From Neoroseomonas marina (GTDB lineage Bacteria > Pseudomonadota > Alphaproteobacteria > Acetobacterales > Acetobacteraceae): a stretch of DNA of 64,000 nt. Where the stretch lies: assembly GCF_012927745.1 (NCBI RefSeq), contig NZ_JABBKX010000008.1, positions 1 through 64,000 of the forward strand. The letters run 5' to 3'. Below are positions 1 to 64,000 of this stretch, in pieces (within the stretch, counting starts at the first letter, position 1; every line of letters begins with the position of its first letter). Both the position numbers and the translations under genes were made by a program. Under the pieces are notes generated by a model. The model worked only from the letters and a program-made list of their open reading frames with translations. It had not been told where the DNA came from and did not search any database.

Positions 1-220
1 GCTTGTCGTACACCGGCAGCAACTGCTTCGACGCCGCCAGCGTCATCGGATGCAGCCGCGTCCCCGATCCTCCCGCCAGCAGGATGCCCTTGGTCACGAG
101 GCTGTCCGCCGGCGTGGCGCGCACCGGCCGGCTATCCGCGAAACCACCGGGGTTGCTGTCTGTCGGATCCACCGGCTGGCGTGCAGCGGGGTGGTCCGTT
201 CGCAGCGACACGATGTCCAT
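1..220 (-). CDS. rfbA: Glucose-1-phosphate thymidylyltransferase, N-terminal part (runs off left edge)
   Basis: The minus-strand frame that leaves the window at base 1 encodes the N-terminus of the enzyme that joins dTTP and glucose-1-phosphate into dTDP-glucose, the entry to dTDP-rhamnose and related sugars. The nucleotide-binding loop GGSGTRLHP is followed by [14 protein letters not shown], both hallmarks of the family. The start is uncertain. An ATG at 220 (with another in frame at 223) lies beside GGGAAGA but adds about 41 Pro/Asp/Arg-rich residues not usual in RfbA; a GTG at 97 gives the normal N-terminus but has only a weak ribosome site. It is the last visible gene of the minus-strand surface-glycan array, 37 bases after the GH99-like gene, which fits supply of an activated sugar to the glycosyltransferases upstream. 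Only 73 codons are present. Confidence 0.85.
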
Positions 221-257
221 CATTCTTCCCGATCCCGTCTTGCGAGCGGCTGTGCGG

Positions 258-1364
258 TCATCGCGCCAATGCATCCCGCAAGGCACGAAGCCGCGAATCA
301 TCGAAGGGCCGCGTCGGGACCAGCCAACCGCCCTCATCATTCTCATTCCACGCGTAGATGAGACCCAGGCCCGCGGAGGCCTCATGGTTCCGCGACCAGT
401 CCCGACAGCGTGCGACGTGGGCGGCGATCTCGTCCGGCCGGCCCTGTTCGTAATAGAACTGCATGCCGGCCCCGGCGCGCTGCCACGCCTCCCACGGGAC
501 CGGATTGGCCACGCGCGGGCGGCGATCCCAGCCCGCCATGGCCGTCGGGACGACCTTGAAGCCCGTGCTCGCCATCTCGTCCCATCGGCGCTCCGCCAGG
601 GTGGCGAGGTCGGCATAGGGTGCGCCGGCGGCACGGCCATCCGCGATCGTATAGGCACCGAGCGCATCGGCGCCGATCTGCCTCGCGAGGCCGGCCAGTT
701 CGGGGCGCGCCATCAGCACGAAGAAGGGATCCGCCGCACCGGCGTCGCGGGCAGCCGCGCGGAAGTCGCGGACGGCGGACTGAAGACCCTCGGGTCCGCC
801 CCATCGCTCGACGACCAATCGCTCGCTGACGAAGCCGAGGAAATAGACGGGGCGGCCGTCCGCGGTCCGGAGATGGTCGGGCGACCGCATCAGGGTCGCG
901 TGCTCGCGGATCAACGCCGCCGGCTGCGCCGCGGTGCCCCAGTTGCGCAGCTCGCAGATCATGCAGAAGCGCATGCCGTCGCGCGCCTGGCTGCTGAGGA
1001 ACAGCTCCAGGCCCCGCGACATCGCGCTGCCGCGCGGGTAGGCGACGAAGGCGAAGAAATCGAGATGCGCGGACCGCGCCAGGGCGATCTCCCGGTCCAT
1101 CACCTGTTGCGCGCTGCCGTCGATCCGGATCGACCCGTTGCGGTCGACATCCGCGAAGAAGGGCAGCCGGCGTCGGTACTCGGCGGGCGACAGGCTCCGC
1201 TCGACCGCCTTTGTCGTCGGGCTTCCGGGCGCCTGCCAGGCATCCCAGCGGATCGCCCCCATCAGGACCTGCCGGGCCGCCCGCCCTGGCCGCGGCGCGA
1301 GCCAGCCGGCAACGCCGCCGGCAAGGACGGCACGCCGCGACAGCAGGAGGCCCGGCTTGGTCAT
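258..1364 (-). CDS. Secreted GH99-like (WbsX-type) domain protein
   Basis: This 368-residue protein begins with an Arg-Arg signal ([21 protein letters not shown], roughly residues 6-26) that looks like a Tat export signal, so it probably acts in the periplasm or at the surface. The rest resembles the glycoside-hydrolase-99-like fold found in WbsX proteins of polysaccharide clusters: an early Trp/Asp segment (MGAIRWDAW), a central region about animal-like TIM-barrel length, and a late [15 protein letters not shown] segment corresponding to the NxWNEW(x)EG signature. Substrate and reaction are unknown; an endo-acting or glycan-trimming role is only inferred. The start codon overlaps the stop of the pyruvyl transferase gene by four bases (ATGA), indicating translational coupling. 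It is the second GH99-like protein of this locus, the other being a domain of the protein at 3163-7035, but this one is exported and stands alone. Confidence 0.7.
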
Positions 1365-2557
1365 GCGGCGACCGGCGCCACCGCCCGAGCCTCATGGAAC
1401 TGAAGCCCCAGGCCATTGCGGTCGAGGAAGAGGCGCCATTCCATCGTCAGCCGCGCGAACTGCGCGATGAACGGCGCGTAGTCGAGCTCGCCGGCGCGCT
1501 CCAGGATCTCCTCGACCGGAACCTCGCGGTCGAGCAGGACGTGCGGGAGGCGCATCAGCTCGCACAGCTCCCGGGTGCGCATGTCATGGACGAGGAAGAG
1601 CGCCGGCGTGCCGGCGAGCAGCGCGGCGACGTTCCCATGGAAGCGGGAGCCGATGGCGGCGCTCATCGTCTCCATGCAGCCCACCCAGTCTTCCACCGAA
1701 AAGAAGACGCGCATGCGCCGCTCGAGGAAGTTGCGCAGGTCGCTGCGCGAGGCCGAGACGCCGAAGAGCGTCGCGATCTCCTGCATCGCAGAGGCATAGC
1801 GACGACCGTCGCCCGCCATCATCGCGGCGATCATGTCGAGCTCGGGTCGCTCGTTCTGGATGATGTAGTAGGCGTTCTCGGACAGCAGCCGCTGGAACAG
1901 TGCGTTCTCCGAGATGCGCATGGCGTCCGGATACAGCGCATGCCGCCGGACGTTGTTGGAGAAGTTGAGCGCCACCTTGTCCCGCGACGGGACGGCCACG
2001 GCGAGCCGCGCGAGGATATCGGTCCGCATGCCGAGCATCGACGGGCAGCCCGTGATGCTGGTGTTGCGGATGCCCATGTCCCACAGCACTTCGGCGGTGA
2101 AGGCCCCGCGCACGCCGATCGATCCGCTGCGATCGGCCATCAGGCGCAGGAAGCGCTCGGTGCCGGGCTTCAGCGCCGGCGTCTCGCCCGGACGCAGTTG
2201 CGATCCCAGCCCGAAGCAGAAGATCGGGAGCTTGGTCCGCGCGAAGTAGTCGGCATGCGCGGTCAGGTCGACACCATTGCCGACGAAGTTGGACGCCGGA
2301 ACGAAGACGACGTCGAAATGCTCGTGCAGCCGCTCGGCCGGAATGGCGGCGAAGCCCGGATGGAACGCCTTGTGCGCGCAGTCCAGGCCATGGAACAGCC
2401 CATGGCCGATGAACAGATTGCCCGTATTCGCCCCGGTCGCCTCGAGGCGCCGGACCAGGTCATGGTCCGACGCGACATGGGCAGGCGCGCCCCAGAAGCA
2501 GACGCGCTTGCCCGGGGCTGCGACCTGGAACAGCCGCGTCGACGCCGGATCGGTCAT
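1361..2557 (-). CDS. Polysaccharide pyruvyl transferase family protein
   Basis: The product (398 residues) belongs to the family that transfers pyruvate from phosphoenolpyruvate to sugars of surface polysaccharides as ketals (CsaB, WcaK, ExoV relatives). Visible family features are the N-terminal nucleotide-fold segment with GNLFIGHGLFHGLD, a central GLGSQL motif, RGAFTAEVLWDMG followed by TGCPSMLG, and the C-terminal SRFHGNVAALLAGTPALFL, which matches the conserved R-x-H-G active region. The start at 2557 is chosen because AAGGAGGGG lies just upstream; the frame stays open for 60 codons further but those have no family resemblance. Its stop overlaps the start of the GH99-like gene. In S-layer bacteria pyruvylated wall polymers bind surface proteins; here the neighbourhood with an exported RTX protein makes a comparable link worth testing but this is inference. 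Confidence 0.85.
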   Translation of the reverse strand: MTDPASTRLFQVAAPGKRVCFWGAPAHVASDHDLVRRLEATGANTGNLFIGHGLFHGLDCAHKAFHPGFAAIPAERLHEHFDVVFVPASNFVGNGVDLTAHADYFARTKLPIFCFGLGSQLRPGETPALKPGTERFLRLMADRSGSIGVRGAFTAEVLWDMGIRNTSITGCPSMLGMRTDILARLAVAVPSRDKVALNFSNNVRRHALYPDAMRISENALFQRLLSENAYYIIQNERPELDMIAAMMAGDGRRYASAMQEIATLFGVSASRSDLRNFLERRMRVFFSVEDWVGCMETMSAAIGSRFHGNVAALLAGTPALFLVHDMRTRELCELMRLPHVLLDREVPVEEILERAGELDYAPFIAQFARLTMEWRLFLDRNGLGLQFHEARAVAPVAA

Positions 2558-2603
2558 GGTACCCCCCTCCTTGTCATGAAGCATCGCGTCCGCCCGGCGC
2601 GTA

Positions 2604-2628
2604 CCGCGGTGGCCAATGGCCACCGCGG
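2604..2628 (-). promoter_or_regulatory. Perfect intercistronic hairpin
   Basis: An 11-base-pair perfect inverted repeat (arm CCGCGGTGGCC, loop AAT) lies in the 110-base gap between the NPDV-repeat gene and the pyruvyl transferase gene. It has no T-run after it on the minus strand, so it looks more like an RNA-stabilising or partial-termination element that sets expression of the downstream genes than a full terminator. Confidence 0.55.
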
Positions 2629-2667
2629 CGACGTCGCCGAGCCTCGGCGGTGCTGTGAGCAACGCGC

Positions 2668-3111
2668 TCACGCATCCTCGAGAGCGCGCTTCCACTGCAA
2701 TGCGTCGGCTTCGTAGCGCGGGCTCGGGCTGCGCCATTCGGTGGCGCCGGCCATCGCGAAATGCTCCCGCGCCGAGCCGAGCCGTCCGGACTTCACGGCA
2801 CTGGCGACATCCGGATAGGAGCGGAGGTACCAGCGCTCATCGACCTCGGGCGTGCCGCCCTGGCGGCCCTCGAAGTAGCCGAAGCCGATGTAGTGCAGCC
2901 GTGCATTCTCGATCGACCCGGAACGCACCGCGTCCGCGACGTCCGGATTGGCGGCGAGATAGCCGGCTTCGTTGAAGTCGCCGTTGGCGACGGCGATCTG
3001 GAGAAGGAAGCGGAAGAGCTTGAGCGGCACGGTGACGCCGGTCTCGTTCTTCAGGGCTTCGCGCGACGTGCCGATGCTGTGCAGCACAGTGTCATAGGGC
3101 GGGATGTACAT
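2668..3111 (-). CDS. Small NPDV-repeat protein
   Basis: The 147-residue product has no signal peptide. After an N-terminal ~50 residues it carries two copies of a roughly 42-residue repeat: GYLAANPDVADAVRSG...HYIGFGYFEGR and WYLRSYPDVASAVKSG...HFAMAGATEWR. The same repeat (YLaxxPDVxxxG...HFxxxGxxEGR) occurs about five times at the N-terminus of the large protein encoded immediately upstream at 3163-7035, and similar repeats are known at the ends of RTX proteins and glycosyltransferases of alphaproteobacteria. Function is unknown; a protein-protein or glycan-binding module is a reasonable guess. The start has an AAGGAG ribosome site. It lies within the minus-strand surface locus and may be a loose adaptor subunit for the repeat-bearing transferase. 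Confidence 0.75.
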   Translation of the reverse strand: MYIPPYDTVLHSIGTSREALKNETGVTVPLKLFRFLLQIAVANGDFNEAGYLAANPDVADAVRSGSIENARLHYIGFGYFEGRQGGTPEVDERWYLRSYPDVASAVKSGRLGSAREHFAMAGATEWRSPSPRYEADALQWKRALEDA

Positions 3112-3162
3112 GGTTCTCTGCGCTCCTTGTCTGAGATGGCCGATGGCTTGCGTCGAACCGCG

Positions 3163-6100
3163 TCATGATCCGCGGCTCTTTGTGCGGCGCGTGCTGCGCC
3201 GCTTGCTGCGCGGTGATGGCGTCGGCGCACCGAGCTGCGCCGCCACCTCCGCCAGATAGGCGCGCTGCGCTTCGGCCGATCCCGTCGATGCCGGGAAGGC
3301 ATCGCGGGCGAAGGCCTGGCACAGGGCGATTTCCTCGACATGCCGGCCGGCATCCAGCGCGTGCGTCACGCTGCCGCCATGCCGCCGATGCACGTTCAGC
3401 GGCGATGCCTCGTAGGCGACGCGGGCACCGGGCGCTGCCAGCGCCTGGAGGTACAGCCGCCAGTCACCGGCCATGCGGAAGTCGCGCAGCGCCTCGCCGC
3501 AGGCGTCCATGGCCGCGAGCAGCGCGTCGCGACGCCAGACCACGGCGCTGACGTTGAGGACGAGGTTCTTCACCGACAGGAAGCGGCCGACGAACTCCTC
3601 CGCCGTGAACACTTCGCTCCGCGCCAGGGCGCCCGGTCCCAAGGTCGCATAGTACTGCTTGTAGTCAGGCCACATCGCCTGGCCATCCGCGTGGACCGTC
3701 CGGCTGTCGGTGAAGGCGAACCGGATGGCCGGGTCCTCCCGCATCCGCGCGGTCGCGCGCAGCAGGAAGTCCGGGTCGCTGAGGTCGTCCGCTTCGGCGA
3801 TCCACAGGAACTCGCCCTTCGCCAGCTCCGCCGCCTTGCGCCATTGCGCGAAGACCGATCCGGAGTTCTGCTCGTTGGGCTCGAGGCGGATCTCGCGCCG
3901 GTGCCGCGCCGCGACGGCGCGGATCACCTCGAGGCTGTCGTCGGTCGAGCAGTCATCGAGGACGATAACCTCGTTCACCGGCAGGCTCTGCGCGAAGATG
4001 GAGCCGAGCCGCTCGGGCATGTAGCGCGCGTAGTTGTAGTTCGGCACCGCGACCGACACGGACGGCAGTTCCGGCACGGCCATGTGCAGCAGGTCCCGCA
4101 CATAGGGGCGCCAGCCGAAATGGCGCGCTGCAAGGCCCTGCCGCGTGGCGCGGCCACGGCGGCGTTCCTCGTCGTCGTGGCGCGCGCGAATGGCGCCGGC
4201 CACCGCCTCGGACATCGCGGTCACGTCGCCATAGGGCACCACGATGCCGGTACCCGTGCGCGCGAGCAGCCCGGGAATGCCGCCGCTGCGTTCGAACGCG
4301 ACGACCGGCAGGCCGACGGCCAGGGCTTCCAGCGCGACGGACGGGAAGGGATCCTCGCGCGAGGTCAAGGCATAGGCATCGGCCGCCCGCAGGAAGGCGC
4401 CGACATCGTCGCGCCGCCCGGGGACATGAAAGGTGCCGGTGGCCTTCGCGTCGGCGATCTCGTCGCCGAGCCAGCCTTCCATCGCCGGATCCATGCCGCC
4501 GAGCCAGCACAGATGCACGCGATGGCGGCCGCGCCAGCGCAGCAGGCGCCAGAGCTGGAGGAACAGGTCGAAGCCCTTGCGCATGTCCGCATAGCCGATG
4601 CCGAGGACAAGCCGGTCGTCCGGTCCGATGCCGAACTCCTCCCGGATCCGCTCCTCGGCGCCCGCGGGTGCCGTCACATCCTTGTAGATCCCCTGCGGTC
4701 GCAGCACGCAGCGGTCGTCCGCGGCGAGGCCGAGAAGGCCCAGCACCTCGTCGCGCACGAAGGGGGCGGGGAAGACGACCTTCTGCGCCGCACCGATGCC
4801 GGCCCGCGCCGCGGATTCGAGGTGCTTTTCGCGGATCAGCCGCGGCAGCTCGTGCACCAGCAGCGTCGCGGCAATCCCCGCCGCGCGCAGCGCCGGCACG
4901 GCATGGCCCGAGGCCGTCGTGTTGACGATGGCGTGGCGGAAGCCGCGCGCCGCAAGCGCACCGATCCGCGCCGCGGCGGCCGCGGCATCGGCGACCACCG
5001 TCGTCGGGGCGACGCGCCGATAGGCCGGTTCCAGCGCACCACCGCCGAGCAGCAGGACCTCGATCTCGCAACCGTAGGTGCGGCGCAGGGTCGTCGCGAT
5101 GGACAACAGCAGCTGCTGCGCGCCGCCGGGGAAGGCGTCGTGGCCGACCAGCAGGAGGCGCGGCGGCACGTCCTCGCCCAGCCGCGTCACGCCCGTCACC
5201 GCCCGGCCCGTCGCGTTCAGGTAGGCGCTGCCGAAATGCAGGTCGGGTTCGAGATAGGCGCCCTCGCACCATTCGTTCCAGGCGTTGACGCAGACGAAGG
5301 CCTCGCCGTGGAAGGGGTGCTCGCCGGCCTGTTCGATCAGCGCCGCGAGCCAGGCTTCGTACTTCGCCGGCGTGCTTCCCGTGATGGTCAGCCCGTTGCC
5401 CTGCCGCCGCGCATCGTTGTCCCAGGACGGCACCGCCGTCCGGATCAATGGGAAGTCGGGCGTCTTCTCGTCGAGCGAGACGCGCACGACGTCCTCGTAG
5501 CGATAGACCTTGCCGGTGAAGTCGGCGTCCAGGATGTCGAGCCCCGTCGCGATCGGCTCGAGATTCTGCGTGAGCTTGTGCGGCGGAAACTCGATCGCGC
5601 CGTCGAGGCCATAGGGCCGCGGATCCACGTCGCCGAAGCCCTGCGCCATGACGAGCAGAGGTTCTTCGCCGTGCCCCTCGCGGAACAGGTGCCGCCAGCG
5701 CGCGATGGTGGACTTGGCATCCGGGATCAGCGCGGGCCGGTACACCATCAGCAGCGGCCGGCCGCCGACGCGGATGTAGCGGGGGTCGGCGAAATGGCGC
5801 GCGAACTCGGCGACCATGCGCTCATCGTCGTCGGGCCGGTAGTCCTGCGAGATCAGCACCTCGCTCTCCGCGCCGTCCCAGCGCCGGGTCCAGTTCTCGT
5901 TCGCCCACATCAGGGCGAAGGGCATGTCGATCGACGGATCGGCGAGGAAGCGCTCGACCGGCTTCTCGAGCAGCCGGGTGCCGTTGAACCAGTACCAGTA
6001 GAAGACGAAGCCGTGCACGCCGCCCGCCTTGGCCATCTCGACCTGGCGGCGGAAGGTCTCGTTGCCCTCGAGGGAATAGAATCCGAGGTCCCGCGGGACG

Positions 6101-7035
6101 CGCGGCTGATAGTGCCCCTGGAAGCGGGGCATGCCGCGCGGCACGTTGGTCCATTCCGTGAATCCCGTGCCCCACCACGCGTCGTTCTGCGGGAAGGCAT
6201 GGAACTGCGGCAGGTAGTAGGTGAGCAGTTTCACTCGCCGCGCCGCATCGCCCGGCAGCGGGCGGAATTCCTCGAAGTCCGGACCTGGCCGCGTGAAGCG
6301 GCGCACCTCGCGCGGGATGGTCGGCTCGTCGTCGGGCATCCGGCCGTGAACGCCGGGTTCGTGCCGATGCGCCAGCCAATGGGCGAAGGGATTCTCCGAC
6401 AGGTCGCCGCGGAGGTAGCGTTGCGCATAGAAGCGCACGTCGAAGGCGGCCGACGGGTTGCGTCCTTCGCGGTAGCCCTGGGTCCAGAAGTGCTCGAACG
6501 GGTCGATGCCCGCGGCGGCCACGTCCGGATTGCGGCCGAGGTAGTAGTCGACGTCGAATTCCTGGAGCGGGCTGAAGCGGCCGGTCTCGCGATGCTTCAG
6601 CCAATGCGCCAGTGCGATCTCGCCGGCCGCGAGCTGGTACTGCGCGCGATACCAGGCGGGGTCGAAGAAGGGGCTGGGCCGACGTCCCTCCGCCTCGCCA
6701 TGGAAGGCGTAGTGGAACAGCGGGTTGAGCCCGCCTTCCATGACGTCCGGATGCTGCGCGAGGTACCAGAGCGGATCGAAATACGGGTTCGGCCGGCGGC
6801 CTTCCGTGTAGCCCTGCTCGATGAAATGCGCGAAGGGCTCGACGCCCGCCGCGGCGATGTCCGGATGGGCGGCCAGGTAGTAGGCCGCATCGAACAGCCC
6901 GCTGTGTTCCAGCACCGCAAGCCGCTGCGGATCGGCCTCCATCGCGGGCACAGGCAGCAATTCGGCGAGACGGACGGGCGTGCCCGGTCCGGCCCCGCGA
7001 CGCCGTTCCTCGAGCAGGGCGAAGAATTCCGTCAT
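3163..7035 (-). CDS. Four-part glycan enzyme: NPDV repeats, WbsX/GH99-like, GT4 and GT2 domains
   Basis: A 1290-residue cytoplasmic protein without signal or membrane helices. Approximate layout: residues 30-235, five repeats of the YLaxHPDIxxxGVxPFxHFxxxG type; 255-610, a WbsX/GH99-like domain with YYLPQFHAFPQNDAWWGTGF at its start, FYWYWFNG in the middle and NAWNEWCEG near its end; 625-975, a GT-B (GT4) glycosyltransferase with SREDPFPSVALEALAVGLPV as the nucleotide-sugar-binding E-x7-E region; 985-1240, a GT-A (GT2) transferase with PNYNYARYM, LDDCSTDDS and EADD motifs. The tail is basic (SPRSKRRSTRRTKS). The upstream frame is open to 7755 but that part is opposite-frame shadow of the HlyD gene; ATG 7035 is the first sensible start. 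It presumably adds and trims sugars of one glycan; acceptor and sugars are not predictable. Confidence 0.88.
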   Translation of the reverse strand: MTEFFALLEERRRGAGPGTPVRLAELLPVPAMEADPQRLAVLEHSGLFDAAYYLAAHPDIAAAGVEPFAHFIEQGYTEGRRPNPYFDPLWYLAQHPDVMEGGLNPLFHYAFHGEAEGRRPSPFFDPAWYRAQYQLAAGEIALAHWLKHRETGRFSPLQEFDVDYYLGRNPDVAAAGIDPFEHFWTQGYREGRNPSAAFDVRFYAQRYLRGDLSENPFAHWLAHRHEPGVHGRMPDDEPTIPREVRRFTRPGPDFEEFRPLPGDAARRVKLLTYYLPQFHAFPQNDAWWGTGFTEWTNVPRGMPRFQGHYQPRVPRDLGFYSLEGNETFRRQVEMAKAGGVHGFVFYWYWFNGTRLLEKPVERFLADPSIDMPFALMWANENWTRRWDGAESEVLISQDYRPDDDERMVAEFARHFADPRYIRVGGRPLLMVYRPALIPDAKSTIARWRHLFREGHGEEPLLVMAQGFGDVDPRPYGLDGAIEFPPHKLTQNLEPIATGLDILDADFTGKVYRYEDVVRVSLDEKTPDFPLIRTAVPSWDNDARRQGNGLTITGSTPAKYEAWLAALIEQAGEHPFHGEAFVCVNAWNEWCEGAYLEPDLHFGSAYLNATGRAVTGVTRLGEDVPPRLLLVGHDAFPGGAQQLLLSIATTLRRTYGCEIEVLLLGGGALEPAYRRVAPTTVVADAAAAAARIGALAARGFRHAIVNTTASGHAVPALRAAGIAATLLVHELPRLIREKHLESAARAGIGAAQKVVFPAPFVRDEVLGLLGLAADDRCVLRPQGIYKDVTAPAGAEERIREEFGIGPDDRLVLGIGYADMRKGFDLFLQLWRLLRWRGRHRVHLCWLGGMDPAMEGWLGDEIADAKATGTFHVPGRRDDVGAFLRAADAYALTSREDPFPSVALEALAVGLPVVAFERSGGIPGLLARTGTGIVVPYGDVTAMSEAVAGAIRARHDDEERRRGRATRQGLAARHFGWRPYVRDLLHMAVPELPSVSVAVPNYNYARYMPERLGSIFAQSLPVNEVIVLDDCSTDDSLEVIRAVAARHRREIRLEPNEQNSGSVFAQWRKAAELAKGEFLWIAEADDLSDPDFLLRATARMREDPAIRFAFTDSRTVHADGQAMWPDYKQYYATLGPGALARSEVFTAEEFVGRFLSVKNLVLNVSAVVWRRDALLAAMDACGEALRDFRMAGDWRLYLQALAAPGARVAYEASPLNVHRRHGGSVTHALDAGRHVEEIALCQAFARDAFPASTGSAEAQRAYLAEVAAQLGAPTPSPRSKRRSTRRTKSRGS

Positions 7036-7082
7036 GCGATGAACCTCGTCTTCGGGATGGGGGGCGGGGCGGGCGGCATCGC

Positions 7083-8417
7083 TCAATCCCTCAGCGCGCG
7101 CCGCAGGCCGTCCGAGAGGGGCCGCAGCACGTAATCGAGCGCCGTGCGCTTCTCGCCGAGGACGAATGCCTCCACCGGCATGCCCGGCGCCAGCGTCGAC
7201 CCGGCCGGCAGGCGCGCGGCGACCTCGGGGGAGACCGCGATGCGGGCGAGGAAGAAGGCGTTGCCCTGCTGGTCGATCTGCCGGTCGGCCGAGACGTAGA
7301 TGACCTCGGTCTCGATCAGCGGCACTTCCCGCGTGCGGAACGCCACGAGGCGCAGGCGGGCCTGCTGGCCGACGCGGACGTTCTCGACATCGTTGAGCGC
7401 GAGGCGCACCTCGGCCACCAGGCGGTTGTCGAGCGGAACGAGGTCGAGCACCGGCTGGCCGGCGGCGATGCTGCTGCCGGGGGTGAAGAAGCGGATGTCG
7501 GTCACGATGCCGGCCTCCGGCGCCCGGGCGACGCGGCGCGCCAGGACTTCCTCGGCACCGCGCAGGCGCTGTTCGGCATCGGCACGCAGGGCCTGGGCCT
7601 CCTGGAGGTCGCGCGCGACTTCCTGCTGGCGGTTCAGGCGGGTGTTCGCCATCTCGAGTTCCGCCTGCAGGATGCTTTCGCGCGCCTGCGCTTCCTGCGC
7701 CTGGTACTGGCCCAGATTGCCGACGAGCTCGGCTTCGGCGCGCTGCAGTTCCCATTGCCGCGTGCGCGTCGCATAGCCGCGGGTGACGAGCTGGCTGACG
7801 CCGCCCAGTTCCTCGCGGATCGCCTGGAGGCGCACCGCCGTCGCTTCCTTCTGCGCGGCGTAGGCGGCCATCTGGCCCTGAAGCTGCGCGATTCGCGTGC
7901 GGTTCACGCTGATCGCGCCGTCATAGGCCTCCCATCGCGCCGCATAGAGCCGCGTCTCCGCCTCGATCAGCGAGGCGATCGACGGATCCGCACGGCCGGC
8001 GTCGCTCGCGCCTTCGGGCAGCTGCATCTCGCGGCTGTCCTGCCGTTCGGCGATCAGGCGCGCGGCGCGCACGGACTGCGCCCAGAAGACGGCCCGCGCC
8101 TGCGCGGCAGCGGCATCGGCCTGGGTCGTATCGAGGCGCAGCAGCGGCTGCCCTTCCACCACCTGTTCGCCTTCCCGTACGAGCAGGCTGCGCAGCAGCC
8201 CGGCATCGAGCAGCATCACCGTCTTGCGGCGACTCTCCGCGACGAGCGTGCCCTGGCCGATCACCGCGCGCTCGATCGGGGTCACCGCCGCCCAGCCGAG
8301 GATGCCCCCGGCACCGACGGTGAGCACGACGAGCGCCGTCGCCAGCAGGCGGCCGAGCTTCGGAGGCGGCAGCGCCGCATCGAAGGCTGCTTCGAGGGCG
8401 TCGGCAGCAGCGCTCAT
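7083..8417 (-). CDS. HlyD-family type I secretion membrane-fusion protein
   Basis: The 444-residue product is the periplasmic adaptor of a type I secretion system (PrtE/AprE/HlyD family) that bridges an inner membrane ABC exporter and a TolC-like channel. It has a short cytosolic N-terminus, one membrane helix (about residues 27-50, LLATALVVLTVGAGGILGWAAV-like), a lipoyl half-motif (GTLVAESRRKTVML...LLVREGEQVVEGQPLLRL), a long coiled-coil section rich in Ala/Gln/Glu/Arg (about 90-290), the returning half-motif GIVTDIRFFTPGSSIAAGQPVLDLVP, and a C-terminal beta domain ending with MPVEAFVLGEKRTALDYVLRP. Start ATG 8417 overlaps the ABC gene stop (ATGA). It follows two ABC genes and precedes the large glycosyltransferase, so the exporter sits in the middle of the glycan locus. 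No outer membrane partner is encoded in the window. Confidence 0.93.
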   Translation of the reverse strand: MSAAADALEAAFDAALPPPKLGRLLATALVVLTVGAGGILGWAAVTPIERAVIGQGTLVAESRRKTVMLLDAGLLRSLLVREGEQVVEGQPLLRLDTTQADAAAAQARAVFWAQSVRAARLIAERQDSREMQLPEGASDAGRADPSIASLIEAETRLYAARWEAYDGAISVNRTRIAQLQGQMAAYAAQKEATAVRLQAIREELGGVSQLVTRGYATRTRQWELQRAEAELVGNLGQYQAQEAQARESILQAELEMANTRLNRQQEVARDLQEAQALRADAEQRLRGAEEVLARRVARAPEAGIVTDIRFFTPGSSIAAGQPVLDLVPLDNRLVAEVRLALNDVENVRVGQQARLRLVAFRTREVPLIETEVIYVSADRQIDQQGNAFFLARIAVSPEVAARLPAGSTLAPGMPVEAFVLGEKRTALDYVLRPLSDGLRRALRD

Positions 8418-10081
8418 CGCAGGACCTCCAGTTCCCAGGCGCCGTCGCCATGCAGGCGCAGCACACGGTCCGCCGTGCCCGACCACGCGCGGGGATCGTG
8501 GGACACGAGCAGCAGAGCGCTGCCCTCGGCGCGCACCTGAGCGACGCCTTCCCGCAGCGCGGCGCGGGCGGCGCCGTCGAGCCCGGCTTCGGGCTCATCG
8601 AGGACGATCAGACGCGGGGCGCCGTGGAAGGCGCGTGCCAGCGCCACCAGCCGCGACTGCCCGCCCGACAGGCCGGCATCGGGCCCGGCGCCGTTCTCGT
8701 AGCCGCGCGGCAAGCGGCCGATCGCGGCATGGGCGCCGACGCGGCGCGCCGCCGCCACCGCGACCTCGGTGTCGCCACCGGCAAAGCGGCCGACATTCTC
8801 GATGACGCTGCCTTCGAGCAGCTGCGGTTCCTGCGGCAGGTACCCCAGGCGCGGGCCGATCTCGGCACGCGGGCTGCGCAGCGTGTCGTGGCCATCGAGC
8901 AGCACGCGTCCGGCTTCGGGCTCGGCGAGGCCGAGCAGCGCGCGGATCAGCGTGGTCTTCCCCGCACCGTTGCGCCCTGCGAGGACGAGGATGCCGCCGG
9001 GCGGCAGGATGAAGGACAGGTCCTCGACCAGCGGGCGCGGCGCGCCCGGCGCGCGGATGGTCAGGTCCTGCACCGCGAGGCCGGGCGGTGCGGCGGGATC
9101 CGGCGGCACCGCGGCGGGAGGGCGGCCGCGATGCGCGATGTCGACCAGCCGCCGGGCCGCCGCGATGCCGAGGCTCCAGTCCCGCCAATGCCCGACCAGA
9201 TGCACCACGGGGCGCGTCGCGAAGTTCACCATGGTCGCGGCGGCGAGCATCGAGCCCGGGGAGATCTCATGGCGTAGCAGCAGCCAGACGCCGGCACAGA
9301 CGATCGCGATCTGCTGCAGGAAGGTCGCGAATTCGAGCAGCCCGGCGAGCGCCTGCGCCTGGCGTTCGGCGGCGCCTCGGGTCCGCATCGCCTGGGCCTG
9401 GGCCGGCGCGAAACGGCCGAGCACGGCCGGCAGCAGCCCGAGGCCGAGCACCATGTCCCGCTGCGTCAGGCGGCCGACGAGGTCCCGCCGGGTCCGCGCC
9501 TCGTCCGTCGTCGCCGTCGAGACGACATCGCGCGTCGTCCGGTCGGCGAGCACGCCGAGCGCTGCCTGCAACAGCGCGGCGATCAGGGCCACGGCGAAGA
9601 ACAGCGGATGCAGCAGCCACAGGAACCCCAGCGCGACCGGGATGGAGAGCAGGTCGAGCACGTCGGCCGGCACCGAGCCGCCGAGCATGCGGCGCAGCTC
9701 GGCCACGTCCTGCAGCGCGCGGCCGGCGGCGACCCGGTCCCCGTCCAGGGCGACGCGCACCGTGGCCGCGAGCGCGCCGAGCTGCAGGCGTCGGCCGACC
9801 CGCTCGGCCAACCCGGCCAGCAATGCGGCGCGCAGGTGGCGCAAGGTGCCGCCCAGCAGCAGCGCGATCAGGAAGGCGAGGGCGAGCACCCACAGGCTGT
9901 CGAGGTTGTGGCTTTCCATCACGCCGTCGAAGGCGTGCATGGTCAGCAGCGGCGTCGTCAGCATCGTCGCCTGGATCGCCACCGACAGCAGGATGCAGAC
10001 CGCGAGCACCGGGGCCACCGAGGCGGGGGCTCGGCGGGGCAGGCGGCTCGCAGGTGCGGGCAGGCGCAGCGTGGCGCTCAT
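8414..10081 (-). CDS. Type I secretion ABC half-transporter, canonical ATPase motifs
   Basis: A 555-residue PrtD-type exporter subunit: membrane domain over about residues 20-310 (six predicted helices, for example VLAVCILLSVAIQAT, LWVLALAFLIALLLGG and IAIVCAGVWLLL), then a nucleotide-binding domain with Walker A GRNGAGKT, Q-loop YLPQEPQ, signature LSGGQ, Walker B LIVLDEPEAGLD and an H-loop SHD. All catalytic residues are present. There is no peptidase C39 domain. The gene overlaps its neighbours at both ends by four bases (upstream ABC gene stop; downstream HlyD start). Because it lies directly after a second half-transporter of the same type, the two may form a heterodimer, while single-gene homodimers are the rule for PrtD systems. 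The likely cargo is the RTX protein at 15954-16754. Confidence 0.92.
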   Translation of the reverse strand: MSATLRLPAPASRLPRRAPASVAPVLAVCILLSVAIQATMLTTPLLTMHAFDGVMESHNLDSLWVLALAFLIALLLGGTLRHLRAALLAGLAERVGRRLQLGALAATVRVALDGDRVAAGRALQDVAELRRMLGGSVPADVLDLLSIPVALGFLWLLHPLFFAVALIAALLQAALGVLADRTTRDVVSTATTDEARTRRDLVGRLTQRDMVLGLGLLPAVLGRFAPAQAQAMRTRGAAERQAQALAGLLEFATFLQQIAIVCAGVWLLLRHEISPGSMLAAATMVNFATRPVVHLVGHWRDWSLGIAAARRLVDIAHRGRPPAAVPPDPAAPPGLAVQDLTIRAPGAPRPLVEDLSFILPPGGILVLAGRNGAGKTTLIRALLGLAEPEAGRVLLDGHDTLRSPRAEIGPRLGYLPQEPQLLEGSVIENVGRFAGGDTEVAVAAARRVGAHAAIGRLPRGYENGAGPDAGLSGGQSRLVALARAFHGAPRLIVLDEPEAGLDGAARAALREGVAQVRAEGSALLLVSHDPRAWSGTADRVLRLHGDGAWELEVLR

Positions 10082-11796
10082 GCGGCCCCCGGGCCTGCCA
10101 GGCGGCGGGCTGGTTGCGGCAGGGCCCGGGCGCGCTGGGCACCCGCGAGGAGCGCACGGCGGGCGGCGGGCTCGTCCAGGCGGCCTTCATGCAGCGTGAG
10201 GACGCGCCCCGCCGCGCGGACCAGGCCTTCGCGGTGCGAGGTGAAGATGACTGCCGTGCCGGCCGCGGCGAGCGCGGCGATCATGGCGAGGACGGCGGCT
10301 TCGCCCTCGGCGTCGAGATAGGCCGCCGGTTCGTCCAGCAGCACCAGGCGCGGCCGGCCATAGATGGCCCGTGCCAGCGCGATCCGCTGGCGCTGGCCCA
10401 TCGACAGCAGGTTGCGGCCGCCCACGCGCGTGGAGAAGCCGTGCGGCAGCCCGGCGATCATGCGCATCGCGCCGGCGAGTCGCGCCGCGGCGATCACCAT
10501 CTCCATGTCCGGCTTGTCGTCCAGCCGGGCGATCGCCTCGGCAACCGTCGCTTCGGCGAGCACGGGTTCCTGCGGCAGGTAGCCGATGTGGCGCGCGAGG
10601 TCCGTCCGATCCCACTGGGACGTGGCATGGCCGTCGAGCAGCACATCGCCGGCATTGCTGCCCTGGAAGCCCAGCAGCACGCGCAGCAGCGTCGACTTGC
10701 CGCAGCCGGGCGGGCCCGCGAGCGCCACGACGTCGCCCGGCGCCACCACGAGGTTCACGTCACGCAGCAGCGGGCGTGCCGCACCGGGCAGGACCAGCGT
10801 CACATGGTCCACCACGAGACGGCCTTCGGGACAGGGGAAGGCGCGGGTGCCGGCGGCCGGCGCCGACTCATCGGTCGCGAGCAGGCGTTCGAGCCGCCGC
10901 CAGGCCGCGCGCGAGGCGGCCGCGTCCTCGATCTGGCCGCCGATGCGGGAGAACGGATCCATCACCCGCGCCGTCAGGAGCAGCCCGGCCAGCAGGCCGT
11001 AGCCGGACGAACTGCCGCCGATCGCCAGCAGCACCCCGACCGCGACCGCCCCGCCCTGCGCCACGGCGTAGAGCGTCGCCGTCGCGGCCTGGGCGAGGCG
11101 CACGGTGCCCTGGGCGCGCCGCAACCCGCCGGCGCCGCGCGCCAGCATCGACGCCCAGCGGCCGACCAGCGCCGGCAGCATGCCCATGGCCTCGACCGCT
11201 TCGGCGGCACGGGCGGCGTCCGCCACGAGGGCCGCGCCGCGGGCGGAGGCATCGTTCACTTCCACCAGGGCTTCCCGCGTCGCCCGTTCGGCCGCCAGGC
11301 CGAACAGCAGGGCGAGGCCCGCCGCGGCGAGGGCGAAGAGGGCGAAGGCCCAGTGGAACACCGTCAGCAGGAGGAGGAGGGCGGGCACCAGCACGATGTC
11401 GAGCGCGACCGCCGAGAGCGGCCCCATGACGCCGCGACGCACACCCTCGATGTCGCGCAGCGCCTGTTCGGCCGCCGCTGCCGGCACGGCCGCACGCGCC
11501 GTCGCGGCAGCCATGGCGCGCGCCGTGAGCCGCCGCACGAGTTGTTCCGATGTCGCGAGCAGGATGCGTTGGCGCAGCGCCGTCAGGGCGACCGCCGCCA
11601 CCGCGACCAGGATGAAGCCGGCCGCCAGGCCGACCGCGGTCGGGATGCTGCCGGTCGGCACCACCAGGGCATAGAACTGGACCGTGACCAGCACGAGGGC
11701 GAACGGCCCCAGCGCCCCCGCCAGGCCAAGCAGGGCCGCCGCACGCGTGCTGCGTGCCAGCTCCCCTGCCAGTCCGGTCATGGCGGCGGAGGCCAT
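10078..11796 (-). CDS. Type I secretion ABC half-transporter with altered signature motif
   Basis: A 572-residue ABC exporter subunit, membrane domain (about residues 20-315) plus ATPase domain. Walker A is GPPGCGKST, Q-loop YLPQEPV, Walker B LVLLDEPAAYLD and H-loop TSHRE, all intact, but the signature reads LSMGQ instead of LSGGQ. In a heterodimer this weakened signature would face the Walker A/B of the partner encoded next door (8414-10081), giving one normal and one modified ATP site, as known for asymmetric ABC exporters. ATG 11796 is used because it follows the previous stop by two bases; the open frame upstream of it (to 12240) has no ABC resemblance and overlaps another gene. The stop overlaps the next ABC gene start by four bases. 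Confidence 0.9.
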   Translation of the reverse strand: MASAAMTGLAGELARSTRAAALLGLAGALGPFALVLVTVQFYALVVPTGSIPTAVGLAAGFILVAVAAVALTALRQRILLATSEQLVRRLTARAMAAATARAAVPAAAAEQALRDIEGVRRGVMGPLSAVALDIVLVPALLLLLTVFHWAFALFALAAAGLALLFGLAAERATREALVEVNDASARGAALVADAARAAEAVEAMGMLPALVGRWASMLARGAGGLRRAQGTVRLAQAATATLYAVAQGGAVAVGVLLAIGGSSSGYGLLAGLLLTARVMDPFSRIGGQIEDAAASRAAWRRLERLLATDESAPAAGTRAFPCPEGRLVVDHVTLVLPGAARPLLRDVNLVVAPGDVVALAGPPGCGKSTLLRVLLGFQGSNAGDVLLDGHATSQWDRTDLARHIGYLPQEPVLAEATVAEAIARLDDKPDMEMVIAAARLAGAMRMIAGLPHGFSTRVGGRNLLSMGQRQRIALARAIYGRPRLVLLDEPAAYLDAEGEAAVLAMIAALAAAGTAVIFTSHREGLVRAAGRVLTLHEGRLDEPAARRALLAGAQRARALPQPARRLAGPGAA

Positions 11797-11798
11797 GG

Positions 11799-12509
11799 TC
11801 AGCGGGCAAGCCCGCCCGCAACCGCCAGCGCGGCAACGCCGGCCGCGACGAGCACCAGCACGAGGACGATCGTCCACCCGCCCTGGCGGCGTCGCGGCCG
11901 CACGGCGGGTGCCGGCGTCGGCAGGGCGGCGAGCCGCTCGTCCAGCCGGGTCATCCACAGCGTCAGGGTCTCGACCTTCTCCGCCAACTGCCCCTGCGTC
12001 CGCAGGAGGGAGTCGAGCTGTCCCCGATCCCCGCCCTCGGGCACGCGGGCGGCGATGCTGCGGATATCCTCGTGCAGGCGGCGCTGGCCCGCCGCGACGG
12101 CCTCGACGGCGCGCTGCAGGCCGCCATCGGACAGCGGCTGTTCCTCGGCCGCCGGCCTCGGGATCCGGACCGGGACGGGCATTTCGGTGCCGTCGGCGGC
12201 GCGGGCCAGGACGGCAAGATCCGCGCGGCGGCGGATCCATTCCGGCTGGAGCGGAATCTCGAAGGCATGGCAGCCGTCTCCGATCCCCGCCTTGGCGAGG
12301 TCGGGCCGCGCGAAGTCGGCGACCGTGCGGAACACCACCTCGCTGCCGAGGCGGATCTCCACCACCACGCGTTCATCGGGCGCGGAGGCGTTCCACACCC
12401 AGCCGTACAGGCGATCGGGTGTCGCGTTGTCGACCAGGCCGCGAAGTTCGGTGGTGCGCGCGGACGCGCCTTCAGGCCGCGACAGGGTCGGAGCTGTCTC
12501 GGATGGCAT
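11799..12509 (-). CDS. Beta-domain / coiled-coil protein with C-terminal membrane anchor
   Basis: The 236-residue product starts at ATG 12509 behind GGAAGGAGGA and overlaps the end of the GT4 gene by 38 bases. Residues ~20-100 (GLVDNATPDRLYGWVWN... VVVEIRLGSEVV ... GIGDGCHAFEIPL) match a small beta domain often found in, or next to, alphaproteobacterial glycosyltransferases and type I secretion loci. Residues ~135-200 are Gln/Leu/Arg-rich with heptad-like spacing, likely a coiled coil, and a basic stretch PRRRQGG precedes one C-terminal membrane helix (TIVLVLVLVAAGVAALAVAG). It would therefore sit on the inner membrane with its domain in the cytoplasm. Function unknown; tethering glycosyltransferases to the exporter encoded downstream is a plausible inference. 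Confidence 0.75.
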   Translation of the reverse strand: MPSETAPTLSRPEGASARTTELRGLVDNATPDRLYGWVWNASAPDERVVVEIRLGSEVVFRTVADFARPDLAKAGIGDGCHAFEIPLQPEWIRRRADLAVLARAADGTEMPVPVRIPRPAAEEQPLSDGGLQRAVEAVAAGQRRLHEDIRSIAARVPEGGDRGQLDSLLRTQGQLAEKVETLTLWMTRLDERLAALPTPAPAVRPRRRQGGWTIVLVLVLVAAGVAALAVAGGLAR

Positions 12510-13761
12510 GCTCTGTCCTCCTTCCGGTGACGGGGGAGAGGGTTCGATAGAAGGCGAGGTGCTGCGCCGCGGCGGCCCCGAAATCGGGCGGTGCGACGAT
12601 GCCCTCGACGAGCCGCTGCCAGAGGCCCGGTGTCTCGATCGCGTTGCGCAGGACGGCGGACAGCCCGGCGGCGTCGCCGATCGGGGCCAGCAGCCCATCG
12701 ACGCCGTCGCACACCAGCTCCGCCATGCCGCCAGCATTGCCGCAGATCACCGGCCTGCGATGGCGGAAGGCCTCGAGGATCACGAGCGGCGCGTTCTCCC
12801 ACCAGATCGACGGCACCACGACCCAGTCGGCGGCGGCGATCCGCGCGGCGAGCTCGCCGGCGGCATAGGCGCCGTGGTGGGCGGCGTCGGGCGCCGCCGT
12901 CAGGGCTGCGGCGAACTCCGCGCGGAAGGCGTCCGACTGCCAGGCGGTGCCGCCATGCACAGCGAGGCCATGCGACACGCCGTCGCGCGTGAGGCGCGCC
13001 GAGGCGTCGAGCGCGACCAGCGTGCCCTTGAAGCGATTCACGTTGCCGAAGACGGCGAAGCGGTCCCGTCGGCCGTCCGCGGGCAACCGGTGCGGCGCCG
13101 GCGCGGCCGCGGCGACGGCATTGCCGAGGATGTGGAAGCGATCCGCATCCCATCCGGCGGCGACGAAGCGGTCACGCAGGAATCGGCTGGGCGATACCAG
13201 CGCGTCGAAGGCCGTGAAGGCGCCGCGGATGCCAAGGTCGCGCAAGGCGAGATCGCCGGGTGCGCGGTCGGGCAGGCAGGTGCGGCACGCATCTTGCGCC
13301 GGCCCGGCGCAGCGCCGGCCGTCGGTCGTGAGCAACTGGCCCTCGCGTGGGCAGATGCAGAAATAGTCGTGCAGGGTCGCGACCATGGCCGCCCGCGGCG
13401 CGGCACGGCGCAGCATGTCGATGCCTTCCATGCCCCACAGCAGCGGGTGATGCAGATGCACGACATCGGGGGCGAGCCGCTCGATCATCGGCGCGATCGC
13501 GGCCAGGCCGTAGACGTCGCCCTGCGACAGGTAGAAGCGGTCGAACTCGTCCAGCGAGACGAGCATCTCGTCGGCCCTGTCGCCCGCGGCCTGCAGCAGC
13601 GTGCCGGGACGCCGTTCGCGCAGCAGGGCGGTGACCCCGGCCAGGAAGAGGCCGTCGGCGCCGTGCTCGTCGCGCAGCGCCCGGAACAGGCCGAGGGCGA
13701 AGGCCTCGGTGCCGCCGGGCTGCAGCGCCGGATGGTTGTGGGTGAGGAACAGGACGCGCAT
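12472..13761 (-). CDS. GT4-family glycosyltransferase
   Basis: A 429-residue GT-B fold transferase. The N-terminus MRVLFLTHNHPALQPGGTE is typical, with the GG loop that binds acceptor or nucleotide sugar; residues ~105-150 hold the VVHLHHP motif and a Cys-rich loop (CICP, RRCAG, DACRTCLP) seen in a GT4 subgroup; the C-terminal half has FGNVNRFKGT and WWENAPLVILEAFRHRRPVI, the E-x7-E donor-binding region. No signal peptide or membrane helix, so it acts at the cytoplasmic face. It starts only four bases after the stop of the GT2 gene and its end overlaps the membrane-anchored protein gene. Sugar donor and acceptor cannot be told from sequence. Confidence 0.9.
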   Translation of the reverse strand: MRVLFLTHNHPALQPGGTEAFALGLFRALRDEHGADGLFLAGVTALLRERRPGTLLQAAGDRADEMLVSLDEFDRFYLSQGDVYGLAAIAPMIERLAPDVVHLHHPLLWGMEGIDMLRRAAPRAAMVATLHDYFCICPREGQLLTTDGRRCAGPAQDACRTCLPDRAPGDLALRDLGIRGAFTAFDALVSPSRFLRDRFVAAGWDADRFHILGNAVAAAAPAPHRLPADGRRDRFAVFGNVNRFKGTLVALDASARLTRDGVSHGLAVHGGTAWQSDAFRAEFAAALTAAPDAAHHGAYAAGELAARIAAADWVVVPSIWWENAPLVILEAFRHRRPVICGNAGGMAELVCDGVDGLLAPIGDAAGLSAVLRNAIETPGLWQRLVEGIVAPPDFGAAAAQHLAFYRTLSPVTGRRTEHAIRDSSDPVAA

Positions 13762-13765
13762 CGGG

Positions 13766-15901
13766 CTATCCCGCGCCGTGGCGCGCCATCAGCGCCGCGA
13801 TGGCGCCATCCCAGCGCCGGTGATGCAGGCGGCGATTGATCGCCCCCGCGAGCGTCCTTGCATGCCCATCATGGAGCGCGATGGACTGGCGCTCGAAGTG
13901 AAAGAGCTCCGCGTCCGGCTCGTAGGCGATCTCGTCCCCCTGCGTCCGCAACTTCAGACAGAGGTCGGAATCCTCGAAGTCGCCGACGATGTAGTCGGTG
14001 CAGAACCCGGCGACCCGCTCGAAGGCGGCGCGTCGCACCAGCAGCGCCGCACCCGTGATGGCGGGCACGCGGCGCGCCGTGAGCGCGTCGGGATGACGAC
14101 GCGGGAAGCCCTTGCAGTAATGGTCGTTCAGCCAGACGCCGTCCTCGCCGCGCCGGAAGAACAGTCCCGCATGCTGGATGGATCCCTCGTCGAACAGCAG
14201 CCGCGGGCCCACCGCCGCAAGGCGTCGGTCGCGCCCCAGCCGCGCGAGCATCACGCCGAGCCACCCCGGCGCCGCCGGCAGGACGTCCGAATTGAGGAAG
14301 AGCAGGGCGGGGGCCAGGGCTTCGGCAGCGCCGGCGTTGCACGCCGCGGCGTAGCCGCCGTTGCGCGGCATCACCACGAGCCGCAGGGGCAGCCCGTGCA
14401 TCGCCGCCATGCCGCGCAGCAGGTGCTCGACCTCATGCCGCTGTTCCGGGCTGTCGAGCACGTAGATGAGATCCGCGCGGCGCGTCTCCTCGTCGCGCGC
14501 GAAGGCGGCGAGCTGGAAACGCAGGAAGCGCAGGTTGCGGTAGAGTGGCACGACGAGGCTGGCGCGCGGACGGCTGCGCCGCTGCGGTCCCAGCGCGACA
14601 ACCTCGGCCGTGCCGGTGGCGGAGCGGCGAGCGGCAACGTGCAACGCGGCCGCGGCGGGGCCGATGCAATCGTCCAGCAGCGCCGGGGTCACCGCCGAGG
14701 CGTGGACGGCCCGCAGCACGAGGTCGCGCGCCACATGCGGCGGCATCAGCCCGGGCGGCGCCGCGACCTCGACTTCGGTGCCGCCGGTGAGCCTCGCCGC
14801 GAGGCGCCATTGCGCGGTGCCGGCCGGATCGGCGCCGGGGAGGTACGCGACGAAGCCCGGCCGGTCATCGGCCTGTCCGAACGGCGCGGTCGCGAAGCGG
14901 CGGAGGATGTCGGGCCTCGGCACCCGATTCAGCCCGGCCGCGGCCAAGGGCAGCGAGCGTCCGGGCGCCCGCAGTTCGAGCGATGCGATGAGGCCGAGGG
15001 GATCGCGCAGCCAGCCGCACAGGAAGACGCCGCCGGCGTGATCGGAGAGCGCGAGGTCGAGGCCCGCGCCGATCGGACGTGTCGGATCCGCGACGCGTGT
15101 GGGACGGGATGGCGCGAGGAGCTGTGCCTCCCGCAGGACGCTCGCCGCGCGGGCATCGTTCACGGCGCGCGTCGCCAGGGCGCGCAGCAATGCCGGCGCG
15201 CGCCTTCGCCCTGCGATCGCATCGCGCGTGAGCGTCGACAGCGTCGCCGCGCCCTTGCGCGCATCGAGCCGGACCGGCCGGGCCGGCGCGGGGGGAAGAA
15301 GGATGGCGTCCGCGTCGTGCGCCGCGTCGAGCAGCATCACGCGCCCGGTCGGGCGGCCGGCGCGGCGCAGCGCGTCATCGGACAGGAGGCGCCAGACGCC
15401 GTCCGGCGCCTGCGGGACCAGCCAGGCCGACAGGCCGTTGCTGGGCGCCGCCAGGCACGGCGCGGGATCGGCGGCGTCCACGAGGGCACGGCAGAGGGCC
15501 GACAGGCCGGGATCGGCCGAGGCGCGCAGCATCGTGGCGCAGGTCACGGCGAGGAAGCGGAGTACGGCGTCGCGGTCCGCGCCGGCGAAGCCTTGCGCGA
15601 ACGCCGCCGGGTTCAGGGGTTCGGAGAGGAGGAAGGCACCCAGCCTCTCCCCGCCGATGTGCAGGATCGCTTCGTGCCCCGCGGCCGCCTGCATGACCTG
15701 CCGCGCCGCATGGATGAGGCGCGGCGCCTGCGGCGAGCCGAGAAGCAGCGATGCGCTGGGTGGGGGCAGGGGACGTCCGGCGACGGTCAGCGCCGTCGCG
15801 CCGGCCGGCAGCGGTCCCGCCAGCGGCAGGTCGAGCAGCATGATGCCGCCGGGTGTCAGGGCCAGCCGCGGCATGCCGCCGGCATCCTGCCAGGGGGACA
15901 C
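13766..15901 (-). CDS. GT2-family glycosyltransferase with long N-terminal region
   Basis: This 711-residue protein has a C-terminal GT-A (GT2) transferase domain, about residues 430-680: RASLVVPLYRNLRFL, RNGGYAAACNAGA, FLNSDVLPA (metal/donor-binding Asp) and GDFEDSDLCLKLR. The first ~400 residues are Ala/Leu/Arg-rich with beta segments such as AGGVFLCGWLRDPLG and GFVAYLPGAD, resembling the extra domain of other alphaproteobacterial GT2 proteins; no function is known for it. The start is either GTG 15901 (used here) or ATG 15874 (MPRLALTPGG); neither has a strong ribosome site. The gene follows the RTX gene by 52 bases and precedes the GT4 gene by four, placing it in the same transcription unit. 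Confidence 0.85.
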   Translation of the reverse strand: MSPWQDAGGMPRLALTPGGIMLLDLPLAGPLPAGATALTVAGRPLPPPSASLLLGSPQAPRLIHAARQVMQAAAGHEAILHIGGERLGAFLLSEPLNPAAFAQGFAGADRDAVLRFLAVTCATMLRASADPGLSALCRALVDAADPAPCLAAPSNGLSAWLVPQAPDGVWRLLSDDALRRAGRPTGRVMLLDAAHDADAILLPPAPARPVRLDARKGAATLSTLTRDAIAGRRRAPALLRALATRAVNDARAASVLREAQLLAPSRPTRVADPTRPIGAGLDLALSDHAGGVFLCGWLRDPLGLIASLELRAPGRSLPLAAAGLNRVPRPDILRRFATAPFGQADDRPGFVAYLPGADPAGTAQWRLAARLTGGTEVEVAAPPGLMPPHVARDLVLRAVHASAVTPALLDDCIGPAAAALHVAARRSATGTAEVVALGPQRRSRPRASLVVPLYRNLRFLRFQLAAFARDEETRRADLIYVLDSPEQRHEVEHLLRGMAAMHGLPLRLVVMPRNGGYAAACNAGAAEALAPALLFLNSDVLPAAPGWLGVMLARLGRDRRLAAVGPRLLFDEGSIQHAGLFFRRGEDGVWLNDHYCKGFPRRHPDALTARRVPAITGAALLVRRAAFERVAGFCTDYIVGDFEDSDLCLKLRTQGDEIAYEPDAELFHFERQSIALHDGHARTLAGAINRRLHHRRWDGAIAALMARHGAG

Positions 15902-15953
15902 GGAAAGTCCCCCTGGCGCTGCCGCGATGGTGCGCTGGGTATCCAGAGTGACC

Positions 15954-16754
15954 TCAGACGATCTTCACGTAACTGGACAGATTGCTGAGCAGGTCTTCCG
16001 TGGACACGCCGACCAGCTTGATCTGGTCGCCGTCGCCGAGGCTGATCACGGCGCCGGTGTCGTCGCTGGAGATGCGACCGACGAGGTCCTGCGCGCTGGT
16101 GATGCCGCTGCCGTTGATGTTCGCCTGGATGGCGATGACATCCTCGCCAGGCCGGAAGTCCAGCACGACGTCGCGACCGAAGCCGCTCTCGAAGTAGAAG
16201 GTGTCTTCCCCGGTGCCGCCCACCAGCGTGTCGGCCCCGGCGTTCCCGGCCAGGAAGTCGCTGCCGGCGCCACCGAACAGCAGGTCGTTGCCCTGCCCAC
16301 CGATCAGCACGTCGTTGTCCGCGCCGCCATCGAGCAGGTCGTCGCCGCGCCCGCCGAACAGGACGTCATTGCCGTCCTGGCCGAAGAGGTAGTCGCCCGA
16401 GGGCGGCCCCGCGCCGTCGCCATGGCCAGGCCCGTGTCCGTGGCCGTTGTCGGGGCCATGGCCCTGACCCTTGCCGTGACCCTGGCCATTCTCATGGCCG
16501 CGTCCCGGATGGTCATCGCGGTCCTTGCCATGTCCTCGGCCGTGGTCGTCGTCGTCGCGACCCGGTCGGCCCCGACGCGCTTCGTCACCGCCGAAGACGA
16601 TATCGTCCCCCTGACCGGCGAAGACAGTATCGGAGCCGCCAAATGTTGCGATGAGATTGTCGAAGCTTCCGGGTGCGTCCCGATCAGCGTCGACGAGGTC
16701 GGATCCGTTCGTCCCAAATATTTGCCCGCCAGGCAGTGTTGCGAAATCGGCCAT
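15954..16754 (-). CDS. Small RTX protein with His/Gly/Asp-rich insert (likely type I secretion cargo)
   Basis: A 266-residue acidic protein without N-terminal signal. Nonapeptide Ca-binding repeats occur in two blocks: one near residues 38-54 (GGSDTVFAGQGDDIVFGG) and a larger one at ~120-190 (GQDGNDVLFGGRGDDLLDGG, GGQGNDLLFGG, GNAGADTLVGGTGEDTF). Between them lies a ~65-residue low-complexity stretch made almost only of G, H, D, R, P, K and N (repeats such as GHGKGQGHGP and NGHGHGPGHGDG). The C-terminal 75 residues form the beta-rich domain typical of type I secretion substrates and end in SSYVKIV, a hydrophobic tail like known export signals. The ATG is three bases after the regulator stop with GGAAGGA inside the regulator's last codons. 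It is much shorter than most RTX adhesins, and no enzymatic domain is visible; a Ca- and metal-binding surface protein is the best guess. Confidence 0.88.
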   Translation of the reverse strand: MADFATLPGGQIFGTNGSDLVDADRDAPGSFDNLIATFGGSDTVFAGQGDDIVFGGDEARRGRPGRDDDDHGRGHGKDRDDHPGRGHENGQGHGKGQGHGPDNGHGHGPGHGDGAGPPSGDYLFGQDGNDVLFGGRGDDLLDGGADNDVLIGGQGNDLLFGGAGSDFLAGNAGADTLVGGTGEDTFYFESGFGRDVVLDFRPGEDVIAIQANINGSGITSAQDLVGRISSDDTGAVISLGDGDQIKLVGVSTEDLLSNLSSYVKIV

Positions 16755-16757
16755 GGC

Positions 16758-17564
16758 TCAATCCTTCCCGTTAGGAGCTTTGGTCCCGTGGACCTGAGCG
16801 ATACTACTATAGGTTGTCCCCGGGGGCGGCGGAGTGAGAAGTTTGTGCGGAGCACAAATTTCCACATGAGCGGGTGTGAAATCGATCGCGATGGTCAGCG
16901 CGTAACCCACGTTGCGCACCGACTGGATCGCATTCGGCGGCAGCTTCCGACGCACGCGCTTCACGAGGCTGTCGACCGCACGATCATCCGGACGCCACGG
17001 TCGTCGGAAGACACGTTCGCTGATCGCGTAGCGATCGACGGGTTCGCCGCTCGCGGAAGCGAGAGTCGTCACGAGCGCGTACTCCGCGCTGGTGAGTCGC
17101 TGCGGTTCGGCGTTCGGCATCTCGAGCATGCGGCCCGATGCGAGGAGCCGCCAGTTGAGCGTGGAGAGCGTGCCGCGTGTACGCCGCAGAAGAGCTTGGA
17201 TTCGCGCAACGATCTCGCTCACCGGCATCGTCGCGTTCAGCACCTCGTCCGCACCGGCCTCGAGCGCATCGACACGATCCTGCGCGGTGTCGTCCGGTGC
17301 CGCACGGATGACACAAGGCAGTGCGTGCAATGCGCGAAGTCGTTTGATGAGGGAAATGCCTCCGGGCGTCGTGAGCCGATGTGGAAGCAGAAGCAACACG
17401 GCCGGCGGACCGTTCGCCGCCGACCAGATCACAAACTCCGGACTCGTCGTTCGTTGCGTGCTGAGTCCGCTGTCAGTCAGACCTTCGACGAGAGCATGCG
17501 GCGGATCCGCATCGGCAGCGAGAATGAGGACGTCGCAGCGTGGCTTCCCGGTGGTGTCGTCCAT
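16758..17564 (-). CDS. OmpR-type winged-helix regulator with degenerate receiver domain
   Basis: The 268-residue product has a receiver-like domain (about 8-125) and a winged-helix DNA-binding domain (about 135-225: RLTSAEYALVTTLA, RAVDSLVKRVRRKL, VRNVGYAL). In the receiver the phospho-accepting Asp at the end of strand 3 is missing (AVLLLLPHRLTTPGG), the Thr/Ser of strand 4 is replaced (VIRAAPDD) and the Lys of strand 5 is absent (EVLNATMPVSE). This argues against control by a histidine kinase, and none is encoded nearby; ligand or redox control or constitutive dimerisation is possible. A ~40-residue Pro-rich tail follows the wing and overlaps a candidate promoter. It is the first gene of the minus-strand surface locus, three bases ahead of the RTX gene, so it probably controls that locus. 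Confidence 0.85.
   Translation of the reverse strand: MDDTTGKPRCDVLILAADADPPHALVEGLTDSGLSTQRTTSPEFVIWSAANGPPAVLLLLPHRLTTPGGISLIKRLRALHALPCVIRAAPDDTAQDRVDALEAGADEVLNATMPVSEIVARIQALLRRTRGTLSTLNWRLLASGRMLEMPNAEPQRLTSAEYALVTTLASASGEPVDRYAISERVFRRPWRPDDRAVDSLVKRVRRKLPPNAIQSVRNVGYALTIAIDFTPAHVEICAPHKLLTPPPPGTTYSSIAQVHGTKAPNGKD
16806..16858 (-). promoter_or_regulatory. Candidate internal promoter and palindromic operator before the RTX gene
   Basis: Inside the 3' end of the regulator gene, read on the minus strand, a perfect 7-base inverted repeat TTTGTGC-TCC-GCACAAA (16842-16858) lies about 30 bases upstream of TATAGT (16806-16811), five of six matches to the -10 box. No -35 box is seen at the usual distance; the palindrome would be centred near -50 from a start around 16799, the position expected for an activator site. 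The stretch is richer in A/T than its surroundings and the encoded residues are an unusual extension of the regulator. Confidence 0.4.
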
Positions 17565-17612
17565 GGCGAGGTTCCCCAGCGTCGATCACGAGGAGGCAAC
17601 CTCTGGTAGCGC

Positions 17613-17699
17613 TTTGTGACGAGAATGCGATCTTGGCGGGTAACAATTGCGAGTAATGCACCATTCGTTCATTCGTGCCCCGGCTGATCGAAGAATGCG
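17613..17699. promoter_or_regulatory. Repeat-rich divergent intergenic region
   Basis: The 230-base gap between the divergent regulator and SCO genes (17565-17794) contains short repeats: AGAATGCG at 17622-17629 and 17692-17699, CATTCGT twice in tandem (17662-17668 and 17670-17676), and a TTTGTG half-site (17613-17618) like that in the palindrome ahead of the RTX gene. Such spaced direct repeats suit an OmpR-type regulator acting on its own promoter. No clear -10/-35 pair could be assigned. Confidence 0.35.
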
Positions 17700-17794
17700 G
17701 AGGTGGATCCACCCGGAACGACCCGGCACCGGGCGAAACGTGACGGGATGCGCCCTTGCGCTTCGCGCGCCGCGCCGCCTATGTGCCGCGCATC

Positions 17795-18469
17795 ATGTTG
17801 CGCGCCGTTCGTCTTGTTGCCGTTCTCCTCGTGGTCCTGCTCGGGGCTGTCTGGGGTGTCGCCTGGTTCGGGCGCGCGCCAGGCGAATCCGTGTCCGATG
17901 CGTTCCTGCGGCAGGTCGCCGCGTGGACGGGGGGCGACATGCCCGCACCGTCGGCAGGTGGCGTGCAGCTTGCGCAGGGTGTCTCGCTCGGCGGTCCGTT
18001 CACGCTGGTGGACCAGACCGGCCGGACCGTCACCGAGCGCGATTTCGCGGGGCGTCCGCTGCTGGTCTACTTCGGCTTCACCTATTGCCCGGACGTCTGC
18101 CCGACCGAGCTCGGCACCATCGTCGCCGCCCTCGATGCGATGGGCCCTGCGGGCGAGCGCGTGACGCCGGTCTTCATCTCGATCGATCCGGAACGCGATA
18201 CGCCGGCGGCGATGGCGGACTACGTGTCGCGCTTCCATCCGCGCATGATCGGCCTCACGGGCAGTGCCGAGCAGGTGGCGCAGGCGGCGCGTGCGTATCG
18301 CGTCTATTACGCGAAGGCGCGGTCCCGCGACACGACCGAATACACGATGGACCATTCATCGTTCATCTATCTCGTGGGGCCCGACGGACGGGTGCGCAGC
18401 CTGTTCCGCCCCGAGACGACGCCCGAGGCGATCGCCGCCGCGGTGAGTGCACAGCTTCGCGCGCTCTGA
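17795..18469 (+). CDS. SCO1/SenC-family copper chaperone
   Basis: The product (224 residues from ATG 17795) is a membrane-anchored thioredoxin-fold protein that carries copper and/or reduces the CuA site of cytochrome c oxidase. It has a single N-terminal helix (RLVAVLLVVLLGAVWGVAWF), a periplasmic domain with the copper-binding FTYCPDVCP (CxxxC) at about residues 98-102 and the third ligand His in TMDHSSFIY. ERDFAGRPLLVYFGF and ISIDPERDTP are further family hallmarks. A TTG at 17756 and a GTG at 17783 are in frame upstream, but the ATG gives a clean signal anchor; no start has a good ribosome site. It is transcribed away from the glycan locus and stands alone. Confidence 0.9.
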   Translation: MLRAVRLVAVLLVVLLGAVWGVAWFGRAPGESVSDAFLRQVAAWTGGDMPAPSAGGVQLAQGVSLGGPFTLVDQTGRTVTERDFAGRPLLVYFGFTYCPDVCPTELGTIVAALDAMGPAGERVTPVFISIDPERDTPAAMADYVSRFHPRMIGLTGSAEQVAQAARAYRVYYAKARSRDTTEYTMDHSSFIYLVGPDGRVRSLFRPETTPEAIAAAVSAQLRAL

Positions 18470-18566
18470 CGCCCGGGGTTCCGAAACGCATCGGCTACCG
18501 GTATGGTCGCGCGCCGGCATCTGGGACACATGGACTGCAAGAGCCCTTTAGCGGCTTGGGGGGCGT

Positions 18567-18854
18567 ATGAGTTTGGATGACGACGAGGGCGGATCTGGCG
18601 CCGAATCCGGGCGCGGTGCTGCACCGGCACCGCGGCATACGCGCCGCCTGTCCGACAAGATCCTGATCGCCTTCCACCACGCCTGCGACCAGGGCGATTT
18701 CGAGGTCGCGGAAGAACTGCTCCGCGTGCTCGAGATGATGCTGACGCGGCGGCCTTCCTCGCCCGACACCAATCGCAGGAAGAACCTCGAAAGCCTTGTG
18801 GCGGCGCATGAGCGCCTCTGGCTGCTGCGTCATCCCGAGGTGAAGGACCAGTAG
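18567..18854 (+). CDS. Small conserved protein of unknown function
   Basis: A 95-residue soluble protein. The first ~25 residues are acidic/Gly-rich and probably disordered; from RRLSDKILIAFHHACDQGDFEVAEELLRVLE-type sequence onward it is helical and resembles a single helical-repeat unit, ending with LVAAHERLWLLRHPEVKDQ. I recall similar short proteins in Rhodospirillales but no function. The start follows a G-rich ribosome site (GGGG 18560-18563). It lies between the SCO gene and a convergent methyltransferase gene, 18 bases from the latter's stop. Confidence 0.72.
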   Translation: MSLDDDEGGSGAESGRGAAPAPRHTRRLSDKILIAFHHACDQGDFEVAEELLRVLEMMLTRRPSSPDTNRRKNLESLVAAHERLWLLRHPEVKDQ

Positions 18855-18872
18855 GGTCCGCCGGCCGCATCC

Positions 18873-19595
18873 TCAGATCGCGGCGGCGTCCCGCAATACC
18901 GACTCCGCGGCCGGCGTGAACCGGCCATCCGCGTCGTGCAGCGCGAGAGGCGGCAGCACCGTCGCAGGACCGCGACCCCCGCGCCGCGCGCGGAGCAGCA
19001 CGCGCTTCGCCGGCTGCCCGACCCGCGGGGCGAGCGGCAGCAGCGTTGTTGCGCCGCAACCGGCTTGCCGCAGCGCCGCGACGCCTGCGTCGAAGCGCGC
19101 GGCGGGCAGCACCAGCGCCGCGGTCCCGCCATCCTTCAGCGCCGCGACGAGGAAGCGCGCCCAGGCGTCGAGACCAGCGCTGCCTTCATGTGTCGCTGCG
19201 CGGCGGATCGCGCCGGGCGGCGCCGTGCCGCCCGGCCAATAGGGCGGATTGGCAAGGGCGTGGTCGACCGGTCCGAGCCGCCGCGCGAGCGCGACATCGG
19301 CGACGTCGCCATCCTCGATCGTCGCGGCGACGCCGTTTGCCGCGGCATTCACCCGGGCAAGGGCTACCATCGCGGGTTCGCGCTCCACGGCCACGACGGC
19401 CAGACGAGGCACCCGCGCAGCCAGGCACAGGAAGGCTGCACCGCTGCCGCAGCCTGCCTCCAGGACGCGCTGACCCGGGCGCGCGGGCACGAAGGCGGCG
19501 AGCAGCACCGCGTCGAGCCCGGCCCGGAAGCCCCGCACCGGTTGGCGCAACCGGACTCGGCCGCCGAGCAGCAGGTCGTCCGTCGTTCCGGTCAC
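18873..19595 (-). CDS. TrmN6-like SAM-dependent methyltransferase
   Basis: The 240-residue product is a class I methyltransferase: SAM-binding VLEAGCGSGAAFLCLA (about 44-59), acidic VEREP after strand 2, and NPPYWPGG (about 114), the catalytic N-P-P-Y of adenine-N6 or Gln methyltransferases. The N-terminal DDLLLGGRVRLRQPVRGFRA matches the family that methylates A37 of tRNA1(Val) (TrmN6/YfiC group). The substrate is inferred from that resemblance only. Its start overlaps the stop of the DUF2007 gene (ATGA), so the two are co-translated; it converges with the small gene at 18567-18854. Confidence 0.85.
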   Translation of the reverse strand: MTGTTDDLLLGGRVRLRQPVRGFRAGLDAVLLAAFVPARPGQRVLEAGCGSGAAFLCLAARVPRLAVVAVEREPAMVALARVNAAANGVAATIEDGDVADVALARRLGPVDHALANPPYWPGGTAPPGAIRRAATHEGSAGLDAWARFLVAALKDGGTAALVLPAARFDAGVAALRQAGCGATTLLPLAPRVGQPAKRVLLRARRGGRGPATVLPPLALHDADGRFTPAAESVLRDAAAI

Positions 19596-19804
19596 GCGGT
19601 CTCCTCGCCGGCCTCCTGCATGACGGCACGCGCCCGGCGTTCATCCTCCTCGACGACTGCCAGCCGGCGCGGGAAGGCGCCGATGCCGCCCTCGATCGCG
19701 CTGATATGCGCATCCAGGATCACAGTCCCGATACCCGCATCGGCCAGCAATGCCCGCAGGAAGGACAGCCGGACCGGGTCCGTAGTGGTCGCGATCACCC
19801 GCAT
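19592..19804 (-). CDS. DUF2007-type small protein
   Basis: This 70-residue protein (MRVIATTTDPVRLSFLRALL...ILDAHISAIEGGIGAFPRRLAVVEED) belongs to the DUF2007 signal-transducing-like family, small ACT-like alpha/beta proteins in which the ALLADAGI and VEEDxxxxA segments are conserved. No molecular role is established. ATG 19804 is the first in the frame that makes family sense. It precedes and overlaps the methyltransferase gene, a pairing that suggests shared expression, and is divergent from ispB with 87 bases between starts, where both promoters must lie. Confidence 0.82.
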   Translation of the reverse strand: MRVIATTTDPVRLSFLRALLADAGIGTVILDAHISAIEGGIGAFPRRLAVVEEDERRARAVMQEAGEETA

Positions 19805-19891
19805 ATCACGAGAGAATCCCTTGTTTTTCCGGCGCTTGCCGCCCCGCCGGGGCATGACTATGGTGCCCGCCGCACCAGGAGTAGAGCAAGC

Positions 19892-20917
19892 GTGAGCGCA
19901 ACCGCACCGCCGCTCGTCGCCCCGCCGGCGCCGCGGGGGGAGGACGCGCTGACCGCGCTGATGGCGCTGCTGAAGGACGACATGGCGGCCTGCAACCGCC
20001 TGATCCTCGACCGGATGCAGTCCGACGTGGCGCTGATCCCGCAGGTCGCCGCGCATATCGTGGCCGCCGGCGGCAAACGCATCCGCCCGCTGCTGACCAT
20101 CGCCGCCGCGCGGCTCTGCGGCTATCGCGGCGACCGCCATGTCGGCCTCGCGGCCTGCGTCGAGTTCATCCACACCGCGACGCTGCTGCACGACGACGTG
20201 GTGGACGAAAGCGCGCTGCGGCGCGGCCAGGCCTCCGCCAACGCGATGTTCGGCAACCAGGCTTCGGTGCTGGTGGGCGACTTCCTGTTCTCCCGCGCCT
20301 TCCAGGTGATGGTCGCCGATGGGTCGCTCGAGGTGCTGCGCATCCTCTCCGACGCTTCGGCCATCATCGCGGAAGGCGAGGTGCTGCAGCTGATGACGCA
20401 GAACGACACCGCGACGACCGAGGCGCAGTACCTCGCGGTGATCGAGGGCAAGACCGCCGCGTTGTTCGCCGCGGCGACCGAGGTCGGCGCCGTCGTCGCC
20501 GGCGAGCCCGCCGATCGCCAGAAGGCGCTGCGCGACTTCGGCATGTCGCTCGGCGTGGCGTTCCAGCTGGTCGACGACGCGCTCGACTACAGCGCAGACC
20601 AGGAAGCGCTCGGCAAGACGGTCGGCGACGATTTCCGCGAGGGGAAGATCACGCTTCCCGTGCTGCTCGCCTTCGCGCGCGGCAGCGAGGAAGAACGGGC
20701 CTTCTGGCGGCGCACGCTGGAAGACCGCGACCAGGGGGATGCCGACCTGGCCCGCGCCCTGGCGCTGATGACGAAGCATGGCGCGCTGAAGGACACGATC
20801 GGGCGCGCGCGGAGCTACGCCGACCAGGCGATCGCGCTGCTGGAGCCGTTCCCGGACGGGGCGGAGAAGCGCGCGCTGGCGGCGGCGGCGGATTTCGTCG
20901 TGGAACGGGCGCGCTGA
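19892..20917 (+). CDS. ispB: Octaprenyl (polyprenyl) diphosphate synthase
   Basis: The 341-residue enzyme condenses isopentenyl diphosphate onto allylic diphosphates to make the ubiquinone side chain. Both Asp-rich motifs are present: LLHDDVVDESALRRG (first, with the Arg pair) and LVDDALDYSAD (second, DDxxD), plus GGKRIRPLL for IPP binding and GKTAALFAAATEVG. GTG 19892 is taken as start because CAGGAG lies eight bases upstream; the frame is open far upstream but that segment is opposite the methyltransferase genes. Chain length cannot be read reliably from the residues before the first motif. It is followed by a strong terminator. Confidence 0.92.
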   Translation: MSATAPPLVAPPAPRGEDALTALMALLKDDMAACNRLILDRMQSDVALIPQVAAHIVAAGGKRIRPLLTIAAARLCGYRGDRHVGLAACVEFIHTATLLHDDVVDESALRRGQASANAMFGNQASVLVGDFLFSRAFQVMVADGSLEVLRILSDASAIIAEGEVLQLMTQNDTATTEAQYLAVIEGKTAALFAAATEVGAVVAGEPADRQKALRDFGMSLGVAFQLVDDALDYSADQEALGKTVGDDFREGKITLPVLLAFARGSEEERAFWRRTLEDRDQGDADLARALALMTKHGALKDTIGRARSYADQAIALLEPFPDGAEKRALAAAADFVVERAR

Positions 20918-20926
20918 AAAAGAAGC

Positions 20927-20974
20927 GGGGGGAGAAGGGAACTTCTCCCCCCCGTCCCCCCTCAACCCTTTTTT
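20927..20974 (+). terminator. Rho-independent terminator after ispB
   Basis: A perfect 11-base-pair stem (arm GGGGGGAGAAG, tetraloop GGAA, 20927-20952) begins nine bases after the ispB stop and is followed by a C/T-rich stretch with six Ts at 20969-20974. Confidence 0.75.
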
Positions 20975-21032
20975 GGAACCTGGGGACTGACTTCGGACGT
21001 CAGTTCCCAACAGACAGAGAAGGGAGGGGGCT

Positions 21033-21054
21033 CGGGGGAGGTTCACCTCCCCCG
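21033..21054. terminator. Hairpin between convergent genes
   Basis: A 10-base-pair inverted repeat (arm CGGGGGAGGT, loop TC) lies nine bases beyond the stop of the minus-strand aminotransferase gene. There is no T-run on either side, so factor-independent termination is not assured. Confidence 0.45.
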
Positions 21055-21062
21055 ACCTTGCC

Positions 21063-22466
21063 TCACACCGCCGCGATGCTCTCGCGCCGCAGTTCCACCG
21101 CCAGCGCGTCGAGCGACTTGCCCACGCGGTCCAGCATCTCGTTCACCTCCTGCTTGGTGATCACGAGCGGCGGCGAGAAGCCCATGCTGTCGTTGATCAT
21201 GGCGCGCAGGATCACGCCGTTCTCCTCGCCCAGCTTGCACAGCCGCGCGCCGGCCTTCTTCGCCGGGTCGATCGGCTTGCGCGCCGCCTTGTCCGAGGAC
21301 AGCTCGATCGCGCCGATCAGGCCGACGCCGCGGACTTCGCCCACGATCGGATGATCGGTGAAGCGCTTGCGGAGTTCGGCCTGCATGTGCGCGCCGACCT
21401 CCGCCGCGTGGGCAATCAGGTTCGTCTCGTCGTAGATCTTCAGCGTCTCGATCGCGACGGCGGCGGCGACGGGATGGCCCGAATAGGTGAAGCCATGGCC
21501 CCAGGTGCCGACGGTGTGGCTGCCCTCGGCGATGCCCTGGAACACCTTCTCGTTCACCATCACCGCCGAGATCGGCAGGTAGGAGGACGACAGCGCCTTG
21601 GCGCAGACCAGGATGTCCGGCTGGATGTTGAAGGTCAGGCTGCCCCAGTAGTTGCCGGTGCGTCCGAAGCCGCAGATCACCTCGTCCGCGACGAAGAGCA
21701 TGTCGTACTTCTTCAGCACCGCCTGGACCTTCTCGAAGTAGGTCTTCGGCGGGACGATGACGCCACCAGCGCCCATCACGGGCTCGGCCCAGAAGGCGGC
21801 GCATTCCTCGGCGCCACCTTCCTCGATGATGCGGGCCTCGAGTTCCTCGGCGAGGCGCGTCGCGAAGGCTTCCTCGGTCTCGCCCGGCTTCGCCTCGTGG
21901 TAGTGGTGCGGCGTGCCGACGTGGCAGAAGCGCCCGCCCGCGATCGGCGCGTCGAACAGCTTGTGGTTGGCAGGCAGACCGGTCAGCGACGCGGCGGCGA
22001 GCGTGATGCCGTGATAGGCCTTCAGCCGCGCGAAGACCTTCTTCTTCTTCGGGCGGCCAAGCGCGTTGTTCATGTACCAGATCATCTTCAGCGCCGAGTC
22101 ATTCGCCTCGGAGCCGGAGTTGCCGAAGAACACCTTGCTCATCGGCGCGGGCGCGCGCTCGATCAGCATCTCGGCCAGGTCGATCATCGGCTCGTGCGAC
22201 TTGGCCGTGAACGAGTGGTAGAAGGGCAGCTTGCGCATCTGGTCGGTCGCGGCCTTGACCAGACGCTCGTTGTCGAAGCCGAGCGAGGCGCACCAGAGCC
22301 CCGCCAGCGCCTCGATGTATTCCTTGCCCTGCTCGTCGTAGATCTTCACGCCCTTGCCGCGGGTGATGACCAGCGGACCGTTCTGCAGGTGCGCCTTGGC
22401 GTCGGTGTAGGGATGCAGGACATTCGCGATGTCCCTGGCGGCATTGGAATTGCGCGGCGGTGTCAT
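21063..22466 (-). CDS. Class III (omega) aminotransferase
   Basis: The 467-residue PLP enzyme belongs to the acetylornithine/omega-aminotransferase class that moves amino groups between amines or omega-amino acids and keto acids such as pyruvate. Seen motifs: FFGNSGSEANDSALKM (PLP phosphate site), AYHGITLAAASLTG, FVADEVICGFGRTG with the Asp that binds the ring nitrogen, and CAKALSSSYLPISAV carrying the Schiff-base Lys. The sequence (aspartate aminotransferase-family, putrescine/beta-alanine:pyruvate type) does not settle the substrate. ATG 22466 has GAGGAAGG upstream; longer readings overlap the opposite BisC promoter region. It is divergent from the molybdoenzyme gene. Confidence 0.9.
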   Translation of the reverse strand: MTPPRNSNAARDIANVLHPYTDAKAHLQNGPLVITRGKGVKIYDEQGKEYIEALAGLWCASLGFDNERLVKAATDQMRKLPFYHSFTAKSHEPMIDLAEMLIERAPAPMSKVFFGNSGSEANDSALKMIWYMNNALGRPKKKKVFARLKAYHGITLAAASLTGLPANHKLFDAPIAGGRFCHVGTPHHYHEAKPGETEEAFATRLAEELEARIIEEGGAEECAAFWAEPVMGAGGVIVPPKTYFEKVQAVLKKYDMLFVADEVICGFGRTGNYWGSLTFNIQPDILVCAKALSSSYLPISAVMVNEKVFQGIAEGSHTVGTWGHGFTYSGHPVAAAVAIETLKIYDETNLIAHAAEVGAHMQAELRKRFTDHPIVGEVRGVGLIGAIELSSDKAARKPIDPAKKAGARLCKLGEENGVILRAMINDSMGFSPPLVITKQEVNEMLDRVGKSLDALAVELRRESIAAV

Positions 22467-22590
22467 GCTTCTGGGCCTTCCTCGGCAAAGCGAGGGTGGC
22501 ACTCTAGGCCCGGACCCGCCCGGCGCCCAAGGGGGCAAGGTTGCGATGCAGCCATGCCCGCGCCACCTTTCCGCGCGAAGGAGCGCCACC

Positions 22591-24906
22591 ATGACCGAAC
22601 TCAGGCCACATGCCGCCCATTGGGGCAGTTTCGATGCGGTGGTGCGCGACGGCCGCGTGGTGGGCGTGCAGCCCTTCGCGCGCGATCCTTTCCCGGGAAC
22701 CCTGATCGATGCGGTGCCGGACATCGTCCACGCCGCCTGCCGCGTGGACCGTCCCTATGTCCGCAAGGGCTGGCTCGAGGGCCGGCGGAAGGGCGCGCTG
22801 CGCGGCGGCGATGCCTTCGTGCCGGTCTCCTGGGACCGCGCGGTGCGCCTGGTGGCGGAAGAGACGCGCCGCGTGCGCGCCGAGCACGGCCCGACCAGCA
22901 TCTTCGGCGGCTCCTATGGCTGGTCCTCGGCCGGGCGCTTCCATCATGCGCGTTCGCAGTTGCAGCGCTTCCTCGGCCTCGGCGGTGGCTATACGGGGCA
23001 GGTCAACGCCTATTCCTACGCGGCGGCGCAGGCGCTGCTGCCGCATATCCTCGGCACCAATGAGGTCCTGCTCGGCCGCACCACCGACTGGGCGGCGATC
23101 ACGCGTCACGCGAAGGTGATGCTCTGCCTGGGTGGGCTGCCGCTGCGCAACGGGCTCGTCACCTCGGGCGGGGCGGGCGACCATTCCAACGAGATCAACC
23201 TGCGCCGCGCGGCCGCGGCGGGGCTGCGCTTCGTGCAGGTCTCGCCCAACCGCGCCGACGTGCCTGACTGGTGCCAGGCCGAGTGGATCCCGATCCGCCC
23301 GGGCACGGACACCGCGCTGCTGCTCGCCATGGCGCATGTCGTCGTGACCGAGGGAAAGGAGGACCGCGTCTTCCTCGCTTCGCATTGCGTCGGCTGGGAT
23401 CGCTTGCGCGCCTACATCCTGGGCGAGAGCGACGGCACGCCGAAGACGCCCGCCTGGGCCGCGCCGATCACCACCATCCCGGCGGATCGCATCCGCGCGC
23501 TGGCGTTGGAACTGGCCGCGGCGCCGGCGATGCTGACCGCGACCTGGTCGCTGCAGCGCGCCGATTTCGGGGAGCAGCCCTACTGGATGCTCGCGGCACT
23601 CGCCGCGATCCTGGGCAAGATCGGCAAGCCCGGCGAGGGCGTCGCCTATGGCTACGGCTCGGTGAACGGCATGGGCAATCCGCGGCAGGAAGTGCCGTCC
23701 TTCTCCATGCCCGCCACGCGCAACCCGACCGGCACCTTCATCCCGGTCGCGCGCGTGACGGAGATGCTCGAGAACCCGAATGGCACCTACGCCTTCAATG
23801 GACGCGAGCACCGCTACCCCGATACGCGGATCATCTGGTGGGCAGGCGGCAATCCGTTCCATCACCACCAGGACCTCAACCGCATGCTGCGCGCCTGGGC
23901 CAATGCCGAGACGATCATCGCGCAGGAGCAGCATTGGAACGCGCTCGCGCGGCACGCCGACATCGTGCTGCCGGCGACCACCACGCTCGAACGCAACGAC
24001 ATCGCGTCCAGCGGCCGCGACCGCTTCCTCCGCGCGATGCACAAGGCGATCGAGCCGGTCGGCCAGGCGCGCAACGACCACGACATGCTGGCCGACATCG
24101 CCGAGGAGCTCGGCTACCGCGACCGCTTCACCGAGCAGCGCAACGAGGACGCCTGGCTGCGCCACCTGTTCGAGCAGTGGCGCCAGAATTCCGCGCGCCT
24201 CGGCTTCGAGACGCCCGACTTCGACGCCTTCTGGGCGAAGGGATACTGGGAGGCGGAGCCGCCCGCCCCCGGCCAGGAATACACCCAGTTCGCCGAGTTC
24301 CGCGCCGATCCGCAGGAGCATCCGCTCGACACCGCCACCGGCAAGGTGGAGCTGTTCAGCGAGACCGTCGCGTCCTTCGGCTATGACGACGCCCCCGGCC
24401 ATCCGGTGTGGATCGAACCGCGCGAATGGCTCGGCGCGCAGCAGGCGGAGCGCTTCCCGCTGCACCTGCTGTCCTACCAGCCGGCGACGCGGCTGCACGG
24501 GCAGCTCGATCCGGGCCGTGTCGCCGCGACGAACAAGATCGGCGGCCGCGAGCCGATCACGCTGAATCCTGAGGACGCCGCGGCGCGCGGGCTCAAGGAC
24601 GGCGACATCGTGCGGGTGTTCAACGACCGCGGCGCTTGCCTCGGCGGGCTGCGCACGGATGCGGGGCTGATGCGCGGCGTGGCGATGATGGCGACCGGCG
24701 CCTGGTTCGATCCGCTCGAGCCCGGCGTGCCTGGGAGCCTCTGCGTGCATGGCAATCCGAACGTGCTGACGCCCGATGTCGGCACCTCGCGCCTGGGGCA
24801 GGGGCCCTCGGCGCAATCCTGCCTGGTGCAGGTGGAGAAGTGGACCGAGGCGCTGCCCCCCGTCCGCGCCCACCTGCCGCCCCGGATCGAGGAGCTCCCC
24901 GCATGA
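22591..24906 (+). CDS. bisC: BisC-type molybdopterin oxidoreductase
   Basis: The 771-residue product is a DMSO-reductase-family molybdoenzyme of the cytosolic BisC (biotin / methionine sulfoxide reductase) type. No Fe-S Cys motif and no Tat signal occur at the N-terminus. Residues ~110-120 (GSYGWSSAGRFHHA) contain the Ser that ligates Mo in this subgroup; WWAGGNPFHHHQDLN and EQHWNALARHADIVLPATT bind the bis-MGD cofactor; the C-terminal domain begins around HLLSYQPATRLHGQLD. ATG 22591 has GAAGGAG upstream. The stop overlaps the start of a PhoX-like gene by four bases. Substrate assignment rests on family resemblance: the pairing with a PhoX paralogue is not one I know. Confidence 0.88.
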   Translation: MTELRPHAAHWGSFDAVVRDGRVVGVQPFARDPFPGTLIDAVPDIVHAACRVDRPYVRKGWLEGRRKGALRGGDAFVPVSWDRAVRLVAEETRRVRAEHGPTSIFGGSYGWSSAGRFHHARSQLQRFLGLGGGYTGQVNAYSYAAAQALLPHILGTNEVLLGRTTDWAAITRHAKVMLCLGGLPLRNGLVTSGGAGDHSNEINLRRAAAAGLRFVQVSPNRADVPDWCQAEWIPIRPGTDTALLLAMAHVVVTEGKEDRVFLASHCVGWDRLRAYILGESDGTPKTPAWAAPITTIPADRIRALALELAAAPAMLTATWSLQRADFGEQPYWMLAALAAILGKIGKPGEGVAYGYGSVNGMGNPRQEVPSFSMPATRNPTGTFIPVARVTEMLENPNGTYAFNGREHRYPDTRIIWWAGGNPFHHHQDLNRMLRAWANAETIIAQEQHWNALARHADIVLPATTTLERNDIASSGRDRFLRAMHKAIEPVGQARNDHDMLADIAEELGYRDRFTEQRNEDAWLRHLFEQWRQNSARLGFETPDFDAFWAKGYWEAEPPAPGQEYTQFAEFRADPQEHPLDTATGKVELFSETVASFGYDDAPGHPVWIEPREWLGAQQAERFPLHLLSYQPATRLHGQLDPGRVAATNKIGGREPITLNPEDAAARGLKDGDIVRVFNDRGACLGGLRTDAGLMRGVAMMATGAWFDPLEPGVPGSLCVHGNPNVLTPDVGTSRLGQGPSAQSCLVQVEKWTEALPPVRAHLPPRIEELPA

Positions 24907-26342
24907 CCCGTCGCCGCGCCCTGCTGCTCGCGACCCCGGCGCTGCTTGCCGCGCCGGGCGTGCTTCGCGCGCAGTCCCTGACGATCCGCCAGGACGACTT
25001 CGTCGCGCCGGGCTGGACGCGCGGCGTGCTGATCCGTTGGGGCGACCGCGTCACCTTCGACGCGCCGCCCTGGACCCCGCAGCAGCCGACCGCCGAGGCC
25101 GCCGGCGCCCAGTTCGGCTGGGATGCGCGGATGGTCGCCGTCGTGACGCCGGGCCCGCAATCGGATGGTGTGCCACGTGCGCTGCTCGTCGTCGCGCATC
25201 CGACCGTGAACGCCGCCATGGCTTTCCCGGGCGGGCGCGACGTGCCGGCGATCGCGGGGGCGATGCAGGGTGTTTCCATCGTCAACCTCGAGCGGCGCGG
25301 CCGGAACTGGGAGGTCGTGGATGGCGGCTTCCAGAACCGGCGCCTGACCGCGACGACGCTGTGCCGGATGGGCGCCGATGGTGGCCCGGTGGCGGGCATC
25401 GCGGGCGTGACCGGCGGCTGCGCGACGCCTTGGGGCACGCTGCTGCTCGCCGAGGGCGGAGCTGCCGAGTGGCGGCAGCGCCTGCCGGGCCTCGACGCCA
25501 ATGCGGTCGGGATGCTGGTGGAGGTCGATCCCTCCGACCCGTCCTTCGTGCCGGTGAAGCATGCCGCGACGGGCCGCTTCGGGCCGGTGGACGCTGCCGC
25601 CGCGCTGTCCGAGGACGGGCGCGCGGTGGTCTGGATGACCGACGGGCGGCCGGGTGGTTACCTCTATCGCTTCGTCTCGGATGGGACGGCGGGGATCGGG
25701 GCGCTCGACGCCGGACGCATGGCCGCGGCGTGGATCGAGGGCGGCAACCTCCGCTGGGTGACGCTGCCGCAGGGCAATCCCATGGCCGCGGCGCGCGACG
25801 CCGGGGCCACTGCCTTCGACGGGGCGGCGGGCCTTGCCTATGAGGCGCGGCGCAAGCGCTTGTGTGTTGCGATCCGGGGCGGGGCTGGCCGCGTGCTCGA
25901 CATCCGCATGGCCGCGGGCAATGCGGCGGCCGATACCGCCATCGCGGAGGTCCTGGTCGAGGGCCGCGAGGCGCCGGTCCAGCCGACCCGCCGCAACGAG
26001 GCGCCGGCGGCGGTGCCGGCCTGGCCCTGGGCTCCCGCGACGCTCGGCTTCGATGGCGATGGCGCGCTGCTGATCGGCACCGATCGCGGCGCCCGTCCCG
26101 GCGCGCTGCCTGAGGCCTTCTACCGCGTGCCGGCCGAAGGCGGCGCCCCGGCGCTGATGGTCGCGACACCGGTCGGCGCGGCGGCGGGCGGGGCGGCGGT
26201 CGCGCCCGACGGCACCGTGCTCGCCGCCATCGCGCATCCCGGCGCGACGCCCGGTGCCAGCTGGGCGCAGCCCGCCACGCGCTGGCCGAACATGCAGCCC
26301 GACGAACCGCCGCGCAGCACCATCGTCACCCTGGCGCGCTGA
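24903..26342 (+). CDS. Divergent PhoX-like protein
   Basis: A 479-residue exported protein with an N-terminal signal MTRRRALLLATPALLAAPGV of Tat-like appearance. The beta-propeller layout follows PhoX (DUF839): WGDRVTFDAPPWTPQQ, then TPWGTLLLAEGG, DPSDPSFVPVKHAATGRFG, and WAQPATRWPNMQPDEPP at the end. In canonical PhoX (for example the next gene) the metal-cluster Cys sits five residues before the Thr of TPWGT (NCAGGNTPWGT); here that position is Val and a Cys occurs closer (GGCATPWGT), while the following Glu-Glu pair is reduced to AEGG. It may bind different metals or lack phosphatase activity. Start overlaps bisC stop (ATGA), so expression is coupled to the molybdoenzyme. Confidence 0.8.
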   Translation: MTRRRALLLATPALLAAPGVLRAQSLTIRQDDFVAPGWTRGVLIRWGDRVTFDAPPWTPQQPTAEAAGAQFGWDARMVAVVTPGPQSDGVPRALLVVAHPTVNAAMAFPGGRDVPAIAGAMQGVSIVNLERRGRNWEVVDGGFQNRRLTATTLCRMGADGGPVAGIAGVTGGCATPWGTLLLAEGGAAEWRQRLPGLDANAVGMLVEVDPSDPSFVPVKHAATGRFGPVDAAAALSEDGRAVVWMTDGRPGGYLYRFVSDGTAGIGALDAGRMAAAWIEGGNLRWVTLPQGNPMAAARDAGATAFDGAAGLAYEARRKRLCVAIRGGAGRVLDIRMAAGNAAADTAIAEVLVEGREAPVQPTRRNEAPAAVPAWPWAPATLGFDGDGALLIGTDRGARPGALPEAFYRVPAEGGAPALMVATPVGAAAGGAAVAPDGTVLAAIAHPGATPGASWAQPATRWPNMQPDEPPRSTIVTLAR

Positions 26343-26431
26343 CCGGCGACCGTCGCCAAGGCTTCACCGATTTCCCCGTTTCCCTGCGCGCGGGGCATGG
26401 CCACACTTGCCGCACAGGCGGGGAGCGATGC

Positions 26432-28393
26432 ATGCCGGACGCGCAGCGGACTGAGGAGATCGACATCGAGGCGCTGGAGGATATCGGGGCCAACCCCGAT
26501 CCCCGGCGCCCGATCGGCGAGGTGATCGCCGCGCGCTACGGCCGCCGCAGCCTGCTGGCCGCGGGTGCCGCCGCAGCGGCGATCGCCGCCCTGCCGGGGG
26601 ACGTGTCGGCGCAGACCGTGGTGCCGCGCGAGGGCGGGCCCTCGACCCTGACCTTCCCGGAACTCCGCCATCGCCTGGCGCAGACCGACGCGGTGGCCGA
26701 GGGCTATGAGCGCCAGATCGTCATCCGCTGGGGCGATCCCGTGCTGCCCGGCGCCGCGCCCTTCGATCCGCGCGCCGTGACCGAGGCCAGCCAGGCGAAG
26801 CAGTTCGGCTACAATTGCGACTACCTCGACTACTTCCCGCTGCCGTTGGGCAGCCGGACGGCGGATCACGGGCTGCTCGTGGTCAACCACGAATACACCA
26901 ACACCAACCTGATCTTCCCCGGCATGGGATCGGGCCGGGAGGCGCGCACGCGATCGAGCGGCCCGCAGACGCGCGCCGAGCTCATGGCCCATGGCCTGTC
27001 GGTGGTGGAGGTGAAGCGCGAGGGCAATGCCTGGTCCTATGTGAAGGATAGTCCGCGCAACCGCCGCATCACCGGCGAGACGCCGATGCGCGTCGCCGGC
27101 CCCGCCGCGGGTGCGGAGCGCATGAAGACCAAGGACGATCCGACGGGGATGCGCGTGCTCGGCACGCTGAACAACTGCGCGGGCGGCAACACCCCCTGGG
27201 GCACCGTCCTGACCGGAGAGGAGAACACCAACTACTATTTCGGCGGTGACCCTGCGAAGACGCCGCACCAGGCGATCATGCGCCGCTACGGCATCGTCAA
27301 CGCCAGCCTGTACAATTGGTGGCGCCACCAGGACCGCTTCGACGTCGAGAAGGAGCCGAACGAATCCTTCCGCTTCGGCTGGGTGGTGGAATTCGATCCC
27401 TACGACCCCGAGAGCGTGCCGGTGAAGCGCACCGCGCTCGGCCGCTTCAAGCATGAGGGCGCCACCCATGCGGTCAGCGCCGATGGCCGCGTGGTGATCT
27501 ATTCGGGCGACGATGAGCGCTTCGAATACGTCTACAAATTCGTCACCGCGCGCCCCTGGAACCCCAACGACCGCGCGGCGAACCGCGACCTGCTGGACGA
27601 GGGCACGCTCTTCGTCGGCAAGTTCCTCGAGGACGGGAAGGTGGAGTGGCTGCCGCTGGTCTTCGGCCAGGGCCCGCTCACCGCCGCGAACGGCTTCGCC
27701 AGCCAGGCCGACGTGCTGATCGAGACGCGGCGTGCGGCCGATCTGCTGGGTGCGACGCCAATGGACCGGCCCGAGGATGTCGAGACCAACCCGGTCAATG
27801 GCCGCGTCTACGTCATGCTGACCAACAACAGCCGCCGCACGGCGCAGCAGGCCGGCGGCGCCAATCCGCGGCCGCGCAACATCCACGGCCATGTCCTCGA
27901 GATCATCCCGCCCGGCGCCGGCACCGACCGCGTCGACCACGCGGCGACCGAGGCGCGCTGGGCGCTGTTCATCGCCGCCGGCAAGCCGGGCATCGATGCG
28001 GGCGCGCAGTACCATCGCGCGACCTCGGACGATGGTTGGTTATCCTGTCCGGATAATTGCGCCTTCGACAGCAAGGGCCGGATCTGGATCGCCACGGATG
28101 GCGCGCCGGCGAATGCGGGCGTGGCGGACGGGCTCTACGCGGCCGATACGGCGGGGTTCGGGCGGGCGCTGACGCGGCTGTTCTACCAGGCGCCGACGGG
28201 GGCGGAGGTCTGCGGCCCGCGCTTCACGCCGGACGACCGCACGATCTTCCTCGCGATCCAGCACCCCGGCGAGGATGCAGGGTCGACCTTCGAACGCCCG
28301 TCCACGCGCTGGCCAGACTTCGCCGAGGGCATGCCGCCCCGGCCGTCGGTGATCGCGATCGTCAGGAAGGATGGCGGCCCCATCGGGGACTGA
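26432..28393 (+). CDS. phoX: PhoX-family alkaline phosphatase
   Basis: The 653-residue product matches full-length PhoX, a periplasmic Ca/Fe-dependent phosphatase that releases phosphate from organic esters. A ~37-residue N-terminus leads to a Tat signal (RYGRRSLLAAGAAAAAIAAL). Conserved elements include GYNCDYLDYFPL, VVNHEYTNTNLIFPG, LNNCAGGNTPWGTVLTGEEN with the cluster Cys and Glu residues, FGWVVEFDPYDPESVP, KHEGATHAVSADGRVVIYSGDD, and QHPGEDAGSTFERPSTRWPD near the C-terminus. ATG 26432 has a GGGGAG site. No phosphate-starvation operator was recognised in the 89-base gap before it. A hairpin follows the stop. Confidence 0.92.
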   Translation: MPDAQRTEEIDIEALEDIGANPDPRRPIGEVIAARYGRRSLLAAGAAAAAIAALPGDVSAQTVVPREGGPSTLTFPELRHRLAQTDAVAEGYERQIVIRWGDPVLPGAAPFDPRAVTEASQAKQFGYNCDYLDYFPLPLGSRTADHGLLVVNHEYTNTNLIFPGMGSGREARTRSSGPQTRAELMAHGLSVVEVKREGNAWSYVKDSPRNRRITGETPMRVAGPAAGAERMKTKDDPTGMRVLGTLNNCAGGNTPWGTVLTGEENTNYYFGGDPAKTPHQAIMRRYGIVNASLYNWWRHQDRFDVEKEPNESFRFGWVVEFDPYDPESVPVKRTALGRFKHEGATHAVSADGRVVIYSGDDERFEYVYKFVTARPWNPNDRAANRDLLDEGTLFVGKFLEDGKVEWLPLVFGQGPLTAANGFASQADVLIETRRAADLLGATPMDRPEDVETNPVNGRVYVMLTNNSRRTAQQAGGANPRPRNIHGHVLEIIPPGAGTDRVDHAATEARWALFIAAGKPGIDAGAQYHRATSDDGWLSCPDNCAFDSKGRIWIATDGAPANAGVADGLYAADTAGFGRALTRLFYQAPTGAEVCGPRFTPDDRTIFLAIQHPGEDAGSTFERPSTRWPDFAEGMPPRPSVIAIVRKDGGPIGD

Positions 28394-28416
28394 CCCCGGC
28401 CCGCCGCGGAAAAGGG

Positions 28417-28438
28417 AAGGGGGCCTTTCGGCCCCCTT
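28417..28438 (+). terminator. Hairpin terminator after phoX
   Basis: A 9-base-pair stem (arm AAGGGGGCC, loop TTTC) lies 24 bases after the phoX stop and 14 bases beyond the stop of the convergent gene, so it may serve both. No long T-run follows. Confidence 0.6.
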
Positions 28439-28451
28439 GTGTCGTCGTCGC

Positions 28452-28748
28452 TTACTGCGTCTCGGTCGTGCGCGGCGTGCTGCGGCGCGCCGAGGCCTGC
28501 TGCGACCCGCGGCGGCGGGAGGACGCCTCGCCGCGGCTGCGGCGGGAGGTCGTCGCCTCGTTGCGGTGGCGGCGCTGCTGGGACGCCGAGGAGCGGTGGC
28601 GGCGCGAACTGGTGGCGCGGGGCGCCTCGCCGGAGGCGGAGGTCGCCTCGGTGGTGCTGGCGCGGGTGCGGCTGCGGGCGGCGTCGGCGGGGCTGAGCGT
28701 GCCGATGGCCAGCAGCAGGCCGGCGGCGATCAGGATGGCGCGGAACAT
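28452..28748 (-). CDS. Secreted Arg/Ser-rich low-complexity protein
   Basis: The 98-residue product has a clear Sec signal peptide (MFRAILIAAGLLLAIGTLSPADA, cleavage after about residue 23). The mature ~75 residues are nearly all Arg, Ser, Thr, Ala, Glu, Gln and His, with runs such as SSRRHRSSASQQRRHRNEA and TTSRRSRGEASSRRRGSQQ, strongly basic and without hydrophobic core, so disordered. ATG 28748 follows AAAGGA. Such exported basic peptides could bind envelope polyanions or DNA, but there is no direct indication. The gene is alone, converging on phoX. Confidence 0.7.
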   Translation of the reverse strand: MFRAILIAAGLLLAIGTLSPADAARSRTRASTTEATSASGEAPRATSSRRHRSSASQQRRHRNEATTSRRSRGEASSRRRGSQQASARRSTPRTTETQ

Positions 28749-28847
28749 GGACGAAGGATCCTTTCGACCTGGTAGACCGAATCACGAATCGGCACGGTCG
28801 GGGGGCCGCTGCCTCCGGCCCTCCTACACCTCTCGTCCTATCCGAAG

Positions 28848-28865
28848 AGTCACCGCAAAGTGACT
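28848..28865. promoter_or_regulatory. Short hairpin between minus-strand genes
   Basis: A 6-base-pair inverted repeat (AGTCAC / GTGACT, loop CGCAAA) lies between the stop of the gene at 28894 and the start of the Arg/Ser-rich gene. Next to a comparatively A/T-rich stretch, it could be a weak terminator or an operator; nothing decides between them. Confidence 0.3.
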
Positions 28866-28893
28866 GATTCGTAAGATTCCTTACCGACAGATG

Positions 28894-29283
28894 TCAGGGG
28901 CGCAATGCGAGGCGCGCGCGGCGGACCGACTGCAGCGCCTTGCCGGGCACGCCATCCGTCAGCGCCTGGTGGGCGTTGCGCAGATGCGCCGCGAGCCATT
29001 CGACATGCTTGGGCGGGGTCGTGCCGCGCGCCGCGTCCAGGCTGATGCGCGTCGCGGCGAGGCCGAGCGCGGTCGCGGCGGCTTCCTTGCGGCCAACGCG
29101 CAGGTCTTCCTCGACCTCGGCGAGCAGGTGGTCGACGACCGCGTGCGGGCCGGTCAGCGTCTCGGCCAGCGGGGTCATCGGGTCGGTCAGGCCGGGGTCC
29201 TTCTCCGACGGGGCGTCGGCGGCCGGCAGGCTGATGTGGGAGAGCAGGTCCATCATGGACTTCGTAAGCGGCGTGTTCGGCAT
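28894..29283 (-). CDS. Conserved-looking protein of unknown function
   Basis: I do not recognise this 129-residue soluble protein. It has a flexible N-terminus (about 1-40, with PLTKSMMDLLSHISLPAAD), then two or three amphipathic helices: GPHAVVDHLLAEVEEDLRVGRKE, AATALGLAATRISLDAARG, and HVEWLAAHLRNAHQALTDG. The Leu/Ala/Glu pattern suggests a small helical bundle. Codon use matches the neighbours. It lies downstream of the permease genes with a 127-base gap and may be a separate unit; no strong ribosome site is seen at ATG 29283. Confidence 0.6.
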   Translation of the reverse strand: MPNTPLTKSMMDLLSHISLPAADAPSEKDPGLTDPMTPLAETLTGPHAVVDHLLAEVEEDLRVGRKEAAATALGLAATRISLDAARGTTPPKHVEWLAAHLRNAHQALTDGVPGKALQSVRRARLALRP

Positions 29284-29410
29284 GGTCTGACCGGCGTCCC
29301 TCTCGATAGGTCCCCGCCCCCCCGCCGGGGGTCGGGCTGGATGGCAAAGTCACGGCACTGGCTAGGCCCTGCCTTGATCCGGGGCAAGTCTCGATGATGC
29401 GGCGCGAAAT

Positions 29411-30247
29411 CTATCGCGTGCCGGGGCGCCGCCGGACCCCGTCGGCCACGAGGGTGCAGCCCGCGACGGTCAGCATGATGGCGAGGCCGGGCCACACCGC
29501 TGCCCAGGGCGCGCTGAACACCAGTTCCTGGGCGTTGGCCAGCATGTTCCCCCAGGACGGTGCCGGCGGGCTGATGCCGAGGCCGAGGAAGGACAGCGTC
29601 GATTCGGCCAGGATCGCGCCGGCCACGGCCAGCGCCGTCGCCACCGCCACCGGCGCGGCGAGGGCGGGCAGGACGTGCCGCAGCAGGATCCGCGCCTCGC
29701 TGGCGCCGAGCGCCCGCGCCGCCCGCACATGGTCGCGCGCGAAGGTCGCGAGGGCTGCCGCGCGCGCCAGCCGCGCCACCCCGATCCAGCCGAACAGCGC
29801 GAGGATGACGACGATGCGCAGCACGTCGCCTGCCGCTTCGCCGCGCGCCGGCAGGCCGATGCGCGACGGATCGGCGGCGGCCAGCAGCACCAGCAGCGGC
29901 AGCGCGGGCAGCGCGAGCATGAAATCCGCGAGGCGCATCACCAGCGCATCCGCCACCCCGCCGCGCCAGGCCGCGAACAGCCCCGCCGCCGTGCCGATCA
30001 CCGTCGCCGCCAGCGCCGCCGCGAGCCCCACCGCGAGCGACACCCGCGCGCCATGCAGCAGCCGCAGAAGGATGTCGCGACCGAGATCGTCCGTGCCGAG
30101 CGGATGCGTGGCCGAAGGCGGCTCGAACCGCGCGAGCAGGTCCGGCGCGAAGGGATCGTGCCCGAGCATCGCAGCGACGAGTGGCGCGGCGGCCGCCGCC
30201 AGCGCCAGCGCGCCCAGGATCGCGAGCCCCGCGGCGAGCCGCGTCAT
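29411..30247 (-). CDS. Peptide/nickel-type ABC transporter permease (DppC/OppC family)
   Basis: The 278-residue inner-membrane protein has about five or six helices and the family start HDPFAPDLLARFEPPSATHPLGTDDLGRD-like region (GTDDLGRDILLRLLHGARVS is the OppC hallmark), followed by the coupling-helix motif RAARALGASEARILLRHVLP (EAA loop) that contacts the ATPase, and FLGLGISPPAPSWGNML. It pairs with the permease encoded upstream (overlap ATGA) and the binding protein at 31989-33695. No ATPase gene is found in this cluster, so the ATP-hydrolysing subunits must come from elsewhere in the genome. Substrate is probably a peptide or similar solute. Confidence 0.9.
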   Translation of the reverse strand: MTRLAAGLAILGALALAAAAAPLVAAMLGHDPFAPDLLARFEPPSATHPLGTDDLGRDILLRLLHGARVSLAVGLAAALAATVIGTAAGLFAAWRGGVADALVMRLADFMLALPALPLLVLLAAADPSRIGLPARGEAAGDVLRIVVILALFGWIGVARLARAAALATFARDHVRAARALGASEARILLRHVLPALAAPVAVATALAVAGAILAESTLSFLGLGISPPAPSWGNMLANAQELVFSAPWAAVWPGLAIMLTVAGCTLVADGVRRRPGTR

Positions 30248-31167
30248 CGCTGCGCGAGCCTCGGGTCGAGCAGCCGCTGCGCGACATCGGCCGCGAGCGT
30301 CGCGAGCATCGTCACCAGCGCGACCAGTAGCAGCGCGACCAGCGCGAGGTTGGTGTCGTTGCCCATCACCGCGTCGTAGAGCAGCTTGCCCATGCCGGGC
30401 CGCGCGAAGACCGTCTCGGTCACCAGCGCGCCGCCCGCCAGCGCCCCGGCATCGAGCGCCGCGATCTGCAGCACCGGCAGCGCCGCATTCGGGAAGGCGT
30501 GCCGCCACAGCACCACGCGTTCCGGCGCGCCGCGCGCCCGCGCCGTGCGGATCCAGGGTTCGGTCAGCGTCGCCTCGAGGCTCGCCGCGGAATGCCGCGC
30601 ATAGGCGGCGAGATGCGCGACCGCGAGCGTCGCCACCGGCAGCACGAGGTAGGCGAGGCCAAGGCCCTGTTCCGCGCTGCCCCCCGCCGGCAGCCAGCCC
30701 AGCGTCACGGCGAAGGCGATGATCAGCAGGATGCCGAGCCAGAAGGTCGGCATTGCCTGGCCCATCACCGCCACCGCGTCGACGGCCGGCGCTGTCCGCG
30801 GCCGCGACGCCGCCAGCGCCCCGAGCGCGACGCCCAAGACCAGCGCGATCAGCAGCGCCGTCCCCGCTAGCACCAGCGTCGAACGCAGCGCCGGCAGCAG
30901 CAGCGATGCCACCGGCTGGGCAAAGAGGCGCGAATAGCCGAACTCCCCGCGCACCAGCCCCGACGCCCAGGCGAGGTAGCGCTCGAGGAAGGGACGGTCG
31001 AGGCCATGCAGAGTGCGCAGCCGCGCGGCGTCCTCTGCCGTCAGCCGCGGGTCGCCGGCGATCGCGACCTCGATCGGATCGCCGGGCATGAGCGCGATCA
31101 GGGCGAAGGCGCAGAAGGAGAGGACCGCGAGCGTAAGCGCGATCTGGAGGAGACGCCGGGCGATCAT
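30244..31167 (-). CDS. Peptide/nickel-type ABC transporter permease (DppB/OppB family)
   Basis: A 307-residue permease: N-terminal helix RRLLQIALTLAVLSFCAFAL, then the periplasmic MPGDPIEVA and LHGLDRPFLERYLAW elements of the OppB family, core helices from ALRSTLVLAGTALLIALVLG on, the EAA loop TARARGAPERVVLWRHAFPN, and FARPGMGKLLYDAVMGND near the end. ATG 31167 is chosen over the open frame upstream (to 31206) because it starts at the first helix. It is separated from the preceding membrane-protein gene by 97 bases that hold a hairpin, which may lower permease expression relative to the binding protein. Confidence 0.9.
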   Translation of the reverse strand: MIARRLLQIALTLAVLSFCAFALIALMPGDPIEVAIAGDPRLTAEDAARLRTLHGLDRPFLERYLAWASGLVRGEFGYSRLFAQPVASLLLPALRSTLVLAGTALLIALVLGVALGALAASRPRTAPAVDAVAVMGQAMPTFWLGILLIIAFAVTLGWLPAGGSAEQGLGLAYLVLPVATLAVAHLAAYARHSAASLEATLTEPWIRTARARGAPERVVLWRHAFPNAALPVLQIAALDAGALAGGALVTETVFARPGMGKLLYDAVMGNDTNLALVALLLVALVTMLATLAADVAQRLLDPRLAQR

Positions 31168-31210
31168 GCACGACGACGGGAGGGGCGCCGCCCCTCCCGC
31201 ACCCACCCCG

Positions 31211-31232
31211 CCAAAGGCCGAAAGGCCTTTGG
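31211..31232 (-). promoter_or_regulatory. Intercistronic hairpin, GGCC-TTTC-GGCC type
   Basis: A 9-base-pair perfect stem (arm CCAAAGGCC; loop TTTC on the minus strand) lies 33 bases after the two-helix protein gene. It shares its core with hairpins at 28417 and 37759. With no T-run it may attenuate transcription into the permease genes or protect upstream mRNA. Confidence 0.5.
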
Positions 31233-31264
31233 AAGCCGATACATGGTGCTCAGCGGCGGATGCA

Positions 31265-31588
31265 TCATGCCGTCGCGCGATTGAAATGCGGGAGAACGAA
31301 ATTCGCGATCAGGGCAGCGATGCAGACCTGCAGGGCAAGTCCAAGGAACACGACCTGCCAAGCCCGGAATGCGCGCTCGCGCCAGTAGCGCACGACCTCG
31401 GGATCATAGGTGCCCGGCCACTGGTAGGCGCCGCCCCAATTCCGCGAAAAGGGCGTCGTCGCGACAGCGCAGAACTCGACGAAGGGCACGCTGCGATCCG
31501 TGCGGGACCAGATTCGAAAGACAACGATCGTGCTCCACACCAGGCCGAAGAGCATGTTCGCGATCACGAACCACATGGGCACGATCAT
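31265..31588 (-). CDS. Two-helix membrane protein of unknown function
   Basis: The 107-residue product begins MIVPMWFVIANMLFGLVWSTIVVF (helix 1), has a central Arg/Trp-rich soluble part (SRTDRSVPFVEF...RNWGGAYQWPGTYDPEVVRYWRER), and a second helix AWQVVFLGLALQVCIAALIANF. Both ends probably face the same side. I do not recognise a family. The start ATG 31588 overlaps the VOC gene stop by four bases, which argues that it is expressed from the transporter array rather than alone. Confidence 0.65.
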   Translation of the reverse strand: MIVPMWFVIANMLFGLVWSTIVVFRIWSRTDRSVPFVEFCAVATTPFSRNWGGAYQWPGTYDPEVVRYWRERAFRAWQVVFLGLALQVCIAALIANFVLPHFNRATA

Positions 31589-31989
31589 GGGTCCGCAAAC
31601 TTCACCGCGCGGTGGCACACCGCCTCGACGCGGTTGCCATCCGGGTCCAGCAGGAAGGCGGCGTAGTAGTGCGCGTGGTAGTGCGGGCGCAGGCCGGGCG
31701 GGCCATCATCTGCGCCGCCCTGCGCGAGGCCCGCCACATGGAAGGCGTCGACGGCGGCACGGTCGGGCGCGCAGAAGCACCAGTGGCGGCGGTCAGGCCG
31801 GATCGGCGTGCCGGTCGCGCGGATCGTCAGGTAGGTGTGGTTGTCGTCGTCGGCCCTGTTGCGAAGGCCGTAGCCGATCGCGTCGGGCTCGCGCCACACG
31901 CAGGGCACGCGCAGCGCCGCCATCACCGCATCATAGAACCGCGCCGCGCGCGGCAGGTCGCCGACGGTGATGGAGACGTGATCCAGCAT
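31585..31989 (-). CDS. VOC-family (glyoxalase-like) protein
   Basis: This 134-residue protein has the paired beta-alpha-beta-beta-beta units of the vicinal-oxygen-chelate superfamily: MLDHVSITVGDLPRAARFYDAVM at the N-terminus with the metal-ligand His in DHVSI, and HYHAHYYAAFLLDPDGNRVEAV near the C-terminus, where DPDGNRVE provides the second acidic ligand. Members include glyoxalases, ring-cleaving dioxygenases and fosfomycin-resistance enzymes; the substrate is not inferable. Start and binding-protein stop share one base (TGATG) and its stop overlaps the next gene, so it is embedded in the transporter operon, which suggests action on the imported compound. Confidence 0.85.
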   Translation of the reverse strand: MLDHVSITVGDLPRAARFYDAVMAALRVPCVWREPDAIGYGLRNRADDDNHTYLTIRATGTPIRPDRRHWCFCAPDRAAVDAFHVAGLAQGGADDGPPGLRPHYHAHYYAAFLLDPDGNRVEAVCHRAVKFADP

Positions 31990-33695
31990 CAGCGCGCCCG
32001 CCACTCCTCCGCCCACAGTGTCGAGACGTTCAGCTGCCCCGTCGGCCGGACGCCTTCGAGCCATTGCGGCCAGACATGCGCATCCGCGCGGAACCACAGC
32101 GGGATCGCGGGCAGGTCCTCGGCATAGATCGCCTGCAGCCGCCGCCACATCACCCGGCGCTCGGCAGGGTCGAGCTGCTCGGGGATGGTCTGCGTCAGCA
32201 CGTCCATCTCGCGATTGCGGTAGCCGCCATAGTTCTGGCCTGACCAGTTGGTCGCCTCGCGCGGGATCTCCTCCGAATTCAGCGTCGTGCGCGGCACGCT
32301 CTCTGGTGCGCTGATCCAGGCGAACAGCGCCACGCCCTGGAAGCGCCGGCGCGAGAGCGTCTCGGCGAAAAGGACGCGGGGCGGTTCGTTCCTGATCCGT
32401 GCCTCGATGCCCGCCTGCCGCCACATGCCCTGCAGCACCTGCTGCACGGCCTCGCGGCCGCGGTTGCCGGCGGTGGTCATGAACTCGAGGGACAGGCGAT
32501 CCCCGGCCGCATTGCGGCGGATGCCGTCGGGGCCGGGCGTCCAGCCGGCCTCATCCAGCAGCGTCCGCGCGCGGGCGAGGTCGAAGGGCCATTGCCGCAC
32601 GTCCGGATCGTGCATCGGATCGAGCGGATTGACCGAGGTATGCGCGACCGGCTGCCGCGCGGCGAAGAGTCGTTCGGTGATCTGCGCGCGATCGGTGGCG
32701 AGCAGCAATGCCTGGCGCACGCGGCGATCCGACAGCGCCGGATGGTCGTGCCGGACGTCCATGTGCTCGTAGATCAGCCCCGGCTGGTAGAGGAAGCGGA
32801 AGCGGTTGCCGGTGCGGCGTTCCAGCGCGATGGCCTGTTCGATCGGCAGGCCGAGTTCGCCCGCGACCATGTCCACCTGGCCGGCGAGCAGCTGTGCCTC
32901 CAGCGCCGGCGTGTTCTCCACCGTGCGGATGGTGATGCGGCGGAACTGCGGGGCGGCGCCATTCCAGGCCGGGTTGCGTTCCAGCGTGACGGAGGCGCCG
33001 GGCTGCACCGCGGTGATGCGGAAGGGGCCGTTCCACAGCGCGGGGTTCGTCGTCTCGGTGTCGTAGGCGGTGCGCGTGCGATAGGCGCGCGGATCCGCCT
33101 GCCAGCGCGCGCGCTCGATATGCGCGGGCAGGGGCTGGAAATCGCCGGCCGAGGCGTATTCGAAGGTCACGCGGTCGAAGCGGATGGTGACCGTGCGCGG
33201 GTCCTCGACGATCAGCTCATAGGCGCTGCGGTAGTATTCGGCGGGACCGAAGCCCGTGGCGGCATCGCGCCCGGCTTCCCAGGCGAAGCGCAGGTCCTCC
33301 GCCGAGACCGGCGTGCCGTCGCCCCAGCGCAGACCCTCTCGCAGGCGGTAGGTGACGCGGATTCCCGGCTTGCCGTCCGGCGTCGTTTCCCGCACCGCGA
33401 GGCCGTTCTCGAGCGTGGGCACCGTCTCGCAGGTCAGACAGGCCAGCCGCCAGTCGGCGCCATAGGCCGTGAGCGGGCGGCGCGCGAAGCCCAGCACGTA
33501 GGACTTCGCGGCCATGTTCTCGATGTTGGGGTGGAAGGTCGACGGATACTGGGTGATGCCGATGGTCAGGCTGTCGCGCTGTTGCGCGGCGGCCGGCGTC
33601 GCGAGCGCCAGCACCGCTGCAGCGGCGCCCACGACCGTGCGGCCCGATGCCGCGCATCGGGCCGGGAGCGCGAAGCGCGACCGCGCCCAGACCAT
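31989..33695 (-). CDS. Peptide/nickel-type ABC transporter solute-binding protein
   Basis: The 568-residue periplasmic protein (SBP family 5) has a Sec signal when started at ATG 33695 (MVWARSRFALPARCAA...VLALATPAAAQ, cleavage near AAAQ). The open frame extends to 33791 but would overlap pyrE and bury the signal. Family features: SLTIGITQYPSTFHPNIENM, RVTYRLREGLRWGDGTPVSA, ITIRTVENTPALEAQLLAGQVD, and ALSDRRVRQALLLATDRAQI. C-terminal PAIPLWFRADAHVW is also typical. It follows pyrE by 82 bases and shares a stop/start base with the VOC gene. Confidence 0.9.
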   Translation of the reverse strand: MVWARSRFALPARCAASGRTVVGAAAAVLALATPAAAQQRDSLTIGITQYPSTFHPNIENMAAKSYVLGFARRPLTAYGADWRLACLTCETVPTLENGLAVRETTPDGKPGIRVTYRLREGLRWGDGTPVSAEDLRFAWEAGRDAATGFGPAEYYRSAYELIVEDPRTVTIRFDRVTFEYASAGDFQPLPAHIERARWQADPRAYRTRTAYDTETTNPALWNGPFRITAVQPGASVTLERNPAWNGAAPQFRRITIRTVENTPALEAQLLAGQVDMVAGELGLPIEQAIALERRTGNRFRFLYQPGLIYEHMDVRHDHPALSDRRVRQALLLATDRAQITERLFAARQPVAHTSVNPLDPMHDPDVRQWPFDLARARTLLDEAGWTPGPDGIRRNAAGDRLSLEFMTTAGNRGREAVQQVLQGMWRQAGIEARIRNEPPRVLFAETLSRRRFQGVALFAWISAPESVPRTTLNSEEIPREATNWSGQNYGGYRNREMDVLTQTIPEQLDPAERRVMWRRLQAIYAEDLPAIPLWFRADAHVWPQWLEGVRPTGQLNVSTLWAEEWRAR

Positions 33696-33777
33696 CAGCG
33701 CCGCCGGGTGCGCCAGTGCAGGGCGCGCAAGCCAAGCGCGCGGATGCGCGCGCCGGCGTTTGAGGCGCACGCAAGCA

Positions 33778-34500
33778 TCATTCAACAGCATCCTTCAGCT
33801 TCGCTTCGTCGGCGCTCCCGACGCCCCCGTGCGCCTTCGACCAGGACACCGGGTCCTCGAGGAACTTCCGCACTTCCTTCAGCGCGGCCTCGCTGAAATA
33901 CGGCTTCTCGCGGCAGACCTCGAGCACGTCCCACCAGGTGCAGAGGTGGTGCAGGTTCAGCCCCATCGCCTGCATCTTGTCGAAGGCGCCGGGGAAGACG
34001 CCGTAGAAGAAGACGACGAAGGTGTGCTCGCAGACCGCGCCGGCCTCGCGCAGCGCGTTCGCGAAGCGGATCTTGGACCCGCCGTCCGTGGTCAGGTCCT
34101 CGACCAGCAGGGTGCGCTGGCCGACGGGGACCTCGCCCTCGATCTGGGCGTTGCGGCCGAAGCCCTTCGGCTTCTTCCGGACATAGGCCATGGGCGCCAT
34201 CATCCGGTCGGCGATCCAGGCGCCGAAGGGGATGCCGGCGGTCTCGCCGCCCACCACCACGTCGATCGATTCATAGCCGACATGGCGGCCGATCTTCTCG
34301 ACGCCCAGTTCCATGATGCGGTTGCGCGCCCGGGGGAAGGAGATGATCTTCCGGCAGTCGATGTAGACGGGGCTCTTCCAGCCGCTGGTGAAGGTGTAGG
34401 GCTCCTCGGGGCGGAAGTTCACCGCCTTGATCTCGAGCAGGATGCGCGCCGTGGTCAGGGCGGCATCGCGGTCCCATTCGGAGGCGTGCAGCGCGGTCAT
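33778..34500 (-). CDS. pyrE: Orotate phosphoribosyltransferase
   Basis: The 240-residue enzyme joins orotate and PRPP to give orotidine-5'-phosphate in de novo pyrimidine synthesis. The PRPP-binding loop [13 protein letters not shown]-like segment ([18 protein letters not shown]) and the N-terminal [15 protein letters not shown] (orotate-binding TSG...SPxYxD) are clear; [15 protein letters not shown] contains the flexible catalytic loop Lys residues. It is somewhat longer than the ~215 residues of E. coli PyrE, with an extra C-terminal helical part. ATG 34500 is the first in-frame start that keeps the N-terminus. It leads the minus-strand array with the peptide transporter, an unusual neighbour, and is divergent from the ELM1-family gene. 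Confidence 0.93.
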
Positions 34501-34563
34501 GGTTCTTCGTCCTGGTGGTGGTCCGGTTCCCCTCTCTGGTAGTCGGCGGAAGGGGCGCCGTCC

Positions 34564-35505
34564 ATGACGCAGGCGGAGGCCGGGCGCATCTGGGTGCTGG
34601 CCGACCCCCGGGCGGGCACCGCCGCCCAGGCCATCGGCATCGCCGAGCGGCTCGGTCGGCCCTTCCGGACCGTGCCGCTGGACTGGGGGATGATGGCCCG
34701 GCTGCCCCTGCGCTGGGCGACGACCATGGGGCTGACGGCGGCCGCGCGGCGGGAACTGGACGGGCCGCTGCCGGACCTTGCGATCTCGGCCGGGCGGCGC
34801 AGCGCCGCGGTGGCGCTGTGGCTGGGGCGGCAGGGGGTCCGGACAGTCCATTGCATGGCGCCGGGCTTCGGCGAATCCCGCTTCGACCTGCTGGTCATCG
34901 GCCGGCACGACTCGCCGCCCGCAGCCCCCAACATCCTGCCCATCCTCGGCGCCACCCACCGGATGAGCCCCGCCCGCCTGGCCGCGGCGCGGGAGGAATG
35001 GGGGATGTTTGCCGAATTCCCCGGCCCCCGCGTCGCCCTGCTACTGGGCGGCCCGCCGCGAGGGGCGGGGATGGCGCCCGAGACGGCGGCTGCCATCGCC
35101 AGCCAGGTCGCGGGCTTCGCGGGCAGCGTGCTGGCGACCGGTTCCCGCCGCACCGGCCGTCCGGCCGAGGCGGCGGTGGCCGAGGCGCTGGAGGGCGTGC
35201 CGCACCATTTGCACCGCTGGGGCGGGCGCGGGGCGAACCCCTATGCCGGAATCCTCGCCTGGGCGGATGCGGTGGTGGTGACCGGCGATTCCGTCTCCAT
35301 GGTGTCCGAGGCGCTGGCCACCACCGTGCCGGTCTTCATCGCCGATCCCGGCGGGCTCGGTGAACGGCATCGCCGCCTGCACCGCAGCATCTACGCCGCC
35401 GGCCAGGCACGGCCGCTCGAGGAAGCGCCGACGCCCTTCGCGCGGGAACCCTTCGACGAAACCGGCCGCGTCGCCTACGAAATAGCGGAGCGCTTTCTGC
35501 GCTGA
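34564..35505 (+). CDS. ELM1-family (DUF1022) glycosyltransferase-like protein
   Basis: A 313-residue soluble protein matching the alphaproteobacterial relatives of plant mitochondrial fission factor ELM1: [23 protein letters not shown] at the N-terminus, [43 protein letters not shown], and the late [23 protein letters not shown]. The two-halved GT-B-like fold suggests a nucleotide-sugar transferase, but no bacterial function has been shown to my knowledge. The 63-base gap to pyrE must contain divergent promoters. A secreted-protein gene follows 17 bases downstream and is probably co-transcribed. Confidence 0.87.
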
Positions 35506-35522
35506 AGGGGAGTCCCCTCGCC

Positions 35523-36002
35523 ATGCGCCTGACGATCGCCGCGATCCTCGTCCTCGCCGCCGGTGCGGCCGTCGCCCAGCAGGTGCCGCGCCCGCCGACA
35601 CGCCCGCCCGCGCCGCCCGGCCCGCCGCTGATCGCCTGCCCGCCGCATCTGCAGGTGGAAACGGGCGACACGCCGGTGGTGCCGCAGGGCTGGACGTTGC
35701 GCCCCGAGCGCCAGACCCATTACCTGCGCGGTGCGGACCTCTTCGAAGGCGATCCGGCCGAACTGGCCCAGTTGCGCCCGGAGGAAGACCGCCGCGCCCG
35801 CCGTGAATGGTGGGACATCACTGACAACGGCCGGCCCTATTTCCTGATCTGCCGCTACGAGGGCCTGGAAGCGGGCATCCAGGGCGAGGTCCCGCGCGCG
35901 GCGAAGCGCTGCGAGGTCCGCACCGTGCGGTCCGACAGCCGCGGCGCGCGCTTCGGACGCGAGGTCACGGGCCCCGAGCGCGTCGAGGTCGACTGCCGCT
36001 GA
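35523..36002 (+). CDS. Secreted small protein, STY0301-like
   Basis: The 159-residue product has a Sec signal (MRLTIAAILVLAAGAAVAQQ) and a Pro-rich linker (VPRPPTRPPAPPGPP). The mature part (IACPPHLQVE...VPQGWTLRP, ADLFEGDPAELAQLRPEED, YFLICRYEGLEAGIQGEVPRAAKRCEV) has three Cys and resembles the uncharacterised STY0301 family: Cys-Pro at the start, WDL/WDI-type segment (WWDITDNGRPYF) and a Cys-containing second half. Function unknown. The ribosome site is GAAGGGGAG. Its stop abuts that of the convergent acyl-CoA dehydrogenase gene with no bases between. Confidence 0.7.
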   Translation: MRLTIAAILVLAAGAAVAQQVPRPPTRPPAPPGPPLIACPPHLQVETGDTPVVPQGWTLRPERQTHYLRGADLFEGDPAELAQLRPEEDRRARREWWDITDNGRPYFLICRYEGLEAGIQGEVPRAAKRCEVRTVRSDSRGARFGREVTGPERVEVDCR

Positions 36003-37700
36003 TCAGGCGCCCGGATCGGGCAGCAGCGCGTCGGGGATGGGTTCGGCCTCGGCGGCGAGCGGGTCGCGCGGCAGGACGCGATGCACGAGCACCAGCCGCG
36101 CGAGCTCGCGCCGCTCCGGCGACCCGATCCGCGCGGCCTCCCACGCCATCGCGGTGGCGGAGGCGACGTTGTAGAGCGCCGTCCCCGCCTGGCGCGCCAG
36201 CACCGGGCCGCCTTCGCCGAGCGCGTGGCGCGCGAGGGCGAAGGCGCGCTCGGTTGCCGTGTCGAGATGCGGCAGGTCCTCCGGCGTCGTCGCGCGGAGC
36301 GCGGCGAGATGCCCTTCGAGCGCCTCGAGCGAGCCCTCGCGCTGCGCCGCGCGCAGCACGTCGAGGGCGACGATGTTCGACGTGCCTTCCCAGATCGAGC
36401 CGAGATGCGCGTCGCGCACCAGGCGCGCATCGGGGAAGTCCTCGATGTAGCCGCAGCCGCCGCGCACCTCCATCGCGTCGCCGGTGACGACGCGGGCGTC
36501 GCGGCAGGCGCGGAACTTGATCAGCGGCGTGAGGATCCGCAGCAGCGCATAGGCGCCGTTCTCCCCCGCATCGGAGCGGCGCAGCGCATCGGCGGTCTGG
36601 AAGGTCATGCTGCGCGCCTGTTCCGCGCGCATCAGCATCTTCACCAGTTGCCGGCGCATCAGCGGCAGGGTGACGATCGGCGCGCCGAAGGCGATGCGGC
36701 GATGGGCGATGTAGAGCGCCTCGGTCACCGCCTTGCGCATCATTCCGGCCGCGCGCACGGCATTCGACAGGCGGGAATTGTTCACCATGTCGGCCATCTG
36801 GCGCATGCCCGCGCCCGGCGCGCCGATCATCCAGGCGGTCGCCCCTTCGAGCCTGATCTCGCCCGAGGCCATGGACCGCGTGCCGAGCTTCTCCTTCAGC
36901 CGCACGATGCGGTAGCGGTTGGTCGCGCCATCCGGCAGCACGCGCGGCAGCAGGAAGAGCGACACGCCCTTGATGCCCGCGGGCGCGCCCTCGGGCCGCG
37001 CCAGCACCATGGCGAGTTCGGCATCCGCGTTGGAGCAGAACCATTTGTCGCCGGTCAGCGCCCAGGATCCGTCGCCGTTCGGCGCGGCGGTGACGGCGGT
37101 GTTGGCGATGTCCGAACCTGCGCCCTGCTCGGTCATGAACATCGCGCCCTGGTACAGGTCGTCGAGGTCCTGCGAGGTCAGCGCCGGCAGATAGCGGTCG
37201 ATCAGGTCCTGCGAGCCGAATTTGCGCAGCGTGCGCGTCAGGCTGTCGGTCATCGAGACCGGGCAGCAGAGGCCGAATTCCGCCTGCACGAACAGATAGG
37301 TGATGGCGTATTTCGCCGCCGCCGGCATGGCCTTGGGCCAGTCCAGCACGCCGCCGCGATGCGACAGCGCGGCGAGGCCGTAGTCCCCGAAGGCGATGCG
37401 TTCCATCTCGCGATAGGCGGGGTGGTAGGCGATGGACTGGCTGTCCTCCCCGCGCCGGGTGCGGTGCACGAGTTCCGGCGGGTTCACGTCCGCCGTCGCC
37501 GCGAGGTCCGCGAGCCTGCCGCCGGCGAGCCCGCCGAGCCGGTCGAGATGCGGCGCGAGATGCGCGAGCAGATCCTTGGGCAGATAGAGCGGCAGCAGCT
37601 TCGCGAAGGCCGGATCCGCGCGATACAGGTTGAGCCCGTGGCTGTCGGGCACGGCCTCGGCGCCGATGGGGGCGGGCCGGTTCGGGCGGATGATGGTCAT
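36003..37700 (-). CDS. AidB-like acyl-CoA dehydrogenase
   Basis: The 565-residue flavoprotein belongs to the acyl-CoA dehydrogenase superfamily, closest in layout to AidB: a long N-terminal part (NLYRADPAFAKLLPLYLPKD) before the alpha domain, MTEQGAGSDIANTAVTA in the beta domain (FAD and substrate contact), ALTGDKWFCSNADAELAMVL, and the C-terminal helical domain with GDAMEVRGGCGYIEDFP (catalytic-base region) and GSIWEGTSNIVALDVLRA. AidB binds DNA and modifies the alkylation response in E. coli; here only the enzyme family is certain. ATG 37700 follows GGAGGAAAC. The gene lies 118 bases beyond hss with a hairpin in between and is likely a separate unit. Confidence 0.88.
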   Translation of the reverse strand: MTIIRPNRPAPIGAEAVPDSHGLNLYRADPAFAKLLPLYLPKDLLAHLAPHLDRLGGLAGGRLADLAATADVNPPELVHRTRRGEDSQSIAYHPAYREMERIAFGDYGLAALSHRGGVLDWPKAMPAAAKYAITYLFVQAEFGLCCPVSMTDSLTRTLRKFGSQDLIDRYLPALTSQDLDDLYQGAMFMTEQGAGSDIANTAVTAAPNGDGSWALTGDKWFCSNADAELAMVLARPEGAPAGIKGVSLFLLPRVLPDGATNRYRIVRLKEKLGTRSMASGEIRLEGATAWMIGAPGAGMRQMADMVNNSRLSNAVRAAGMMRKAVTEALYIAHRRIAFGAPIVTLPLMRRQLVKMLMRAEQARSMTFQTADALRRSDAGENGAYALLRILTPLIKFRACRDARVVTGDAMEVRGGCGYIEDFPDARLVRDAHLGSIWEGTSNIVALDVLRAAQREGSLEALEGHLAALRATTPEDLPHLDTATERAFALARHALGEGGPVLARQAGTALYNVASATAMAWEAARIGSPERRELARLVLVHRVLPRDPLAAEAEPIPDALLPDPGA

Positions 37701-37758
37701 CGGCGTTTCCTCCGCCGGGAGGATAGGTGCCGGTTCACGCATGGGGAAGTAAAGGGTT

Positions 37759-37780
37759 CCGAGGGCCTTTCGGCCCTCGG
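37759..37780 (-). terminator. Hairpin between hss and the acyl-CoA dehydrogenase gene
   Basis: A perfect 9-base-pair stem (arm CCGAGGGCC, tetraloop GAAA on the minus strand) lies 39 bases after the hss stop. The following minus-strand bases include CCCTTTA but no long T-run; termination of the polyamine operon is the likeliest role. Confidence 0.55.
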
Positions 37781-37818
37781 CCGGGTGAGGTCCGGAGAGG
37801 GGCGGCGTCCCTCTCCGG

Positions 37819-39222
37819 TCACGTCACGCGGAAATTCGAGAACTGCCAGGGATCTGCGTCGGTGTCCTCGGGGAAGAGTTCCCCGCGCCCCTGCAGCGGC
37901 GTCCAGTCCGAATAGACCCCCGCCATCTCGCCGAGATACGGGAAGCAGATCTCGAGCGCGCGGGCGTGGTCGAGCTCGTCGGCCTCGACGACGCCGGCAT
38001 TGGGGTTCTCGATGGCGAAGACCATGCCGGCGAGCACCGCGACGCAGACCTGCAGCGAGGTCGCGTTGTTGTGCGGCACCAGCGCGCGCGCTTCCTCGAT
38101 GGTCAGGCGGGACCCGTACCAGTAGGCGCCCTTCTTGTGGCCCATCAGCAGCACGCCGAGTTCGTCCATGCCGGAGGTGATCTCCTCCATCATCAGGCGC
38201 TTCTCGGGCTGGAGTTCCCAGTTGCGGCCGGCGAATTCGTGGACGGACAGCACCGCGTCGTCGCAGGGGTGGTAGGCGTAGTGCGAGGTCGGCCGATAGA
38301 CCACGCGGCCCGTCTCGTCGCGCAGCGTGTAGTAGTCGGCGAGCGAGATGCTCTCGTTGTGCGTGATCAGGAAGGAGTGCATCGGCCCTTCCAGCGGCGT
38401 CCAGGAGCGGACGCGCGTGGAGGCGCCCGGGCGCATCAGGTAGATCGCCGCGTCGCAGCCGAAATCGTGGCGATGGCCGTCGGCGGGCATCGCCTTCTCA
38501 TGCGTGCCCCAGCCGAGTTCCGCGGGCTGGCAGCCTTCGCCGGTGAAGCCGTCGATCGACCAGGTGTTGACGAACTCGCCGCGCTTCTTGGGCTGGCCGG
38601 CGGCGACCTGGGTGTCGCGCTCGGCGATATGGATCACCTTCACGCCGAGGTCGTGGGCCAGCTGCGCCCAGCCCTGCTGCGTGGTCGGCACCGTGGTGTC
38701 GTGGCCGGTGTCGCGCGCGATGTCGAGCAGCGCCTGCTTCACGAAGTGGGAGACGAGGCCCGGATTCGCGCCATGCGTCGTCACCGCCGTCGGGCCGGCG
38801 CCGGCCTTCAGCGCCAGCGCGCTTTCGCGCAGCGCGTAGTTGGACCGCTGCGACGGCGTCAGCGACGGGTCGGTGTAGCCGCCGGCCCAGGGCTCGATGC
38901 AGGTGTCGAGATACAGCGCGCCGAGTTCGCGACACAACGTGATGAGCGCGACGGAGGACACATCCACCGACAGGTTCAGCAGGAAGTCGCCCTTCGACAG
39001 GCGGCTGCGCAGCACGGTCGCGTAGTTGTCTCGCGTCAGCGGCAGAACCGTATGCCTGATGCCATATTCGGCCGCGATCGCCACGCCGCGGTCATCGGCG
39101 GTGACGATCTCGATCCGGTCCTTGGGCATGTCGATGTGGCGCAGGATCAGCGGCAGGACGCCTTCGCCGATCGACCCGAAGCCGAGCATGACCAGGCGCC
39201 CCTGGAAGGCGGCGTGCTTCAT
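37819..39222 (-). CDS. hss: Homospermidine synthase
   Basis: The 467-residue NAD-dependent enzyme makes sym-homospermidine from two putrescines (or putrescine plus spermidine), the main polyamine of many alphaproteobacteria. Seen: Rossmann start GRLVMLGFGSIGEGVLPLIL, GDFLLNLSVDVSSVALI, YLDTCIEPWAGGYTDP, TTHGANPGLVSHFVKQAL, and HIAERDTQVA, all strongly characteristic; length is normal. It lies 21 bases after the decarboxylase gene, so putrescine made by that enzyme is used directly here. A hairpin follows its stop. Assignment is one of the most certain in the window. Confidence 0.95.
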   Translation of the reverse strand: MKHAAFQGRLVMLGFGSIGEGVLPLILRHIDMPKDRIEIVTADDRGVAIAAEYGIRHTVLPLTRDNYATVLRSRLSKGDFLLNLSVDVSSVALITLCRELGALYLDTCIEPWAGGYTDPSLTPSQRSNYALRESALALKAGAGPTAVTTHGANPGLVSHFVKQALLDIARDTGHDTTVPTTQQGWAQLAHDLGVKVIHIAERDTQVAAGQPKKRGEFVNTWSIDGFTGEGCQPAELGWGTHEKAMPADGHRHDFGCDAAIYLMRPGASTRVRSWTPLEGPMHSFLITHNESISLADYYTLRDETGRVVYRPTSHYAYHPCDDAVLSVHEFAGRNWELQPEKRLMMEEITSGMDELGVLLMGHKKGAYWYGSRLTIEEARALVPHNNATSLQVCVAVLAGMVFAIENPNAGVVEADELDHARALEICFPYLGEMAGVYSDWTPLQGRGELFPEDTDADPWQFSNFRVT

Positions 39223-39243
39223 CGTTCTCGTATCCCCTGAGGA

Positions 39244-40458
39244 TCAGGCGGCGCGCGCCGCGGCGGCTTCATAGCCCGGCGTGGCGAGCATGGGCGAATC
39301 GGTCACTTCCGTGACAAGCGCATGATCGAAGCCATTGAAGGCGGTGCGCAGCGCGGTGCCATAGGCGCCGAGCTGGCCGACCTCGATCCAGTCGCCTTCC
39401 CGCACATCGGCGGGCAGCATCCACGGGCCGCGCATCACGTCGGCGCTGTCGCAGGTCGGGCCGAACAGCGTGAAGGCGCGCGTGACCTCGGACGCCGCGC
39501 CGTCGAGGCGCAGCAGGCGGTGCGGGAAGCGGAAGCCGGGCGCGCCGGCATCCGACAGCGCGCCATAGACCCCGTCGTTCACGTAGAGCGCATCGCCGCG
39601 CCGGCACTGCACCTGCACGACGACCGAGGCGCCGCCCGCGACCAGCGCGCGACCGGGCTCGGCCCAGAGGCGCACGCCTTCGGGCAGCAGCGCCGCGCCG
39701 GCGCGGATCGCCTCCATGAAGGCGGCGAGCGGAGGCGGCTCGCTGCCGGGATAGGCGACCGGGAAGCCGCCGCCGACATCGACGATCTCGACCGCCACGC
39801 CCGCCGCCCCGATCACCTCGGCCGCGAGTGCGAGCGCGCGCGTCCAGGCCGCGGGATCGAGGCACTGCGAGCCGACATGGAAGGACAGGCCGAGCCGCGC
39901 GGCATGCGGGCGTGCAGCGCGCAGCAGGGCGGCCGCTTCCTCCGGCGCCGCGCCGAACTTGCCCGAGAGGTCATAGGCCGCGCTGCCCTTCGGCAGCGCG
40001 AGGCGCACCACCAGGCCGCGATCCTGCGACCCGGTCTCCTCCAGGATCTTGGTCAGCTCGGAATCGGTATCCAGCACGAAGTCGCGCACGCCGAACTGCG
40101 TCCAGGCGGCGCGGATGGCCGCGCGGGATTTCACCGGATGCATGAAGTGGATCTCGGCATCGGGGAACATGCTGCGCACGACACGCACCTCGGCTTCCGA
40201 GGCGCAGTCGAAATGCGCGACACCTCCGGCCGCGACGGCGCGCAGCATGGTCGGCTCGGCGTTGCACTTCACGGCGTAGAGCACGTCGCCCGGAAAGGCC
40301 GCGACGAAGGCGCGCGCGGCCGCCGTCACGGCCTGCGGGCGCAGGCAGTGCAGCGGCGCCTCGGGGCGCAGCGCGGCGACGGCCGCATCCACGGTGGTGG
40401 CGCGGGCGGCGGGACGGCGGAGCGGCGCGACGGCGCCGCGGGGGCGAAACTGGGTCAT
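39244..40458 (-). CDS. Type III-fold (alanine-racemase-like) ornithine/lysine decarboxylase
   Basis: This 404-residue PLP enzyme decarboxylates ornithine (possibly also lysine) to putrescine. Motifs: VLYAVKCNAEPTMLRAV with the Schiff-base Lys, HFMHPVKSRAAI, LGLSFHVGSQCLDPAAW, VDVGGGFPVAYPG (PLP phosphate loop), LWAEPGRALV, and FGPTCDSADVM with the catalytic Cys and Asp of eukaryotic-type ornithine decarboxylase. The N-terminus is slightly extended (residues 1-35 Arg/Ala-rich). ATG 40458 is the start; the upstream in-frame ATG at 40512 has no family similarity. It heads hss and is preceded by a ~400-base leader with possible control elements. Confidence 0.92.
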   Translation of the reverse strand: MTQFRPRGAVAPLRRPAARATTVDAAVAALRPEAPLHCLRPQAVTAAARAFVAAFPGDVLYAVKCNAEPTMLRAVAAGGVAHFDCASEAEVRVVRSMFPDAEIHFMHPVKSRAAIRAAWTQFGVRDFVLDTDSELTKILEETGSQDRGLVVRLALPKGSAAYDLSGKFGAAPEEAAALLRAARPHAARLGLSFHVGSQCLDPAAWTRALALAAEVIGAAGVAVEIVDVGGGFPVAYPGSEPPPLAAFMEAIRAGAALLPEGVRLWAEPGRALVAGGASVVVQVQCRRGDALYVNDGVYGALSDAGAPGFRFPHRLLRLDGAASEVTRAFTLFGPTCDSADVMRGPWMLPADVREGDWIEVGQLGAYGTALRTAFNGFDHALVTEVTDSPMLATPGYEAAAARAA

Positions 40459-40649
40459 CGCATCGGGACTTTCAGGGCAAGAAGGGCGCCCGCCGCCGCG
40501 CCGCAGGGCCAATCACGGCCGGGCGCGGCGGCGGGGAATGAGGAAGCCTGCCGGGCCATCCGCCGCGCGACGCCCCGCAACCCCCTCGGCGCCTGGGCGC
40601 TTAGGGACGGGACGGCGGCGCGGCGCTGCCGATCAGGCGCTGCGTCTGA

Positions 40650-40669
40650 TGCGATGAGACCTCATCGCA
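40650..40669 (-). promoter_or_regulatory. Perfect leader hairpin
   Basis: Eight-base-pair stem (arm TGCGATGA, loop GGTC on the minus strand), about 190 bases upstream of the decarboxylase ATG. Its first arm contains the stop codon of the possible leader peptide. Confidence 0.45.
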
Positions 40670-40724
40670 AGGCGGCGGACAGGCGACACAGGCGGCTCCC
40701 TCGAACCTTCCGGCCCACGCTCAT
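40662..40724 (-). CDS. Possible Arg-rich leader peptide
   Basis: A 20-codon frame, MSVGRKVRGSRLCRLSAALR, opens at ATG 40724 and ends with a TGA inside the hairpin at 40650-40669. Five of its 20 residues are Arg. A leader peptide whose translation affects hairpin folding would fit control by polyamine precursors, as known for the speF leader in enterobacteria. Against it: no Shine-Dalgarno is visible before the ATG, and the same frame is open upstream to 40883. Confidence 0.25.
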   Translation of the reverse strand: MSVGRKVRGSRLCRLSAALR

Positions 40725-40859
40725 GGCCGGATCGAACAAAGGACGCGTCCCGTCGTTGCTTGTGGCGCGTTGTCGCGGGAACGGGCCGGTGCCGCCCCCA
40801 TCAACGCTGCCTCGCGGCACGTGCGATGGCGTCAGCGCCCCGTATTGGGCGCGGCCCGG

Positions 40860-40888
40860 GAAATATGCGGCCGAGCCCCCCATTTCAA
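40860..40888 (-). promoter_or_regulatory. Candidate sigma-70 promoter for the decarboxylase-hss genes
   Basis: Minus-strand TTGAAA (40883-40888) and TATTTC (40860-40865) are separated by 17 bases in a comparatively A/T-rich patch. The -35 box matches in five of six positions, the -10 box in only three. Transcription from here would give a leader of about 400 bases. Confidence 0.35.
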
Positions 40889-41012
40889 GTGAATTCCTGC
40901 GGAACGATCATGCGCAGGGCGCATATCGGCCGGAGAGGGCAGCGGGGTGGCCGGAAAGTCTCCGGCGAAAGGGCGCGACCCCTCGCGGGGGCCAGGGGAC
41001 TGTCGTCGCCTG

Positions 41013-41032
41013 GAGGGGAGCAAAGCCCCCTC
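41013..41032 (-). terminator. Hairpin after speB
   Basis: An eight-base-pair stem with one bulged A (arms GAGGGG-A-GC and GCCCCCTC, loop AAA) lies two bases after the speB stop. No T-run follows on the minus strand. Confidence 0.5.
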
Positions 41033-41034
41033 GG

Positions 41035-41931
41035 TCAGGCGCGCGACGCCTGCAGGCAGAGGTACTCCCACCCGATCGTCGCCGCGGCGAGCGCGGTGAT
41101 CTCCGCCACGTCATAGGCCGGCGCGACCTCGACCACATCCGCGCCGCGGAAGTCGATGCCACCCAGCCGCCGCAGGATCCCCTGCGCCTGCCAGGTCGCG
41201 AGGCCGCCGATCTCGGGCGTGCCGGTCCCGGGCGCGAAAGCGGGGTCGAGCCCGTCGATGTCGAAGGACAGGTAGGCCGGGCCGTCGCCCACCGCCTCGC
41301 GGATGCGCGCGGCGATCGCCGCGGGCGTGCTCTCGTGCACCTCCTGCGCCGGGACGATCGTCACGCCCTGGCCGCGGGTCCAGTCGTACATCTCGGGCCA
41401 GGCGGGCGCGCGGATGCCCACCTGGATCATGCGCTTGGGCGCGATCAGCCCCTCGGTGATGGCGTGCCAGAACACCGAGCCGTGGGCGAAGCGCTGGCCG
41501 AAATTGTCCTCCGACGTGTCGAGATGCGCGTCGATATGCACCAGGCCCACCGGCCCGCCGAGGCGCTTCGTCAGCGCCCGCAGCAGCGGCAGCGTCACGC
41601 CGTGCTCGCCGCCGAAGGCAAGCAGGTGGTTCAGCCCCGCCGCCTGCTGCTCGATCAGCCGCAGGCTTTCGGGAATGTCGCCCAGCGCGATCTCGAACTC
41701 GCCGAGGTCCGAGAGGTCCAGCGCCGTCGGATCGACGCCGCTGTCGGGGTGGCGCCCGTCGGTCAGCATGCGCGCGGCGGCGCGAATGGCGCGCGGCCCG
41801 TCCCGCGTGCCGGCGCGGTTGGTCGTGCCGATGTCGAGCGGCACGCCGGCGATGCAGAAGGCGGCACCCCGGTCGTCCGGACGGGCGCCGAGATAGGCAT
41901 GGGGGGCGGCGAAGGTGACGGGCACGGGCAT
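41035..41931 (-). CDS. speB: Agmatinase / ureohydrolase
   Basis: The 298-residue binuclear-Mn enzyme of the arginase family hydrolyses agmatine (or another guanidino compound) to putrescine and urea. The metal ligands are present: GGEHGVTLP (His; the usual GGDHS has become GGEHG), VHIDAHLDTSED (DAHxD) and YLSFDIDGLDPAFAPGTGTPEIGG (D-x-D). The last motif is agmatinase-like rather than arginase-like. The start ATG 41931 is divergent from an aminotransferase gene 66 bases away. Position just upstream of the decarboxylase and hss genes on the same strand supports a role in putrescine supply, though a long gap with its own promoter separates them. Confidence 0.88.
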   Translation of the reverse strand: MPVPVTFAAPHAYLGARPDDRGAAFCIAGVPLDIGTTNRAGTRDGPRAIRAAARMLTDGRHPDSGVDPTALDLSDLGEFEIALGDIPESLRLIEQQAAGLNHLLAFGGEHGVTLPLLRALTKRLGGPVGLVHIDAHLDTSEDNFGQRFAHGSVFWHAITEGLIAPKRMIQVGIRAPAWPEMYDWTRGQGVTIVPAQEVHESTPAAIAARIREAVGDGPAYLSFDIDGLDPAFAPGTGTPEIGGLATWQAQGILRRLGGIDFRGADVVEVAPAYDVAEITALAAATIGWEYLCLQASRA

Positions 41932-41997
41932 GGTCCGACCTAAGCCCGCCGCCGCTGCCCCTGTCCAGGACCTGCGCGCTTCGGCTATCCCCCGGCC

Positions 41998-43176
41998 ATG
42001 ACGTTGCACCCGACCGGCCCGCGCGCCGCCCTCGATGCCATCCCCGGCTCCCTGATCCGGGAGGTCTCGGAAGCCGGGCGGAACATCCCGGGCCTGATCC
42101 GGCTCTTCTTCGGCGAGCCGGACACCGTCACGCCCGATTTCATCCGGGAAGCGGCGAAGGCCGCGCTCGATGCCGGGCACACCTTCTACGCGCCGAACCC
42201 CGGCATCGCGCCGCTGCGCGAGGCGATCTCGCGCTACCTCACGCGCAACCGCCGCACGGTGGGGCCTGAGCGGATCGCGGTGACGGCCTCGGGCGTGAAT
42301 GCGCTGATGCTGGTGGCGCAGGCGCTGCTCTCGCCGGGCGACCGGGTGGTGATCCCGATGCCGGCCTGGCCGAACATGGACGGAATCGCGCGGGTCATGG
42401 GCGCCGAGGTCACGCCGCTGCCGATCCGCATCGCCAACGGGGTGTGGCGCGTCGACCTCGATGAACTTTTGGCGACGGTCACGCCCGGCACGCGGCTGCT
42501 CTTCCTCAACAGCCCCGGCAACCCCACCGGCTGGACGCTGACGGCCGCGGAACAGCGCGCGATCCTGGATCATTGCCGCAAGACCGGGACCTGGATCCTG
42601 GCCGACGACGTCTATGAACGGCTGTATTTCGCGGGCGACGCGGCGCCGTCCTTCCTCGGGATCGCGACGGCGGAGGACCGCGTCGTCTCGGTGAATTCCT
42701 TCAGCAAGTCCTGGTCGATGACGGGCTGGCGGCTGGGCTGGATCGTCGCGCCGCCGGCGCTGATGGACAGCCTCGCGAAGCTCAACGAGTTCAACATGTC
42801 CTCGGCGCCGACCTTCGTGCAGCACGCGGGGGTGGTGGCCCTCGACCAGGGCGACGCCTTCATCGGCGAGACCCAGGCGCGCTACCGCGCCTGCCGGGAC
42901 CTCGCACTCGGCATCCTCGGCGCCGTGCCGGGCGTGACGGCGCCGCGGCCGGACGGGGCGATGTACCTGTTCCTCAAGGTCGATGGCTGCACCGACAGCT
43001 TGGCATTGGCGAAAGACCTGCTGACGACGGCGGGCGTCGGCCTGGCCCCCGGCGCGGCCTTCGGGCCGGGCGGGGAGGGGCATCTGCGCCTGTGCTTCGC
43101 GCAGAGCGAGGATCGTCTGCGCACCGCCTGCACGAAGGTTGCGCAGGCCCTGTCCGCCCGCGCGGCGAAGGGCTGA
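41998..43176 (+). CDS. Class I/II PLP aminotransferase
   Basis: A 392-residue fold-type I aminotransferase of the aspartate aminotransferase superfamily. Visible: FFGEPDTVTPDFIREAA (substrate loop), YAPNPGIAPLREAIS, VTASGVNALMLVAQALLSPGD, FLNSPGNPTGWTL (PLP Asn and Pro), LADDVYERLYF, and SVNSFSKSWSMTGWRLGW with the Schiff-base Lys and phosphate-binding Arg. C-terminal RLCFAQSEDRL supplies the substrate carboxylate Arg. The substrate is not determinable. There is no convincing ribosome site; the ATG is used because homologous sequence begins there. It may be co-transcribed with the amidase pair 65 bases downstream. Confidence 0.88.
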   Translation: MTLHPTGPRAALDAIPGSLIREVSEAGRNIPGLIRLFFGEPDTVTPDFIREAAKAALDAGHTFYAPNPGIAPLREAISRYLTRNRRTVGPERIAVTASGVNALMLVAQALLSPGDRVVIPMPAWPNMDGIARVMGAEVTPLPIRIANGVWRVDLDELLATVTPGTRLLFLNSPGNPTGWTLTAAEQRAILDHCRKTGTWILADDVYERLYFAGDAAPSFLGIATAEDRVVSVNSFSKSWSMTGWRLGWIVAPPALMDSLAKLNEFNMSSAPTFVQHAGVVALDQGDAFIGETQARYRACRDLALGILGAVPGVTAPRPDGAMYLFLKVDGCTDSLALAKDLLTTAGVGLAPGAAFGPGGEGHLRLCFAQSEDRLRTACTKVAQALSARAAKG

Positions 43177-43241
43177 CGCGCGGGATTGACCTTCGCGGCC
43201 AGGGGCGCAGCATCCGCGGCCTGCCGAAGGAGCACGCCGCA

Positions 43242-43436
43242 ATGCCCGAGCCCATGGACAAGCCCCAGTTCGACGCGCTGATGGCGCGCCACGGCCTTCC
43301 GCTGACGGAAGCCGAGAAGGAAGCCATCCGCGCCGTCTCCGGCCACATCCTCGCCATGGGGGAGCGCGTGCGCACCCCGCGCGAATGCTTCGCCGAAATG
43401 GCCGTGACCTTCGCCCCGAAGGGGTCCGCGCGATGA
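43242..43436 (+). CDS. Small amidase-associated protein
   Basis: This 64-residue protein (MPEPMDKPQFDALMARHGLPLTEAEKEAI...FAEMAVTFAPKG) starts behind GAAGGAG and its stop overlaps the amidase start by four bases. It is predicted helical, with a pattern reminiscent of the short subunits that accompany some amidases (AtzG-like proteins paired with AtzE), though I see no clear homology. The Shine-Dalgarno and the overlap make it a real gene. A role as stabilising or regulatory subunit of the amidase is inference from this coupling. Confidence 0.72.
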   Translation: MPEPMDKPQFDALMARHGLPLTEAEKEAIRAVSGHILAMGERVRTPRECFAEMAVTFAPKGSAR

Positions 43437-44818
43437 TCCCGACGATCGCCGAAGCGGCGAAGCGCATCGCCGCGAAGGAACTCTCGCCGGTCGAGCTGAC
43501 GAAGGACCGCCTGGCCAAGGCGCAGGCGGTGAACGCCGAGATCCACGCCTTCATCCGCTTCACGCCCGAGATCGCGCTGGAGCAGGCCAAGGCCGCCGAG
43601 GCGCGGCAGATGGCCGGGACGCTGAAGGGGCCGCTCGACGGCATCCCGATCGGCCACAAGGATATCTACGAGACCGCCGGCGTGCCGACCACCGGCCATT
43701 CCCGCGTGCTCGAGAACCATGTGCCCAAGCAGGATTCCGCCGCCGTGCGCGCCTGGGCGGATGCCGGCGCGGTCATGCTGGGCAAGCTCGCGACGCACGA
43801 ATTCGCCTGGGGCGGGCCGTCCTTCGACCTGCCTTGGCCACCGGCACGGAATCCCTGGGACACGGCGCGCTTCACCTCCGGCTCCTCCTCGGGGACGGGG
43901 GCCGCGGTCGCTGCGGGCGTCATCCTCGGCGGCACCGGGTCGGACACCGGCGGGTCGATCCGCGGGCCGGCGGCGCTGTGCGGCACGGCCGGGATCAAGC
44001 CGACCTACGGCCTGTGCTCGCGCGTCGGCGTGCTGCCGCTGTCGCACAGCCTCGACACGGTCGGGCCGCTCGCCTGGACGGTCGAGGATTGCGCGCTGCT
44101 GCTCGATGCGCTGACGGGCTACGACCCGGCGGATGCCTCCTCGGCCAACCGGCCGAAGCCCGACCTGCTCTCGGGGCTGAACGGTGGGGTGCGCGGGCTG
44201 CGCATCGGCGTCATCCGGCATTTCCACGAGAGCGACTGGCCGGTCAGCCCCGGCGTCGCGGCGGGCATCCAGCATGTCGCCGAAACGCTCGAAGGCCTCG
44301 GCGCGACGGTGGAGGAGGTGCGCCTCCCGCCGCTGCAGGATTTCAACGCGGCGGGCTGGCTGATCCTCGCCGCCGATGCCTTCGCGGTTCACGAGCCGTG
44401 GCTGCGCACGAAGTATCGCGAGTATGGCGAGATCCTGCGCGAACGCCTGGCCCTCGCCGGCACCATCTCGGCCGCCGACTACCTGCAGGCGCAGCGGCGG
44501 CGGCGGGAGCTGTGCGACGCGGTGGCGAAGGCGATGGAGGGCTGCGACCTGCTGCTGACCGCGGCCCAGCCCTCGGAGGCGCCGCCGATCACCGTGCCGG
44601 GCAAGTGGACTTCCTTCGAGGTCGCCAACTTCACCATCCCCTTCAATCTGACGGGCCAGCCGGCACTGACCGTCTGCGCCGGCTTCGGCGAGCACGGCCT
44701 GCCGGTCGGGGCGCAGCTCATTGGCCGGCCCTTCGAGGATGCGACGGTGCTGCGCGCCGGCCATGCCTATGAGCAGGCGACCACCTGGCGGTCGCGCCGG
44801 CCGGCGATGGCGGCCTGA
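43433..44818 (+). CDS. Amidase-signature family hydrolase
   Basis: The 461-residue enzyme has the Ser-cisSer-Lys catalytic set of the amidase signature family: Lys in GIPIGHKDIYETAG, the Gly/Ser-rich FTSGSSSGTGAAVAAG with cis-Ser, and GSDTGGSIRGPAALCGTAGI carrying the nucleophile Ser. C-terminal FTIPFNLTGQPALTVCAGF is also typical. Members hydrolyse amides ranging from indoleacetamide to biuret-type compounds and Gln-tRNA; length and the absence of gatB/gatC neighbours argue against GatA. Start overlaps the small partner gene. Substrate unknown. Confidence 0.9.
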   Translation: MIPTIAEAAKRIAAKELSPVELTKDRLAKAQAVNAEIHAFIRFTPEIALEQAKAAEARQMAGTLKGPLDGIPIGHKDIYETAGVPTTGHSRVLENHVPKQDSAAVRAWADAGAVMLGKLATHEFAWGGPSFDLPWPPARNPWDTARFTSGSSSGTGAAVAAGVILGGTGSDTGGSIRGPAALCGTAGIKPTYGLCSRVGVLPLSHSLDTVGPLAWTVEDCALLLDALTGYDPADASSANRPKPDLLSGLNGGVRGLRIGVIRHFHESDWPVSPGVAAGIQHVAETLEGLGATVEEVRLPPLQDFNAAGWLILAADAFAVHEPWLRTKYREYGEILRERLALAGTISAADYLQAQRRRRELCDAVAKAMEGCDLLLTAAQPSEAPPITVPGKWTSFEVANFTIPFNLTGQPALTVCAGFGEHGLPVGAQLIGRPFEDATVLRAGHAYEQATTWRSRRPAMAA

Positions 44819-44963
44819 TCCCAGACGCGGGGTGCGGCTGCGCGGGCGCGGGTCGGACCGCGCTCGCGTCGTCGTGCCCCGGCGACCTCTTGCCGGGCGC
44901 TGTGCGACGGGTTCACGCTTTCCGTCCCGGCGCAGCGGATGCCGGCCATGGAGGACAACGACC

Positions 44964-46352
44964 ATGACAGGTGTCGGCCGGCGCCCGTTCCTGCAGGCGC
45001 CCCTTGCCCTTGCGCTCCTCGCCTCGCCAGCCGCCGCCCAGGATCGCCCCCGCCGAGGGCCGTCACGCGACGGTGCCTGGGCCTGCGCCTGGGCCGCGTC
45101 GGCCCACGGACCCTATCCGTCCGGCAATCCGTCGGCGCAGCCGGACCAGTCCTTCGCCTTCCCGTCCGCAGCCGACGGTGCGCGCGACCAGACGCTGCGC
45201 CTGATGGTGCGGCCCGACATCTGGGGGCCGGCGGCGCGGCTGCGCTTCTCCAACGCCTTCGGCACGCGGCCGCTGGTGATCGACGGCGTCTTCGCCGGCC
45301 TGCAGGGCATGGGCGGGAACGTCGCTCGCGGCACCAACCGGCCCGTCACCTTCAGCGGCGGCAGGAGCGTCACCATCCCGCCGGGGCAGACGGCCTGGAG
45401 CGACGCGGTGGACCTGCCCTTCGTGCGGGGGCCGGGCGATCCGCGGCTCGAGGGCCGGCGCCTCGCCGTCAGCCTGCATGTGCCGGGCCCGACCGGGCCG
45501 ATGACCTGGCACGCCAAGTCGCTGACCACGAGCTACGTCACCCCGCCCGGCGGCGGGTCCAAGGGCGAGGAGGACAGCGATGTCGCCTTCCCCTTCACCA
45601 CCGCGTCCTGGTTCTTCCTCGACATGGTGGACATGCGGGCGATGCCGGGCACCCAGGTCGTGGTCTGCTTCGGGGATTCCATCACGGACGGCACCAACAC
45701 CACGATGAACGGGGACGACCGCTGGCCGGACGGGCTGTCGCGCCGGCTGCATGCGCGCTTCGGGCATCGCGTGGCCGTGGTGAATGCCGGCATCGGCGGC
45801 AACCAGGTCGTCGGCCCCCCGCAATACACGCCGGCCAATCCCATACCGGGCGGGCCGTCGGCGCTGTCGCGGCTCGACCGCGACGTGCTGCAGGCCTCCG
45901 GCGTGCGGACGGTGATCTGGATGGAAGGCATCAACGACCTCGGCACCGCCAATGCGACGGCCGAACAGGTGATCGAGGGCCTGCGCGAGGGCGTGCGCCG
46001 CCTGCGCGAGCGCAACATCCGCGTCGTCGGTGCGACGCTGACCACGGCGCTCGGCTACACCGGCGGACACGGCACGCCGCAGGTGGACGAACGGCGTCGC
46101 GCCATCAATGCCTGGATCCGGGCGCCGGGGAATTTCGACGCGGTCGCGGATTTCGACGCGGTGACGATCGATGCCGCGACAGGCGGGCTGAAGCCGCAAT
46201 TCATCCCGAACAGCACGGTGGGCGGCGCGGGCGACCGGCTGCATCCCAACCGCGCCGGCCTGTTGGCGATGGCCGAAAGCGTGCCGATCGACGCGCTCGG
46301 ACTCGGGGCGCCGATGCCCGGTCCGGGGCCGCATCCGCGCCGGCGGGGCTGA
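44964..46352 (+). CDS. Secreted SGNH/GDSL-type esterase
   Basis: A 462-residue exported hydrolase: signal MTGVGRRPFLQAPLALALLA (Arg-Arg, Tat-like), an N-terminal beta domain (RLRFSNAFGTRPLVIDGVF, LRLMVRPD; about 45-215) and a C-terminal SGNH domain with VVCFGDSITDG (catalytic Ser), GIGGNQVV (Gly/Asn oxyanion), EGINDLG and GGAGDRLHPNRAG (Asp and His). It is the type found next to carbohydrate-degrading systems and may deacylate glycans, but the substrate is open. ATG 44964 follows GGAGGACAAC. It is monocistronic, converging on the RMD1-family gene. Confidence 0.88.
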   Translation: MTGVGRRPFLQAPLALALLASPAAAQDRPRRGPSRDGAWACAWAASAHGPYPSGNPSAQPDQSFAFPSAADGARDQTLRLMVRPDIWGPAARLRFSNAFGTRPLVIDGVFAGLQGMGGNVARGTNRPVTFSGGRSVTIPPGQTAWSDAVDLPFVRGPGDPRLEGRRLAVSLHVPGPTGPMTWHAKSLTTSYVTPPGGGSKGEEDSDVAFPFTTASWFFLDMVDMRAMPGTQVVVCFGDSITDGTNTTMNGDDRWPDGLSRRLHARFGHRVAVVNAGIGGNQVVGPPQYTPANPIPGGPSALSRLDRDVLQASGVRTVIWMEGINDLGTANATAEQVIEGLREGVRRLRERNIRVVGATLTTALGYTGGHGTPQVDERRRAINAWIRAPGNFDAVADFDAVTIDAATGGLKPQFIPNSTVGGAGDRLHPNRAGLLAMAESVPIDALGLGAPMPGPGPHPRRRG

Positions 46353-46385
46353 CCGGATCGAGGGCGGGTCCGGCGGCCCGCCCTC

Positions 46386-47192
46386 TCAGCGGAGCAGCGG
46401 CTTCACCACGTATTCCCACAGGGTGAAGACCACCTCGATCCCGACCAGCACCACCACGGCGATCTCGAGCCCGAGCGCGCGGCGGCCGTGCAGCAGGGTG
46501 AGCACGCCTTCCGTCGTGTCCCCGATCAGCGCGAGCTTGCGGTCGAGCGCGGCGGAACGCTCCTTCAGCTCGTACTCGTCGGCGAGGCGCGCATGCAGGC
46601 GTTCGAGGCCCGGATGGTCCCACAGGATCTCGGGCTTCTCCTCCGCCTCGACGCGGGCGGTGGTGCGGCTGCGGGCCGACAGGGCATGGCCGATCTGACG
46701 CTGCAGCGCGCGGGAGGAGGCGGCGAGGCGTCCCTCCTTCCGCAAGGTCGTGACGATCGGTTCGAGCCGGTCGAGCGCCTCGGTCAGCAGCACTTCCTGA
46801 TGGGCGAGGGCCGCGCTCTTCGCCAGCGCGTCCGCCACCACGGCCAGGCGCGGGACCGAGAGGTCGCGCAGCCGGATCGCGCCGTCCGGATCGACGCCGT
46901 CCTGCTCCGCGCCCGTCAGGATCGCGGCCGCTTCCTCGACCGGCTTCGCGAGCGGGTTGGTCAGCCGGGGGCGCAGCATCTCGACGACCGCGGCTTCCTG
47001 CGCGGCGGTCGCGCCGATGAACACCACCGCGCCCCAGCGGAAGGCGAAGGCGGTGAAGCCCTCGGGCGTCGCGAGCGGCACCGGGTCCGCGGCCGGCGCG
47101 CCCTCGCGCGGCAGGCCCCGGTGGTCGAGGCGCTCGCCGAGCAGCAGGGCGCGGGCGCGGACGGCGGGGGCGTCGGACGGCGGTTCGGTCAT
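46386..47192 (-). CDS. RMD1/DUF155-family membrane protein
   Basis: The 268-residue product has the RMD1 family layout: N-terminal alpha/beta domain (PEGFTAFAFRWGAVVFIGA), a helical middle (LAVVADALAKSAALAHQEVLL, RLEPIVTTLRKEGRL), a predicted coiled coil (ERLHARLADEYELKERSAAL), and one C-terminal membrane helix (GLEIAVVVLVGIEVVFTLWE). Homologues in yeast are mitochondrial inner-membrane proteins; bacterial function is not known. Start ATG 47192 is 132 bases from the ribonucleotide reductase start, in a divergent arrangement. Confidence 0.85.
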   Translation of the reverse strand: MTEPPSDAPAVRARALLLGERLDHRGLPREGAPAADPVPLATPEGFTAFAFRWGAVVFIGATAAQEAAVVEMLRPRLTNPLAKPVEEAAAILTGAEQDGVDPDGAIRLRDLSVPRLAVVADALAKSAALAHQEVLLTEALDRLEPIVTTLRKEGRLAASSRALQRQIGHALSARSRTTARVEAEEKPEILWDHPGLERLHARLADEYELKERSAALDRKLALIGDTTEGVLTLLHGRRALGLEIAVVVLVGIEVVFTLWEYVVKPLLR

Positions 47193-47259
47193 GGCGCTCA
47201 GCCTGTGCGGTCCGCACCCGGCCTGTCCATCGTCGGCTGTCTCCGAGATGTGGTGTGAA

Positions 47260-47289
47260 TCCCACCCCCCGGCCCCCTATATTGGGTGG
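47260..47289. promoter_or_regulatory. Inverted repeat flanking a TATATT box upstream of the ribonucleotide reductase gene
   Basis: CCCACCC (47260-47266) and GGGTGGG (47283-47289) form a 7-base inverted repeat with a 16-base spacer that contains TATATT (47277-47282), a near -10 box. The core CTATATTGGG has partial likeness to the NrdR operator but is one base short of its spacing. It could bind a regulator of the reductase; no cobalamin riboswitch fits in the 132-base gap. Confidence 0.35.
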
Positions 47290-47324
47290 GTCGCCGGCGC
47301 CGACCGCCGGCGGCGGAGGAGTGG

Positions 47325-49703
47325 ATGGACGGTTTCACCCCCGCCCCGTCATCCGGGCCGCCCGGCGCATCCTTCGGGGAGGCCCCGCTGCCCGGTCGGG
47401 CCTTCGACCCCGGCATGGGGCTCGCGGTCGCCCGGCGAACCATCCTGCGCGCCGAGGATGGCGAGGATGTCGGCCGCGTCGCGGACCGCGTGGCGGCCGG
47501 CAACCTCGGCTTGCTCGGCCGCGCGCCCACGGCTGCGGACTGCGCGGAGCAGGCGCGGCTGCGCAACGCCATCGCGACCGGGGCGCTGATCACCTCGGGA
47601 CGCCACCTGCAGCATGGCGATGCGGGCCAGGCACGGCGGAACATGGAGGTCTTCACCAATTGCGCCACGGCGGGCGCGACCTTCACGAAGTTCTACCTGC
47701 TGCTGAACGGTGCCGGCGTCGGGCGCGCCTATGACGACGATCTCTGCCCCGTCGATTGGGCCGAGGCGCCGGAGGTGCATCTCTACCTCGCGCCGTCGCA
47801 CCCCGACTGGCCCAAGGACCGCGCCGCGCTGCATCGGTTCGGCGTGGAGTTCGGCCTGCTGCGCTGGGGCATGGGCCCCGAGGCCTTCGGCGCCGCCGAA
47901 GAGGCCGACGTCCGGGCCTTCCTCGCGCGGGAGTTGGTGCACGACCCCGCGCGCGTTCCCGCGGACGCCGTCCGGCACCGCATCGCCGACACCCGGGAAG
48001 GCTGGGCCAAGGCGGTCGAGATCCTGGAGGGCATGGCCTTTCGCCGCGAGCGGGGGCGGGCGTTGCTGCTCGACCTCTCGGCCGTCCGCCCGCTCGGCGA
48101 GCCGATCAAGGGCATGCAGGGGCGCCCGGCCTCCGGGCCGCTGTCCCTGTTGCGTGCCTTCATCAACCTGCGGCGGGACGTGATCGAAGCCTCCCGCGAC
48201 CGGGACCCCGAAGCCGAGGCGATGCGGCCCTGGGAACAGGCGCTGCGGGCCGATCACATCCTGTCGACCGAGGTGCAGGTCGGCGGCGCGCGGCGCGCGG
48301 CGCGCATGGCGACCAAGTCCTGGCGCGATTCCGGCGCGCTGCGCTTCGTGCGGCTGAAGGCGGAAGGCGGGCTCTGGACGGCGAACCATTCGCTGATGGT
48401 CGATGCCGAGTTCTGGGAGCGCCTCGGGCGCAGCGACGAGGAACCGCTGACCCGCCAGGGCCGCGCGCTGTTCGCCGCGGCCACCGCCTGCGCCTATGTC
48501 AACGGCGAGCCGGGCTTCATCAACGGCGACCGGCTGGAGGACGCCCGGACCGGCTTCGCGCGGCAGAAGCCGGCGACCGCCGAGGCCGGGTCCTCCCGCT
48601 ACCGCGTCGAGGAGGGCGCGGACCTGCTCGCCGAGGTCGCCCGCCGCGCGGCATCGACGCATTTCCCGGTCACGACCAACCCCTGCGGCGAGGTCGTGCT
48701 GCATGTCACCGGCGGCTATTGCGTCATCTCGGATTTCGCGCCGCTGCTCGCCTGTCCGGTGCCGCTGGACGACCTCGTGCCCGGCGCGGTGCCGGAGGAG
48801 ATTGCGCGCGCCTGGGATGCGCGGGTGGAGGATGCGGTGCGCCTCGGCGTGCGGTTTCTCATCCGCGTGAACCGGATGGATGCGCTCTATGGCGCCGAGG
48901 TCGCGCGCACCAACCGCATCGGCATCGGACCGACCGGGCTGCACGAATGGGCCTGGGCGCGCTTCGGCCTCGCCTTCCGCGACCTGATCGACGAGGCGCG
49001 GTCGAAGCCCTTCTGGGACGCGCTGGCGCGCCTGTCGGCGGCGGCGAAGGAGGAAGCGAGTTCCTACGCCGCGAGCCTCGGCATGGCGCCGCCGGCGACG
49101 GTCACCACCATCAAGCCGGCGGGGACCACCAGCAAGCTGTTCGGCCTGACCGAGGGCGCGCACCTGCCCGCGCGGCGGCAATACCTGCGCTGGGTGCAGT
49201 TCCGCGGCGGGCCGGAGGGCGATCCGCTGATCGCCGACTACGCCGCGCGCGGCTATCCGACGCGCGACCTCGAGACCTTTCCCGGCGTGACCATCGTCGG
49301 CTTCCCGACCCTGCCGTTGATCCAGCGCCTCGGCATCGGGGATCGGCTGGTGACGGCGCCCGAGGCGAGCCCGGAGGCGCAGTATCACTGGCTGATGCTG
49401 CTCGAGCGCCATTGGATCGGTGCAGAGCGGGGCAACCAGGTCTCCTACACCTTGAAGATCGCGACCGATCGCGTCGGGCTCGAGGATTTCCGCGCCCTGC
49501 TGCGCGATCACCAGCCGCATCTGCGCTGCTGCGCCGTGCTGCCGAGCCGGCCGGACCGCGACCTCGGCTACGAATACCTGCCCGAGGAGGAGGTGGACGA
49601 GGCGCGATTCCGCGCCATCGTGGCCGGCATCCGCGACCCGGGCTTCGCCGAGGCGGTGGACCTCGCACGGCTGCAATGCGAGGCCGGGGTCTGTCCGATC
49701 TGA
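47325..49703 (+). CDS. nrdJ: Adenosylcobalamin-dependent (class II, monomeric-type) ribonucleotide reductase
   Basis: The 792-residue enzyme reduces ribonucleotides to deoxyribonucleotides using a cobalamin-derived radical, independent of oxygen. Features fit the RTPR-like monomeric class: FTNCATAGATF (Cys of the active-site disulfide), NPCGEVVLHVTGGYC (radical Cys and disulfide partner), TNRIGIGPTGLHEWAW, TTIKPAGTTSKLFGLTEGAH (phosphate site), and C-terminal CEAGVCPI, whose CxxxxC matches the shuttle Cys pair. The region ~150-250 (PSHPDWPKDRAAL...RIADTREGWAKAVEIL) is the insert that mimics a dimer contact in RTPR. ATG 47325 follows GGAGGAG. It converges on a nucleoside diphosphate kinase-like gene five bases beyond its stop. 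Confidence 0.88.
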   Translation: MDGFTPAPSSGPPGASFGEAPLPGRAFDPGMGLAVARRTILRAEDGEDVGRVADRVAAGNLGLLGRAPTAADCAEQARLRNAIATGALITSGRHLQHGDAGQARRNMEVFTNCATAGATFTKFYLLLNGAGVGRAYDDDLCPVDWAEAPEVHLYLAPSHPDWPKDRAALHRFGVEFGLLRWGMGPEAFGAAEEADVRAFLARELVHDPARVPADAVRHRIADTREGWAKAVEILEGMAFRRERGRALLLDLSAVRPLGEPIKGMQGRPASGPLSLLRAFINLRRDVIEASRDRDPEAEAMRPWEQALRADHILSTEVQVGGARRAARMATKSWRDSGALRFVRLKAEGGLWTANHSLMVDAEFWERLGRSDEEPLTRQGRALFAAATACAYVNGEPGFINGDRLEDARTGFARQKPATAEAGSSRYRVEEGADLLAEVARRAASTHFPVTTNPCGEVVLHVTGGYCVISDFAPLLACPVPLDDLVPGAVPEEIARAWDARVEDAVRLGVRFLIRVNRMDALYGAEVARTNRIGIGPTGLHEWAWARFGLAFRDLIDEARSKPFWDALARLSAAAKEEASSYAASLGMAPPATVTTIKPAGTTSKLFGLTEGAHLPARRQYLRWVQFRGGPEGDPLIADYAARGYPTRDLETFPGVTIVGFPTLPLIQRLGIGDRLVTAPEASPEAQYHWLMLLERHWIGAERGNQVSYTLKIATDRVGLEDFRALLRDHQPHLRCCAVLPSRPDRDLGYEYLPEEEVDEARFRAIVAGIRDPGFAEAVDLARLQCEAGVCPI

Positions 49704-49707
49704 TCGG

Positions 49708-50493
49708 TCAGCGCGCGACGATGTCGACGATCATGCGGTGGCGCGCGAGGGCGTCGCGGACCGCTTCCATGGCGCCGCGGCTGCCGGTGGCGATGATGGC
49801 GCGGCCGGCGACCTCCGCCTGCAGGTAAAGCCGCACGCAGGTCTCGAAGTCGCAGCCGGGCAAGGTGTCGAACAATAGCGACAGGCCCAGATCGATGCTG
49901 TTCGGGTCGCCTGGCCGGAGTTCCGCGCGCCAGGGCGCCCCAGCGCCGTCGGGCAAGTAGCGGAAGACGCCCGCCCAGCCGCCCGCGACGCGATCCGCCC
50001 AGATCGCGGCGGCGATGCGCTCGATCTCGGCATCCGGAATGGCGAGCGCCGCACCGCTGCGTCCGCGCTTGGTCCAGTCGGGCCAGCTCCGGTCGGGCAG
50101 GGCGGTCGCGCCGCCGAACAGCCAGGCGCGGTTCGCCGCGCGTTCCTGCGCGTCCGCCGGCGCGTGGATCGCGTTCTCGATGGCGCAGACCTCGACGGTG
50201 CTGCGGATCTCCGCCTTCACGGCGGCGCAGCGGGCGGGCGCGTCCTCGCCGCCGAGCAGCAGCGCCTCGGACGGGCCGCTGGTCATGTAGTGGCGATAGA
50301 GCGCCGACATGACCGGATGCGCGCCGCCGCCGAACATCGGCCAGATCGCGACGACATCCTCCGGTGACAGCTGCAGCACGCGCTGCGAAGCCACTGAAAG
50401 GCCGTGCCGCGCCAGCGCCGCGTCCAGTGCCGCACGCACCGCGTCCGGGGCGGCACCGTCCGGCTTCAGCAACAGCACACCTTCCGGGGTCAT
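49708..50493 (-). CDS. Nucleoside diphosphate kinase-like domain protein
   Basis: In this 261-residue protein the first ~125 residues align with nucleoside diphosphate kinase: LLLKPDG (substrate Lys), YRHYMTSGPSEALLLGGEDA, and CAIENAIHAPADAQERA, where NxxH retains the catalytic His although the following GSD has become APAD. The remaining ~130 residues (PDAEIERIAAAIWADRVAGG, IDLGLSLLFDTLPGCDFETC) are an extra domain I do not recognise. True NDK enzymes are ~140 residues, so this is a family offshoot; catalytic activity is uncertain. It ends five bases from the nrdJ stop in convergent orientation and its stop region is followed by the hydroxylase-type gene two bases upstream in the same direction. 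Confidence 0.72.
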   Translation of the reverse strand: MTPEGVLLLKPDGAAPDAVRAALDAALARHGLSVASQRVLQLSPEDVVAIWPMFGGGAHPVMSALYRHYMTSGPSEALLLGGEDAPARCAAVKAEIRSTVEVCAIENAIHAPADAQERAANRAWLFGGATALPDRSWPDWTKRGRSGAALAIPDAEIERIAAAIWADRVAGGWAGVFRYLPDGAGAPWRAELRPGDPNSIDLGLSLLFDTLPGCDFETCVRLYLQAEVAGRAIIATGSRGAMEAVRDALARHRMIVDIVAR

Positions 50494-50494
50494 G

Positions 50495-51280
50495 TCAGTC
50501 CTTCAGCGGTTGCAGCAGCAACCGGTCGAGGCGCTGTTCGGGATCGGCGCGGAAGCCCTCGACGCCGATCACCATGCCGAGTTGTCCCTTCGCCGGTGCG
50601 GCGACATAGGTGCCGAAGATCCGGTCCCAGCAGGACAGGCAGAAGCCGAAATCGCTGTCCATCTCCGCGCGGATCTCGGAATGGTGGACGCGATGCATGT
50701 CGGGCGTGACCAGCACAAGGCGCAGCGGCCGGTCCAGCCAGGCGGGCACAGCGAGGTTCGCGTGGTTGAACAGCGAGGTCGCGTTCAGCAGCACCTCGAA
50801 CACCAGCACCGCCTCGGCCGGCGCGCCGAGGGCCATCACCGCCGCCGCCTTGATGGCGAGGGAGAGCAGGATCTCGACCGGATGGAAGCGCAGGCCGGAG
50901 GAGGCATCGAGCTCAGGATCCGCGTGATGCACGCGGTGCAGCCGCCACAGCGCCGGCACGGCATGGAAAACGCGGTGCTGAAAGTAGATCAGCAGGTCGA
51001 GCAGCACGACCGACACAGGCCCCGCCACCCAGCCCGGCACGCCGAGCCAGCGAAAGAGCCCGATCCCTTGGGCCTCGGCCCAGAGCGCGACGCCGACGGC
51101 CCCCGCCGGCGCGACCACGCGCAGCAGCACCGAGGCGACCGCCACCAGCCCGAGGTTGGACGGCCAGCGCCGCCAGGCGAGCCGCTGCGGCCGGCGTGGG
51201 AAGGCGTGCTCCAGCACGGCCATCGCCGTCAGCACGCCGAGGAAGGCGCCAAGCCGGATGAGAGGTTCCTGCGCGAGCAT
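50495..51280 (-). CDS. Fatty acid hydroxylase / sterol desaturase superfamily membrane protein
   Basis: The 261-residue product is a polytopic di-iron enzyme. The His clusters of the superfamily are present: HRVFH (about residue 112), HRVHHAD, and late HRVHHSE, set among helices such as LGVLTAMAVLEHAF and VSVVLLDLLIYF. Members hydroxylate or desaturate lipid chains, sterols or hopanoids; the exact substrate is open. ATG 51280 is used since the helical start MLAQEPLIRLGAFLG begins there; the frame upstream is opposite the hupE gene. Its stop is two bases from the start of the NDK-like gene downstream, so the two are probably co-transcribed. Confidence 0.88.
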   Translation of the reverse strand: MLAQEPLIRLGAFLGVLTAMAVLEHAFPRRPQRLAWRRWPSNLGLVAVASVLLRVVAPAGAVGVALWAEAQGIGLFRWLGVPGWVAGPVSVVLLDLLIYFQHRVFHAVPALWRLHRVHHADPELDASSGLRFHPVEILLSLAIKAAAVMALGAPAEAVLVFEVLLNATSLFNHANLAVPAWLDRPLRLVLVTPDMHRVHHSEIRAEMDSDFGFCLSCWDRIFGTYVAAPAKGQLGMVIGVEGFRADPEQRLDRLLLQPLKD

Positions 51281-51362
51281 CGGCCGCAGATGTAGCGCGA
51301 TCGGCCACCCCTTGCAGGGGCCGCCCGCAGGGGCGAGCATCGCGGGAAGAAGGAGACCTCTC

Positions 51363-51962
51363 ATGAAGCGCCTCGTTGCCCTGCTCGCGCTCGCGCCCCT
51401 GCCGGCTTTCGCGCACCACCCGATGGGCGGGACGACGCCTGCGACGCTGTGGGAGGGCTTCGCCTCCGGCATCGGGCATCCGGTGATCGGGCTCGACCAT
51501 CTCGCCTTCCTGCTGGCAGCCGGCGTGCTGGCCGCGACCGTGCCGACCCGGCGCGGCATGCTGGCGATCCTTGCCTTCGTGGCGGGCGGATTCGCGGGCA
51601 GCCTGGCGCATGTCGCGGGCATCGGCTTCGGACCCGTGGAAGCCCTGGTCGCGCTGACCGTGGTGCTGGCGGGCCTCGCGCTGCTGCGCGGCGTGACCGG
51701 CGCGCTGCTGCCGGCGGCCTTTGCCGTCGCCGGCCTGGTGCACGGTCACGCATTCGCCGAGGCGATCATCGGCGCCGAGGCGACGCCCCTCGTGGCCTAC
51801 CTCGCCGCGCTGGCGCTGATGCAGGTGGGCATCGGCGTCGTGGCGATGCTGGTCGCGCGGCGGATCGCGGCGGCGGGCCACACCGCGCAGATGCAGACGG
51901 CGGCGGGGCTCGCCGGGATCGCGATCGGCGCGGTGTTCCTCGGCGTCTCGATGGTCGGCTGA
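51363..51962 (+). CDS. HupE/UreJ-family metal permease
   Basis: The 199-residue membrane protein has a signal-like first helix (MKRLVALLALAPLPAFAHHP), the family motif HPVIGLDHLAFLLAAG (HPxxGxDH), and five further helices, with VHGHAFAE in the middle. HupE/UreJ proteins import nickel or cobalt. Its nearness to a cobalamin-dependent reductase is interesting but not proof of cobalt; they are on the same strand 1.7 kb apart with other genes between. ATG 51363 follows AGAAGGAGA. It converges on the MFS gene with three bases between stops. Confidence 0.88.
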   Translation: MKRLVALLALAPLPAFAHHPMGGTTPATLWEGFASGIGHPVIGLDHLAFLLAAGVLAATVPTRRGMLAILAFVAGGFAGSLAHVAGIGFGPVEALVALTVVLAGLALLRGVTGALLPAAFAVAGLVHGHAFAEAIIGAEATPLVAYLAALALMQVGIGVVAMLVARRIAAAGHTAQMQTAAGLAGIAIGAVFLGVSMVG

Positions 51963-51965
51963 GGG

Positions 51966-53171
51966 TCAGCCCGCCCGCCCGAGGCGCCGCACCACGACGA
52001 AGCCGGCAAGGGTGATCACCGCGACATGGCCGAAGGCGAGGCCCCAGGCGAGGGGCCCGTCGCCGCCGGCCAGGTCCAGCACCACGCCGCAGATCAGCGG
52101 GCCGGCGAAGCCGCCGGCATAGCCCGCCATGGAATGCAGCCCCATGGTCGCGCCGCGCAGCGCGGGGTCCGCCGCCTGCACCGTGCCCGCGGTCAGCGCC
52201 GAGCTGTCGAGGTAGATCATCGCATTCCACAGCAGCACGCAGGCGAGGGCGAGCAGCGGCGCTCCGCCCGCGGTGAAGCCCGTCACGGCGGACAGCGCCG
52301 CACCGCCCAGCATCGCGACGCCGACGATGCGCGCCCGGCCGAAGCGGACCGAGGCCTCGTTGCCGAAGATCGAGATGACGTTGCCGACCAGGCCGGCGGC
52401 GGTGAACAGCACCGTCGGCGCCGGCAGCCATGCGGGCGCGGCCTGGATGGCGAAGGAGGCCGCGAGGAAGGTCACCGCCCAGGCCCGCAACACCGCGAGT
52501 TCCAGCGTATGGACCGTGTAGCCCGCGATCCAGGCGAGCGCGCGCCGGTTGCGCAGCACCGGACGGAAGTCGAGCAGCGCCCCGCCGCCCGTGCGCCGCG
52601 GCGGAAGCGTATCCGGCAGGATCGCCAGCGCGATGACGAAGGCGCCCGTGGCGCAGAGGCCGCCGAACAGGAACGCGGCCTCCGGCCCCGCCAGCCCGTC
52701 GAGGATGCCTGCGAGCAGGAAGGAGAAGGACCCCGCGAAGCCGACCCCGGCCGCATGCCAGGAGACGGCGCGCGTCTGCGCCGTGCCCGTCAGCGGATCG
52801 GCGATCGCCTTGAGCCCCGGCATGTAGGCCCCGGCCCAGCCGATGCCTGCCAGCGCCCGGAAGGCGAGCCCGCTCCAGAAGCCGTCCGCGAGCAGTGCGA
52901 AGCCGAGATGCGCGAGCGCCGTCGCGCCCGTGCCGACCAGGTAGATCCGCCGCGACGGCACGCGGTCGGTCAGCGCCAGCAGCACCGGCACGGCCGGGAC
53001 ATAGGCCGCGAAGAAAACGCCGATCAGCCAGCCAGCCTCGGTGCCCGACAGCGCCCAGCGATCCATGTAGGTCGGCAGCAGCGCGGGCAGGGTGAAGGCG
53101 CCGATCTGCGTCAGCACCTGCGCGGCCACCATGGCGGCGACGAAGCGGGAAGTGCCGGGACTGAGCGCCAT
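51966..53171 (-). CDS. MFS transporter
   Basis: A 401-residue carrier with 12 predicted helices and MFS loops: TDRVPSRRIYLVG after helix 2 (the RxxxR-type A motif), AGIGWAGAYMPGLKAIADP, and a central hydrophilic loop PDTLPPRRTGGGALLDFRPVLRN. No substrate is indicated. ATG 53171 is chosen because the signal-less start MALSPGTSRFVAAMV leads straight into helix 1; further upstream codons have no resemblance. It is divergent from the MaoC gene with 95 bases between starts. Confidence 0.88.
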   Translation of the reverse strand: MALSPGTSRFVAAMVAAQVLTQIGAFTLPALLPTYMDRWALSGTEAGWLIGVFFAAYVPAVPVLLALTDRVPSRRIYLVGTGATALAHLGFALLADGFWSGLAFRALAGIGWAGAYMPGLKAIADPLTGTAQTRAVSWHAAGVGFAGSFSFLLAGILDGLAGPEAAFLFGGLCATGAFVIALAILPDTLPPRRTGGGALLDFRPVLRNRRALAWIAGYTVHTLELAVLRAWAVTFLAASFAIQAAPAWLPAPTVLFTAAGLVGNVISIFGNEASVRFGRARIVGVAMLGGAALSAVTGFTAGGAPLLALACVLLWNAMIYLDSSALTAGTVQAADPALRGATMGLHSMAGYAGGFAGPLICGVVLDLAGGDGPLAWGLAFGHVAVITLAGFVVVRRLGRAG

Positions 53172-53266
53172 GGCGCAACCGTAGGGCGACCCCGCCTCTC
53201 CCGGAAGCGGGGTTGATCGGGGCGGCCCGCCGCCCGACACTCCGCGCCCCAATCCAGGAGGTACGC

Positions 53267-53725
53267 ATGCGCGTGGTGGAGACGCCGGAGGCGCTGAAGG
53301 CGCTGATCGGCCAGGAACTCGGCGTCGGCGAGTGGCTCGAGGTGACCCAGGAGATGATCGACCGCTTCGCCGAGGTCACCGGCGACCACCAGTGGATCCA
53401 TGTCGATGTCGAGCGCGCGAAGAAGGAGATGCCCGGCGGCAAGACCATCGCGCATGGCTATCTGCTGCTGTCGCTGCTGCCCAAGCTCGGCGGCGGCGTC
53501 TACAAGGTGTCCTGGCCGTCGCGCACGCTGAACTACGGGTCGGACAAGGTGCGCATCATCAACCCGGTGCAGGCCGGCGACCGCGTGCGGCTGCGCCAGG
53601 CCCTGGTCGGCGTCGATGACGGTGCCAACGGCACGCACCGCATCGTGGTGCGCCAGACCATGGAGATCGAGGGCAAGGACAAGCCCGCCCTGATCGCCGA
53701 CACCATCCGCATGACCTTCCCCTGA
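53267..53725 (+). CDS. MaoC-family (R)-specific enoyl-CoA hydratase
   Basis: This 152-residue hot-dog-fold protein carries the MaoC hydratase motif [18 protein letters not shown], where Asp and His of GDHxxIHxD are catalytic, followed by [15 protein letters not shown] (substrate-binding helix). It hydrates trans-2-enoyl-CoA to (R)-3-hydroxyacyl-CoA, often feeding polyhydroxyalkanoate synthesis. ATG 53267 follows CCAGGAGG. It leads a three-gene operon with a UPF0173 hydrolase and an enoyl-CoA hydratase, 19 bases from the next gene. Confidence 0.9.
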
Positions 53726-53744
53726 GCGAAGGAGACCAACGACG

Positions 53745-54455
53745 ATGAAGATCACCTGGTTCGGCCATTCCGCCTTCCGGCTGGAATTCGGCTCCTCGGT
53801 CGTGATGATCGACCCGTTCCTGACCGGCAATCCGACCTTCGGCGGCGATGCCGAGAAGGCGAGTGCCGGCGCGACGCATGTGCTGCTGACGCACGGGCAT
53901 GGCGACCACATCGGCGACACGGTGGCGATCTGCAAGCGCACCGGCGCGAAGCTCGTCACCAACTACGACCTCGCGATGTATCTCGCGCGGCAGGGTGTCG
54001 AGAAGCTCGACCCGATGAACACGGGCGGCACCACGGACCAGGGCGAGTTCTCGGTCTCGCTGACCATCGCCTTCCATTCCTCGTCCGAGATCGACGCGAA
54101 TGGCGTGTCGCAGTGCCTCGGCCTGCCGAACGGCATCGTGGTGACGCCCAAGGACACCGCGGAACCGGTCGTCTACCACATGGGCGACACCGACGTGTTC
54201 TCGGACATGGCGCTGATCGACGAGCTGTATCGCCCCGCCGTCGCGATGGTGCCGGTCGGCGACCGCTTCACCATGGGCCCGCGCAGCGCGGCGCTGGCGC
54301 TGAAGCGCTTCCTGCCGAGCGTGCGCACCGCCATCCCCTGCCATTACGCGACCTTCGGCCTGCTGCTGCCGGATGCCTCGGGCTTCGTGGCGGCGATGGA
54401 CGGCGCCAATGCGCGCGTCCTGGTGCCCGAGAAGGGCGTGGCCTTCACGCCGTGA
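53745..54455 (+). CDS. UPF0173 metal-dependent hydrolase
   Basis: The 236-residue metallo-beta-lactamase-fold protein shows [14 protein letters not shown] at the start and [16 protein letters not shown] (HxHxDH) for the metal pair, then [15 protein letters not shown] and [13 protein letters not shown] (further His ligands), all typical of the UPF0173 (YtkL) family, whose substrate is not established. Ribosome site GAAGGAG. Its stop overlaps the GTG start of the enoyl-CoA hydratase gene, which ties it to acyl-CoA metabolism; hydrolysis of a thioester or lactone is a guess. Confidence 0.9.
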
Positions 54456-55243
54456 GCGCACTGCCAGGGCTCGAGGACCTTTCGGTCCTCCGCGTCGAGG
54501 TCGCCGAGGGCGTCGCGACGGTCACCATCGACCGCCCGCCGGTCAATGCGCAGAACGGCGTGTTCCGCGACGAGATCACGCGCGTCTTCGACGTGCTGCA
54601 CGAATCCGAGGAGGTGCGCGCCATCGTCCTGACCGGGGCGGGCAAGACGTTCTCGGCCGGGGCGGATCTGCGCGACCGGCCGGATGCGGCGAAGCGCGGC
54701 GCCTTTCCGCGCCACAGCCGCGGCGTGCGCGCGGGCTTCGACTGCGTGATGGAATGCGGCAAGCCGGTGATCGCCGCGGTGAACGGGGCGGCGATCGGCG
54801 CGGGCTGCGTGCTGGCGCTGGTCTGCGACATCATCCTGGTCGCCGAGGATGCCTTCATGTCCATGACGGAGGTGGAGGTCGGCCTCGCCGGCGGGGTGCA
54901 GCACGTGCTGCGGCATTTCGGCCAGTCGGATGCGCGGATGTTCCTCTACACCGCGCGGCGGCTGTCGGGCGTCGAGCTGCACCGGATGCGCGTTGCCTCT
55001 GGCTGCTATCCGAAGGCGGAACTTCTGGCGGTGGCGCAGGCCATGGCGAAGGACATCGCGGGCAAGGCGCCGCTCGCCGTCGCCGCGATGAAGCGGGCCT
55101 TCACGCTGTGCGAGTACATGCCGCTGCACGAGGGCTACCGCTTCGAGCAGACGCAGACAGCCGCACTCGCGAAGACCGAGGACACGAAGGAGGCGCTGGC
55201 CGCCTTCGCGGAGAAGCGCAAGCCGGTCTTCCGGGGGCGCTGA
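54452..55243 (+). CDS. Enoyl-CoA hydratase/isomerase family protein
   Basis: The 263-residue crotonase-fold protein has [36 protein letters not shown] (first oxyanion-hole segment), [19 protein letters not shown] (second oxyanion Gly), and [18 protein letters not shown]. At the position of one catalytic Glu of crotonase the sequence reads [10 protein letters not shown], with Glu retained. Start is GTG 54452, overlapping the previous stop (GTGA), with the Met-less [18 protein letters not shown]-terminus. The last 143 bases are overlapped on the other strand by the reading frame of the serine hydrolase. Confidence 0.9.
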
Positions 55244-56837
55244 CGTCGCGGTTCAGCCGCGGCGCGAAGACCAGCCCGCGCGCCCGCGCGCCGTTCGCCT
55301 CGATGCTGCCATCGGGGCGGCGGCGCAATTCGGCCCAGGTGTCGGCGAGCGCACCGGGGATGTGCAGGCGGAATCGCTCCGGCGCGATGGCCTCGAGCCG
55401 CCAGGGGCCGGCCACGGCGTGGGGGCCGCGCACGATGACCTGGTGCGCAGCATCGATCTCCCACTCGGTATCGAGCTCGGCGCAGGCGTAGCGTCCGGGC
55501 AGGTCCCCGGGCAGGGCGACCGCATCGGGCGCGCGGCGATACAGGCGCCGCACGCCGGCGTCCTCCTCGACTTCGAGGCCGTCCGCGACCTGGCGCAGCG
55601 TGAAACAGAAGACGCCGCGCCGCGCCGTCAGCGCGCCATCGGCGAGCGGCGCCAGCGCGAAGGGCACGCCGTGGCTGCGGACCTCCGGCACGCCGTCGGG
55701 GCGCAGTGTAAGGTCGAAAGAGGCCGTGTCGTCCTCCGCGATCCAGCGGCCGGTCATCGCTTCCAGTGCGTGGCGCGGCGGCAGCGGCGGTTCGGGCGCG
55801 AGGCGCGGTGTGCCGGCCAGTGCCGCATCGAGCGCCTGAAGCGCGATTGCCCCGGGATCGGCGCCGCCATGGTTGGTGATGACGATGACGGCGATCCGTT
55901 CGGCCGGCGCGCGCAGAAAGGCTGTCCTGTAGCCGGGCCAGAGGCCGCCATGGCCGATGGTAACAACGCCGCGATGCTCTGCCGCCTCGAGCCCGCGGGC
56001 ATAGAGGTTCAGCGCGCCGTTCGTGAACGGCATGCGATGCTGCAGCGCGGCGACCAGGGCCGGTCCGCCGACGCGCCCCGTCTCGTAGTTCCGCGCCCAT
56101 AGGGCGAGGTCCTCGACGCAGGAGACGAGGCCGCCCTCGCCGCCGAGGGCGAAGCCATGCGCGGCGCGCGCGTAGCCGCCCGCGGCCGGCAGGTAGCCGG
56201 TGGCGAGGCCCGGCACCACCTCGGTCGTGCGTGGCGTCAGCCGCGTCCGCGTCATGCCGAGGGGCGCGAAGATGCGCTTCTCGAGGAAGGCGCCGAGTGG
56301 CATGCCGGCGGCGCGCTCGACCGCGAGGCCGAGCAGGAAAAACGCTGCGTTGCTGTAGAGGAAACGGCTGCCCGGCGCGAAGTTCAGCGACCGTTGGCGG
56401 CAGATCGCGGCGAGCAGACCGGCCTCGCTGCACGGCATGGCGAGGTCGAGCCCGCCGAAGCGCAGCAGTTCCAGCATGTCGCGGATGCCGGAGGTGTTGC
56501 GCATCAGGTGATCGAGCGTGATGCGCGCGCCGAGATCCGGCAATTCGGGGATCAGCGCCGCGACGTCGTCCTCGGGCGAGAGCACGCCGTCCTCGGCGAG
56601 CAGCAGCGTCGCCGCGCAGGTGAACTGCTTCGTCACGGAGGCGATGCGGAAGGTCGTCGTGGCGTTGATCGGCACGCCATGCTCGATGTTCGCGAGCCCC
56701 GCGCTGCGATGCAGCACGAGCGCGCCGTCGCGCAGGATCCCGATGGTGCAGCCAGGCGATCCGGGGATTCCGAAGGGCGCGAGCAGCGCCTCCACCCGGC
56801 GTTCGAGGGCGAGGGCATCAAGGTCGCGCGCTGTCAT
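55101..56837 (-). CDS. Serine beta-lactamase-fold hydrolase, with probable C-terminal read-on
   Basis: A 578-residue class C beta-lactamase / D-aminopeptidase-type protein without signal peptide. Catalytic motifs: ASVTKQFT (SxxK), YSNAAFFLLG (YxN) and HGGLWPG (HxG). The penicillin-binding fold ends near residue 345, followed by beta-rich, lipocalin-like C-terminal domains (GRWIAEDDTASFDLTLRPDG; RYACAELDTEWEID) as in D-stereospecific aminopeptidases. The normal family end seems to be near GLVFAPR at ~55260; the frame continues for ~50 Arg/Pro/Ser-rich residues antisense to the hydratase gene. One base of shift would meet a TGA at 55253-55255, so a late frameshift is likely. ATG 56837 has AAGGGCAGG upstream. 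Confidence 0.82.
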   Translation of the reverse strand: MTARDLDALALERRVEALLAPFGIPGSPGCTIGILRDGALVLHRSAGLANIEHGVPINATTTFRIASVTKQFTCAATLLLAEDGVLSPEDDVAALIPELPDLGARITLDHLMRNTSGIRDMLELLRFGGLDLAMPCSEAGLLAAICRQRSLNFAPGSRFLYSNAAFFLLGLAVERAAGMPLGAFLEKRIFAPLGMTRTRLTPRTTEVVPGLATGYLPAAGGYARAAHGFALGGEGGLVSCVEDLALWARNYETGRVGGPALVAALQHRMPFTNGALNLYARGLEAAEHRGVVTIGHGGLWPGYRTAFLRAPAERIAVIVITNHGGADPGAIALQALDAALAGTPRLAPEPPLPPRHALEAMTGRWIAEDDTASFDLTLRPDGVPEVRSHGVPFALAPLADGALTARRGVFCFTLRQVADGLEVEEDAGVRRLYRRAPDAVALPGDLPGRYACAELDTEWEIDAAHQVIVRGPHAVAGPWRLEAIAPERFRLHIPGALADTWAELRRRPDGSIEANGARARGLVFAPRLNRDVSAPGRPACASPRRRPAPPSCPRSSRVRLSASARSGSPRAAACTRTA

Positions 56838-56960
56838 GTTAAGCAGCCTGCCCTTCGCAAAGGCATGACACAAGCAGGGGGTTGCCGTCCCAGTCATGCG
56901 GTGTCTAGGCTGCCATAGCAGCCGGGCCCCTGAGAGCGCCGGCCATGAGGAAACGACGGA

Positions 56961-58589
56961 ATGAAGCTGGGTGCGGCGATCGCCGAGATCATGAAGCGTG
57001 AGGGCATCGAGATCCTCACGGGCTACCCGGTGAATCACCTGATCGAGCACGCGGCGGCGATCGACATCCGTCCGATCATGGTGCGCCAGGAGCGTATCGG
57101 GCTGCACATGGCCGACGCGATCAGCCGCGTCACCTCCGGCCGCACCATCGGCGCGTTCTGCATGCAGCACGGCCCGGGATCCGAGAACGCCTACGGCGGC
57201 GTCGCGCAGTGCTATGGCGAGAGCATCCCGGTCCTGGTGCTGCCGATGGGCTATGCGCGGCGCCTCGCGCATGTCGACCCGAACTTCAATTCGTCGATCC
57301 AGATGCGCGGCATCACCAAATCCGCAGAGCCGATCACCTCGGCCGCCGAGTTGCCGAACATCCTGCGTCGCGCCTTCACCCGGCTCAGGAACGGCCGCGG
57401 CGGTCCCGTGCTGGTCGAGATCCCGACCGACATGTGGAACGAGGAGGTTCCTGAGCCGCTGAACTACACGCCGGTCATCGCGACGCGCTACGGGCCTGAT
57501 CCGGCGGACGTGGCGCGTGCGGCCGAGGCCCTGGCGGCGGCGAAGCGGCCCGTCATCTACGCCGGCACCGGCGTGCATTGGGCGCGGGCCTGGCCGCAGC
57601 TGCGGCGGCTGGCGGAGCTGCTGGCGGCGCCGGTGACGACGAGCCTCGGCGGCAAGTCCGCCTTCCCCGAGGATCATCCGCTCGCGCTTGGGTCCGGCGG
57701 ACTCGCCATCCCGAAGCCGGTGCGGCATTTCCTCGACAATGCCGACCTGATCCTCGGCATCGGCTGTTCGTTCACGGAGACGAATTTCGGCGTGAAGATG
57801 CCGGCGGGGAAGAAGATCATCCACGCCACGCTGGACCCCGACCATCTGAACAAGGATGTCGCCTGCGATATCGGCCTGGTGGGCGATGCGGCCCTGACGC
57901 TCGATGCGCTGATCGCGGAACTCGAGGGCCGCGTGAAGGAAGCGCGCGACGCCGGCCCGGTGGCGAAGGAGATCCAGGGACATCGCGCCGAATGGCTTGC
58001 CGCCTGGGCGGCCAAGACCGACAGCGATGCGGAGCCGCTGAATCCCTATCGCGTGCTGCGCGACCTGTGGCGCACGGTCGATGTCGACAACACCATCATC
58101 ACCCATGATGCGGGGTCGCCGCGCGACCAGCTCTCGCCCTTCTGGGTGGCGCGCACGCCGCTGTCCTATCTCGGTTGGGGCAAGACGACGCAGCTCGGCT
58201 ATGGGCTTGGCCTTGCGATGGGGGCGAAGCTCGCCGCGCCGGACAAGCTGTGCATCAACGTCTGGGGCGATGCGGCGATCGGCTTCACCGGCATGGATTT
58301 CGAGACGGCGGTGCGCGAGCGCATCCCGATCCTGTCCATCCTGCTCAACAACTTTTCCATGGCGATCGAGCTGAAGGTGATGCCCGTCAGCACGGAGAAG
58401 TATCGCTCGACCGACATTTCCGGCGATTATGCCGCGATGGCCCGCGCCTTCGGGGGCTATGGCGAACGCGTGACGAAGGTCGCGGACATCGTGCCTGCGA
58501 TCCGGCGCGGCATCGAGCAGACGAAGAACGGGACTCCGGCGCTGCTGGAGTTCATCACGTCGAAGGAAACCGCCGTGTCCCGTCTGTAG
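56961..58589 (+). CDS. Thiamine-diphosphate-dependent enzyme, acetolactate-synthase-like
   Basis: The 542-residue enzyme has the three-domain layout of the ThDP superfamily: PYR domain with the activating Glu in VRQERIGLHMADAI (about residue 44), central domain (AAAKRPVIYAGTGVHWARA...LGGKSAFPEDHPLALG), and PP domain with NVWGDAAIGFTGMDFETAV...LLNN, the GDx(~26)N cofactor site. The likely reaction is cleavage or condensation of a 2-keto acid; I cannot name the substrate. ATG 56961 follows GAGGAAAC. It heads an operon with a sugar-type ABC transporter and a 2-hydroxyacid dehydrogenase, so it probably acts on the imported compound. It is not next to an ilvN gene, which argues against isoleucine/valine synthesis. 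Confidence 0.87.
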   Translation: MKLGAAIAEIMKREGIEILTGYPVNHLIEHAAAIDIRPIMVRQERIGLHMADAISRVTSGRTIGAFCMQHGPGSENAYGGVAQCYGESIPVLVLPMGYARRLAHVDPNFNSSIQMRGITKSAEPITSAAELPNILRRAFTRLRNGRGGPVLVEIPTDMWNEEVPEPLNYTPVIATRYGPDPADVARAAEALAAAKRPVIYAGTGVHWARAWPQLRRLAELLAAPVTTSLGGKSAFPEDHPLALGSGGLAIPKPVRHFLDNADLILGIGCSFTETNFGVKMPAGKKIIHATLDPDHLNKDVACDIGLVGDAALTLDALIAELEGRVKEARDAGPVAKEIQGHRAEWLAAWAAKTDSDAEPLNPYRVLRDLWRTVDVDNTIITHDAGSPRDQLSPFWVARTPLSYLGWGKTTQLGYGLGLAMGAKLAAPDKLCINVWGDAAIGFTGMDFETAVRERIPILSILLNNFSMAIELKVMPVSTEKYRSTDISGDYAAMARAFGGYGERVTKVADIVPAIRRGIEQTKNGTPALLEFITSKETAVSRL

Positions 58590-58608
58590 GTCAAGGACGC
58601 GGCCACGA

Positions 58609-58625
58609 GGCGGGGGGAACCCGCC
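58609..58625 (+). promoter_or_regulatory. Small intercistronic hairpin
   Basis: Six-base-pair stem GGCGGG / CCCGCC with a GGGAA loop lies between the ThDP enzyme and ABC ATPase genes, 22 bases before the latter's start. It may tune translation or mRNA decay; no T-run follows. Confidence 0.35.
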
Positions 58626-58646
58626 CGGGACACCCAGGGAGGCTGA

Positions 58647-59693
<1,047 letters not shown>

Positions 59694-59725
59694 AGTTGGG
59701 GCAACACCGACCAGGGAGAGGAAAC

Positions 59726-61066
59726 ATGGCGAACATCATCACGCGGCGCAGCATCCTGGGGGCGGGGGCGGGCATGGCTACGCTCGCGGCCGGCGGCGGC
59801 GCCTACGCGCAGTCGCGCGTGCAGGCCGCCTCCGGCGTCTCGGCGCCGAACCTGCCGATCGAAAGCGGCGCGACGCTGCGCATGCTGCGTCCCGTCCGCT
59901 TCGTCGCGCCGGATGAGGAAGTGTTCCGCGCCAACTGCGCCCGCTTCACCCAGCAGACCGGTGTGCAGGTGCGCGTCGACTTCGTGGGCTGGGAGGATAT
60001 CAATCAGCAGACGGCGGTGACGGCGAACACCGGCGCCGGGCCGGACGTCATCATCGGCTTCGGCGATGCGCCGCACATCTATGTCGACAAGCTGGTCGAG
60101 GTCTCCGACATCGCCGAATACGTCGGCCGCAAGTACGGCGGCTGGATGTTCGTGGGCGAGAAGTACGGCAAGCGGCACGGCACCAACAACTGGATCGGCC
60201 TGCCCTTCGGCGGCACCGCCGGCCCCCTGGTGTGGCGCAAATCCGCGGTCAACGCGGTTGGCTACCAGACGCCGCCGTCCGACCTGCCGGGCTTCCTCGA
60301 GATGTGCAAGAAGCTGCGCCAGGCCAACAAGCCTGCGGGCTTCGCGCTCGGCAACGCGGTCGGCGACGGCAACGGATTCGCCAACTGGCTGATGTGGTCG
60401 CACGGCGCGTCCATCACCGATGCCGAGGGTGCGGTCTCGGTCAACAGCCCGCAGACCCTGGCCGCGCTGAACTACCTGAAGGAGTTGTATCCGACCTTCG
60501 TGGACGGCGGCACGATCTCCTGGGGCGACATCAGCAACAACCAGGCCTATGCGGCGAACACGCTCTTCGTCACCTCGAACGGTGTGTCGCTCTACTTCGC
60601 GCTGAAGAACGATCCGGCGACGCGCGCCATCGCCGACGACACCGAGCATTCGGTGATGCCGCTCGGCGTGGCGAATTCCTGGCCGAGCGCGCCGCTCACG
60701 CTCAACGCCATGGTGTTCAAGCACAGCCGCTTCCCGAATGCGGCGAAGGCGCTGCTCGCCTTCCTGATGGAGCAGCCGCAGTACGAGCCGTGGCTCGACG
60801 CCAACCTCGGCTACTGGGCCCACCCGCTGAACGCGTACAAGGACAGCGCCGTGTGGACCAGCGATCCGAAGATCGCGATCTTCCGCGACAGCATGAACAA
60901 CCAGTTCTGGAATGGCTACAAGGGGCCGATCACCGTCGCCTCCGGCCAGGCCAACGCCGAATACGTGTTGGTCCAGATGTTCGCCGCCGTCGCGTCGGGC
61001 CAGTCCACGCCCGAAGCCGCGATGCGCGAGGCCGATCGCCGCGCGCGTCGCATCTTCCGCCGCTGA
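59726..61066 (+). CDS. Extracellular solute-binding protein, family 1
   Basis: The 446-residue periplasmic binding protein has an Arg-Arg signal (NIITRRSILGAGAGMATLAA), Tat-like, cleaved near AYAQ. The mature fold follows sugar-binding SBPs: FTQQTGVQVRVDFVGWEDIN, VTANTGAGPDVIIGFGDAPH, NWIGLPFGGTAGPLVWRKSA, and AKALLAFLMEQPQYEPWLD. The substrate is unknown: similarity is to CUT1 (oligosaccharide/glycerol-phosphate) proteins. ATG 59726 is set by AGGGAGAGG before it. A strong hairpin follows its stop, typical of binding-protein genes that need higher expression than the permeases. Confidence 0.93.
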   Translation: MANIITRRSILGAGAGMATLAAGGGAYAQSRVQAASGVSAPNLPIESGATLRMLRPVRFVAPDEEVFRANCARFTQQTGVQVRVDFVGWEDINQQTAVTANTGAGPDVIIGFGDAPHIYVDKLVEVSDIAEYVGRKYGGWMFVGEKYGKRHGTNNWIGLPFGGTAGPLVWRKSAVNAVGYQTPPSDLPGFLEMCKKLRQANKPAGFALGNAVGDGNGFANWLMWSHGASITDAEGAVSVNSPQTLAALNYLKELYPTFVDGGTISWGDISNNQAYAANTLFVTSNGVSLYFALKNDPATRAIADDTEHSVMPLGVANSWPSAPLTLNAMVFKHSRFPNAAKALLAFLMEQPQYEPWLDANLGYWAHPLNAYKDSAVWTSDPKIAIFRDSMNNQFWNGYKGPITVASGQANAEYVLVQMFAAVASGQSTPEAAMREADRRARRIFRR

Positions 61067-61076
61067 ACCGCGACCC

Positions 61077-61102
61077 CGGCGGCGCCCCGCGTGGCGCCGC
61101 CG
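61077..61102 (+). promoter_or_regulatory. Intercistronic stem-loop after the binding-protein gene
   Basis: A perfect 10-base-pair stem (arm CGGCGGCGCC, loop CCGCGT) begins ten bases after the binding-protein stop and ends 21 bases before the permease start. No T-run follows. As after malE and similar genes, it probably shields the upstream mRNA from 3' exonucleases. Confidence 0.6.
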
Positions 61103-61123
61103 GACCGCCACGGAGACCGCCCG

Positions 61124-62077
61124 ATGTCCGCCACCGCCGCCGAAGGCTGGATCAGGAAGAACCAGGAGCAGAACTGGCTGACCCGTCTGCTCGACTGGAA
61201 GCCCTTCCTCGTCGTCATGTGCCTGTTGCCGGCGGTCGCGCTGCTGATGGTCTTCCTGACCTATCCGCTGGGCCTCGGCATCTGGCTGGCCTTCACCGAC
61301 ACCACCATCGGACGCAGCGGCGTCTGGGTCGGGCTCGAGAATTTCGAGTTCATGATGGAGGACCCGATCTTCTGGAACGCGGTCTTCTATTCCGTGTTCT
61401 ACACGGCGGTGGCGACGGTCGGGAAGTTCGGGCTCGGCCTGTGGCTGGCGCTGCTGCTGAACAACCACCTGCCGTTCAAGTCCTTCCTGCGCGCGATCAT
61501 CCTGCTGCCCTGGATCGTTCCGACGGTGCTGACGGCGATCGCCTTCTGGTGGATCTACAACCCGCAGTTCTCGATCATCTCCTGGGTGTTCATCGAGCTC
61601 GGGCTGCGCGACAGCAACATCGACTTCATCAACACCGCCTGGCCGGCACGCTGGTCGCTGATCGGCGCCAATGTCTGGCGTGGCATTCCCTTCGTCGCGA
61701 TCTCGCTGCTCGCGGGGCTGCAGACCATCTCGCCCTCGCTGTACGAGGCGGCGCTGCTCGACGGTTCCACGGGCTGGCAGCGCTTCCGCTACATCACCTT
61801 CCCGATGCTGCTGCCGATCCTGGCGATCGTGATGACCTTCAGCATCATCTTCACCTTCACCGACTTCCAGCTGGTCTACGCGATCACCCGCGGCGGTCCG
61901 GTGAACTCGACGCATCTGCTTGCGACGCTGGCGTTCCAGCGCGGTATCGCCGGCGGACAGCTGGGGGAGGGGGCGGCGATCGCCGTCTCGATGATCCCCT
62001 TCCTCGTCTTCGCGACGCTCTTCTCCTACTTCGCCCTCGCGCGCCGGAAGTGGCAGCAGGGCGAGTCCAACGACTGA
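61124..62077 (+). CDS. CUT1-type ABC transporter permease (MalF/UgpA-like)
   Basis: The 317-residue inner-membrane protein has six helices starting at FLVVMCLLPAVALLMVFL, a conserved periplasmic segment GLENFEFMMEDPIFWNAVFY, and the EAA loop YEAALLDGSTGWQRFRYITFP that docks on the ATPase. ATG 61124 (MSATAAEGWIRKNQEQNW) follows CGGAGA. Together with the next gene it forms the channel for the solute bound by the product of 59726-61066. Confidence 0.94.
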   Translation: MSATAAEGWIRKNQEQNWLTRLLDWKPFLVVMCLLPAVALLMVFLTYPLGLGIWLAFTDTTIGRSGVWVGLENFEFMMEDPIFWNAVFYSVFYTAVATVGKFGLGLWLALLLNNHLPFKSFLRAIILLPWIVPTVLTAIAFWWIYNPQFSIISWVFIELGLRDSNIDFINTAWPARWSLIGANVWRGIPFVAISLLAGLQTISPSLYEAALLDGSTGWQRFRYITFPMLLPILAIVMTFSIIFTFTDFQLVYAITRGGPVNSTHLLATLAFQRGIAGGQLGEGAAIAVSMIPFLVFATLFSYFALARRKWQQGESND

Positions 62078-62090
62078 GAAGGGGCCTGCC

Positions 62091-62993
62091 ATGAGCGCCA
62101 CCGCCGAAGCCCCGCCCGCCCCCAGCAGCGCCGCTGCGCCGCCCGAGACGCTGTCCTGGGACAGCAGGTCACGGCGCATGGTGACGATCTGGGTGCCGCT
62201 CGCCTGCTTCCTGCTGATCCTGCTCTTTCCCTTCTATTGGATGAGCATCACGGCCTTCAAACCGAATGCCGAGCTGTACGACTACAACACGCACAACCCG
62301 TTCTGGATCACCTCGCCGACGCTCGACCACATCCGGTTGCTGCTGTTCGGGACGTCCTATCCGCGCTGGTTGCTGACGACCATGACGGTCGCGATCTGCT
62401 CGACCGTGCTGTCGCTGATCGCCTCGACGCTCGCGGCCTATGCGATCCAGCGGCTGCGCTTCAAGGGCAGCCAGTATGTGGGGCTGGCGATCTACCTCGC
62501 CTACCTGGTACCGCCGTCCATCCTGTTCATCCCGCTGGCGACCGTGGTCTTCCAGCTCGGGCTGTTCGACAGCCCGATTGCCCTGATCCTGGTCTATCCG
62601 ACCTTCCTCGTGCCCTTCTGCACCTGGCTGCTGATCGGCTACTTCAAGTCGATCCCCTTCGAGCTCGAGGAATGCGCGCTGATCGACGGCGCGACGCGGC
62701 TGCAGATCCTGCGCCAGATCACCCTGCCGCTCGCGGTGCCGGGCCTGATCAGCGCGGGCATCTTCTCCTTCACGCTGTCGTGGAACGAGTTCATCTACGC
62801 GCTCGCCTTCATCCAGAGCAGCGAGCGCAAGACGGTGCCGGTCGCGATCCTGACCGAGCTCGTCACCGGCGACGTCTACCAGTGGGGCGCGCTGATGGCC
62901 GGATCGCTGCTCGGCTCCCTGCCGGTCGCGATCTTCTATTCCTTCTTCGTCGACTACTACGTCTCCTCCCTCACCGGCGCGGTGAAGGAATGA
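62091..62993 (+). CDS. CUT1-type ABC transporter permease (MalG/UgpE-like)
   Basis: A 300-residue permease: a ~25-residue Ala/Pro-rich N-terminus, then helices from VPLACFLLILLFPFYWMSI onward, STVLSLIASTLAAYAIQRL, and the EAA loop LEECALIDGATRLQILRQI-type sequence with the ending LPLAVPGLISAGIF. The C-terminal SFFVDYYVSSLTGAVKE is typical of the MalG group. Ribosome site GAAGGGG; 13 bases after the previous stop. Confidence 0.94.
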   Translation: MSATAEAPPAPSSAAAPPETLSWDSRSRRMVTIWVPLACFLLILLFPFYWMSITAFKPNAELYDYNTHNPFWITSPTLDHIRLLLFGTSYPRWLLTTMTVAICSTVLSLIASTLAAYAIQRLRFKGSQYVGLAIYLAYLVPPSILFIPLATVVFQLGLFDSPIALILVYPTFLVPFCTWLLIGYFKSIPFELEECALIDGATRLQILRQITLPLAVPGLISAGIFSFTLSWNEFIYALAFIQSSERKTVPVAILTELVTGDVYQWGALMAGSLLGSLPVAIFYSFFVDYYVSSLTGAVKE

Positions 62994-63021
62994 GGCGCCT
63001 TTCCTGACGGGAGACCCATCC

Positions 63022-64000
63022 TTGGCGAAGTTCACCATTCTGACGCCGGCCGCGCCCGCGGCCGGCATGTCGTACGGCTATGAGATGGAGGCGTTGACCG
63101 CGGTCGGCGCCGAGATCATCGAGTGCCCGCCCACCGAGGAGGGCTTCATCGCCGCCGCGCCCAAAGCCGATGCGGTCTATGCCAAGGGCATGAAGTTCAA
63201 CGCGAAGATGATCGGCGCGCTGACGAAGTGCCGTCACATCGCCTGCGGCAGCGTCGGCGTCGACTACGTGGACGTGATCGCGGCGACGGCGAAGGGCATC
63301 CCCGTCACCAACTGCCCGGACACCTTCATCGAGGAGGTCGCCGACCACGCGATGATGCTGCTGCTGGCGACGCACCGCCGCTGCATCGAGCAGGACCGCA
63401 TGGTGCGCGAAGGCCGCTGGTCGGAGGGTCGTCCGGCGCTGCTCAAGATCCCGCGCCTGATGGGGCAGACGCTCGGCTTCATCGCCTTCGGCCGTGTCGC
63501 GCGCGCGACCGCCCGGCGCGCGGCCGCCTTCGGCCTGCACATGAAGGCCTATGACCCCTTCGTCGAGGAACTGACCATGTCGGCCCTCGGCGTCGAGCCG
63601 GCGAGCCTGTCCGAAGTGCTCGCCACCTCCGACTTCGTCTCCATGCACCTGCCCGACACGCCGGAATCGCGCGGCTTCCTCAAGGAGGAGCACTTCCGGC
63701 AGATGAAGAAGAACGCGCTCTTCATCAACACAGGCCGCGGGCCGACGGTGAACGAGGCGGCGCTGATCAAGGCGCTGCAGGACGGCTGGATCACCGGCGC
63801 CGGGCTCGACGTCTTCGAGGTCGAACCGACCAAGGCGGACAACCCGCTGCACAAGATGACGAATGTCATCCTCTCGCCGCACAACGCCTCGGCCTCCGCG
63901 CGCTTCGATCCGGCGCGTCGCCGGCGCGTCGGGCAGGAACTGGCGCTGACGCTTTCGGGGAAGTGGCCGCTGTCCTGCGTGAACCCGACGGTCCTTGCCA
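63022..64000 (+). CDS. D-2-hydroxyacid dehydrogenase, incomplete at right edge
   Basis: The frame from TTG 63022 to the window end (326 codons, no stop reached) encodes a NAD-dependent 2-hydroxyacid dehydrogenase of the phosphoglycerate-dehydrogenase type. Start KFTILTPAAPAAG gives the first strand of the substrate domain and GGGAGA lies upstream; ATG 63067 would remove it. Seen: GSVGVDYVDVIAATAKGIPV, NAD-binding TLGFIAFGRVARATARRA (GxxxFGxxA instead of GxGxxG), catalytic Arg in NTGRGPTVNE, Glu in DVFEVEPT, and His in LSPHNASAS. It likely reduces a 2-keto acid produced by, or oxidises a substrate for, the ThDP enzyme of this operon. Confidence 0.9.
   Translation, partial: MAKFTILTPAAPAAGMSYGYEMEALTAVGAEIIECPPTEEGFIAAAPKADAVYAKGMKFNAKMIGALTKCRHIACGSVGVDYVDVIAATAKGIPVTNCPDTFIEEVADHAMMLLLATHRRCIEQDRMVREGRWSEGRPALLKIPRLMGQTLGFIAFGRVARATARRAAAFGLHMKAYDPFVEELTMSALGVEPASLSEVLATSDFVSMHLPDTPESRGFLKEEHFRQMKKNALFINTGRGPTVNEAALIKALQDGWITGAGLDVFEVEPTKADNPLHKMTNVILSPHNASASARFDPARRRRVGQELALTLSGKWPLSCVNPTVLA

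Follow-up and report, generated by a model that had tools for sequence, protein, structure and literature searches.

What a single polypeptide could do when it joins a repeat array, a glycoside hydrolase-like barrel and two glycosyltransferases, and why it is encoded amid the genes of a type I secretion system (T1SS), is the question raised by a locus of Neoroseomonas marina. The stretch of DNA analyzed here (the window) comprises the first 64,000 nucleotides of contig NZ_JABBKX010000008.1, and the protein in question, of 1290 residues, is encoded as a single open frame on the minus strand (3163..7035). The answer we favor, at a probability of about 0.6, is that this fusion acts as a cytosolic multi-enzyme, adding successive sugars, in an exopolysaccharide cluster related to that of the Sinorhizobium meliloti galactoglucan (EPS II).

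Domain Organization of the Fusion Protein

The start site of the fusion is supported by relatives from the same genus, since these align with it from residue 1. In Pfam, the protein matched the WbsX domain (PF14307; residues 271-609, 5209..6225) over profile positions 2-350 of 350, with 417 bits against a curated cut-off of 25.1, followed by the C-terminal subdomain of a GT4 (GT-B) transferase (PF00534; residues 795-959, 4159..4653; 80 bits) and by a GT2 (GT-A) domain (PF00535; residues 994-1103, 3727..4056; 71 bits), all of them on the minus strand. The first-pass annotation, made from the sequence alone, had read the protein as repeats, a GH99-like WbsX domain and transferases of the GT-B and GT-A types, a reading that proved right by Pfam and by structure prediction with AlphaFold2 and Foldseek.

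The fusion occurs in 8 of the 35 genomes of the genus, its own included (six of the others at 80-82% identity and one at 61%), as well as in 13 of 36 further genomes of the family, at 50-56% identity, with two more copies cut by contig ends. A scan of named genomes provided 76 loci, mainly from Neoroseomonas, Bradyrhizobium, Rhodopseudomonas, Microvirga, Methylobacterium and Falsiroseomonas, and 53 of these encode NPDV-WbsX-GT4 fusions, 48 of which also carry the GT2 domain. Because the same fusion recurs in more than 50 loci, a frameshift or gene-fusion artefact is ruled out, and the union of repeats, WbsX and two transferases in one chain is confirmed as an observation. Two close relatives lie on contigs titled Mycolicibacter and Mycobacterium. 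On a Lawsonia plasmid, WbsX and transferase pieces are split among neighboring genes near rfbC.

The NPDV Repeat and Its Carriers

Five NPDV repeats had been proposed ahead of the WbsX domain. A repeat profile of 37 positions, built from 55 seed units, indeed recovered five units on the minus strand, but only the fourth (residues 160-196, 6448..6558) is literally NPDV. The other two strong units, the first (residues 48-84, 6784..6894) and the second (residues 86-122, 6670..6780), read HPDI and HPDV, while the third (residues 124-152, 6580..6666) and the fifth (residues 198-228, 6352..6444) are degenerate and lack the PDx core, scoring 4-6 bits versus the 63-68 bits of the strong units. The same module does recur, as had been claimed, in the small protein of 147 residues encoded next (2668..3111, minus strand), which contains two units (residues 46-86 and 91-131).

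Neither the fusion nor the small protein has a Pfam match in its repeat region, and a profile search among PDB sequences yielded no relative of the small protein or of the repeats-plus-WbsX segment. When modeled alone, the repeat array reached a pLDDT of 94.7, and Foldseek, whose prefilter can miss solenoids, found no match to it in the PDB (best E 2.6, TM at most 0.18). Foldseek also matched the array (window 6331-6909) weakly to glycosyltransferase and methyltransferase proteins of giant viruses (best E 4.8e-4, low TM), which is to be taken as a lead only.

The loci carrying the repeat were chosen from matches to the fusion in the family scan, and the two classes in which they can be placed are a description and not a rate. 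The first class consists of RTX-nonapeptide proteins that end in about six units (seven loci); RTX-type proteins ending in such arrays include a subtilase and an M10-type peptidase, and the arrangement appears again on IMG/VR contigs. The second class is made of multidomain transferases, with the order methyltransferase-repeat-GT2-GT4 in three loci, methyltransferase-repeat-three GT2 in another (L068) and repeat-GT2-WbsX in a further one (L043). In addition, carriers from five loci have no Pfam domain and one from a sixth has only a marginal one. At an E-value of 1e-6, the repeat was found in 15 of 142 genomes drawn from the taxonomic class.

The repeat is the least known part of the system, and glycan binding is our leading guess for its function. 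A broader proposal, which we regard as tentative and rather doubtful, is that it might represent a previously undescribed family of all-helical solenoids. As a module for glycan binding or docking, shared by polysaccharide synthases in the cytosol and by RTX proteins secreted through the type I route, it would both hold the chain while it is made and retain proteins in the finished matrix. The module offers a connection between making a polysaccharide and type I secretion that can be tested.

The Gene Cluster and Its Link with Secretion

The fusion gene is part of a series of genes on the minus strand. In the order of that strand, the series starts with a response-regulator-type DNA-binding protein (16758..17564), conserved in relatives, upstream of the gene for an RTX calcium-binding protein (15954..16754), identified by Pfam and by its similarity to WgeA/ExpE1 (47% identity over 154 residues). 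The remaining genes up to the fusion encode the following: a GT2 (13766..15901) 42% identical over 449 residues to WgeB/ExpE2; a GT4 (12472..13761) 39% identical to the GT4 that follows WgeB; a protein with a C-terminal membrane segment and an uncertain start (11799..12737), similar to a wge gene product; a PrtD-type ABC protein (10078..12240) whose true start is probably near 11799; another PrtD-type type I secretion ABC protein (8414..10081), homologous to WgdA/ExpD1; and an HlyD-type periplasmic adaptor (7083..8486), homologous to WgdB/ExpD2. After the fusion and the small repeat protein come a polysaccharide pyruvyl transferase (PF04230; 1361..2557) and a weak WbsX/GH99-like protein (258..1364; Pfam and motif), with a twin-arginine-type signal and an ExxE dyad (NENDE). 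Sequence and gene order place a NodO-like RTX gene, whose product is predicted to be secreted, and a dedicated T1SS beside a WgeB-type GT2.

Six other genomes of the genus show the same gene order over whatever part of it their stretches cover. A promoter scan found nothing, and terminator-like sites occurred at the level of shuffled sequence. No dTDP-sugar (rfb) genes are found among the cluster genes read, up to the contig end on the left. The same genome has a second glycan locus outside the window (G000:C26:300716-306049), with rfbC and another pyruvyl transferase.

The linkage was counted in flanks of up to 10 kb around the 53 fusions, some of them on truncated contigs, in loci that are not phylogenetically independent. 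The small repeat gene lies directly downstream of the fusion in 28 of the 53, an RTX gene is present in 29, the T1SS pair (ABC plus HlyD) in 24, a pyruvyl transferase in 22 and rfb genes in 20. RTX or T1SS genes occur in 34, and since about a third have neither, and several members of the family lack any cassette genes, the link between fusion and secretion is frequent but not obligatory. The seven Falsiroseomonas-type loci mostly present rfb genes, a fusion with a divergent C-terminus, RTX, GT2, GT4, a membrane protein, two ABC proteins and HlyD, while in an Acetobacteraceae MAG the order is ABC, HlyD, rfb genes, fusion, small repeat protein, pyruvyl transferase and GH99-like protein.

Such a neighborhood raises the alternative that the RTX protein, or another type I substrate, receives a glycan from the fusion in the cytosol and prior to export, with the repeats recognizing the substrate. 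The adjacency of RTX and T1SS genes to the fusion in many loci would fit this idea, as would the many RTX proteins of other loci that end in NPDV repeats. However, the repeat profile finds no NPDV unit in the RTX protein of the N. marina cluster itself (15954..16754), no acceptor motif was identified, and both the pyruvyl transferase and the parallel with S. meliloti point to a polysaccharide. We thus consider glycosylation of a secreted protein unlikely.

The WbsX Barrel and the Active Residues

The AlphaFold2 model of residues 1-634, derived from an alignment restricted to window and genome-locus rows (plasmid-record rows were left out), had a mean pLDDT of 80.6. The repeats were confidently predicted as all helical and the WbsX part as alternating strands and helices, with a pLDDT below 50 in several loops, including that around the ExxE dyad. 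A Foldseek comparison of this model with the PDB placed GH99 structures at all ranks from 1 to 24, followed by GH71; the best GH99 match had an E-value of 1.1e-8, a TM of 0.57 on the target and an rmsd of 7.8, and identity to GH99 structures did not exceed 17%. Because these TM and rmsd values are modest, the claim is limited to a predicted GH99-like fold, as opposed to close kinship. The segment from 255 to 610 is, in any case, modeled as a barrel of enzymatic type.

The catalytic motif of GH99 is EW[H/G]E (PMC11025385), and the D/E-x-x-E dyad is also found in GH71 (PMC12394665). The fusion reads EWCE at residues 588-591 (5263..5274, minus strand), keeping both Glu and the Trp, with Cys at the third position. 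One set of 53 fusions keeps the ExxE dyad without exception, and a smaller set of 24 relatives keeps it in 23; in the smaller set, a full-length homologue (L037, G067:C38) reads NAWAEAA instead of NEWxEGA, possibly a natural loss of the first catalytic residue. The two other GH99 motifs tested, D[E/D]NGE and H[I/L]EPY, the first being mainly eukaryotic (PMC11025385), are absent from the fusion.

As for the transferases, the GT4 motifs DPFPSVALE ([E/D]x7E) and KGFDL (providing the basic residue) and the GT2 acidic motifs LDDCS and EADDL are all present, so that the catalytic motifs of both enzymes are preserved. Most of the 53 fusions keep them, a few deviating in the GT2 motifs, and the C-terminal part of the Falsiroseomonas-type proteins aligns poorly or not at all with the fusion.

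These data bear on the model initially put forward, in which one protein would contain both the transferases that build a repeat unit and the GH99-like domain that trims it. The dyad present in 53 of 53 fusions and the GH99-like barrel would be compatible with trimming. Nevertheless, processive building found no support: the QxxRW motif of processive GT2 synthases is absent from the fusion, which also has no convincing membrane segment (a single marginal hydrophobic window falls inside the GT4 motif region). Trimming fared no better, given that no GH99 family model matched the fusion among Pfam hits at E 0.01, two of three GH99 motifs are missing, the identity to GH99 structures is low and nothing shows that the barrel hydrolyses. 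Moreover, it would be wasteful to hydrolyse a product that is still being made, and the exported GH99-like protein encoded in the same cluster (258..1364) is a more natural candidate for trimming. This model appears even less probable than glycosylation of a secreted protein. Least probable of all is a role of the fusion in making O-antigen or capsule, its T1SS neighborhood in the genus being incidental. In favor of this, WbsX has a gene name of the O-antigen type, polysaccharide ABC exporters accompany a WbsX-GT4-GT2 protein in three loci (L146-L148), and the cassette is missing from several members of the family. Against it, the order of the cassette does not vary within the genus, and comparable linkages recur in Bradyrhizobium and Falsiroseomonas.

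A Proposed Multi-Enzyme for Exopolysaccharide Synthesis

The best reading is thus that the cluster would be a variant of the known galactoglucan-like kind, as judged from gene content and similarity, with the fusion as its cytosolic multi-enzyme. The growing repeat unit may receive one sugar from the GT4 domain and a different one from the GT2 domain, and the WbsX barrel may use its ExxE dyad on the same acceptor, probably as a transferase or transglycosylase rather than as a hydrolase; this preference derives from its company (two transferases and surface-sugar clusters) and from the name given by Pfam. The helical repeat array, together with the small repeat protein, would serve to hold the glycan or to bring the enzymes together, decoration of the product would fall to the pyruvyl transferase, and, by analogy with ExpE1 in S. 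meliloti, the secreted RTX protein could be needed for production or export of the polymer.

Several points count against this exopolysaccharide reading: the S. meliloti cluster has no counterpart of the fusion or of the repeats, the N. marina cluster revealed neither a polymerase nor a flippase, and the RTX and T1SS genes could form a module that is reused in many contexts. Clusters for surface sugars often encode a WbsX domain, and our literature searches found no characterization of the activity of PF14307, nearly all matches referring to the filarial antigen WbSXP. Its stable fusion with two ordinary transferases offers a natural way to test whether such a GH99-like barrel can act in synthesis.

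Comparison with Known Systems

The WbsX part of the fusion shares the barrel fold and the ExxE dyad with GH99 endo-alpha-mannosidases and with GH71, and differs from them in lacking a sequence-family match, the other GH99 motifs and an export signal, and in being fused to transferases. The cassette as a whole has a counterpart on Bradyrhizobium plasmids (e.g., pBb144S4b and pBoOO100), which encode RTX, the T1SS pair, a fusion at 58% identity and the small repeat protein (49-52%), joined in B. ottawaense by a pyruvyl transferase and a GH99-like gene. This cassette differs in its peptidase-type ABC protein, its extra SEL1-like and methyltransferase genes and the presence of rfb genes; no functional study of it was found in the literature searched.

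The closest known system is the exp/wga-wgd-wge cluster of S. meliloti, for which ExpE1 is reportedly required for galactoglucan; the title of the original ExpE1 study is said to leave open a role in biosynthesis or in secretion. The region of pSymB at 970-993 kb, whose record lacks gene names, was recognized as the exp cluster by gene content and order (PMC3233446, PMC1403797), and individual wge/wgd names were assigned from gene order and product. It contains a MarR regulator, dTDP-rhamnose genes, a T1SS and a calcium-binding protein. Both clusters have an RTX protein (WgeA/ExpE1; 47% identity), PrtD-type ABC (35%) and HlyD (34%) proteins, a WgeB-type GT2 (42%), a GT4 following it (39%) and pyruvyl transferases (27%). 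The S. meliloti cluster also has a glycoside hydrolase gene and, next to two pyruvyl transferases, a GT2-GT4 fusion of its own, although this fusion has the other domain order and does not align meaningfully with that of N. marina. In contrast, it has no WbsX, no NPDV repeats and no counterpart of the N. marina fusion, it encodes one ABC protein instead of two, its regulator is the MarR protein WggR rather than one of the response-regulator type, and its rfb genes lie inside the cluster. That polysaccharide synthesis is linked to type I secretion is known, but unexplained, in S. meliloti, and it is on this link that the repeat module described here bears.
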